Shown: in pieces, positions 1-38,411 of the stretch
How the letters are laid out: every line of letters starts with the position of its first letter
How positions within the stretch are numbered: position 1 is the stretch's first letter
Assembly (NCBI GenBank): GCA_022711635.1
Contig: JAKLEQ010000004.1
Location: 1-38,411, forward strand
Source: Methanoregula sp.
GTDB lineage: Archaea > Halobacteriota > Methanomicrobia > Methanomicrobiales > Methanospirillaceae
DNA: 38,411 nt
Reading direction: 5' to 3'
Notes under the pieces: generated by a model
Databases searched by the model: none
What the model was told of the DNA's origin: nothing
What the model saw: the letters and a program-made list of their open reading frames with translations, nothing else
Translations under genes and position numbers: made by a program

Positions 1-136
1 CGATCATGGGCGGGTTCCCGTTGACCCGGGAGCACCAGCCCACTGCCATGAAATTGTTTTTTCCCTTCACCCGGGTCCCCATAAGGACGACCGGCATGGG
101 AATGAAGAAGTTGTTGCCAATCGGTTGTTTTTCCAT
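1..136 (-). CDS. Flavin reductase-like FMN-binding protein, partial (N-terminus only)
   Basis: The minus strand reads from an ATG at 136 off the left edge, giving 45 residues that begin MEKQPIGNNFFIPMPVVLMG and continue with a VGWCSRVNGNPPM-like stretch. This resembles the N-terminus of the flavoredoxin/flavin reductase-like split-barrel family, which binds FMN and moves electrons from NAD(P)H or iron-sulfur partners. A GGAG-type ribosome site lies upstream, with a TATA-like stretch at 181-191. The gene is divergent from an HxlR regulator, a common arrangement for redox genes under HxlR control. The family call rests on a short fragment. Confidence 0.65.
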   Translation of the reverse strand, partial: MEKQPIGNNFFIPMPVVLMGTRVKGKNNFMAVGWCSRVNGNPPMI

Positions 137-180
137 ACGTATCTCACGCTCCGCAACCTGCGGTCGTTCCGGTTCAGAAA

Positions 181-292
181 GCCATATACAGACGAAATAC
201 ATACTATTCTTCTGTAAGGGTAATCTGAACCATTGGTCTAAAATGTGCCTTAACAGAATATATATGGGATACAGGTAATTCTGAAATATAGT
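181..292. promoter_or_regulatory. Divergent promoter region with an 11-12 base direct repeat
   Basis: Between the flavin reductase and hxlR starts lie TATA-like stretches for each direction (181-191 for minus, about 255-265 for plus). GGTAATCTGAA at 219-229 recurs as GGTAATTCTGAA at 274-285. HxlR-type regulators are known to bind direct repeats near their own promoter, so these are candidate operator copies. The sites are seen in the sequence; the binding role is inferred. Confidence 0.4.
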
Positions 293-310
293 TTCATTGA
301 GGAAACCACT

Positions 311-694
311 ATGTTCAGGAGAAACGGGAAAAACTACCACTGCCCGGTCGAGGCGGCGCTGGATGTCATCGGCGGGAAATGGAAGCCCCTCATCCTCTGG
401 GCCCTGGGGGACGAGGTGATGCGGTTCTCGGCCCTGCAGAAGGCATTGCCGAGGGTGAACGCCAAGATGCTCACGAAACAGCTGCGCGAGCTCGAGGAGG
501 ACGGGGTCATATCGCGGAAGGTCTACCCGGAGGTCCCGCCCCGGGTGGAGTACACAATCACCGAATTCGGCAGGACGCTCATCCCGATTCTCCATGCTCT
601 CTGTGACTGGGGGGCGGAATACCTCGGGGTAAATGGAGAGGCCGGGCAATGCACGACCAGGAAGTCAAAAAAGAGAGAGAAGGGCAACGCCTGA
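311..694 (+). CDS. HxlR-family winged-helix transcriptional regulator
   Basis: This 127-residue protein has the HxlR layout: a Cys near the N-terminus (NYHCPVEAALDVIGGKW), the typical GGKWKPLILWAL helix, a helix-turn-helix with LPRVNAKMLTKQLRELEEDG, and the wing VYPEVPPRVEYTITEFG. HxlR proteins are dimeric DNA-binding sensors of aldehydes, redox state or other small molecules. The Cys in the HCP-like motif could make it redox-sensitive (inference). A GAGG ribosome site lies 9 bases before the ATG. It is divergent from a flavin reductase, its likely target, and its stop overlaps the start of the following acetyltransferase. Confidence 0.9.
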   Translation: MFRRNGKNYHCPVEAALDVIGGKWKPLILWALGDEVMRFSALQKALPRVNAKMLTKQLRELEEDGVISRKVYPEVPPRVEYTITEFGRTLIPILHALCDWGAEYLGVNGEAGQCTTRKSKKREKGNA

Positions 695-1188
695 TGTCTC
701 CTGATTCTGTACCAGACCTTGTATTCCGGTCAGCAGATATTTCTGAGATCGATCTGGTCCGGCCGCTCTGGGAACAGCTCAACAACCATCACCGTACCAA
801 TGCCCGGGCGTTCCGGGATCTCTACCGCCAGTGGTCGTTCGAGGACCGGAAAGTGTATTTTTCCCAGGTCGCTGCAGCCGGAGCTCTCCGGATCGAGCTT
901 GCATATGATTCCCTATCCTGCCGGTATATCGGATACTGCGTAAGCTCGCTCTCACCGGAAAAAAACGGAGAGATCGAATCCATCTTCGTTGAGCACCCGT
1001 TCCGGCAACGGGGCATTGGCACAACTCTCCTGAAGCAGGCACTTGCATGGCTGGATGCAAACGCCTCGATCCGCAACCGGGTCTCGGTCGCCGACGGGAA
1101 CGAAGATGCGTTCCCCTTTTATCGTGAATTCGGATTTTTTCCCAGGATGACGGTCCTCGAACAGAAAAACGCATACCCCCGGAAATAA
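694..1188 (+). CDS. GNAT-family N-acetyltransferase
   Basis: A 164-residue GNAT-fold enzyme that would transfer an acetyl group from acetyl-CoA to an amine substrate I cannot name. The acetyl-CoA loop is visible as FRQRGIGTTLLKQAL (the Q/RxxGxG/A motif), preceded by the beta strand GEIESIFVEHP and followed by the C-terminal VADGNEDAFPFYREFGFFP, where the conserved Tyr sits. I chose the ATG at 694 because it overlaps the hxlR stop (TGATG) and has an AGAGAGAAGGG stretch upstream. An in-frame ATG at 649 lies inside hxlR. It is probably co-transcribed with hxlR. Confidence 0.85.
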   Translation: MSPDSVPDLVFRSADISEIDLVRPLWEQLNNHHRTNARAFRDLYRQWSFEDRKVYFSQVAAAGALRIELAYDSLSCRYIGYCVSSLSPEKNGEIESIFVEHPFRQRGIGTTLLKQALAWLDANASIRNRVSVADGNEDAFPFYREFGFFPRMTVLEQKNAYPRK

Positions 1189-1481
1189 ATCCAAAAAGTT
1201 AAATATATTTGTAAAGCATCGTTTACCTATCGGGGATAACCGACGGATATCCTGCATGGACACTCTTTCCGGTAACAAAATAACCTGTGAATTTCAATCA
1301 TTCTCCTCTTTTTTCCCTTCAGAAAACCGGAAGAGGTCCGGCATTCATCCGTCCTGTCTTCGGAAAAGATCGTTATAGAGGGGCGACCCGTAATGAATGA
1401 TCAATTTTTGTTTACCGGATTTATCCGTCCGGCTATCGCATCATCATCTGACAGATCCTGCAGGCAGTGCCGGGGGGATAC
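1189..1481. other. Intergenic region with promoter-like elements
   Basis: I see no gene here. An AT-rich block at about 1198-1210 is followed by the inverted repeat GTAAA-6-TTTAC at 1211-1226. A T-run at 1309-1314 could end transcription of the acetyltransferase. A CGGAT-TT-ATCCG inverted repeat at 1416-1427 contains a TATA-like TTTATC, at a distance suited to start a short leader with a G-rich ribosome site before the decarboxylase ATG at 1482. Overlap of a dyad with the TATA box suggests an operator (inference). Confidence 0.45.
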
Positions 1482-3791
1482 ATGAACCCGGAAGAACAAT
1501 TGACCGTCGGCATCATCGACGATGTCCACAAGACCGAGACCCCGCCGGGACGGGCCATCCGCCGGATCATCGATGGACTCAAAGCCTATAACATCCGTGT
1601 CGGCGATGCCGCATCACCCGGTGATGCCCGTGCGGCATACGCAATGCTTCCGGAACTCGACTGCATCCTCATCAACTGGAACCTCGGCGGGGATACCGCA
1701 CAGAAGCACAAGGACACGGCAAACCTCATTCACGACCTCCGGAAGGTCAACGAGACCATCCCGGTATTCCTGATGGCCGAACCGCCCAAGGAGTCCCCCT
1801 CCGCCCTGCCGATCGATCTCGTAAAAGAGGTCAGCGAGTATATCTGGGTGATGGAAGACACGCCGGAGTTCATCGCCGGCAGGATCATCGCTGCAGCGAG
1901 GCGGTACCGGCAGAAGCTCCTCCCCCCGTTCTTCGGCGAGCTGGTCCGGTTCTCCCGGGACTTCGAGTACTCGTGGCATACACCCGGCCACGCGGGAGGG
2001 ACCGCCTTCAGGAAATCCCCCGCAGGGCGGGCATTTCACCGGTTCTTCGGGGAGCAGCTCTTCCGTTCGGATCTCTCCATCTCGGTCGGCGAGCTGGGTT
2101 CGCTCCTCGACCATTCCGGACCTGTCGGGGAGGCCGAGCGGTACGCGGCCAAGGTCTTTGGCGCGGACATGACCTACTTCGTGACGAACGGGACATCCAC
2201 AGCAAATAAGATCGTCTTTTTCGGACGGGTGACAAAGGACGATATTGTCCTCGTGGACCGGAACTGCCACAAGTCGGCAGAACACGCGCTGACAATGACC
2301 CATTCCGTTGCGGTCTACCTCATCCCAACCCGGAACCGGTACGGTATCATCGGGCCGATCCCCCCGACTGAACTGGCAAAGAAGGCCGTCCGGGCGAAGA
2401 TCGCCGCTTGCCCGCTCGCGAAGGGGCTGCCCTCAAAAACCCCGGTCCATGCCATCGTAACAAATTCGACGTATGACGGGCTCTGTTACCATGCGACCGA
2501 GGTCGAGGACCTGCTCGGTGAGAGCGTGGATTCGATCCACTTCGATGAGGCCTGGTATGGGTACGCACGGTTCAACCCGCTCTACCGGGAACGGTTTGCG
2601 ATGCGTGACGGGGCGAAAGATGCCAAAGGCGCCACAGTCTTTGCGACCCAGTCCACGCACAAGCTGCTCGCGGCGCTCTCCCAGGCTTCCATGATCCATG
2701 TCCGGAACGGGCGGGTCCCCATCGAGCACGGCCGGTTCAACGAGGGATTCATGATGCACAGCTCGACCTCCCCGCTCTATACCATCATCGCATCGCTTGA
2801 CGTCTCCTCCAAGATGATGGACGGGGCATGGGGGCGGGTGCTCACGACTGAGAGTATCGACGAGGCGATCCGGTTCCGGCGGACGATGGCCCGGATCGGA
2901 CGCGATATCGCGGAGAAGTCAAAGGGGAAGGACTGGTGGTTCCCCATGTGGCAGCCGGAAACGATTGTCGATCCCCACACGAAGAAGCGGATCCCGTTCG
3001 CCGATGCACACATCGATGTACTCCGGAGCACGCCTTCCTGCTGGGTCCTGCATCCCGGCGAGAAATGGCACGGGTTTTCGAGCCTCCCCGACAACTACTG
3101 CATGCTCGATCCCATCAAAGTGACCGTGCTGATGCCGGGCGTCAATGACGACGGATCGCTCGCAAAATCCGGGATCCCTGCCGCGGTGGTCGTCAAGTTC
3201 CTCGATACCCGCGGGATCGTCAACGAGAAGTCCGGGGATTACTCTATCCTCTTCCTCTTCTCGATGGGCATCACCAAGGGGAAGTGGGGGACGCTGATCA
3301 CCGAACTCTTCGAATTCAAGCGTCTCTACGACGAAGGAGCCCCGCTTGAAGAGGTCTTTTCGGATCTCACGGCTGCTTACCCGGACCGGTATGCCGGCAT
3401 GACGCTGAAGGCACTCGCTGACGAGATGCATGCCTTCAAGAAGGAGCACCGGATGTGCGCACTCCTTCAGGAGGCGTTCTCGGTGCTCCCCGACCCCGAC
3501 CTTACCTATGCCGGGGCTTTCACATGCCTCGTCCGCGGGGAGGTCGAGCATATCCCGGTTGCAAAGGCAGCAGGCAGGACTGTTGCAACCGGCATTGTCC
3601 CGTATCCCCCGGGCATCCCCATTCTCACGCCGGGCGAGAAGACCGGAAAGCTCAAGGAACCCATCCTCCAGTACCTGCTCGTACTCCAGGAATTCGACAG
3701 AAGGTTCCCGGGGTTCACCCACGATATCCACGGGATTGAAGCTGAGAAAGGGGAATACAAGATGTACTGTGTTAAGGAGGCAAAGAGATGA
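1482..3791 (+). CDS. Orn/Lys/Arg decarboxylase, fold-type I PLP enzyme with N-terminal receiver-like domain
   Basis: This 769-residue protein matches the large bacterial basic amino acid decarboxylases (AdiA, CadA, SpeC/SpeF type). Residues 1-140 form the receiver-like wing domain (IIDD near 11-14). The catalytic domain shows SWHTPGHAGG (164-173), GTSTANK (237-243), His263, the PLP-binding Asp355 in HFDEAW and the Schiff-base lysine K394 in ATQSTHKLLAALSQAS. The C-terminal domain has VPYPPGIPILTPGE and PGFTHDIHG. The reaction is removal of the carboxyl of arginine, lysine or ornithine, consuming a proton; I cannot fix the substrate. A GTG at 1467 is possible, but the ATG at 1482 has a GGGGGG site at good spacing. 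Its stop overlaps the antiporter start. Confidence 0.92.
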   Translation: MNPEEQLTVGIIDDVHKTETPPGRAIRRIIDGLKAYNIRVGDAASPGDARAAYAMLPELDCILINWNLGGDTAQKHKDTANLIHDLRKVNETIPVFLMAEPPKESPSALPIDLVKEVSEYIWVMEDTPEFIAGRIIAAARRYRQKLLPPFFGELVRFSRDFEYSWHTPGHAGGTAFRKSPAGRAFHRFFGEQLFRSDLSISVGELGSLLDHSGPVGEAERYAAKVFGADMTYFVTNGTSTANKIVFFGRVTKDDIVLVDRNCHKSAEHALTMTHSVAVYLIPTRNRYGIIGPIPPTELAKKAVRAKIAACPLAKGLPSKTPVHAIVTNSTYDGLCYHATEVEDLLGESVDSIHFDEAWYGYARFNPLYRERFAMRDGAKDAKGATVFATQSTHKLLAALSQASMIHVRNGRVPIEHGRFNEGFMMHSSTSPLYTIIASLDVSSKMMDGAWGRVLTTESIDEAIRFRRTMARIGRDIAEKSKGKDWWFPMWQPETIVDPHTKKRIPFADAHIDVLRSTPSCWVLHPGEKWHGFSSLPDNYCMLDPIKVTVLMPGVNDDGSLAKSGIPAAVVVKFLDTRGIVNEKSGDYSILFLFSMGITKGKWGTLITELFEFKRLYDEGAPLEEVFSDLTAAYPDRYAGMTLKALADEMHAFKKEHRMCALLQEAFSVLPDPDLTYAGAFTCLVRGEVEHIPVAKAAGRTVATGIVPYPPGIPILTPGEKTGKLKEPILQYLLVLQEFDRRFPGFTHDIHGIEAEKGEYKMYCVKEAKR

Positions 3792-5215
3792 GCGATACAG
3801 CAACAGCGGCGGATGCCCAGGCAAAGAAGAAGTTCCTTGGGGTCTTTGCGCTGGTCATGATCAACGTCGCGGCGGTCCTGTCGATCAGGAACTTCCCGTC
3901 GATGGCAGAATACGGGTGGTCAAGCATCGGCTGGTATATCATCGGGACGATCCTCTTCTTAATCCCGATCTCCCTCGCGGGAGCAGAACTTGCGACCGGC
4001 TGGCCGGAAGGAGGGGGTATCTACGCGTGGGTGAAGGCCGCTTTCGGGGACAAGGGCGGGTTCACCGCACTCTTCTGCGAATGGTCCAATAACCTTGTCT
4101 GGTTCCCGACCGTGCTCTCGTTCATCGCCTCGACGCTTGCATTTGCGTTGACGCCTGACCTTGCCGGTAACTCCCTGTACATGTTCTCTGTTATGATGAT
4201 TGCCTTCTGGGGGACGACGCTCATTGCCTACTTCGGGTCGGAGATCTCCACGAAATTCAGCAATATCGGCGTCATTCTCGGCAGTATCATCCCGGCGATC
4301 CTCATCATCCTCCTCGGGATCTGGTGGCTCGTCTCGGGTGCGGCCCTGGTCATCCCCGCGTTCACCCCGGACGCGATCCTCCCGGAGATCAATCTCGATA
4401 CCCTGCCCTTCTTCTCCACCATCATCCTGCTCTTTGCCGGCATGGAGATGGCAGGGTTCCATGCCCTCGAGACCCGAAATCCGCAGAAGGATTACCCGGT
4501 GGCAATGGCTATCTCGGCAGTCATCATCTTCCTGTGCACGGTCTTTGCGACGCTTGCAATCGCGTTCGTGATCCCGGCAAGCGAGCTGAACCTTGCATCC
4601 GGGGTTATGCAGGCCATCCAGTACTTCTTCAATGCGGCAGGGCTCGGGGCGTTCGTCGGTCCGATGGCGCTCCTCGTGACAATCGGCGGGGTCGTCTCGC
4701 TCGCTGCATGGCTGATCGGCCCGGCGCAGGGTCTCGGCGTTGTTGCCGAGGAAGGGAACATGCCCCCGATCTTCGACCGGACCAACAAGTACGGTGCGCC
4801 GGTCGCAATCCTCGTCATCCAGGCGCTCATCGGTTCCGTCATCTCGCTCCTGTACGTCTTCCTCCCGTCGGTCAACCAGGCCTACTGGATCCTGTCGGCG
4901 ATGACCACCGAGCTGCTCTGCATCGTCTACTTCTTCGTCTTTGCCGCACTCATCAAGCTTCGGTACAGCAGGCCGGAAGTTCCCCGGCCCTTTACCATCC
5001 CCGGCGGGATGGCGGGAGTCTGGATTGTCGGCGGACTGGGGCTCTTTGGTGTCGTGTTCGCATTCTTTGTCGGCCTGATGCCCCCCTCGTTCTTTACCAA
5101 CGCCCCGGTCTACATCGGGTCGGTCCTTCTCGGCACCTTCCTGCTCGCGGTGCCGCCGATGATCTTCTTAAAATTCAAAAAACCGTCATGGGGAAAGGGA
5201 AACACCCCCCGGTAA
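3788..5215 (+). CDS. APC-superfamily amino acid permease/antiporter (GadC/AdiC-like)
   Basis: A 475-residue membrane protein with about 12 hydrophobic segments. The first helix holds FALVMINVAAVLSIRNFP, and the APC signature GWPEGGGIYAWVKAAFG follows helix 2. These fit the glutamate:GABA antiporter subgroup of the APC superfamily. Its ATG overlaps the decarboxylase stop (ATGA), so translation is probably coupled. The pair most simply works as substrate uptake in exchange for the decarboxylated amine, which would consume internal protons (inference from known bacterial pairs). The substrate cannot be told from sequence alone. Confidence 0.88.
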   Translation: MSDTATAADAQAKKKFLGVFALVMINVAAVLSIRNFPSMAEYGWSSIGWYIIGTILFLIPISLAGAELATGWPEGGGIYAWVKAAFGDKGGFTALFCEWSNNLVWFPTVLSFIASTLAFALTPDLAGNSLYMFSVMMIAFWGTTLIAYFGSEISTKFSNIGVILGSIIPAILIILLGIWWLVSGAALVIPAFTPDAILPEINLDTLPFFSTIILLFAGMEMAGFHALETRNPQKDYPVAMAISAVIIFLCTVFATLAIAFVIPASELNLASGVMQAIQYFFNAAGLGAFVGPMALLVTIGGVVSLAAWLIGPAQGLGVVAEEGNMPPIFDRTNKYGAPVAILVIQALIGSVISLLYVFLPSVNQAYWILSAMTTELLCIVYFFVFAALIKLRYSRPEVPRPFTIPGGMAGVWIVGGLGLFGVVFAFFVGLMPPSFFTNAPVYIGSVLLGTFLLAVPPMIFLKFKKPSWGKGNTPR

Positions 5216-5294
5216 CCCCCTCTTTTCGCGCTCCTGCTTGACTGGACTTGCAGGATTGAATATTCTTATCTCCTCCGGGACGGGAGGATGGTCT

Positions 5295-5831
5295 ATGAAC
5301 TGGATACCAGCACGGTATGTGCCAACCCTGATCTTCCTCTCGGCCCTACTGGTCATTCCCGCTTCCGGAGCCGTCTCTGCCGGCGACAGCGCCCCGGCTT
5401 TCTCTCCTTCCCCGTCGGCCCTGTCGCCTGGAACCCTCTTCCCCGTCCATGCAATCCTCATGACCCTTGGGTTCCTCTTTTTTCTTGCCGGCGCCCTGTT
5501 CCCCGCTCTCCGGAAAGGGAGACACGGGTGGCTTTTCCACCACCAGATCCTGGCGTCGGCAGGAACAATTCTCTCGCTCTTTGCCTTCGCAGCAGCCTAC
5601 CTCATGGTCGGTTCTTTCGGCGGCCCCCACGTGCGGGTCCCGCATGCCTTCCTCGGTATTCTCGTCATCGCCCTGATCGTGGCGACGTTCCTCCTCGGGT
5701 TCTTCCGGACCCGGCTGAAGCCCTACACCCTTCAGGCGATTGCCGCTCACCGCTGGATGGGGAGGGTCCTGCTGCTCCTGATGGCACTTACGATCGTTTC
5801 GGGATTGTTCACTGCCGGTCTCATTGGATAA
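5295..5831 (+). CDS. Cytochrome b561-like membrane protein
   Basis: This 178-residue protein starts with a signal or anchor segment (VPTLIFLSALLVIPASGAVS), followed by a Pro/Ser-rich stretch and four to five transmembrane helices. Histidines lie at helix ends: FPVHAILMTLGF, WLFHHQILAS, RVPHAFLGILV and AAHRWMGRVL. That pattern matches the di-haem b561 core, which moves electrons across membranes. The ATG at 5295 has a GGGAGG site 7 bases upstream; a longer frame open from 5238 has no such site. A TATA-like GAATATTC lies near 5257. Haem binding is inferred from the His pattern, and the redox partner is unknown. Confidence 0.7.
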   Translation: MNWIPARYVPTLIFLSALLVIPASGAVSAGDSAPAFSPSPSALSPGTLFPVHAILMTLGFLFFLAGALFPALRKGRHGWLFHHQILASAGTILSLFAFAAAYLMVGSFGGPHVRVPHAFLGILVIALIVATFLLGFFRTRLKPYTLQAIAAHRWMGRVLLLLMALTIVSGLFTAGLIG

Positions 5832-5941
5832 TCGTTCTTCCAAACGGGCTTGCGGATCGAATCCTCTCAGGCAGGGGGAGAGCCCGCAATCCCTGCGAAA
5901 AATTGCGCACCCTTATTTCCCGAACCTGCGAACCTCTGGTC

Positions 5942-6658
5942 ATGGATCCGATACTGACCGCGATTCGCAGGGAACTGACAAACCATGCCGATCCCGCGCT
6001 ACGGCAGACCTCGCAACGCTTCTTCAAGGAGGCGATCACCTGTTACGGTATGAAGACGGCGACCGTAATCGGGATCGCAAAAAAGTACTGGAAAGAGATA
6101 AAAGACCGGCCAAAGGCGGAGATCTTCGCACTCTGCGAGGAACTCTACACATCGGGATTTCTGGAGGAGTCGTTCATCGTCTCCGAATGGGCTCACAAGC
6201 TCTCCGGGAAGTACGAGCGGGAGGATCTCGCGGTATTCCGGCACTGGATTGACACGTATATCACCAACTGGGCATCCTGCGACGGGTTCTGTAACCATAC
6301 GATAGGCGACTTCATCGAACAGTACCCGGAATACATCGAAGAGCTCAAGCGCTGGACGAAGTCAGATAACCGGTGGATGCGGCGGGCAGCCGCTGTCTCG
6401 CTGATCGTCCCTGCCAAGCACGGGAAATTCCTCGAAGAGTCGATCGCGATCGCTGACCTGCTCCTGATGGACAGCGACGATATGGTGCAGAAAGGGTACG
6501 GGTGGCTTCTCAAGGAGGCGAGCCGGAAGCACACGGATGATGTCTTCCGGTATGTCCAAAAGAACAAAAAGGTCATGCCCCGCACGGCGCTCCGGTACGC
6601 AATCGAGCTGATGCCAAAAGACCTCAAGGCAGAGGCAATGAAGAAGGACTGGAAGTAA
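5942..6658 (+). CDS. AlkD-like DNA alkylation repair protein
   Basis: A 238-residue all-helical HEAT-like protein, equal in size to bacterial AlkD, a glycosylase that removes bulky or cationic N3- and N7-alkyl purines. W110 and D114 (NWASCDGFC) correspond to the conserved Trp-x3-Asp of the AlkD active cleft, and NRWMRRAAAVSLI carries the Trp-x-x-Arg of the following repeat. The GMKTATVIGIAKKYW region fits the N-terminal repeat. The frame is open far upstream (from 5288), but that part overlaps the b561 gene in another frame, so the ATG at 5942 is the sensible start. No clear ribosome site precedes it. Confidence 0.85.
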   Translation: MDPILTAIRRELTNHADPALRQTSQRFFKEAITCYGMKTATVIGIAKKYWKEIKDRPKAEIFALCEELYTSGFLEESFIVSEWAHKLSGKYEREDLAVFRHWIDTYITNWASCDGFCNHTIGDFIEQYPEYIEELKRWTKSDNRWMRRAAAVSLIVPAKHGKFLEESIAIADLLLMDSDDMVQKGYGWLLKEASRKHTDDVFRYVQKNKKVMPRTALRYAIELMPKDLKAEAMKKDWK

Positions 6659-6791
6659 ATTTTCTTTGGAGGCGACAGGTCTCTTCTCCCCGTCCTTTTT
6701 TCAGACCTTTCCCCACAACGTAACCTTCGGGTTCAATCACGCTACCCCTGTCACCGGATTAATTGATATCGGGAAGTGGCAGAGCACTTCT

Positions 6792-8084
6792 GTGGATAGT
6801 TCCGGGCATGCCCTTGTCGGGAAAGACGAAAAAGGCAACGCCACATTGCGTCCTGCACGTGCCGTATCAGACACCGGGGTACGGTCACATTGTATCATCA
6901 CCGTTGCGCTTCTGGTCGCACTCCTCCTCCTTTTTGCGCCAGTCACAGCCGTTCCCGGGACTGCTGATTCCGCCATTCCGGCGATTGATGGTATCGCCAT
7001 CTTCCCTTCGGATCACATCTGGAACGTTCCTGTCGATACACTCCCGGTGGATGACCGTTCCGCCGATTACGTCTCCCGGATCGGGACCACGCGGTACCTC
7101 CACCCGGACTTCGGTTCCGGTCTCTGGGAGGGCCGGCCGATCGGGATCCCGTTCAATATCGTGGATAGTTCGGTAATAAAACAGGCCGTATCCTTTGATT
7201 ACGGTGACGAGAGCGATTACGGCCCGTACCCGATACCATCGAATCCCCTGATCGAGGGCGGATCCGGCAGTGACGGGGACCGTCACCTCCTGATCATCCA
7301 TAAGGATGAGCACGTGCTGTACGAACTGTACGCCGCCGGACAGCAGTCTGACGGGTCGTGGCATGCAGGTTCCGGAGCGATCTTTGGCCTGAACGGGTAC
7401 AGCCTCCGGCCGGATGGCTGGACCTCGGCGGACGCTGCCGGGCTCGCGATCCTCCCCGGTCTCGTCCGGTACGAGGAGGTAGCAGCCGGGGAGATCACGC
7501 ACGCGGTCCGGTTCACGGCGCCAAAAACCCGGAGGGCATACGTCTGGCCGGCGCGGCACTATGCATCCAGTATCACAGATGCATCCTATCCCCCGATGGG
7601 GCAGCGGTTCCGGCTGAAGTCTTCGTTCGATACCTCCGGGTACCCGAAGCAGGCAAGGATTGTCCTCGAGGCTCTCAAGAAGTACGGAATGATCCTGTCC
7701 GACAATGGAGCAGCATGGTATATCTCCGGCGCACCGGACGACCGTTGGGACAACGATGACCTCCATACGCTACAGAATGTGAAAGGCTCGGATTTCGAGG
7801 CTGTCGATGTCTCCTCCCTCATAATCGACCCGGCCTCCGGTCAGGCTCAGGTTTTGCAAAGGAGACCGGATGGTGTCCCGGGCACACCGTCATTCCCGAC
7901 GGATAGCGGGAAAGGGAACAGCACGATACATACCGGGAACCCGGCGGAGCCCGCTGATGGGGACGGCTTCCATTCCTTCCTGGACTTCCCTTTGTGGGGA
8001 AAAAGTATCCTCGCGTTCTTCGACCGCAACGGAGACGGCCGGGTTGACGGCAATGATCTCCTCCGGTTATTTTTCCCCGGGTGA
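6792..8084 (+). CDS. Secreted protein of unknown function with C-terminal EF-hand-like calcium loop
   Basis: A 430-residue protein with a hydrophobic export segment (IITVALLVALLLLFAPVTA) and a body starting IFPSDHIWNVPVDTLPVD and running through SGAIFGLNGYSLRPDGWTSA, VWPARHYASS and YPPMGQRFRLKSSF. I recall this as a conserved, uncharacterised extracellular family in bacteria and some archaea. After a low-complexity linker, the C-terminus holds DRNGDGRVDGNDLLRLF, a calcium-binding loop like half a dockerin repeat. The start is uncertain: a TTG at 6666, a GTG at 6792 and a TTG at 6846 are all in frame with no clear ribosome site. I took 6792 because a TATA-like ATTAATTGATAT lies at about 6757-6768. 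The TTG at 6846 would give a more usual signal peptide. Confidence 0.75.
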   Translation: MDSSGHALVGKDEKGNATLRPARAVSDTGVRSHCIITVALLVALLLLFAPVTAVPGTADSAIPAIDGIAIFPSDHIWNVPVDTLPVDDRSADYVSRIGTTRYLHPDFGSGLWEGRPIGIPFNIVDSSVIKQAVSFDYGDESDYGPYPIPSNPLIEGGSGSDGDRHLLIIHKDEHVLYELYAAGQQSDGSWHAGSGAIFGLNGYSLRPDGWTSADAAGLAILPGLVRYEEVAAGEITHAVRFTAPKTRRAYVWPARHYASSITDASYPPMGQRFRLKSSFDTSGYPKQARIVLEALKKYGMILSDNGAAWYISGAPDDRWDNDDLHTLQNVKGSDFEAVDVSSLIIDPASGQAQVLQRRPDGVPGTPSFPTDSGKGNSTIHTGNPAEPADGDGFHSFLDFPLWGKSILAFFDRNGDGRVDGNDLLRLFFPG

Positions 8085-8141
8085 ATGAACGCCGGAGGAG
8101 ACTCAATCCGGCTGGCTCAATCCGGTGAAATCCCATACTAT

Positions 8142-8873
8142 TCATACCCCGGTGCCGTTCCCGTCGAAGTATCGTTCCCGGTTATTCAGGAAATCATGGT
8201 AGACCCGGAAATAGTCAGTATCCTCGTACCGGGTCCTTCTGAGGGGGGCAGAATCAAAACTGAAGATCTCCGCGCCGGGGTATGCAAGGAGGACAGGGGA
8301 ATGCGACGCAATGATGAACTGGGCATTTCCCGTCGCACTCATCTCCCGGAACAACCGGAGGAGCACAATCTGCATCCGGGGGGAGAGCGCGTTCTCGGGT
8401 TCGTCGAGAAGGTACAGCCCCCGGATCCGGAACCTGTTCCGGAAATACGCCATATGGCCCTCCCCGTGGGACTTCGCAACCAGCGACTCGCTCCCGAATA
8501 GTTTGAGTACTCCGGGATCGGCTGCTGCCCATTCGTCGAGGATACGGGTGAAGTACTGGAAGTGCTCTGCGGCAAAGAACGCCCCCGCCACGGGCTCTTT
8601 ATCCCATTCGATCCTGAGGCAGGAGTACAGGGCATCCTCGAACCTGGTTTGCCGCAATCTTGTCCGTCCCTCATCCTTCCAGACATGGATGTTGCAGGCC
8701 TGAGCGATGGCACGCAGAAGGGTGGACTTTCCGGTCCCGTTGTCGCCGGCAAAGAATGTCACGGGTGCCGTGAGGTCAAGGGATGGTGTCGAGCGGAAGA
8801 CAGGGAGGCTGAACGGGTACTCGTCCTGTACCGGGAACCGTTCGTTAAGGATGTGGATCTTTGTTACGTGCAC
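8142..8873 (-). CDS. ABC-type AAA ATPase (COG3910-like, SMC/RecF-type fold)
   Basis: A 243-residue soluble ATPase with Walker A GDNGTGKST (43-51), a signature-like KSHGEGHMAYF, Walker B YLLDEPENALSP and a switch His in FIIASHSPVL. The layout fits small predicted ATPases of the ABC/SMC-like class, which are not transporters because no membrane domain is present or adjacent. The role is unknown; relatives occur both alone and in defence contexts. The start is a GTG with GAGGG upstream and a TATA-like TTTATTAA (minus strand, about 8903-8914), so it has its own promoter although another minus-strand gene ends only 60 bases upstream. Confidence 0.85.
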   Translation of the reverse strand: MHVTKIHILNERFPVQDEYPFSLPVFRSTPSLDLTAPVTFFAGDNGTGKSTLLRAIAQACNIHVWKDEGRTRLRQTRFEDALYSCLRIEWDKEPVAGAFFAAEHFQYFTRILDEWAAADPGVLKLFGSESLVAKSHGEGHMAYFRNRFRIRGLYLLDEPENALSPRMQIVLLRLFREMSATGNAQFIIASHSPVLLAYPGAEIFSFDSAPLRRTRYEDTDYFRVYHDFLNNRERYFDGNGTGV

Positions 8874-8902
8874 GGTGCCCTCAAAAGAATACTCCGCGCC
8901 GG

Positions 8903-8914
8903 AATTAATAAAAC
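8903..8914 (-). promoter_or_regulatory. TATA box of the ABC-type ATPase gene
   Basis: On the minus strand the stretch reads TTTTATTAATTCC, about 35 bases before the GTG start at 8873, with GAGGG as ribosome site between them. It sits in the 60-base gap after the upstream minus-strand gene. Confidence 0.5.
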
Positions 8915-8933
8915 CGGGACCTTTCCCTCGTGG

Positions 8934-9308
8934 TCAGGAGCCGGCAAGCCGTTTCTCGACGATCGCGATCAGGTCGGCGACGTCCCCGCACCGCCGGATC
9001 TCTTCGGTGGAAGCGATGACAAAAAGATCTTTTCCGACGACAAGGAACGCTTCCGGGAACGTAGTGACGGCGGCGTACGTGCGGAATTCGGAGATGAATT
9101 CGTCGCGGGCGAGGAACCGGACCGGGATCCGGAGGCCGGAGATGAACCGTTTCCACTCTTTCTTCATCCCGATGGGGGAGAACGTCAGATTGATCAGGCT
9201 GCAGGGATCCGTGAGCGTCCCGGTCGGGCGGCTCATGAGGTCGTTTGCCCTCGGCATTGCATCGCTGTCGGCATTATACACAAAGATGAGTGAACGCTCC
9301 GGCTGCAT
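8934..9308 (-). CDS. Uncharacterised small protein (YNADS family)
   Basis: This 124-residue protein begins MQPERSLIFVYNADSDAMPR and continues NLTFSPIGMKKEWKRFISGL. I recall a widespread uncharacterised family with an N-terminal VYNADSG motif, a pair of cysteines and a GxKKEW segment; here one Cys (DPCSLIN) is left of the usual pair. The second half (FLVVGKDLFVIASTEEIRRC) suggests a small alpha/beta fold. A GAGG site precedes the ATG. It lies between aqpZ and the ABC-type ATPase on the same strand with gaps of about 60 bases. The function is unknown. Confidence 0.7.
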   Translation of the reverse strand: MQPERSLIFVYNADSDAMPRANDLMSRPTGTLTDPCSLINLTFSPIGMKKEWKRFISGLRIPVRFLARDEFISEFRTYAAVTTFPEAFLVVGKDLFVIASTEEIRRCGDVADLIAIVEKRLAGS

Positions 9309-9366
9309 ACCTGTCGCTCCTCATGGGAACCGATAGTGTTTTTTTGTAAAAAATGTTTCCGGCCGG

Positions 9367-10065
9367 TTACCCGGATGCCTCGTTCTCCACAAAGAATGTG
9401 TTCCAGATGAGTGCTGCAATGATGGCACCGATCACGGGAGCGACAATGAAGAGCCAGAGCTGGGAAAGTGCTGTGCCACCGACAATAAGCGCCGGCCCGA
9501 TACTCCGGGCAGGGTTAACTGACGTGCCGGTGATCGGGATCCCGACAAGGTGGACAAGTGTCAGGCAGAGCCCGATGGCGATTCCGGCAAAGCCGGCCGG
9601 TGCATTCCTGCTGGTGGCCCCGAAGATCACCATCAGGAAGGTAAAGGTAAGCACGATCTCCGCGATAAGGCCTGACATCAGCGGGAAGCCCCCCGGGGAC
9701 GCGATCCCGTACCCGTTCTGGCCCAGCCCGTCCGCCGCAAGGGAATACCCGGGAAGGCCGCTCATTACGGCAAGGAGCATCATTGATGCGACGATCGCCC
9801 CGACACACTGGACGACAATGTAAAAGACGGCGTCTTTCGAGGCGATTTTGCCGTTGACCAGCATTGCGATCGTGATGGCGGGATTGATATGGCACCCGGA
9901 GACGGGGCCGATGGCGTACACCATGACCAGGACGGACAACCCGAACGCCAGTGCGATCCCCAGAAATCCTATCGATTTCCCGGCAACAACCGCACTTGCT
10001 GTCCCAAAGAATACAAGGACGAACGTTCCCAGGAACTCAGCCAGGTATTTTTTCCAGTCTTCCAT
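9367..10065 (-). CDS. aqpZ: Aquaporin, AqpZ type
   Basis: A 232-residue MIP-family channel with six transmembrane helices and both NPA boxes: HINPAIT (N61) and SVNPARS (N184). The selectivity filter can be read as F41, H172, T181 and R187, the water-selective AqpZ set; the known methanogen channel AqpM has Ile at the His position. NGYGIASPGGF and APAGFAGIAIGL are also AqpZ-like. The open frame runs 39 codons further upstream, but the ATG at 10065 starts the conserved protein, and a minus-strand TATA at 10124-10130 gives a leader of about 35 bases. Confidence 0.93.
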   Translation of the reverse strand: MEDWKKYLAEFLGTFVLVFFGTASAVVAGKSIGFLGIALAFGLSVLVMVYAIGPVSGCHINPAITIAMLVNGKIASKDAVFYIVVQCVGAIVASMMLLAVMSGLPGYSLAADGLGQNGYGIASPGGFPLMSGLIAEIVLTFTFLMVIFGATSRNAPAGFAGIAIGLCLTLVHLVGIPITGTSVNPARSIGPALIVGGTALSQLWLFIVAPVIGAIIAALIWNTFFVENEASG

Positions 10066-10123
10066 GCGAAACCTACACTCCAGCCGGCGGTCTCTGGCCG
10101 GTGCATGACACTTATCCTTTGGA

Positions 10124-10130
10124 TTTATAC
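10124..10130 (-). promoter_or_regulatory. TATA box of aqpZ
   Basis: The minus strand reads GTATAAATCC about 60 bases before the aqpZ ATG at 10065, a good archaeal TATA element with A-rich sequence just upstream. Confidence 0.6.
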
Positions 10131-10225
10131 ATCTATCGGTATATTTGCCCTTCCGGATCAGGAAAATTTTCGGGAATTTCATGGAATTTCCCGATTTTTT
10201 CGGCTTTTTCCCCCAGTTCTGTCAT

Positions 10226-10237
10226 AAAGTTTATATT
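10226..10237 (+). promoter_or_regulatory. TATA/BRE promoter of the ahaH-ahaI transcript
   Basis: CATAAAGTTTATATTCC combines an A-rich BRE-like part and TTTATATT. Transcription would start near 10262, ahead of the small reading frame at 10286 and ahaH at 10499. It faces away from the aqpZ promoter. Confidence 0.55.
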
Positions 10238-10285
10238 CCCCCTCCTCCAGTATACGCATTGTTTATTTTCGGGGGGGTCCGTCAG

Positions 10286-10489
10286 GTGACAAAGGACTAC
10301 TCGCAGGTTATCGGATCACTGAGAGATACCGCTATCGGAAGGTGCCGGGAGCGTCTCAATGCGGCCTCAAAGAGAGTCCAGGGCCTTGTGAACGATCCCC
10401 CCGATGAGAACATGGATGGAGGTGCTCCCTGCGGGGGCAGGGAGCACTACGGGGTTACATCCGTTTTAAAGAAGCGGCACGGGTTGTGA
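10286..10489 (+). CDS. Possible small protein at the head of the ahaHI operon
   Basis: The frame starts at a GTG after a G7 run and encodes 67 residues beginning MTKDYSQVIGSLRDTAIGRC and ending VLKKRHGL. It ends 9 bases before ahaH and lies within the predicted transcript. I do not recognise the sequence. A perfect 11-base hairpin (10422-10447) inside the frame means the region could instead be a structured leader. Support for coding is weak: position, spacing and one plausible start. Confidence 0.35.
   Translation: MTKDYSQVIGSLRDTAIGRCRERLNAASKRVQGLVNDPPDENMDGGAPCGGREHYGVTSVLKKRHGL
10422..10447 (+). promoter_or_regulatory. Perfect hairpin in the ahaH leader
   Basis: GTGCTCCCTGC (10422-10432) pairs fully with GCAGGGAGCAC (10437-10447) across a GGGG loop. 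A weaker ACGG...CCGT pair followed by TTTT comes directly after it (about 10449-10467). It lies about 50 bases before the ahaH start and could act as an attenuator or a translation or mRNA-stability element (inference). Confidence 0.5.
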
Positions 10490-10498
10490 GGCGGGACG

Positions 10499-10819
10499 AT
10501 GGATACGACAAAGACACTGCTCCAGCAGATCCGGGAAAAGGAACAGGACGTCAATAAAACGATTGAGGCTGTCAGGCAGGAGAGTGATGCAGTGATCGCC
10601 GCTGCACGGGTTGAGGCGGAGAAGATCCGCAGGGAGGCAGATCTCCGGGGAAGCCATGCTGCTGACGAGCTGACGAAAAGAGAGAGGGAGAAGACAAGCG
10701 CTGAGATCACAACACTGAAAAAGACCACTGCTGCAGAGATGGAGCGGGTCGCAAAGGCCGGGGAACAGAACAGGAGGACAGCGGCAGAAGCAATTGTTCG
10801 GCATGTCACCATGCGCTGA
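10499..10819 (+). CDS. ahaH: A-type ATP synthase subunit H (peripheral stalk)
   Basis: This 106-residue protein is almost wholly predicted coiled coil: LLQQIREKEQDVNKTIEAV then alternating Ala, Glu, Lys and Arg (AAARVEAEKIRREAD). That is the composition and length of subunit H, which pairs with subunit E to form the peripheral stalks of the archaeal ATP synthase. A GAGGCGGG site precedes the ATG. It is followed by ahaI, the usual order in methanogens, but the two are separated from the other subunits and lie on the opposite strand. Confidence 0.85.
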   Translation: MDTTKTLLQQIREKEQDVNKTIEAVRQESDAVIAAARVEAEKIRREADLRGSHAADELTKREREKTSAEITTLKKTTAAEMERVAKAGEQNRRTAAEAIVRHVTMR

Positions 10820-10855
10820 ATGCCACCTGCAGGAAATGGCGGAGGTTGATCATCG

Positions 10856-12790
10856 ATGCTCCTGAAAATGAGCCGTGTCCAGATTGTAGGACCCAAAGAG
10901 CAGCTGCAAAGAGTTATCGATCTCCTCTACCACGAGGGTTCTGTTCATCTCGAGAATGCGGCGGAGGCGGTCCCCCGGGAGGAGATCCCGTTGACCGGTC
11001 TTCGGCCGGAACGATCTGCTGAGATCGCCGAGATCCTTTCGAGGATGAAGGAGATCCTCGCGACACTTCCGGGAGGCGGTAGTGTTGGCGAAAGTTATCC
11101 GGAAGCTCGCTCTGCTTTGCAAAAGATGAGCCGGGACGAGATCATCACGGAAGCGAAGGGAGTCATCCGGGAGCTCGAAGTGACAACCCGGGACCTCGCG
11201 GCAAAGAAGCGCGAGCTTACCCTGAATGTCGCAACCCTCGAACGGTATGCAAAAGTCCTCGATGTCATCCAGCCGGTCGAGCGCGAGCTCCCGATGCTGG
11301 AGGGATTCGAGGTCACCATACTCCTCATCCAGAAAGAATACAGCGAAGTCCTCGGGATTATCCGGAAAGAACTGGAGACGATAACGAAGAACCGGTTCGA
11401 GATGATCTCCACAAGCGTCGATCCCGAGACCCTCGCAGCCATCCTTGTCTTCAACAAGCAGTATTCCGAGAATGTCCACTCCTTCATCTACTCGGTCAAC
11501 GTCAACGAGGTCCGGCTCCCCCAGGAGTACATGGGACGGCCCTTCTTCGAGATGTTCGAGATCATCGAGGAGCGCAAGGAGAGTGCCCGTGCGGAGATCA
11601 ATCTCATCGACGAAAGGCTTGCCGCCCTTTCCAAAGCCTGGTACCAGAAGATTACGGCGTTCCGGGAAGTCCTGCAGGATATCCACGATGAGTTCACGGC
11701 GTTCTCCCAGTTTGCAACGTCGGAATACACCTTCGTGATCATGGGCTGGATCCCGACGAAGCTGATCCGGCACATGCAGGAGATGCTGAAAGGCACGTTT
11801 TCCGATACCGTCGTCTTGAACGAACTCCGGACAAGCTGGAAGGACATGGAGAAAGCCCCCACCTGTTACGACAACCCGAGGTGGGTGAAACCTTTCGAGT
11901 TCATCATGAACCTGATATCCCCCCCGGGTTACCGGGAGATGGATCCCTCCCCCGTCATTGCGATATTCTTCCCGCTCTTCTTCGGCATCATGGTCGGCGA
12001 TATCGGGTACGGGCTCGTTATTCTCGCGCTCGCACTCGTTCTGAAATACCGCATGAAGGTTACCGGATTTTTAGAGAAGGTTGCGGATATCCTGATGATA
12101 TCTTCGATCCCGACCATCTTCTTTGGCTTCTTATTCGGGGAATTCTTCGGGGATTTCGGGGAGATCATGGGATGGATCCACCCGGTCCACCTCTTCGGCA
12201 TCACCTGGAACCGGATCGAGGCGATGATCCCGATGCTGATCATTGCGATCGGGCTCGGGGTCATCCATATTGTCGTCGGTCTTGTCGCCGGGATCTACAA
12301 CGCCTACGTGGTCAGGAGCAAAAAACATCTCGCCGAGAAATGCGGTATGCTTCTCATGGTCAGCGGTATCATCCTGCTTGTCGGAATGCTCGCAGGGGCG
12401 ATCCCGGAGGCAGCAATGTACCCGGTCGTTGCCCTGATCGTCATCGGCCTGCCGCTCATCCTCTACGGCACCGGGGTCTTCGGGACGATCGAGATCATGA
12501 GCACGGTGGGAAACATCCTCTCCTATGCCCGTCTGATGGCGATCGGCATGGCCTCGGTCATCCTCGCCATGGTGGCCAATCGGCTCGGGGTGGCGTTTGA
12601 TATCCTGATTATCGGTATCATCGTTGCAATCCTCCTCCACGCGCTCAATGTCATCCTCGCAATGTTCTCCCCCTCGATCCATGCGGTAAGGCTGCACCTC
12701 GTGGAATGTTTCTCAAAATTTTATGGCGGCAGTGGAAAAGCGTATTGCCCGTTCCGCAGGGAACCGGAGCTGAACCCCGCACAACCATGA
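10856..12790 (+). CDS. ahaI: A-type ATP synthase subunit I (membrane stator, subunit a equivalent)
   Basis: A 644-residue protein with a soluble N-terminal half (about 1-360, with coiled coils at 90-135 and 230-275) that joins the peripheral stalks, and a membrane half with about seven to eight helices. FFPLFFGIMVGDIGYG (371-386) and SYARLMAIGMASVILAMVAN (556-575) are hallmarks. R559 is the likely essential arginine facing the carboxylate of the c ring during ion transfer. GGAGG lies 10 bases before the ATG. It converges on ahaD, with 72 bases between the stops. Confidence 0.95.
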   Translation: MLLKMSRVQIVGPKEQLQRVIDLLYHEGSVHLENAAEAVPREEIPLTGLRPERSAEIAEILSRMKEILATLPGGGSVGESYPEARSALQKMSRDEIITEAKGVIRELEVTTRDLAAKKRELTLNVATLERYAKVLDVIQPVERELPMLEGFEVTILLIQKEYSEVLGIIRKELETITKNRFEMISTSVDPETLAAILVFNKQYSENVHSFIYSVNVNEVRLPQEYMGRPFFEMFEIIEERKESARAEINLIDERLAALSKAWYQKITAFREVLQDIHDEFTAFSQFATSEYTFVIMGWIPTKLIRHMQEMLKGTFSDTVVLNELRTSWKDMEKAPTCYDNPRWVKPFEFIMNLISPPGYREMDPSPVIAIFFPLFFGIMVGDIGYGLVILALALVLKYRMKVTGFLEKVADILMISSIPTIFFGFLFGEFFGDFGEIMGWIHPVHLFGITWNRIEAMIPMLIIAIGLGVIHIVVGLVAGIYNAYVVRSKKHLAEKCGMLLMVSGIILLVGMLAGAIPEAAMYPVVALIVIGLPLILYGTGVFGTIEIMSTVGNILSYARLMAIGMASVILAMVANRLGVAFDILIIGIIVAILLHALNVILAMFSPSIHAVRLHLVECFSKFYGGSGKAYCPFRREPELNPAQP

Positions 12791-12832
12791 TCTGTCGCAG
12801 GAAAAGGATTATGACGGATACCCCGGATCCTG

Positions 12833-12846
12833 CTCTTTTTCTTCTT
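12833..12846 (+). terminator. T-rich terminator after ahaI
   Basis: CTCTTTTTCTTCTTCC lies about 45 bases after the ahaI stop, in the gap between convergent ahaI and ahaD. Archaeal transcription commonly ends at T-runs without a hairpin. Confidence 0.45.
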
Positions 12847-12862
12847 CCCGTTCAGGATTTTT

Positions 12863-13573
12863 TTATTTTCTTGGAACGGAGCTCGAGTCTGCACAGGCCT
12901 GGATGGTAACGGAACAAGGATTATCCCTGGCTTTGGTCTTCTTCTTCTTCTCGATCAGGCTTTTTACTTTCTTGAGCCGGAACAGGTCCTCCCGCTCCCG
13001 CTCTTCGATAGCGTTCTTGATGTACTTGGCCTCGGATTTCAGCTCGGGAATCAGGATCTGTTCAAGGGCGTTGACACGGCGGCGGTTCATCTGGATCTCC
13101 GCTCCGAGCCGGCGCATCGCGGTCTCGGTCTCGGCAAGCTCGATGAGGAGGTCGAGCTCGGCCTCGTAGCGTTCCGCGGTTTCATCGATCCTGCCGCTGG
13201 TCGTTATGATCCCGTATCCCCGCTCGAGCAGGGTCTTGGAGATCCTCTTCTTCTCGATGACCGGCACCGGGACTCCCATGATGTTCTTTCCGGTGATATC
13301 GATCGTGATCGCCCGGCGGGTGGCGTACGCTGCGGACTTCAGGGTTACGGGGTCATCGACCGCCTGGGCAAGCAGGAGGGCGTGATCGGCCGATTTTGCG
13401 ATCTGCTCCAGCTCCTCGCGGGAGCTCGAGACGGTGGAGAGGAACCGGAAGAACTCCTGGATCAACGCATCCATCTTCTCCCGCAGAAGGTCCCTGCCCT
13501 GCTCGGCAAGACGGATCTGGGCCTTCTTCTTCATCAGTTCCATCCGTGTCGGCTTGACCTGTTCCGTACCAAT
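12863..13573 (-). CDS. ahaD: A-type ATP synthase subunit D (central rotor shaft), atypical start
   Basis: Subunit D forms the central rotor shaft inside the A3B3 head. The protein shows N-terminal and C-terminal helices with MELMKKKAQIRLAEQGRDLL, the middle NIMGVPVPVIEKKRIS and RRRVNALEQILIPELKSEAK. The first ATG (13543) would give 226 residues, but the family-typical VKPTR motif lies just upstream in the same frame (QVKPTR). The codon aligned with the usual initiator Met is ATT at 13571-13573; no ATG, GTG or TTG is in frame there. I give the extended coordinates; 13543 is the fallback. It is last in the K-E-C-F-A-B-D operon, 10 bases after the B stop. Confidence 0.85.
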   Translation of the reverse strand: MGTEQVKPTRMELMKKKAQIRLAEQGRDLLREKMDALIQEFFRFLSTVSSSREELEQIAKSADHALLLAQAVDDPVTLKSAAYATRRAITIDITGKNIMGVPVPVIEKKRISKTLLERGYGIITTSGRIDETAERYEAELDLLIELAETETAMRRLGAEIQMNRRRVNALEQILIPELKSEAKYIKNAIEEREREDLFRLKKVKSLIEKKKKTKARDNPCSVTIQACADSSSVPRK

Positions 13574-13583
13574 TCCCCCGGTT

Positions 13584-14987
13584 CTATGGTTTCCCCTTGT
13601 ATGCCGGATGGTATTTCCTGATGAACTCCCGCTTGATACGCTTGAGTTCTTCCTCGGGCAGGATCGAGAAGAGGTCCCACGCTATCGCAAACGTTGTCTC
13701 GATCGTCCGGTCCTCGTCGCCCTGGGTGATGAACCGCTTCTCGATCTCGTCGGCGAACTTCAGGTACTTCCGGTCGAGGTCGGTCAGGGCTTCCTCGCCG
13801 ACGATGGCGACGAGCCGGCGCAGGTCCCTCCCGTAGGCATAGGAGGCATAGAGCTGGTCGGCGACACCCCGGTGGTCCTCCCTTGTCTTTCCCGGCCCGA
13901 TACCAAGGTTCATCAGTCTTGACAAGCAGGGCAGGGCATCGACCGGCGGATCGGCGCCCCGCCGGAAGAGGTCGCGCGAGAGCACGATCTGCCCTTCGGT
14001 GATGTACCCCGTCAGGTCCGGCACCGGGTGGGTGATATCATCGTCGGGCATGGTCAGGATGGGGATCTGGGTGATCGATCCGTTCTGCCCCTTGAGCCGG
14101 CCGGCCCGCTCGTAAATCGAGGCGAGATCGGTATACATATAGCCGGGATACCCGCGCCGGCCAGGCACCTCCTCGCGTGCCGTCGAAATCTCCCGCAGCG
14201 CTTCGCAGTAGTTGATCATATCGGTTAAGATAACAAGGACGTGGAGGTTGTGGGTGAACGCGAGGAACTCTGCGACCGTCAGCCCGCAGCGCGGGGCAGC
14301 GAGCCGTTCCACCGTCGGATCGTCGGCAAGGTTCATAAAAAAGACCACCCGCTCGAGGGCTCCTGTCCGTTCGAAATCCCGCATGAAGAACGATGCTTCC
14401 TTGTGGGTGATCCCCATCGCGACGAATACGACCGCAAACTTCTCGCCCTCTCCCAGGACCCGCGCCTGCCGGGCAATCTGTGCGGCGAGCTTGTTTGCGG
14501 GCAGGCCGGATCCCGAGAAGATCGGCAGTTTCTGGCCTCGGACAAGGGTATTGAGACCGTCGATGGTGGACATGCCGGTCTGGATGAAATCCGCCGGTTT
14601 GTCCCGCGCGGACGGGTTGATGGGGGTCCCGGCGATGTCGAGCGTCGCTTCGGGAATGACCTCGGGGCCCCCGTCTCTCGCTTTGCCGACACCGGAGAAG
14701 ATGCGGCCCAGCATGTCGGAAGAGACGTTGATCTGCGCCGGTTCCCCGGTGAACCGGACATTCGTCGTCTTCGTATCGATGCCCCGCGTACCCTCGTACA
14801 CCTGCACGACTGCAAGGTCTTCCGAGATGTCAAGGACCTGCCCGGTCCGCTCCCCGCCGTCCGGGAGACGGATTGTTGCGATCTCGCCGAAGGAGACTCC
14901 TCTGATATTCTTCACGAAGATGAGGGGGCCGGATGCATAATCGACGGTCCGGTACTCCTTCGTGAGGAGGGAGACCTGCTGCATCAT
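13584..14987 (-). CDS. ahaB: A-type ATP synthase subunit B (regulatory, non-catalytic)
   Basis: This 467-residue protein has the usual B-subunit length and sequence ([39 protein letters not shown]). Where the catalytic subunit has a P-loop, B carries [19 protein letters not shown], as expected of the non-catalytic partner alternating with A in the hexameric head. [21 protein letters not shown] is also typical. The ATG overlaps the subunit A stop (ATGA), pointing to coupled translation. Confidence 0.97.
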
Positions 14988-16729
14988 TCCGCCCCCAGTG
15001 CGGCACAGGCAGGCCCGATTCCGTCGATCAGCTTTTTGAGGTCATCCGTGCTCCCGATCTCCTTCATCCGTCCTATCTCGGCCTTGACCGGGAGGGCGAG
15101 AAGCTGTTTTAACGCGACGCCCCGGTCCAGTGCCTCGCTGATTCCCGTGTAGTATGTCAGGATCGCCTTGAGCATGAGGTACTGCTTCTCAAGAGGGCAG
15201 AATGAATCGGTATCGGAGTACGCGCTCTGCTGGAGGAAGTCTTCGCGGATCATCCTCGTTATGTCAAGGATCGCCTTCTCGCCCTCGGGAAGGGCATCGG
15301 GGCCCACCAGCTGGACGATCTCCTGGAGCTCCACCTCTTTCTGCAGGAGATACATCGTCTTCTCCCGCAGGTCGCGGATGTCGGGCGCCACATTCTCGTC
15401 GTACCACTCCCCGACACTGTCGAGGTAGAGGGAGTAGCTCTTGATCCAGTTCACGGACGGGAAGTGCCGCCGGTAGGCGAGGCTCGAATCGAGCGCCCAG
15501 AACGTCCCCACCACACGGAGGGTGTTCTGCGTTATGGGCTCGGAGAAGTCCCCGCCGGGGGGCGAAACGGCGCCGACCACCGTTACCGAACCGGTCCGTT
15601 CCCCGGCCCCATTGCATACAACGCGTCCCGCCCGCTCGTAGAATGCCGAGAGACGGGTTGCGAGGTAGGCCGGGTAGCCTTCCTCACCGGGCATCTCCTC
15701 GAGTCGTCCCGACACCTCCCGGAGGGCTTCCCCCCAGCGGGATGTGGAGTCTGCCATGAGTGCAACGTCGCACCCCATATCCCGGAAGTACTCGGCAATG
15801 GTGATCCCGGTATAGATCGAAGCCTCGCGGGCGGCCACCGGCATATTGGACGTGTTGGCAATCAGGATTGTCCGCTCGATCAGGGGCAGGTTCGTCCTCG
15901 GGTCGACGAGCTCGGGGAACTCTGCGAGCACGTCCGTCATCTCGTTGCCGCGCTCCCCGCACCCGATGTACACGACAATCTGGGTGTCCGACCACTTGGC
16001 AAGCGTCTGCTCCGAGACGGTCTTTCCGGTCCCGAACCCCCCGGGGATCATGGCGGTCCCCCCTTTCACCACGGGAAAGATGCAGTCAAAGACCCGCTGC
16101 CCGGTGATGAGCGGGAGGACCGGGTCCAGCTTCTTCCGGATGGGACGGGGGATCCGGACCGGCCAGACGTGCATCAGGGTGAGGGGGCTGTTTCCGTCGA
16201 GGACACAGACCGTCTCTTCGACCGTGAACCCGCCGCTTTTTATCTCAGTTACCGTCCCGGCACGGTCCGGGGGAACGAGGATCCGGTGCTCGAAATTGAA
16301 CTCTTTCACCGTGCCGATGATGTCCCCGCCTGTCAGGGCATCCCCCTCTTTCACCGCAGGGACAAACTCCCATTTCTTTGCCCGGTCGAGACCGGGGACC
16401 GAGATTCCCCGTGCAATAAAGTTCCCGCTCTTCTCCTTTAAGATCGGGAGCGGCCGCTGCACCCCGTCATAGATCGAGGCAAGGAGCCCGGGACCGAGTT
16501 CGACCGAGAGGGGTCGCCCGGTGTTCTCTACCGTCTCCCCGACACGAAGTCCCGTAGTGTCCTCGTAGACCTGGATCACGGCAAAATCCCCCTCCAGCCG
16601 GATGATCTCTCCCCGCAGTGCCTCCCCGCCGACGTTTACGACGTCATACATTCTCGACCCTTTCATACCTCCTGCGGTGATGACCGGGCCCGAGATCCGC
16701 GCGATTTTCCCCGTTACCATATCATTCAC
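14984..16729 (-). CDS. ahaA: A-type ATP synthase catalytic subunit A
   Basis: A 581-residue protein, normal for the family, with no intein. The P-loop GGFGTGKT is at 230-237 and is the short archaeal form. CGERGNE holds the catalytic Glu259 and Arg260, and [19 protein letters not shown] is the conserved switch segment. The archaeal-specific insertion of about 80 residues lies roughly at 110-190. The enzyme makes ATP from ADP and phosphate, driven by the ion gradient built by methanogenesis. Its start overlaps the subunit F stop by 4 bases. Confidence 0.98.
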
Positions 16730-17046
16730 TTCCTCAGGACGATGTTGTACCCGATTGCCTTACGCAGCAGCCGTTCGATATAGGAGCGCCGGTCCCCCTC
16801 CTTTGACCGGGACGGGATCGGGATGATGAGCGGCCGGTGCATCTTCTCGATCCGGTCCATCAGCTTCTCGTCGAGCGAGAGCATGTACTCCTCTTCAACG
16901 GCGACGATACCGATGTCGTCCCGGAAGAGGAGCGGGGGGATGATGCTCCTTGCTTCCTCTGTCGTGTCTGCCTCGAGCACTTCCGCACCCGCGAGCCGGA
17001 ACCCGCTCGACCGGTCGCTGTCGGTCACGATGACGAATTTAAACAT
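16726..17046 (-). CDS. ahaF: A-type ATP synthase subunit F
   Basis: A 106-residue protein starting [20 protein letters not shown], the alpha/beta fold of subunit F, which binds subunit D on the rotor and modulates activity. [20 protein letters not shown] and PLIIPIPS are the conserved middle and the flexible C-terminal start. Its ATG overlaps the subunit C stop by 8 bases (ATGTTTAA) and its stop overlaps the subunit A start. Confidence 0.94.
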
Positions 17047-18088
17047 AGACCAGCTCCTCCTTGATCTGGTCCTCGGAAAGAAACGCCATCTTGCTCCGGG
17101 AGATGATGCGGATGTTGGTGATCTCGGTATACTTCGCCCAGAAATATCCGACGATCAACGCGATGGAAAGGGGGTCATCGAGGAACGATCCGGCTCCCTT
17201 CCTGATGAGGTAATTCTCCAGCTGCTTTTCCAGGAGTGAGATCCTGCCGGTCTTGATCGATGCCTCCGGAAGTTCACGGAGGAACCGGTATGAAGTCTGC
17301 CCGAGATCGGCGACGACCTCTTCGGTGGAGTGCAGGCCCATGAGCCGTTTCAGATCGCGCTCCCGGAGCTCTTTTCCACCGGGAATGAGGAATTTTATGG
17401 CTTCCTCCCATGGCGTGCGATCCCGCACGAGCCGGAGAACGGTGCGGATGTTGATGACATCGATCTCCGTTGCGATCAGTTCGCGGATCAGGGTATCGTT
17501 GTAGGAAGGCGATGGGACAGATGCGAGGGAGTCTGCATAATAAAATGTGTCGAGAGCGCATTCGAGAATACTGATATCCCCCTCTTTGGAAAAGTCCGGA
17601 AATGCCTGGGTGAGCGGTTTTGCATAGATGATCCCGAATGTCGCCAGCAGGTCGACGACTGCCTTCAGGTCAGGCTGTTTCAGGAGCTCAGTCAGGGCAA
17701 CCTCATCAAGCTCACCCACCGGGACAAGACAGGACAGGATCTCCTCGTTCGTCGTGTGGATATTCTTTCCCCGGAGAATGGTCTTGATGTTCTGGACGTC
17801 CCAGCGGTGGAGGAAGATCCTGAGATACTTCTCTGCTTCCTCTTCACGGACGATCTTTGCGATCTTCCGGAATGTTTTTACGAAATCGTTCCGGAGTGCG
17901 AGTTCGATGGCGACGATCCCTTCGGACATCGCCTTCGCCTTTGTTATCTCCCCCCCGTACGGCGTCTTCTCCAGTACAGAGAGAAGGGAGTCGAGATCGG
18001 GCTGGAGCATCAGCTCCTCGTACTGGTGGCGGTCCAGGAGGCGGCTCTTCATCCCCCGTATCCGGGCGTTGACATAGGCGTAATCCAT
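17039..18088 (-). CDS. ahaC: A-type ATP synthase subunit C (d-like rotor adaptor)
   Basis: A 349-residue helical protein beginning MDYAYVNARIRGMKSRLLDR, the usual N-terminus of subunit C. It sits on the c ring as a socket linking it to the central stalk. RWDVQNIKTILRGK, EIDVINIRTVLRLVRDRTPW and KYTEITNIRIISRSK are the three repeated three-helix signatures. The start lies one base after the stop of subunit E. Confidence 0.96.
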   Translation of the reverse strand: MDYAYVNARIRGMKSRLLDRHQYEELMLQPDLDSLLSVLEKTPYGGEITKAKAMSEGIVAIELALRNDFVKTFRKIAKIVREEEAEKYLRIFLHRWDVQNIKTILRGKNIHTTNEEILSCLVPVGELDEVALTELLKQPDLKAVVDLLATFGIIYAKPLTQAFPDFSKEGDISILECALDTFYYADSLASVPSPSYNDTLIRELIATEIDVINIRTVLRLVRDRTPWEEAIKFLIPGGKELRERDLKRLMGLHSTEEVVADLGQTSYRFLRELPEASIKTGRISLLEKQLENYLIRKGAGSFLDDPLSIALIVGYFWAKYTEITNIRIISRSKMAFLSEDQIKEELVYV

Positions 18089-18089
18089 A

Positions 18090-18680
18090 TCAGCCCCCGA
18101 AAAGGATCCCGTACAGTTCTTTTTTCAGCCGTTCCTTCCCGCGCTCCAGCCGGGATTCGACGGTATTGGAGACCGTTATGGATCCATCGGGGGATGTCAC
18201 GACAAGACCCCCGCGTGTCGTCAGATCGGCGATAACATCTGCGGTCACGTTAAGCCCTGCAAGCGTTTTTCTGCAGACCTGCTCGTCCCGCCGGTCGATA
18301 TGGACGCGTATCCCTTCGTTCGCAAGCCCGTCCAGGGCTTCCCTGGCAAGGCTTTGGAATACCTGGGGATACGACGGATCGTTGCGCAGGAGGTCCAGCT
18401 GCTTCTCCGCGTCGCTGAAAGCCAGCTGGAACTCGGCTTCCTTTATCCGTATCAGCTGCTGGATGTTCTCGGATTTTGTAAGGAAGATCTGGCGGTTTCG
18501 CTCGGACTCTGCCGCCCGCTTTGCAGAATCGAGGAGCGAATTCTCACTCGTCTGTCCTTCTTTTACGGCAACGGCAACAATCTCGTCCGCGGCTTTTTTT
18601 GCCTTTTCGCGGATCTCACGCTCCCGCTCCTGTGCACTCTCTTCAACCGATTTCAGTAAATTTTCATATGCCAAAAGCAT
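18090..18680 (-). CDS. ahaE: A-type ATP synthase subunit E (peripheral stalk)
   Basis: A 196-residue protein with a long charged N-terminal coiled coil (about 5-100; REREIREKAKKAADEIVAVA) and a C-terminal alpha/beta domain (VHIDRRDEQVCRKTL; RGGLVVTSPDGSITVSNTVE) that attaches to subunit B. It pairs with subunit H to form the stator stalks. A 130-base gap with a hairpin separates it from ahaK; the other downstream genes are packed with overlaps. Confidence 0.94.
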   Translation of the reverse strand: MLLAYENLLKSVEESAQEREREIREKAKKAADEIVAVAVKEGQTSENSLLDSAKRAAESERNRQIFLTKSENIQQLIRIKEAEFQLAFSDAEKQLDLLRNDPSYPQVFQSLAREALDGLANEGIRVHIDRRDEQVCRKTLAGLNVTADVIADLTTRGGLVVTSPDGSITVSNTVESRLERGKERLKKELYGILFGG

Positions 18681-18733
18681 CCTCCCCCTTCTGGCGGTGT
18701 CAGGGATTCAGACGGATACGTGCAGAGGCAGGC

Positions 18734-18754
18734 CCCGGATGTTCCCGATCCGGG
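18734..18754 (-). promoter_or_regulatory. Intercistronic hairpin between ahaK and ahaE
   Basis: CCCGGAT (18734-18740) pairs with ATCCGGG (18748-18754) around a 7-base loop. No T-run follows on the transcribed strand. It could mark an mRNA processing or pausing site that lets many more copies of subunit K be made than of the later subunits. That role is inferred, because the c ring needs about ten or more copies per complex. Confidence 0.45.
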
Positions 18755-18810
18755 AGCCTTTTTGAAAAACTGCAGAGGGAACGCACTGGGCTTTAATGAT
18801 CCTCAGGTAA

Positions 18811-19029
18811 TCATTTCAGCATCAGGATGATCATTGACGCTACCACGAATCCCAGTATCACCAGGGTCTCAGGAATCGCTTCGAGGATGATCATCGAACC
18901 GATCGTCTCCGGTCGTTCAGCAACGGTGGCGGCCCCCGCCGTACCGATGCGGGACTGAGCCCACGCCGTACCGATGGCGCCACCGGTAAATGCGATCGCC
19001 GCCCCAAGGGGAACTTCCCAGCTAACCAT
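18811..19029 (-). CDS. ahaK: A-type ATP synthase subunit K (c-ring proteolipid)
   Basis: A 72-residue two-helix proteolipid. Helix 1 is rich in Gly and Ala (AFTGGAIGTAWAQSRIG). Helix 2 carries the ion-binding carboxylate E54 in LEAIPETLVILGFVVA. The protein forms the rotating ring that carries H+ or Na+. It is a single-hairpin form, not the duplicated or larger forms seen in some methanogens. A GAGGAGGG ribosome site and a TATA box make this the promoter-proximal gene of the operon. Ion choice cannot be settled by eye. Confidence 0.95.
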   Translation of the reverse strand: MVSWEVPLGAAIAFTGGAIGTAWAQSRIGTAGAATVAERPETIGSMIILEAIPETLVILGFVVASMIILMLK

Positions 19030-19069
19030 TATTCAACCCTCCTCAAACAATAGTAACTACAGGGTTCCT

Positions 19070-19085
19070 GTATATGAGCGTTTCG
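19070..19085 (-). promoter_or_regulatory. BRE/TATA promoter of the ahaKECFABD operon
   Basis: On the minus strand GCGAAACGCTCATATACAGG contains a BRE-like CGAAACG followed by TCATATAC, about 45 bases before the ahaK ATG. The leader carries the strong GAGGAGGG ribosome site. Confidence 0.6.
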
Positions 19086-19137
19086 CAGGTGCGGGTGAAA
19101 ATTCCGTCGAAAAATCGAAAAAAGCGTAATATAATAG

Positions 19138-19470
19138 TTATTCCATTTTCCCGATCAATATGTTTTTCAGGGTATCCGCCATTTCACGGACTGATGCAGC
19201 CCGGTCTCCCCCGCCCTTTCCCATCAAAACCGTCGAACGGATATCATCTTCCGACAGCTTGGTGAAACTGAACTTCTCCCAGGCATGCTGATCAATTCCC
19301 GACCAGATCTCCCGGAGTACATCACGGATCGTCGCGCTCTCCTCGGAGGTGAGCTGCCGCCCCCGCCCGGCCATTGACTTCCGGATCTTCTCCAGGGCGT
19401 CCTCCGCTGCCTTGTCCCGCAGGACCTGGAACCGCCGCCGTCCCAGTTCTTCGCTGCTGATCCCTGCCAT
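19138..19470 (-). CDS. Uncharacterised 110-residue protein, paralogue of the divergent neighbour
   Basis: A soluble, charged, helical protein with no signal peptide or membrane segment. It contains EELGRRRFQVLRDKAAEDAL near the N-terminus and WSGIDQHAWEKFSF in the middle. Both blocks match the protein encoded divergently at 19631 (GRRxFxVxRxK; WxxIDQxAWExxxF), so the two are paralogues. GAAGGT lies before the ATG, and the minus strand reads CATATAGG near 19503. I do not recognise the family and cannot assign a function. Confidence 0.75.
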   Translation of the reverse strand: MAGISSEELGRRRFQVLRDKAAEDALEKIRKSMAGRGRQLTSEESATIRDVLREIWSGIDQHAWEKFSFTKLSEDDIRSTVLMGKGGGDRAASVREMADTLKNILIGKME

Positions 19471-19630
19471 ATACCTTCATTGCGGGAATTGCCCCCTGCC
19501 CCTATATGATAGTTCCGCAGGCTGACGACCCGCGATGAGGGGTTTTTCGCCTCCATGGGGGATCCACCACAACCATTATATGTCCGCAGCAGGATTCACT
19601 CTTCAACCGCGATCGGGGGAGGAGAAGGGT
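19471..19630. promoter_or_regulatory. Divergent promoter region between the two paralogues
   Basis: A minus-strand TATA-like CATATAGG lies at about 19503-19509 and a plus-strand TATTATATG-like element (ATTATATG) at about 19575-19582. Each is followed by a purine-rich ribosome site near its gene. No longer dyad is obvious. Confidence 0.45.
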
Positions 19631-19960
19631 ATGCCGGAAGTGTCGCAGAAAGAAGTCGGGAGGCGGCTGTTTCACGTCCACCGCGAGAAGAGGGTCGAGC
19701 TTGCCATCAAGAAGATGAAAGCCGGGATAGGATCCGAGTGGAAAAAATACTCGACAGACCAGATCCGGATCCTGGGCCACATCCTGCAATGTACGTGGAA
19801 CGTCATCGACCAGAAGGCATGGGAGTCAATCCCGTTCGAACGGGTAAAAGGTGAAGACGTCGACAAAATGATCCGTCTCGGCGAAGGGGTCGAACCCCGC
19901 AGGAACCCGACCCCGGAGAATGTCGAGGAGATCAAGGGGATCCTCCTCGCGGTCAAGTAA
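19631..19960 (+). CDS. Uncharacterised 109-residue protein, paralogue of the divergent neighbour
   Basis: It begins MPEVSQKEVGRRLFHVHREK and contains WNVIDQKAWESIPFERV, matching blocks of the divergent paralogue at 19138-19470 in the same order and spacing. It is charged and helical with no export or membrane segment. A GGGGAGGAGAAGGG ribosome site lies directly before the ATG. The frame is open 32 codons further upstream, but that part covers the promoter. Its stop abuts the convergent trmO stop with no gap. The function is unknown. Confidence 0.78.
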   Translation: MPEVSQKEVGRRLFHVHREKRVELAIKKMKAGIGSEWKKYSTDQIRILGHILQCTWNVIDQKAWESIPFERVKGEDVDKMIRLGEGVEPRRNPTPENVEEIKGILLAVK

Positions 19961-20419
19961 TCATTCACTCTTTTTCTTTGCCTTCTGTACCCTGGTGTCC
20001 GTCTCCCGACCGCATGTTTCCGGGCTGTCAAGGTCAGCAAAATAGGGCTTGATATCGATGACCAGCGTTCCGTTGAAGGCGTCGAGCCCCCGGACCCTGA
20101 GTACACCGTTCTCAACGCCGAGCAGGTCGACAAGGCAGATGGCGACCGGGTTGGGGCGGTCCGGTGAGCGAATCGAGAAGACGCCGCTTTCAGCTACCTT
20201 GTCCGGCGGGGTCGCCCGGAGCCGGGTCCTGTCGGCCCGGTCGAACCAGCAGAGTACGAAGAGGTGTTTCCGCTTCTCAAGGTCGAGGAGGCCATCGCGG
20301 TACGCCGGGTCGATGACGATTAGGGAGATGGTGTCCGAGAGGCGCCCCTGCCGGGGGGCATCGCCATTTTTCTTGTACGGGGACCGTACCTCCCCGATGG
20401 GTCGGAGTTCGATTGCCAT
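19961..20419 (-). CDS. trmO: tRNA (m6t6A37) methyltransferase TrmO (TsaA/UPF0066)
   Basis: A 152-residue protein with the family core PIGEVRSPYKKNGDAPRQG, LFVLCWFDRADR and the signature SGVFSIRSPDRPNPVAICLV, followed by VRGLDAFNGTLVIDIKPYF. TrmO uses S-adenosylmethionine to methylate N6-threonylcarbamoyladenosine at position 37 of tRNA-Thr. I chose the ATG at 20419 because family homology starts there; the open frame continues 28 codons upstream without similarity. It converges with the paralogue gene. Confidence 0.88.
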   Translation of the reverse strand: MAIELRPIGEVRSPYKKNGDAPRQGRLSDTISLIVIDPAYRDGLLDLEKRKHLFVLCWFDRADRTRLRATPPDKVAESGVFSIRSPDRPNPVAICLVDLLGVENGVLRVRGLDAFNGTLVIDIKPYFADLDSPETCGRETDTRVQKAKKKSE

Positions 20420-20689
20420 GGGATCCTGAACGGGAAGTTGTCCCTGGCCAATGAAAAGGATTGCGGAAATGCGCCGTGGAACTCCGCATGGACAACGGGT
20501 CATCCCCTGCCCGTGCCTTCCGGAAAGGGGGTCCTCATGATCCCAGGGAGGGGGGTACCCCCAGGAGGGATCTGCCGATCCATGGCCACCCCCTCCCCGC
20601 TTCCGTTAAAACTTCCCCTTCCCTGAATGCCCCGACGTGAACCCCCACCGATGAGATACCTCAGACCATACCCGCCCCCACCCCCCGCT

Positions 20690-20724
20690 GGATCGGGGGC
20701 CCCCTCCGGCCCCCACCAGGGGGT
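20690..20724 (+). repeat. Degenerate 35-base repeat, copy A
   Basis: It begins GGATCGGG, has central C-runs and ends AGGGGGT. Compared without gaps to copy B at 20889-20923, I count 25 of 35 identical positions. Both ends are perfectly conserved, 8 bases on each side. Confidence 0.4.
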
Positions 20725-20882
20725 TCACCCGTACCCTGCCGACCCCCCTCCCGCCAAAAATTCGGAAAAATCACCCACCGTTATTCATCGCAGTATTTCG
20801 TCGGAGCGCCCAGCGCTTACCCAGCGGTTCGCGGGTAAAAGGGGGATTGGCCACGACCGCGGGGGTGGCCGCATACCTACCC

Positions 20883-20939
20883 CAGCCCGGATCGGGCAAC
20901 CCCCCACGATCCCCTCAGGGGGTAGGGCGATCCGGGCTG
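20883..20939 (+). repeat. 12-base inverted repeat enclosing copy B of the 35-base repeat
   Basis: CAGCCCGGATCG at 20883-20894 is the exact reverse complement of CGATCCGGGCTG at 20928-20939. Inside, CCCC-TCA-GGGG can form a second stem. Copy B of the 35-base repeat covers 20889-20923. The whole could fold as one long RNA hairpin or extruded DNA cruciform. Confidence 0.55.
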
Positions 20940-20941
20940 AT

Positions 20942-20979
20942 CCCCCCCACTGCGCGAGTACAACGAGTGGTCGGGGGGG
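20942..20979 (+). repeat. C-run/G-run hairpin
   Basis: A C7 run plus ACT pairs with AGTG and a G7 run across a roughly 14-base loop, with a small bulge (GTC). It lies 2 bases after the preceding inverted repeat, so the two may form one structured domain. Confidence 0.45.
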
Positions 20980-21053
20980 TGACCGGGAATACAGGATCCT
21001 CGTCCCATGGCAGGCGCATCCCCTCACCTGATACGCACCGTGTGGATCGATCC

Positions 21054-21073
21054 GGATAACGGCACCGTTATCC
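21054..21073 (+). promoter_or_regulatory. Perfect 9-base dyad upstream of the Yip1-like gene
   Basis: GGATAACGG and CCGTTATCC flank two bases. A TATA-like CTAAAAAATC follows at once (about 21075-21083), 28 bases before the ATG at 21108. The position directly upstream of the TATA box fits a regulator-binding site or BRE-side element (inference). Confidence 0.5.
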
Positions 21074-21107
21074 CCTAAAAAATCGATCGTATGTGCAGGT
21101 AGATTCA

Positions 21108-21776
21108 ATGGACCGTTCACTTGTCACGCTTCTTACCAAACCGGATGGTTTTTTCCTTAACCTGAATACCGAACCGGAGAGCCTCGGTGTACCGGCGCTC
21201 TTTGTCCTGACGAGCGGGCTTGTCGGCGCAATCAGCGCGTACCTGATCGCCGGCCTCACCGGGAAGATGATGAGCGCGATCATGCCGGGGATGGAATCGA
21301 TCACGGGGATTATCGCCGTCGTCTCCGCCATCATCGGCTCGTTTATCTTCTGGGGAATTGTCGCCGGCGTCTTCTACGTCATCTCGTCATCCTTCAAGGG
21401 GACCGGCACCTTCAACCGGTGCCTCGAGGTCGTGGGGTACGGATTCCTGCCGCAGGTCATCGGCGCACTGGTCGCAGCAGTCTATACCATCATGACCGTT
21501 CCCTCGATCAGCGTGCCGTCGCTCTCGAGATCCGTCATGAACGACCCGCAGGCCCTGAATGCTGCGATCACCGCGTTCATGCACGACCCGGCGATACGAA
21601 TGGTTACACAAATCTCAGCGGTCGTCTCCATCGTCTTCATCCTCTGGAGCGCGTACATCTGGGTCTACGGTATAAAGGAGGCCCGGGGACTATCCCTGCG
21701 GGACGCCCAGCTCTGCGTCGGGATACCGGTGCTCCTGTATATCATCTACCTGGTTTATTCGGTAACTCTCGCATGA
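21108..21776 (+). CDS. Yip1-domain membrane protein
   Basis: A 222-residue protein with five hydrophobic segments. PDGFFLNLN near the N-terminus and the later GTGTFNRCLEVVGYGFLPQV and GIKEARGLSLRDAQLCVGIPV segments are typical of prokaryotic Yip1-domain proteins. Their role in archaea is not known; eukaryotic relatives work in membrane trafficking. Two starts are possible: a GTG at 21093 or the ATG at 21108. The TATA position fits a nearly leaderless transcript from the ATG. Confidence 0.8.
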   Translation: MDRSLVTLLTKPDGFFLNLNTEPESLGVPALFVLTSGLVGAISAYLIAGLTGKMMSAIMPGMESITGIIAVVSAIIGSFIFWGIVAGVFYVISSSFKGTGTFNRCLEVVGYGFLPQVIGALVAAVYTIMTVPSISVPSLSRSVMNDPQALNAAITAFMHDPAIRMVTQISAVVSIVFILWSAYIWVYGIKEARGLSLRDAQLCVGIPVLLYIIYLVYSVTLA

Positions 21777-21784
21777 TACCCCGG

Positions 21785-21818
21785 GCTCCTTTCCGAGGAG
21801 CAGATCGCCTCTTTTTTT
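21785..21818 (+). terminator. Hairpin plus T-run after the Yip1-like gene
   Basis: GCTCCT pairs with AGGAGC around TTCCG, followed by CCTCTTTTTTT. It lies 8 bases after the stop codon. Confidence 0.65.
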
Positions 21819-21980
21819 CGATTTACCGGCAGCCTGAAAACAGAGGGGTGTACCCTTGGAGGACAGATCTGCTGGTATGACCCGAAAAGGAAAGAAACGG
21901 GGAATATTTACCAATTTTCAATCCAGCCGCGGATCCTTGCCGTCGCTAAAAAAATGTCGTTCGTACTATCAATTGCAGGA

Positions 21981-23117
21981 TCAATCCCCAATCTTCCGGA
22001 TCCGGTCCATCGCCTCTTTCAGTTTCTCCATCGAAGCCGCATAGGACAACCGGATCCAGCCCGGGGCATAGAACGCACTGCCGGGTGTCGCAGCAACATG
22101 GCCCTTATCAAGCCAGCGTGATGCAACCTCCATATCATCGCCGTTAACCTTGACGAAGGCATAGAACGCACCCTCGGCCGGGGCTGTATCGTACCCCATT
22201 GCTTTAAGCTCGCCGATGACGTACTTCCGCCGCTTGTCGAACTCCTGCCGCATCTGCTCGACGCAGGACTGGTCGCCTTTGAGCGCCGCCACCCCGCCCC
22301 ACATCGCAAAGGTCGTCGCCTGCGAGACCGAGTGCTGCTGGACCTTGGACATCTCAGCGATGATCTCTTTCGGGCCCACTGCATACCCGAGCCGCCAGCC
22401 GGTCATCGCGTACGCCTTCGAGAAGCCGTTGATGGTGATGGTCCGCTGGTGCATGTCACCGATAGCGGCAAGCGAGAGGTGCTCCCTGCCGTAGATCATC
22501 TTCTCGTAGATCTCGTCCGACATGGCGTAGATGTCGTTGTCCGTGCAGATGTCGGCGACGAGCTGCAGGGACGTTCTGTCGAAGACTGCCCCGGTCGGGT
22601 TTGAAGGGGAGTTGACGATGATCATCTTCGTTTTTTTGTTGACCTTCTCCAGAAGGGAGTCGTCGAGCTGGAAGGTCTTTTCGTTGATTGCGTGGAAGAC
22701 CGGCTTCCCGCCCGCGATCAGGATGCAGGGCTCGTAGGAGACCCATGCGGGCGTGAGGATGACCGTCTCATCGCCGGGGTTTAAAACAGCCTCGCAGGTC
22801 TCGTAGATGGCGTCCTTTGCCCCGCAGGCAACAATAACCTGCTGGGGGGTGCAGAGAAACTTGTTCTCCTTTGTGATCTTATCCGCGATGGCGCCTGTCA
22901 GCTCCGGGATACCGTTGCTCGGCGCGTAATGGGTTTCCCCGCGTTTCAGGGCGTCGATGCAGGCATCCGTGATATGCTGCGGGGTGGCAAAGTCGGGCTC
23001 TCCGATAGAAAGGCTGATGACATCGATCCCGTGCCGCTGCATCGCCTTGGCCTTGTTGGAGATCGCGATCGTCGCCGATTCGGTTACGCCGGCGATCTTC
23101 GCCGACAGGGGCTTCAT
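21981..23117 (-). CDS. Class I aminotransferase (aspartate/aromatic type)
   Basis: A 378-residue PLP enzyme of the AspC family: SLSIGEPDFATP, YAPSNGIPELTGAIA, NSPSNPTGAVFD, the PLP lysine K234 in GFSKAYAMTGWRLGYAVG and the substrate-binding Arg in WIRLSYA. It would move amino groups between amino acids and 2-oxoacids, probably aspartate or aromatic substrates. Its start overlaps the ribH stop by 4 bases, making it the last gene of the class V aminotransferase-ribC-ribH operon. The reason for its tie to flavin synthesis is unclear. Confidence 0.93.
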   Translation of the reverse strand: MKPLSAKIAGVTESATIAISNKAKAMQRHGIDVISLSIGEPDFATPQHITDACIDALKRGETHYAPSNGIPELTGAIADKITKENKFLCTPQQVIVACGAKDAIYETCEAVLNPGDETVILTPAWVSYEPCILIAGGKPVFHAINEKTFQLDDSLLEKVNKKTKMIIVNSPSNPTGAVFDRTSLQLVADICTDNDIYAMSDEIYEKMIYGREHLSLAAIGDMHQRTITINGFSKAYAMTGWRLGYAVGPKEIIAEMSKVQQHSVSQATTFAMWGGVAALKGDQSCVEQMRQEFDKRRKYVIGELKAMGYDTAPAEGAFYAFVKVNGDDMEVASRWLDKGHVAATPGSAFYAPGWIRLSYAASMEKLKEAMDRIRKIGD

Positions 23118-23530
23118 CTCAACCGTTTGACCAGCTTGACCGCTGACTCGACCGCACGCTTCGCGTAATCGATCCGCTCGTTCGCCTCGAGCCGGGACAT
23201 GCCGGGCCCGGAGATTCCGAGCGTCACGGGCTTGCCGAACTCCAGCGAGAGGTCGATGATCTTCCGCGAGGCATGCTGGACGACGATCTCGTCGTGCTGG
23301 GTCGAGCCCTCAATGACGCAGCCGATGGTGACGACGGCGTCGACCTTGCCGCCCTGCAGCATCTTCTTGATCGCGAGCGGCATGTCGTAGGCGCCCGGAA
23401 CGTAAATACAGTCGGTCACCTCGGCACCGAGAAATGCGGCGTGCTCCCTGCCCTCGATCTCCATCATATAGGTGATGTCACGGTTGAACTCCGCGACAAC
23501 GAATCCCAATTTTACCGGTGTATCGCACAT
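23114..23530 (-). CDS. ribH: 6,7-dimethyl-8-ribityllumazine synthase
   Basis: A 138-residue protein with the lumazine synthase core: GFVVAEFNRDIT, YVPGAYDMPLAIKKML, TIGCVIEGSTQHDEIVVQHA with catalytic His79, and a conserved tail. It condenses the pyrimidinedione amine with dihydroxybutanone phosphate to give the riboflavin precursor lumazine. The family forms icosahedral or pentameric shells. I chose the ATG at 23530; a TTG three codons earlier is possible. It stands next to ribC, the following step of the pathway. Confidence 0.95.
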   Translation of the reverse strand: MCDTPVKLGFVVAEFNRDITYMMEIEGREHAAFLGAEVTDCIYVPGAYDMPLAIKKMLQGGKVDAVVTIGCVIEGSTQHDEIVVQHASRKIIDLSLEFGKPVTLGISGPGMSRLEANERIDYAKRAVESAVKLVKRLR

Positions 23531-23588
23531 ACTGATCAACTCTGTTTGTTCTCCCCGTACAAATCCTTAACCTCAACGGCCGGAAAAA

Positions 23589-25177
<1,589 letters not shown>

Positions 25178-25189
25178 GGTGATCTGCCC

Positions 25190-25202
25190 ATAGTATATTT
25201 AA
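25190..25202. promoter_or_regulatory. Shared TATA element between the riboflavin operon and purE
   Basis: AGTATATTTAAG reads TATATTTAA toward purE and TTAAATATA toward the class V aminotransferase. Only 45 bases separate the two start codons. The same AT-rich core appears to serve both directions. Confidence 0.55.
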
Positions 25203-25222
25203 GAAGGTGGATATAAGTTTGG

Positions 25223-25624
25223 ATGCAGAATATGGCGGATGTCGCTATCATTTCAGGATCCACCTCGGACAGCAAGATCACCGACAAAGTCAGAAAAGTC
25301 CTCACCGAACACGGGATCTCCTACGATGCGCAGGTGCTCTCTGCACACCGGGACCCGGACAAGCTGGACGCGTACGTGAAATCGAGCGATGCGAAGGTCT
25401 TCATCGCAATTGCCGGGCTCTCCGCCGCCCTGCCTGGCGCGATTGCAGCACGGACGGACCGGCCGGTCATCGGCGTTCCGGTCAGCGGCACCCTGAACGG
25501 GCTCGATGCGCTCCTCGCGATAGCCCAGATGCCCAAGGGCGTCCCGGTCGCCTGCGTCGGCGTAGACAACGGGGAGAACGCCGCACACCTCGCTATCCGT
25601 ATCCTGAAGGTAGCCAGGAATTGA
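25223..25624 (+). CDS. purE: N5-carboxyaminoimidazole ribonucleotide mutase (PurE)
   Basis: This 133-residue protein has the PurE motifs: [30 protein letters not shown] with the catalytic His, [13 protein letters not shown], and [20 protein letters not shown]. It catalyses carboxylation at the 4-position of aminoimidazole ribonucleotide in purine synthesis. It is shorter than bacterial PurE, lacking the C-terminal helical arm. Start alternatives are ATG 25223 and ATG 25232; the TATA position suits a leaderless transcript from either. Confidence 0.93.
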
Positions 25625-25770
25625 ACCATTCTCTTTTCTCACCGGGAATCGTTTCCGGCAGGGACCGGCCAAATCGCGCGATCACCCCGGGGATTTCCAG
25701 AAACGGCGACGTCGCCATTTTAACCCGGACGGGCCATGCTGTAAATAGCGCTGACTGAACCTCCCTGACA

Positions 25771-25780
25771 GATATAATTA
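25771..25780 (+). promoter_or_regulatory. TATA box of the REC-PAS-PAS gene
   Basis: GATATAATTA lies about 31 bases before the ATG at 25807, implying a leader of only a few bases. Immediately upstream, 25625-25770 is a short non-coding gap after purE. Confidence 0.5.
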
Positions 25781-25806
25781 AGAAATAATGGGGAAATGGC
25801 TATACT

Positions 25807-27108
25807 ATGCACGACAGGATCCGGGTGCTCTATGTGGACGACGAGCCCGGACTCCTTGAGATCGGAAAGATCTTTCTGGAAGGGACCCCTGAATTTCAGG
25901 TCGATACCCTCATCTCGGCCCAGAAAGCGCTCTCCGGCAATGCGATAACGGGCTGTGAGGCCATCGTATCGGACTACATGATGCCGGAAATGGACGGGAT
26001 AGCATTTTTAAAAGCGGTCAGGAAACAATTCGGTGACCTCCCGTTCATTCTCTTTACCGGAAAAGGCCGTGAAGAGGTCGTTATCGAGGCGATCAACAAC
26101 GGGGCCGATTTCTACCTCCAGAAGGGAGGCGATCCGCGTTCCCAGTTTGCCGAGCTCGCCCACAAGATCCGGCAGGCGGTTGCGCGGAGGAGGGCAGATT
26201 TTTTGCGGATCAAGACCGAGCAGGATCTTCGGGAGAGCGAGGAGAAGTTCCGTTCGCTCATCGACCTCACCCCAATCGGTATCATGGTTCAGGAAACTGC
26301 CGGAAGGATCCTGTACGTCAATAGGGAAGGCCTCCGCCTTGCCGGGGCAGAGAGCGTGGAAGATTTCCGGGGGAAGGATGCTCTCACGTACATCCACCCG
26401 GATGACCGCCCCCTCGTTCAGCAGCATGCCCGCCAGCGTGAGACCGAAACTGCGGCCATTCCAATGGAGATGCGGCTCCTGACCCTTGACGGCCGGCCAT
26501 ACCCGGTCGAGATCCGGTCGAAACCCATCCATTTCGGCGGCTTGCCCGCGATCATGCTGTTGTTCCAAGACCTGACCTCACGGAAGAGGGCAGAGGACGA
26601 ACTCCGGGCCGCGTACGAGCAGATTGCGGCATCGGAGGAAGAGCTGCGCAGCAATCTTGACGAGATCATGCACGCGCAAAAGGAGCGGGAGAAGAGCGAG
26701 AGGAATTTCCAGACCCTCGTAGACAGTGCCCCGTATGCGATCTATACCCATCTCAACGGCCGGTTCCTCTACCTGAACAGGGCAGCGCTCCGGCTGTTCG
26801 GGGTGGCGAGTACCGACCAGATGGTCGGGACAAACGTGTGGGACCGGATCCACCCCTTATTCCACGGCATCGTCAGGGAACGGGTGAAGCGCCTGACGGT
26901 CGACAGGGAACCGGTCGGACACTACGATGAGGTCTATGTCCGCCTTGACGGATCGCCCTTCGACGTGGAAGTGACGGCGGTGCCGTATCAGTATGAAGGC
27001 CAGGACGGCACGCTTGTTATGTTCCAAGATATCATGGAGCGCAAGAAGAGGGAGGGGGAGCTCCTCGCGAAAGTTGAGGAACTGACAGCAGATCGAAGGA
27101 CGATCTGA
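25807..27108 (+). CDS. Response regulator with two PAS domains (REC-PAS-PAS), possibly truncated
   Basis: A 433-residue protein. The receiver domain (1-125) has DD at 11-12, the phosphorylation Asp56 in SDYMMPEMDG, Thr84 in LFTGKG and Lys106. Two PAS domains follow (about 145-265 and 300-420), joined by a coiled coil with ASEEELRSNLDEI. No histidine kinase or output domain follows, a common build in Methanomicrobiales. It would pass a signal from a kinase elsewhere. The end (ELTADRRTI) looks abrupt; a shift near 27090 would continue in another frame for about 24 residues with SKDDLKNQQLQAEAAG, so a late frameshift is possible. Confidence 0.85.
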   Translation: MHDRIRVLYVDDEPGLLEIGKIFLEGTPEFQVDTLISAQKALSGNAITGCEAIVSDYMMPEMDGIAFLKAVRKQFGDLPFILFTGKGREEVVIEAINNGADFYLQKGGDPRSQFAELAHKIRQAVARRRADFLRIKTEQDLRESEEKFRSLIDLTPIGIMVQETAGRILYVNREGLRLAGAESVEDFRGKDALTYIHPDDRPLVQQHARQRETETAAIPMEMRLLTLDGRPYPVEIRSKPIHFGGLPAIMLLFQDLTSRKRAEDELRAAYEQIAASEEELRSNLDEIMHAQKEREKSERNFQTLVDSAPYAIYTHLNGRFLYLNRAALRLFGVASTDQMVGTNVWDRIHPLFHGIVRERVKRLTVDREPVGHYDEVYVRLDGSPFDVEVTAVPYQYEGQDGTLVMFQDIMERKKREGELLAKVEELTADRRTI

Positions 27109-27172
27109 AAAATCAGCAGCTGCAGGCAGAGGCCGCCGGCCCCGTTTCAGGTACGGTATTCTGATCTGTCCT

Positions 27173-27964
27173 TCACCATTGAGGGTATTTTTTCAGTGAA
27201 TTCTCGTGCGGATCCAGCCGCTGCTCATTTCCCCTTTTTCTCCCGTGCGGGCACGCCCATAAACACATCCCGCAGACGCCGTCCACGCCGAACTCCTTCC
27301 CGAGCTGCTGGTAATACCGGTCGCAGGCGGCTGCATCGAACCGGGCCTCGCGGGGCTCATCGGGCGAGAACACCCGGCCGGTGAACGCATGTACCGGGCA
27401 GATGTCCACGCATTCCGTGCACTCCCCGCACCGGGGCTTCACGGGTGAGCCGGTCGGCTTGAGCGGGGCATCGGTCAGGACATTGACCCACCGGACCCGC
27501 GGGCCATGGTCCGGGGTCACGAGCAGGCAGCTCTTCCCGATCCAGCCGAGGCCGGCCATATGTGCCCCGAGCTTCTGGGAGAAGGGGCCGGCGATCTTCT
27601 CATCGCTCGTCCGCTCCGATGAGGGAACGGGAAACGTTGCATATCCCTCGCACTGGAGCAGATTCGCGATCCTGAGCGCGATCTGGTCGAGGGCCGTGTT
27701 GACAACATCGTAGGCTGCGTGCCGGTACAGGATCGCTCCGGCCCGGTCCTTCTCCGGCAGCAGGTCGACGATACTGTCCTGCAGTCGGATCCCGGCAACC
27801 ACGGAGCGGGGATACTGTGCCACCCGTTCTCCGCCTTGCGCCCGGATGGCTTCCCGGGCGGGAGCCAGATCCGCGATCCCGAAATAATCGGCGCCGAGCG
27901 AGAGGGCAAGAGTGCGGAGCCGGCCAGCGGAATCAGGCGACATGATCACGTATCCGGTGGTCAT
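27173..27964 (-). CDS. QueG-like 4Fe-4S double-cluster protein, copy 1
   Basis: A 263-residue protein related to epoxyqueuosine reductase and corrinoid-dependent dehalogenases. It shows GLGWIGKSCLLVTPDHGPRV, then two ferredoxin-type clusters: CGECTECVDICPVHAF and CGMCLWACPHG. The helical-repeat C-terminal domain of bacterial QueG is missing. Archaea normally make archaeosine, so a queuosine role is unlikely; the substrate is unknown. Start choice is open between ATG 27964 and the later ATG in IMSPDSAG (27943). A related gene lies at 29789. Confidence 0.82.
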   Translation of the reverse strand: MTTGYVIMSPDSAGRLRTLALSLGADYFGIADLAPAREAIRAQGGERVAQYPRSVVAGIRLQDSIVDLLPEKDRAGAILYRHAAYDVVNTALDQIALRIANLLQCEGYATFPVPSSERTSDEKIAGPFSQKLGAHMAGLGWIGKSCLLVTPDHGPRVRWVNVLTDAPLKPTGSPVKPRCGECTECVDICPVHAFTGRVFSPDEPREARFDAAACDRYYQQLGKEFGVDGVCGMCLWACPHGRKRGNEQRLDPHENSLKKYPQW

Positions 27965-28072
27965 GCCAGGACTTCAGGATAGTGGTCAGGAGAAACAAGA
28001 GGGGGATGAATACCTCAGGGGTGCCGGGGTATTGCCGTACTGTCCCCTGCCCCCACGGGTCCCCGCAGAGCA

Positions 28073-28828
28073 TCAGACGTTCTGCATCACGAAGAAGGTG
28101 TACCCGTACCACCTCTTGTATTTCCGGTACATGTCCGCCTCGTGCTCAAGCGAGTCAAGGAGTGCGGAATCTCCCGGGTTCTTCCCATGCGTCTTCCGGA
28201 GCTCCGTGGTCCGGGCAACCAGCGGGACAAGGTAGTTATCCCACCACCCGTTCTCCGGCAGACGGCACGTTGCAACAAGCCGCAGCCCGGCCCGTTTCAC
28301 CCGCTCCTTCATCTCGGCCTCAGAGACCGGGAGGTAACCCTCGCTCTCCCACCAGCTCACGAGCTCTTTTGGGGGATTCGGCTCGAACCAGTCGGCATCG
28401 GACACCACCATGCACCCTCCTTTTTTCAGGAGCGGCTTCCAGAGGTTGAGGCCCTGCTCGAACCCGACAATGAAGATGGCGCCTTCGGACCAGATGAGGT
28501 CGAACGATCCTTTGTCAAAGGGCAGGGCATCCATGGAGGCGCAGACGGTTTTCACCCGGTCGGCCACGCCGGCTTTTCTGACCCAGGCATCGACAATATC
28601 CAGGAACGGCTGGTGGTTGTCGACAGCCGTGATCGTTCCGGTGGTGAGGGCCGCAAGGTCACGCGTCTGTGTCCCACTCCCGCATCCTACGTCGAGGATC
28701 TTCGCATCCGGGGACATGAGGGGGAGCAGCGACCACACCTTCCGTGTCGCTTCTGAGCACCCGGGCCCCTGCCGGGGGAGGGACTCGAATATCTGGTAAA
28801 AAAACGGTGGTAACTGTGGTAATGACAT
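28073..28828 (-). CDS. SAM-dependent class I methyltransferase
   Basis: A 251-residue protein. Motif I is ILDVGCGSGTQTRDLA, with the acidic loop in TAVDNHQPFLDIVDAW, motif II-like MDALPFDKGSFDLIWSEGA, and a C-terminal part with WYGYTFFVMQ. The substrate is not evident. The frame is open upstream to 29134, but similarity begins at MSLPQLPPFFYQIFESLPRQ, so I start at ATG 28828. A remnant with the same FES(L/I)PRQGP opening lies at 30654-30710. Confidence 0.85.
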   Translation of the reverse strand: MSLPQLPPFFYQIFESLPRQGPGCSEATRKVWSLLPLMSPDAKILDVGCGSGTQTRDLAALTTGTITAVDNHQPFLDIVDAWVRKAGVADRVKTVCASMDALPFDKGSFDLIWSEGAIFIVGFEQGLNLWKPLLKKGGCMVVSDADWFEPNPPKELVSWWESEGYLPVSEAEMKERVKRAGLRLVATCRLPENGWWDNYLVPLVARTTELRKTHGKNPGDSALLDSLEHEADMYRKYKRWYGYTFFVMQNV

Positions 28829-29294
28829 GTTGCTGCAGTGATTGGGCAGGAAGCATTGAGTGCTTTGTGGTCGGCAGGTCCTCCGAAAAAGGGACTGTTT
28901 CGTTCTGTACGGAGTGTCGTTATGACCGCGGGCAGGAGTGCTGCCCGGGTTTTTTCGGAATTCCGGGGCTGGCATTGTACGCATGAGGGGTTCATTCGCG
29001 GTTCCGGGAGAGGATATCCGGGACGTGCAGTACCGGATCGCCGGGGCCGGCACACCGTTGAACCGCTGCCAGAGCAGGGGATGGGATCGTTCCCCGCCGT
29101 CGTTTCGGGAGTTCGGTGAAGCAGGAGTATTCAAAGAAGTCTGCAGGGTTCCTGCGAGTCTGGTTTCCGGTCATGGTTCTGTCTCCCGCCCGGGGATTCC
29201 TTGAACTCCCCCCGCTCACGTTCCTGTGGGAGAAAACACACTTTCGCGGTGTGTATGCCCTGTATTTATCCTTGCGGGCCCGGAACCTGGATCT
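28829..29294. other. Intergenic region with a terminator-like hairpin
   Basis: I see no convincing gene on either strand. A hairpin GGGCAG/CTGCCC followed by T6 lies at 28930-28955 and points along the plus strand although no plus-strand gene precedes it. A TATA-like GTATTTATC at 29262-29269 serves the DUF3795 gene. The rest may be remnant sequence. Confidence 0.45.
28930..28955 (+). terminator. Orphan hairpin plus T-run
   Basis: GGGCAG (28930-28935) pairs with CTGCCC (28941-28946); GGG and TTTTTT follow. No gene ends upstream on this strand, so it may belong to an eroded gene or an unannotated small RNA. Confidence 0.4.
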
Positions 29295-29594
29295 ATGGCA
29301 AAAAAGAAGATGCAGACCATCTGCGGGTTCTCGTGCACCGACTGCAACTACCTCGAAAAGGAATGCCCGGGATGCGAAGCAAAGAAAGGAAAAGTGTTCT
29401 GGACCGCATATGTCGGCGCGGACTGCTGCCCGGTCTACGACTGCTGCGTAAACGACCGCAGACTCCCGCACTGCGGGAAATGCCCGGATCTCGTCTGCGA
29501 GCGGTATACGCGGTTCAAGGACCCGAACGTAAGCGAAGAAGTGGCGGCAAAAGGGCTTGTGGAAAGGGTGCAGGAACTCCGGAACCGGAAATAG
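29295..29594 (+). CDS. DUF3795 cysteine-rich protein, copy 1
   Basis: A 99-residue protein starting MAKKKMQTICGFSCTDCNYL, with ECPGCEAKKGKVFW, CCPVYDCCVNDRRLPHCGKC and PDLVCERY. The spaced cysteines are typical of DUF3795, probably a metal-binding fold; the function is not known. A second copy lies at 34245 with the same start and cysteine layout. TATA at 29262-29269 implies a nearly leaderless mRNA. Confidence 0.85.
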   Translation: MAKKKMQTICGFSCTDCNYLEKECPGCEAKKGKVFWTAYVGADCCPVYDCCVNDRRLPHCGKCPDLVCERYTRFKDPNVSEEVAAKGLVERVQELRNRK

Positions 29595-29788
29595 GGGCAG
29601 ATACCAAGATCTGTACGCGGGTTCAGGAGCAGTAAAGGTTCCGGACCAGCTGTATGACCCCCATCCCTTTTTCCGTCAGCGTTTAGAGCCCCGGGGGATC
29701 GGATTTCACGATCAGGCCGGCCGGGACACCACCGGTGATGCCCTTTCCTGCATATGCCTTTATCAATCCTTCCCGCAAATCCCGATCC

Positions 29789-30595
29789 ATGAACAGCCGG
29801 CTGAAAAGCGGAGTGAAAAACCTGTGTTCCCGGCTCGGCATCCCGCTTGTCGGTTTTGCCCCGGCCGATCGTTATGACCATCCCCCCTTCACCCCGTGGG
29901 TACCGGAAGAGTTCCGGCCGGATGCGATCTTCCCCGGCACAAAAACCGTCATCGTGATCGGGATACCGGTCAGTCTCCCGGCGCTGGAGACGGCACCATC
30001 GATCTGGTATCTCGAGGAATACCGGACGGTCAACGCCCTGCTGGACGCAGGAACGCACCGGATCGCCACGTTCCTGAATGAGAGGGGGTTCGCGTCCGTT
30101 GCCATTCCCCGGGACGGGTACGGCAGCGTCAGCATCCTGAAGGAAAAGCCCGTCGCGTTCTTCTCCCACCGGCACGCAGCGTACCTCGCCGGGCTCGGGA
30201 ACTTTGGCATCAACAACGTCATCCTGACACGGAAGTATGGTCCCCGGGTCCGGTTCGCATCGATATTCACTACCGCGAAGATCCCGCCGGACCCTGTCAT
30301 CGATGAACCGCTCTGTATCGAATGCATGCAGTGCGTTAAAATATGCCCTGTCAACGCCCTTCCGGGCGTGGATTACCCGAAAGATTTGACTGACAAGCGT
30401 GCGTGTGCCACCAGGTCGGAGGAACTGGCAAAACGGTACGCCGCTCCCTGCGGGTTCTGCATCAAGGTCTGCCCGATTGGCGAGGACCGGACCCTGTTTG
30501 CACGGGAGAAGACCGGGATCTACGACGAGACCGATCCACGGCATGAAAAGCTCCACCGGGCATGGGCACACGTGCGGAAGTTCGGGGTGCGCTAA
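29789..30595 (+). CDS. QueG-like 4Fe-4S double-cluster protein, copy 2
   Basis: A 268-residue iron-sulfur protein: GFAPADRYDHPPFTPWVPEE, the middle AYLAGLGNFGINNVILTRKY, then CIECMQCVKICPVNALP and CGFCIKVCPIGEDR clusters. It shares the layout of the copy at 27173 but is divergent in sequence. An upstream ATG at 29735 is in frame; I prefer 29789 because CTTTATCAATCC about 28 bases before it looks like a TATA box. The substrate is unknown. Confidence 0.82.
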   Translation: MNSRLKSGVKNLCSRLGIPLVGFAPADRYDHPPFTPWVPEEFRPDAIFPGTKTVIVIGIPVSLPALETAPSIWYLEEYRTVNALLDAGTHRIATFLNERGFASVAIPRDGYGSVSILKEKPVAFFSHRHAAYLAGLGNFGINNVILTRKYGPRVRFASIFTTAKIPPDPVIDEPLCIECMQCVKICPVNALPGVDYPKDLTDKRACATRSEELAKRYAAPCGFCIKVCPIGEDRTLFAREKTGIYDETDPRHEKLHRAWAHVRKFGVR

Positions 30596-30653
30596 AATCT
30601 GCCGGGAGCAACTGGTCCCAAAAGAGATTTTTCCGAAGGATTACCCTGAACCT

Positions 30654-30710
30654 TGGTCCCTGCCGGGGTATCGATTCAAAGACCCGGGAAAAAAGTTCTT
30701 CGGGTGTCAT
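30654..30710 (-). pseudogene. Remnant of a methyltransferase N-terminus
   Basis: From the ATG at 30710 the minus strand encodes MTPEELFSRVFESIPRQGP. It matches the opening of the intact methyltransferase at 28828 (IFESLPRQGP). Similarity ends at about 30650, and the frame runs into the 3' end of the QueG-like gene on the other strand, with no motif I. It appears to be the 5' stub of a lost paralogue. Confidence 0.5.
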
Positions 30711-30787
30711 ATGCCTCAACGGTGCGGCAGGATATTCTGAATTCTTTGATGCCTGGCGAAGAAAGCCTCAATACGGAATCCGGCGTT

Positions 30788-30826
30788 CTTGATATACAAA
30801 ACCAGAACGAGAAAAAAGGAGGCAAT
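30788..30826 (+). promoter_or_regulatory. Promoter and strong ribosome site of the RMD1/YagE-like gene
   Basis: TTGATATACAAAA (TATA-like, near 30788-30799) is followed by AAAAAAGGAGGCAA, a near-perfect archaeal ribosome site, a few bases before the ATG at 30832. Confidence 0.55.
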
Positions 30827-30831
30827 TTTTT

Positions 30832-31905
30832 ATGTTTTCACTCCGGTTTTACCGGATGTACGATATCGGGCGGGAGGTCGATCTCTCGGAACTCGAGGAA
30901 GCTTTGACCCGGAGTTACTCAACAGCCCGGGCCGGCTTCGTCCGGGTCCGGCCCAAGTCCATCATCATGGAGGACCCGCCGCTCATGATCCGGATGCAGC
31001 CGTTCCGGGTCGAGCGCGACGGAAAGATCGTTGAGTTCACGGTCGCAGCCCGCCTGTATGATGTCGGTGTCATCAGCTTCTGCTTCACCTGCGAGGATGC
31101 CGAGGGCGACCTTGTAGGATTATCGCATCTGGCATTTCTCTTCCCCCACCAGGAAGGGCTTGCGGACTATTTCGTCAGGTACCTGATGACGCTTGCCGAA
31201 CTGATCCGCCCCCATATCCGCGACTTCGCCCTCAACCCGGACTTCTTTGAGGATTACACTATCTATGCCACCGGGAAACGCGATGACACCTTCGATCCCG
31301 TCCCCCTGATGCTGAACGAGCGGAACGCGATTGCCCCGGCACTCAAACAGGAGATCACCGCCAACTCGCTGAGCTACACGCCCGACGACCTCGCCATCCT
31401 CTCGTGGGATGCTGCATTCCTCTGCGATGTGGAGTACCCTGCTGACATCATCGACCTTATCGAATTTGCCAACGTGCAGGTGCTCGAGCTCCGGTACTAC
31501 GACAAGGAACTGAGCCGGCAGATGGAGAAGATGTACGATGACATCGAAGGTGCCGAGCGGCTTACCCAGTACAGCCGGATGCGGCGCTACCATACGATCA
31601 TGAGCGGGCTTCTGGAGACGCAGGCTGAGATCTCAGAGACCGTCGAAAAAGTCGACAACCTGATCAAGGTGACCGAGGACGTCTATTACGCCCGGGTCTA
31701 CGCAACCGCGTTAAAAGTGATGCGCAGCGGGCAGTGGAGCGAGAGCGTGAACAAGAAGATCGAAGTCATCCGGGAGACCTATACGATGCTCTCGGGTGAG
31801 GTCCGGATCCAGCACTCCAACTTCCTTGAATGGATCGTGATTGTCCTGATCGCGATCGAGATCGGGTTTGCCGTCTGGGAGTTCTTCATTAAAGCCAGTA
31901 TCTGA
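30832..31905 (+). CDS. RMD1/YagE (DUF155)-like membrane-anchored protein
   Basis: A 357-residue protein with a mixed N-terminal domain, a long helical coiled-coil part (about 235-330; ETQAEISETVEKVDNLIKVT) and a single C-terminal membrane helix (LEWIVIVLIAIEIGFAVWEF). The tail, the WDAAFLCDVEY segment and the order fit RMD1/YagE-type proteins, which in yeast are tied to mitochondria; the prokaryotic role is unknown. It is convergent with the SpoIIE-type phosphatase, with 30 bases between stops. Assignment by pattern only. Confidence 0.6.
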   Translation: MFSLRFYRMYDIGREVDLSELEEALTRSYSTARAGFVRVRPKSIIMEDPPLMIRMQPFRVERDGKIVEFTVAARLYDVGVISFCFTCEDAEGDLVGLSHLAFLFPHQEGLADYFVRYLMTLAELIRPHIRDFALNPDFFEDYTIYATGKRDDTFDPVPLMLNERNAIAPALKQEITANSLSYTPDDLAILSWDAAFLCDVEYPADIIDLIEFANVQVLELRYYDKELSRQMEKMYDDIEGAERLTQYSRMRRYHTIMSGLLETQAEISETVEKVDNLIKVTEDVYYARVYATALKVMRSGQWSESVNKKIEVIRETYTMLSGEVRIQHSNFLEWIVIVLIAIEIGFAVWEFFIKASI

Positions 31906-31935
31906 GGGAGAGCGTGCGGCTGATCCGGGAAATAA

Positions 31936-34071
31936 TCACCCGACTTTCAGTACCATGAGGGTGATATCATCGTACTGGGGCCTAGAACCCGCGAACTGCC
32001 CCACATCCGCGACGATCGCTGCGATGATCTCCTGTGCCGGCAAATTCCGGGAGGCGGCGACGACGGCGGTCATCCGTTCGATCCCGTACTCCTCGTCCTT
32101 CATGTTCGCCGCTTCGGTGACGCCATCGGTATACAGGACAAGCACGTCCCCCGGATGCAACAGGATCTGCGCCGATTCAAGGGAGATGTCCTCAAGTACC
32201 CCGATTGCGATACCCTTTGCCTGGAGGAGTGCGACCTTCGCGCTCCCTGCCGTCGAGAGAAGGGGTGGATTGTGCCCTGCATTGACAAACGACAGGGTCC
32301 TGTTCCGAACGTCGAGGACCGCATAGAAGAGGGTTACGAACATACTGGTCTTTGCATCACCGAAGATCAGCCGGTTCGCTTCCTCGATCGCCCGTGCCGG
32401 ATCCCCGTTCCTTGCCGTCGTCGCCCGGATCAGGGTGCGGGAGAGAGCCATGAAGAGGGCCGCCGGGACTCCTTTTCCCGAGACATCTGCAATAACGAGA
32501 CCCCAGTTGTTATCGCCGACCGGGATGAAATCGAAGAAATCGCCCCCCACCTCAAGGGCGGGCTCGTTGAAGCCGGCAAGATCGATGCCCGGGATGGTGG
32601 GCGCCGACTCAGGGAGGAAGCTCTGCTGGATCCCCTTTGCAATATCCAGTTCTTTCTGGAATCGTTCCTTCTCTGCAGTCGTCAGGCGCAGCGTGTTGAT
32701 ATATTCCTGGAGGTCGCCCGCCATCTTGTTGAACGCGTTGCCGAGTTCCTCAAATTCGTCGCCGGTTGTGATCTTCACCCGGAAATCGAGGGCGCCCTGG
32801 CCGATCGCTTCCGAGCCTGCCTGCAGGTCCGCAAGCGGTCGGGTCAGGTACCGCGAAAAGAGGACGGTCAGCACGGTGACGAAGACAAGCAGGATCAGGA
32901 ATGACCCGAGCAGGATGGCACGCAATTCGTCCTGCTGTGCCGTGATATGTTCAGCGGTGTCCTGCGATGCCATAAGAATGTTGTTCCTTGTCGTCACAGC
33001 CGGGGCAATGACTTCATCAACCGGCATGACCACGGCAACGCTCCAGTTCATGCTCTTCACTGGTGCGTACGCGATAAAGCGGTCGCCGTCCTCGTACGAC
33101 ACCCGTTCGATCCCGGTCAGCCCCGCGGTCATGTTCCGGGCTGCGGCGGCAAGCGCCAGGTTGCCGCTCGCAAAGAGGTTCTCGGCAACAAAGGATTCGT
33201 CCCACCGCCGGTCTCCTGCGGAGAGGCCCGGCCGGGTGACAATGTTCCCGTGCTGGTCGACGAGCATGGCGTACCCGCGGTCGCCGACCTGCGTTCCGAT
33301 GATGTCCTGGTTGATGGTCTCGATGGTGACGTCCGCACCGACGACCCATCGCCATCCCCGTTCCGGATCCGTAACGGCACGCGAGCCGGTGACCATCAGG
33401 CCATGCCCGAGCATATCGACATACGGATCCGACCACGTGATATTTCCGCCGGCCTCCGCCCCGGTAAACCACTCCCGCTGCCGCGGATCGAAGGATGCGT
33501 TGATCCCGCTCGCCCACGGGTAGATCATAAAGATGCCCGTATCGGTTCCGACATAGATGGCAGCGAGGTTTGGATCGTTTCTGTAGAGCGGGATGAAGAT
33601 ATCGTCCATCATCCCGACTGCGTTCCGTTCATCTATCGGTACTGCCGGTGCGACACCCGGGGAGAGAAAAAGGAGGGAAGTCGAGAGCCGGTCTGCGGGT
33701 TCCGTATCCTGCCCGTAGAATGGGCGGCTGCGGACCATCCCCGGATCATCCATGACCCTGTCCGCATAGACGACCATCATGTCGATCTCCCCCGCAACCT
33801 GTTCGAAGATGACGTTGCTGATGTCCGCCTGGTCTTTCGCGAGGCGGAGGAGCGAGTTTTGGGCGTCGCGTTCGAGAGCCGCGCTGGAGTCTTCCATCGC
33901 CCGGGTGCCGAGATCCGAGCTGCTCGATACGGCAAAATCACTCACGTCGGCAACCTGCGTGAGTGCCAGCATCCCGGCTATGATCAGGGCACTCATCGAG
34001 AGGGCAAGGAAGACGAGGAGGATCTTCACCTGGACTGATATGAGACGGGGAGATCCGGGGGATTTCGCCAT
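31936..34071 (-). CDS. dCache-HAMP-SpoIIE protein phosphatase (RsbU-like)
   Basis: A 711-residue membrane sensor. A first helix (about 14-36) is followed by an extracellular double Cache region (about 40-385, with IYPWASGINASFDPRQREWF and GYAMLVDQHGNIVTRPG), a second helix near 385-410, HAMP (RYLTRPLADLQAGSEAIG), a short coiled coil and a PP2C-type domain. The phosphatase shows EVGGDFFDF, IADVSGKGVPAALFM, AGHNPPLL, LYTDGVTEA and YDDITLMVL, including the metal-binding Asp residues. It should dephosphorylate a Ser/Thr-phosphorylated partner on ligand sensing. No anti-sigma-like partner lies nearby. Confidence 0.9.
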   Translation of the reverse strand: MAKSPGSPRLISVQVKILLVFLALSMSALIIAGMLALTQVADVSDFAVSSSSDLGTRAMEDSSAALERDAQNSLLRLAKDQADISNVIFEQVAGEIDMMVVYADRVMDDPGMVRSRPFYGQDTEPADRLSTSLLFLSPGVAPAVPIDERNAVGMMDDIFIPLYRNDPNLAAIYVGTDTGIFMIYPWASGINASFDPRQREWFTGAEAGGNITWSDPYVDMLGHGLMVTGSRAVTDPERGWRWVVGADVTIETINQDIIGTQVGDRGYAMLVDQHGNIVTRPGLSAGDRRWDESFVAENLFASGNLALAAAARNMTAGLTGIERVSYEDGDRFIAYAPVKSMNWSVAVVMPVDEVIAPAVTTRNNILMASQDTAEHITAQQDELRAILLGSFLILLVFVTVLTVLFSRYLTRPLADLQAGSEAIGQGALDFRVKITTGDEFEELGNAFNKMAGDLQEYINTLRLTTAEKERFQKELDIAKGIQQSFLPESAPTIPGIDLAGFNEPALEVGGDFFDFIPVGDNNWGLVIADVSGKGVPAALFMALSRTLIRATTARNGDPARAIEEANRLIFGDAKTSMFVTLFYAVLDVRNRTLSFVNAGHNPPLLSTAGSAKVALLQAKGIAIGVLEDISLESAQILLHPGDVLVLYTDGVTEAANMKDEEYGIERMTAVVAASRNLPAQEIIAAIVADVGQFAGSRPQYDDITLMVLKVG

Positions 34072-34244
34072 GTTCAGCAGGATATAGTCCGTGTTGAACC
34101 AAATACTCTGTGGGTTTGCGAGAGAAGCCCCTCCGTCCGGTTTCAGCCGGCGACCCGGCCCGGCTCATCCCTCCTTCCATTTTTTTCACTTTCGCACCAT
34201 CCTTCCCTGCTCCTCAAATACCATGAACTCACTACCTCCGGATC

Positions 34245-34547
34245 ATGGCGAAAAAGAAGATCGTGACCGTCTGCGGGTACTCCTGCAGTGACTGCGACCA
34301 CGCAGGGAAAGAGTGCCCGGGCTGCACAAAGACAGGAGGGAAGCCGTTCTGGACGACCTATATCGGCATCGACCGGTGTGCAATCTACGACTGTTGTGTC
34401 AATGACCGCAAGTTCCCGCACTGTGGCAAATGCCCGGACCTGATGTGCGAACGCTACAACCGGATCCGGGATACGCCGGGAATCAGCGAAGCTGAGGCGA
34501 CAGCGTGCCTTGCAGCGATGGAAAAGGAACTTCGGGGGAGACCGTAA
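34245..34547 (+). CDS. DUF3795 cysteine-rich protein, copy 2
   Basis: A 100-residue paralogue of the gene at 29295: MAKKKIVTVCGYSCSDCDHA, ECPGCTKTGGKPFW, CAIYDCCVNDRKFPHCGKC and PDLMCERY. The cysteine spacing is the same apart from one Cys replaced by Arg (DRC for DCC). A TATA-like CAAATACC lies about 25 bases upstream, suggesting a leaderless transcript. Confidence 0.85.
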   Translation: MAKKKIVTVCGYSCSDCDHAGKECPGCTKTGGKPFWTTYIGIDRCAIYDCCVNDRKFPHCGKCPDLMCERYNRIRDTPGISEAEATACLAAMEKELRGRP

Positions 34548-34612
34548 AATCCCCGGGGTCCGTGGCTTGTATGGAATTGTATCGGGAATGAACACTACGA
34601 GGAAAAGTTCCC

Positions 34613-34927
34613 ATGGTCCGATGTAAAATCACGGTGGTCAAGAGGACAATCAATCCCGAACTGGCTGATAGGTATTGTAGAACAGCGGTTACCCCCTGCG
34701 AGTGTTTTAACGAGGGGCAGGAGTTCGTCTGCGGACTTAAAAAGCCGGAGAATTTCTGTGACTGGGCGTGGCGGGATATCCACCCGTTCGTTGCCGTACT
34801 GCTCACCGGAGGAAATTTCTCCCGCGGTACTTTTAACGGGTGGATGAAAGATGATTCAACCATGATCGGGTGTTGTACGGACGGGATCAGGCCGGTAATT
34901 TTCAGGATAGAACGGATCAATGAGTAA
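34613..34927 (+). CDS. TIGR04076 family protein
   Basis: A 104-residue protein with KCKITVVKRT-like opening (RCKITVVKRTINPELADRY), CECFNEGQEFVC, FCDWAWRDIHPFVAVLLTGG and CCTDGIRPVIFRIERI. These match a conserved family of unknown function common in anaerobes, with invariant Cys and a WAWxDI block. GAGGAAAAG precedes the ATG. It may be co-transcribed with the DUF3795 gene 65 bases upstream. Confidence 0.85.
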   Translation: MVRCKITVVKRTINPELADRYCRTAVTPCECFNEGQEFVCGLKKPENFCDWAWRDIHPFVAVLLTGGNFSRGTFNGWMKDDSTMIGCCTDGIRPVIFRIERINE

Positions 34928-35102
34928 AAATGTCCATCCTGGATGCCGCCGTCATTCCTGCCAATGAAAAAAGTTCCTGATGCCGGTTCCGTCCCCTGTT
35001 TCGCATCCCGATGCGCACGGAATGTCCCTGCCGGAAGCCCGGCACAGCGGTCATGGAATGAAAACGGAGTATTTTAACCCCTCCCGTCTCCAACCTTGTA
35101 TA

Positions 35103-35549
35103 ATGCCAATCCTCAGGGATCCGTCGATTACCATTGAAGATGTGAAGATCCGGGGGGTCACGCTCTCATCCCTTGAATTTGATGTGGCGATCCGGGTGCA
35201 GAACCCCAATATCGTCGGTGTTACCCTGCGGGAATTCCCGTTTCTCGTCCTTGTCCAAGGGGGCGACGGAGAACGGGAGATCGCAAACGGGAACACGGGA
35301 AATGTCCGGATTCGATCCCGGGATACAACCCTCCTTACTGTCCCCCTGACATCGCGCAATGCCGAGCTCATCAAAGCCCTCGCTGCTTTAGTCGCAAAAG
35401 GTGGGATCGAAGTGACCATCAGGGGGAGCGCCGTGGTCGAAGCGGTGATCACCGGCTGGTCGGTGCCGGTTGAAAATTCAATAACCGTAACCCTTGACCA
35501 GGTCAAAGAAGCCCTGGATGGGAGTTGCGGGGAGAACCAGTCGCGGTAA
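35103..35549 (+). CDS. LEA14-like (WHy-domain) protein
   Basis: A 148-residue protein with the pattern of a WHy/LEA14 domain: IEDVKIRGVTLSSLEFDVAI followed by RVQNPNIVGVTLREFPF, then alternating beta strands ending TVTLDQVKEAL. Family members are tied to desiccation or stress protection in plants; in methanogens their role is untested. No signal peptide. The frame is open to 34980, but GTATTTTAAC about 30 bases before the ATG at 35103 fits a leaderless start there. Confidence 0.8.
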   Translation: MPILRDPSITIEDVKIRGVTLSSLEFDVAIRVQNPNIVGVTLREFPFLVLVQGGDGEREIANGNTGNVRIRSRDTTLLTVPLTSRNAELIKALAALVAKGGIEVTIRGSAVVEAVITGWSVPVENSITVTLDQVKEALDGSCGENQSR

Positions 35550-35561
35550 AAACGACCGGTA

Positions 35562-36863
35562 CTATTTCCGTATCCTCTTCCTTTTCGTTTCTTTTCCTTC
35601 GAAGATCTCCTTTACCACCTTGATCGCGCAGAGATCCCCGCACATTGAGCAGGTGTCGAGCGCCCCGTCCCGGGCATGGATCTTCTCTGCAACATCGCCG
35701 AACAGGGCGAGCCGGAACTGCTCCTCCCAGTCGAGATCCTTCCTCGCCTGTGCCATCGCAATCTCGCGTTCGTCCCGGTACCCTTCCGGCCGGCGAACCG
35801 TATCGCCGATATGGGCGGCTATCTTTGCAAACCGCGTCCCCTCGATGATATCATCCTCCAGGGGGAGGGCAAGGTGCTCGGAGGGCGAGACCATGCAGAG
35901 GAAGTCGGCACCATGCATGCACGCCGTCGCTCCGCCAATTGCGGTTACGACATGGTCGTAGCCGGGCGCAATATCCGTCACGATCGGGCCGAGCAGGTAG
36001 AGCGGGGCGCCATCCGTGATCTCCTTGATCATCCTCACGTTATACCCGACCTGGTCGAGCGGCATGTGACCGGGACCTTCGATCATCCGCTGGACGCCCC
36101 TTGAAAGTGCCTGTTGTGCGAGCGTGCCGAGGGTCACGTATTCCACGGACTTGGCAAGCTTCGACGCGTCCTGCAGGCACCCGGGGCGCATCCCGTCACC
36201 GAGGCTCACCGTGACATCGAATTCAGCGAGGGTATCAAGCAGGTAGTCGAACTCCGAATAGAGCGGGTTCTCCTCGTCGCGTTGTACCATCATCGCGCAA
36301 TGGAACGCCCCGCCCCTCGAGACGACTCCCATGAGCCGGGGATCCGCTTTCAGTGCCGCCAGAGCCTGCCGGTTCACGCCGCAGTGGAGGGTGAGGAAGT
36401 CGACGCCCTGGCGGCAGTGTTCCCGGATGACACGGAAGAGGAGGTCTGCATCGACATCCGCCGCAGACCCGGCCCGGCGAACTGCTTCGTACACCGGGAC
36501 CGTGCCGATTGTCGCCGGGAGGCTGAGGATCTTCTTCCGGATCGCGGCGAGGTCTCCTCCCGTCGAGAGGTCCATGATAGCGTCGGCACCGTTCAGAAGG
36601 GCGGCCTTTGCCTTCCGGAGTTCGAGGGCCGGATCGCAATGGGGACCGGATGTCCCGATGTTGACATTCACCTTCACCCGGCAGCCTTCACCGATTGCAC
36701 AGGGGGGGTGCTTCCGCTCCGGGTTGTGCGGGATGACGATCCTCCCCTTCGCAATTCTTTGTGCCATCCGCCCCGGATCCATCCCTTCCGTTCCTGCGAC
36801 AGCCCGGACCTCGCGGGGGATGGATCGGGAGCACCTGCGGATGAGCAAATCCATAACAAACAT
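35562..36863 (-). CDS. thiC: Phosphomethylpyrimidine synthase ThiC
   Basis: A 433-residue radical-SAM enzyme that converts aminoimidazole ribotide to the hydroxymethylpyrimidine of thiamine. Motifs: VNVNIGTSG, GADAIMDLSTGGD, LHCGVN, SRGGAFHCAMM, EGPGHMPLDQV, and the C-terminal cluster CSMCGDLCAIK. The last Cys comes after three residues, not four as in most bacterial ThiC. I have seen that spacing in short archaeal and clostridial forms. Start at ATG 36863 has an AAGGA site; ATG 36854 is an alternative. Divergent from the next gene by 25 bases. Confidence 0.93.
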   Translation of the reverse strand: MFVMDLLIRRCSRSIPREVRAVAGTEGMDPGRMAQRIAKGRIVIPHNPERKHPPCAIGEGCRVKVNVNIGTSGPHCDPALELRKAKAALLNGADAIMDLSTGGDLAAIRKKILSLPATIGTVPVYEAVRRAGSAADVDADLLFRVIREHCRQGVDFLTLHCGVNRQALAALKADPRLMGVVSRGGAFHCAMMVQRDEENPLYSEFDYLLDTLAEFDVTVSLGDGMRPGCLQDASKLAKSVEYVTLGTLAQQALSRGVQRMIEGPGHMPLDQVGYNVRMIKEITDGAPLYLLGPIVTDIAPGYDHVVTAIGGATACMHGADFLCMVSPSEHLALPLEDDIIEGTRFAKIAAHIGDTVRRPEGYRDEREIAMAQARKDLDWEEQFRLALFGDVAEKIHARDGALDTCSMCGDLCAIKVVKEIFEGKETKRKRIRK

Positions 36864-36888
36864 CTGCTTTCAGTCCTTATTATTCTGC

Positions 36889-37491
36889 ATGAAGGTGACG
36901 TGGATCGCAGGAAGTGGTATGTGGGCGAACTCGTACCTCTACAGAGATGTCCTGGTCGATGCAGGCGTCCTCCCGATGCAGGTCGCGCCGTTCCGTGATC
37001 GGGTGAAGACCGTCGTGCTCACCCATTGCCATTTCGACCACGTCGCACATCTCGCCGGGATCGCGCATATGTGCCGGGCAAAGGTCGCAATCCACCGGGC
37101 CGACGCCCCGGGGCTTTCCGATGACCTCCGTTCACTCTCCATGAACTTCGGGGGCCGTTCCCCCGGCATCGTCCCGGATATCGTTCTTGAAGACGGGGAT
37201 ACGGTCGGGGACCTTGCCATTTTCCATACGCCCGGACATACCCCGGGGAGTATCAGCCTCTTTTCAGAATGCGACCGGCTCCTGATCAGCGGGGATACTG
37301 TTTTTACCGACGGGGCTTTCGGGAGGTATGATTTTATCGGCGGGAGCAGGGAGGATCTCTCCTGTTCGCTCGACCGGCTCGCCGGCCTTGACGTTGAGGG
37401 ACTGTATCCCGGGCATGGTGAACCGGTTGATACGGGAGGCAGCCGTCACATCGCCGCGGCACGGCACCTGATGAGAAGCGGCTATGGATAA
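36889..37491 (+). CDS. Metallo-beta-lactamase-fold hydrolase
   Basis: A 200-residue MBL-fold protein with LTHCHFDHVAHLAG (HxHxDH metal motif), FHTPGHTPGSISLF, ISGDTVFTDG and GLYPGHGEP. Such enzymes hydrolyse thioesters or phosphodiesters using two metals; the substrate is unknown. The frame is open upstream through thiC, but similarity begins at MKVTWIAGSGMWANSYLY. The next gene starts inside its stop (8-base overlap). Confidence 0.88.
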   Translation: MKVTWIAGSGMWANSYLYRDVLVDAGVLPMQVAPFRDRVKTVVLTHCHFDHVAHLAGIAHMCRAKVAIHRADAPGLSDDLRSLSMNFGGRSPGIVPDIVLEDGDTVGDLAIFHTPGHTPGSISLFSECDRLLISGDTVFTDGAFGRYDFIGGSREDLSCSLDRLAGLDVEGLYPGHGEPVDTGGSRHIAAARHLMRSGYG

Positions 37492-37939
37492 AGGGACTTA
37501 TTGTCTCATCTTCCGGAATCCCGCGTGCACCGTGCGGGTTGGCGCACTCGGGGATATCGCCCTGGATGCCGGCTTTCATGTCTACGTCGGATCCGCGCTG
37601 GGCGGTGGCGGGCTGAAACGGCTGGAACGGCATATCGCTCTCGCACACAGCCACGACCGGCGCCCGAAATGGCATGTCGATTACCTGCTGTGCGACTCCC
37701 GGTTCGCGCCCGTCTGTGCAGTGTATGCAGTGTCCCCGAAACATGCGGAATGCGGAATCGCTGCCGCACTGGCAACGGGGGGCGTTGCCAGGTTCGGGAG
37801 CAGCGACTGCGGGTGCCGTTCCCACCTTTTCCACCGTGCCGGTGACCCGCGGGGAGAAGTTGCCGGTGTGTTCCGGAGATGCGGCCTTGCACCGGTCATC
37901 AAAACCATCAAGAGGGATGCGACCAAGGAAAACGTATGA
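37484..37939 (+). CDS. DUF123 GIY-YIG-like protein
   Basis: A 151-residue protein with GTYCLIFRN, FHVYVGSALGGGGLKRLERH, KWHVDYLL and ARFGSSDCGCRSHLF. This is the DUF123 pattern, a GIY-YIG-like fold with Tyr and Arg at nuclease positions; in some archaea it is fused to endonuclease III. The target is unknown. Overlaps the upstream gene by 8 bases and the downstream gene by 4 bases, so the three are translated as a unit. Confidence 0.86.
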   Translation: MDKGTYCLIFRNPACTVRVGALGDIALDAGFHVYVGSALGGGGLKRLERHIALAHSHDRRPKWHVDYLLCDSRFAPVCAVYAVSPKHAECGIAAALATGGVARFGSSDCGCRSHLFHRAGDPRGEVAGVFRRCGLAPVIKTIKRDATKENV

Positions 37940-38411
37940 AAGTTCTCGGCATATCAGGGAGTACACGGAAGAACGGGAATACCGCCCGGCTGATCAAGAT
38001 CATCCTGAAACGGTGCGAAGATGCCGGAATCGAGACGAAGTTCATCTCCCTCGCAGGAAAGAAGATCAATCCCTGTCTGGGCTGTGAGAAATGCAAAAAA
38101 ACCAAGTGGTGCGTCATCGAAAAGGATGACTGGGGAGCTGTTGCAGAGAAGGTGATGGAGTGCGAGGTGCTCGTCATCGGTTCGCCGACATACTACTACG
38201 ATGTCTGTGGTCACCTCAAGAACTTCATCGACAGGACCTATTCCCTGTACCATGACCGGAAGCTTGCGGGGCGCAGTGGTGTTGCCGTCGCCGTCCACGC
38301 ATCCAAAGGGGCAACCAGGACGGTCCAGACAATCGAGGGCTTCTTAAGCACGCACGAATTTTCGTCACTCGGGTCCGTCAAGGGGACCGGATACGAGGAG
38401 GGGGCGGTCAT
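37936..38411 (+). CDS. NADPH-dependent FMN reductase / Isf-type iron-sulfur flavoprotein, partial
   Basis: 158 residues are visible before the right edge. MKVLGISGSTRKNGNTARLI is the flavodoxin-like phosphate loop for FMN, and CLGCEKCKKTKWC fits the compact CX2CX2CX4-7C 4Fe-4S motif of Isf proteins. GSPTYYYDVCGHLKNFIDR is the flavin-binding segment. Isf proteins accept electrons from ferredoxin and may reduce O2 or peroxide in methanogens. The start overlaps the DUF123 stop (ATGA). Confidence 0.9.
   Translation, partial: MKVLGISGSTRKNGNTARLIKIILKRCEDAGIETKFISLAGKKINPCLGCEKCKKTKWCVIEKDDWGAVAEKVMECEVLVIGSPTYYYDVCGHLKNFIDRTYSLYHDRKLAGRSGVAVAVHASKGATRTVQTIEGFLSTHEFSSLGSVKGTGYEEGAV

Follow-up and report, generated by a model that had tools for sequence, protein, structure and literature searches.

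The intergenic region at 20420-21092 of the window, that is, of the whole 38,411-nucleotide stretch of Methanoregula DNA analysed here, is one copy of a dispersed intergenic DNA element family in Methanoregula-type archaea. The conserved core of the family carries a dyad resembling the origin recognition boxes (ORBs) of the same lineage. From this likeness, it is probable, with somewhat better than even confidence on our part, that the dispersed elements are bound by an Orc1/Cdc6-family protein and hold initiator or organise the chromosome, and are not origins.

The intergenic region and its repeats

The genome containing the window (G000) comprises 1.86 Mb in 189 contigs and is 77% complete. 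The gap extends from the likely start of a TrmO-domain gene to the start of a Yip1-domain gene at 21093. The initial annotation described it as non-coding and packed with G/C runs, and this description holds: 18 runs of at least five G or C occur in 20504-21092, a count above all 500 dinucleotide shuffles of the same region (mean 11.1, maximum 17), compared with a mean of 1.7 in equal-length parts of the rest of the window. The 12-base perfect inverted repeat, the C7/G7 hairpin, and the 12-base palindrome that it listed are all present. The perfect repeat (CAGCCCGGATCG at 20883-20894 and CGATCCGGGCTG at 20928-20939) forms the outer 12 bp of a longer inverted repeat, and the palindrome GGGGGTACCCCC is also common in the elements of related species. 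The features of the locus are as follows.

19961-20503, minus strand: TrmO-domain gene, probable start at the Met near 20418
20551-20562: 12-base palindrome GGGGGTACCCCC
20677-20922, plus strand: stretch homologous to the paralogues on contigs C6 (77%) and C113 (72%)
20690-20724, plus strand: left G/C-run unit, first of the 35-base pair, with a similar unit to the left of the C6 and C113 cores
20732-20897, plus strand: profile match of the four-copy model
20775-20789, plus strand: block CCACCGTTATTCATC, present in all four G000 copies (one mismatch in C169)
20790-20858, plus strand: family core, matched by profile model R3 at 40.3 bits (the training of R3 included this copy)
20796-20806: TTTCGTCGGAG, a diverged form of the conserved palindrome TCTCCGACGGAGA
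20818-20839, minus strand: ORB-like site TTTACCCGCGAACCGCTGGGTA, origin-matrix score -5.2, rank 106 of 76,822
20841-20845, plus strand: G-run immediately past the dyad
20883-20939: inverted repeat with 22-nt arms, 86% complementary, and a 13-nt spacer
20889-20923, plus strand: right G/C-run unit, second of the 35-base pair, like the unit in the paralogues
20942-20948 and 20973-20979: arms of the C7/G7 hairpin
21093-21776, plus strand: Yip1-domain gene, the other flank of the gap

The two 35-base units at 20690 and 20889 are identical at exactly 25 of 35 positions, as had been counted. Taken alone, this pair is weak and marginally above chance, an equally good pair being held by 5 of 200 shuffles of the region. 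The paired arrangement recurs on either side of the core in the paralogues on C6 and C113.

A dispersed family at shared loci

At least four copies of the element are present in G000. In a DNA search of this genome, the intergenic copies C6:2082-2330 (77%) and C113:38429-38620 (72%) were recovered, and the fourth copy, on C169, came from a motif search; common to the four is a core reading CCACCGwTATTCATC ... GGTTCGCGTGGAAAAGGGGG. Beyond G000, five further species of the genus carry the family, as do two sister-genus genomes. BLAST with the whole window region detected no copy outside G000, and the others surfaced only through profile models, whose E-values are rough and most of whose target genomes are drafts. 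With the first model, R1, copies came to light in G004 and G002. The second, R2, was composed of 11 copies and matched G004 eight times, G005 six times, G002 five times, and G006 and G007 once each, the weakest of these matches being uncertain (e.g., that at 1,490,681 in G005, one in G004, and one in G002); no matches were obtained with R2 in G001 and G003. With the third, R3, consisting of 22 copies, G066 was matched strongly twice and G011 once; both genomes belong to a genus other than that of the window, and G011, probably M. boonei, had already contributed its copy to R3. The block CCACCGTTATTCATC was not seen in the copies of other species. Neutral GC-rich sequence or assembly noise had been proposed for the case of no other copies, no covariance, and no transcript; other copies do exist, in G000 and in its relatives. 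A match in G027 was judged from its coding context to be due to chance, viral pattern matches were likewise chance matches in coding sequence, and a search for relatives with the Yip1 protein found none.

Comparison of the flanking genes revealed three loci common to several species, at which the orientation of the element relative to the genes is identical; a single locus and orientation is kept in up to four species. Locus I comprises the window in G000, C45 in G002, C18 in G004, and copy b of G005 (G005b). Its links are an aminotransferase gene (76%) and a further gene (80%) for G002 C45, and the TrmO gene (75%) for G004 C18, where the orthologue, too, adjoins a copy of the element, arranged as in the window; in G005b, the aminotransferase gene is found (74%), but 6.4 kb off. 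Locus II comprises G002 C12, G004 C5, G005a, and G000 C6, where C6 is tied to G005a through a single gene (70%), and locus III comprises G005c and G007 C214. Most of the flanking sequence at the shared loci has diverged, and the remaining copies have no orthologous partner among the compared stretches. Because loci and orientation are common to species, the elements are regarded as old residents. Of the small mobile repeat family suggested by the initial annotation, the dispersed family is supported, and the shared loci and orientation argue against recent mobility.

Mean identity between copies is 70% within a genome, 56% for the same locus across genomes, and 53% for other between-genome pairs, percentages that rest on one multiple alignment of GC-rich sequence. 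Copies are thus mostly nearer to their genome-mates than to their orthologues, with the exception of the G002/G005 orthologues, which are 79-82% identical. Since within-genome identity exceeds same-locus identity between genomes, this pattern is read as concerted evolution.

Similarity within each genome would also be expected of a MITE-like non-autonomous mobile element or its remnant, propagated by copying and possibly with a plasmid- or virus-derived ORB, and the elements resemble REP/MITE-type repeats in being multicopy, intergenic, palindrome-rich, and homogenised per genome. Tandem or neighbouring copies, as on G002 C53 and at G005 b/d, point in the same direction, as does the presence of an integrase-like ORF roughly 1 kb away from the C113 copy. 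However, loci and orientation are fixed across up to four species, neither terminal repeats nor target duplications were recognised (without a systematic search), and no plasmid, phage, or viral match was found, so that a mobile origin is considered improbable. In G004, homology between copies covers approximately 160-420 bp, mostly at 75-83% identity; the borders are ragged in BLAST, and no clear ends were seen, again without a systematic search. The ORF near the C113 copy (L005:1283-2560, minus strand, approximately 0.9 kb away) was named tyrosine-recombinase-like by eye and shows no sign of its moving the element.

The conserved core and its likeness to origin recognition boxes

The conserved 76-bp core consists of the palindrome TCTCCGACGGAGA, approximately 28 bp, and then TTTCCnGTGnAAAAcGGGGG, set within C/G-run hairpins. 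Its alignment is almost free of gaps over the 76 bp and reads GGTTTTTGGTCTCCGACGGAGA-nnnCA-16 nt-TTTCCnGTGnAAAACGGGGGGTACCCCC, the ORB-like dyad with its G-run being TTTCCnGTGGAAAAcGGGGG. Each element has one box in the core, and several copies have a second, inverted one. To the left of the core, five inverted ORB-like sites score above 8, compared with 0.3 expected and none in 200 permutations; four lie at -173 to -186 and the fifth, in G006, at -329. In some elements, the left module, about 180 bp away, is an inverted copy of both palindrome and box, which in G004 C5, C20, C3, and C13 and in G002 C12 reads, reverse-complemented, TCGTCGGAG ... CGAGGGGGG or similar. The inverted second module was not seen in the G000 copies.

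The flanks of the core are of low complexity and diverge freely, as would be expected if the elements were neutral GC-rich intergenic DNA without function, kept alike by gene conversion; the degraded box in the window copy would fit this as well. That the near-gapless core survives where the flanks barely align, together with the conserved positions and orientation and the ORB similarity, makes such an explanation highly improbable. The strong G/C hairpins may instead suggest a structured non-coding RNA, as had been proposed for the region, and a four-copy alignment contains five pairs with two-sided changes. However, RNAalifold yields zero consensus pairs on 22 core sequences, fold z-scores (+0.55, -1.9, and -1.2) are not exceptional, and Rfam and tRNA scans of the window returned no matches; an RNA is very improbable, and that proposal is not supported. 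CTCCG sequences around the core were considered by eye as an RNA stem and rejected, the pairing register shifting between copies.

Descriptions of archaeal ORBs normally place them within or alongside origins, adjacent to orc1/cdc6. In nine genomes the orc1/cdc6 genes were identified; upstream of the main one, the ORBs read nTTCCAnnnGAAACAAAGGGGT. Both kinds of site contain a 5+3+5 dyad, TTTCC-n3-GGAAA, followed by a G-run: in the ORB the dyad is TTTCC-AnT-GGAAA, and in the element it is TTTCC-nGT-GGAAA. Inverted pairs, too, are common to ORBs at oriC and some copies of the element. The similarity was quantified with a matrix derived from 24 sites picked as ORBs upstream of orc1 in eight genomes, one site being doubtful (three mismatches), with no elements used. 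In 10 of 19 loci, this origin matrix gives the core the top rank among all positions of the locus, and in 17 it places the core within the top four, whereas 200 column-permuted matrices reach at most 3 loci first and 8 in the top four; the loci are not independent tests in this comparison, because the copies are related by descent and homogenisation. In the opposite direction, R3, which contains elements only, matches an ORB at the origin of G038, a genome that belongs to a different family within the order; the match (E 9e-6) lies 0.9 kb ahead of the orc1/cdc6 gene. R3 also matches, weakly, ORBs at the G011, G000, and G004 origins. As a family, the elements agree well with the lineage's own ORB consensus. 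The window copy does so poorly, its site being the most degenerate of all; this copy may be decaying. The box of the M. boonei-like copy scores low too.

It is also possible, though appreciably less probable, that the element binds another protein, for instance a transcription regulator, a condensin/SMC loader, or a ParB-like or nucleoid protein, in chromosome organisation or segregation, and shares the dyad TTTCC-n3-GGAAA with the ORB by chance. The palindrome TCTCCGACGGAGA, the best-conserved part besides the dyad, would fit such a binding element, as it was absent at the origins checked. The G-run at an ORB-like distance past the dyad and the far better performance of the origin-derived matrix over permuted ones argue against coincidence. 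A reading as bacterial parS was rejected: the parS dyad is 4+4+4, and the 5+3+5 arrangement is common to ORB and element.

Five genomes share a conserved leader, approximately 55 bases long (GGCATCAGTCCCCTGCATCATCACC...CAGTGGGGGTAACTTTCATCATCTGCC), ahead of the second orc1/cdc6 gene or of the gene next to it; the leader lies at most 450 bases upstream of orc1-2 (L135, L136, L137, L139, and L140) and matches no Rfam family. Autoregulation of orc1-2 is not suggested, since this gene is without an ORB-like leader.

Relation to replication origins and candidate function

Unlike the ORBs at oriC, the elements are embedded in G/C hairpins and coupled to a palindrome that was absent at the origins checked. 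They are not adjacent to orc1/cdc6 in the nine genomes in which these genes were located, the nearest lying about 12 kb off in G004. The elements contain 30-43% AT, compared with 51-67% for the 400-bp stretches preceding orc1, and are devoid of an AT-rich unwinding region. With low AT content and distance from initiator genes, the canonical origin fails on two defining features, and the elements are most likely not replication starts. The same features leave only a slight chance that they are auxiliary or dormant origins, although the ORB-like boxes, inverted as a pair in some copies, would be in keeping with these.

On the G005 map, the three shared loci lie approximately 8, 35, and 118 kb from oriC. 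Such placing within 120 kb is what centromere-like sites of another binding protein might show, but several other copies are far from the origin, and proximity is therefore only a hint. Of the seven G004 copies, three are origin-proximal, a clustering that lacks significance given that about 18% of the genome is so placed.

In the preferred reading, an Orc1/Cdc6-family protein would bind the ORB-like dyad with its G-run, and a second factor may bind the palindrome TCTCCGACGGAGA. The elements would thereby hold initiator molecules away from oriC (titration) or organise the chromosome. The chromosome-structure site raised by the initial annotation is retained in the form of a chromosomal protein-binding site as the favoured kind, here specified as putatively ORB-like. 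Bacterial datA/DARS are chromosomal initiator-binding loci off the origin, and the initiator there is DnaA. The elements may be compared with them as candidate initiator-binding loci away from the origin, although initiator and boxes differ and the sequences are unrelated. A precedent is available in Haloarcula hispanica: oriC2 is there held in check by the ORB-rich region oriC2D, probably through titration of Cdc6E, and oriC1 is enhanced by a G-rich inverted repeat situated between ORBs (PMC3936714). Like oriC2D, the elements would be initiator-box DNA that is itself not an origin, and G-rich inverted repeats lie near their boxes, as at oriC1 of H. hispanica. oriC2D gathers 11 ORBs into a single 722-bp cluster downstream of oriC2-cdc6E (PMC3936714), whereas the elements are several and dispersed, with one or two boxes each, a difference that weighs against the preferred reading.

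More tentatively, and with less than even confidence, the elements may form a set of about four to eight position-conserved, concertedly evolving non-origin sites, built of palindrome-plus-ORB modules (some as inverted pairs) around G/C hairpins, through which Orc1/Cdc6 would time replication or organise the chromosome off oriC. No description of such an element family was found in the open-licence literature searched. If this is true, ORB-bearing elements occupy fixed non-origin loci and are homogenised per genome, and the restraint or placement of initiator in archaea could be put to a direct test in a relative that is in culture, e.g., Methanoregula boonei.

The C169 copy sits upstream of an archaeal 16S rRNA gene (L047:1-1104, minus strand), at a distance of about 1.2 kb. 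Another intergenic repeat, distinct from the element and some 66 bp long (TTCTCAAGTCTGCC...GGCAGACACCCCCCACC), was noted at L155:7450-7515 and in G005, G001, G002, and G004; it is present in many places in the genus, at times abutting the element.
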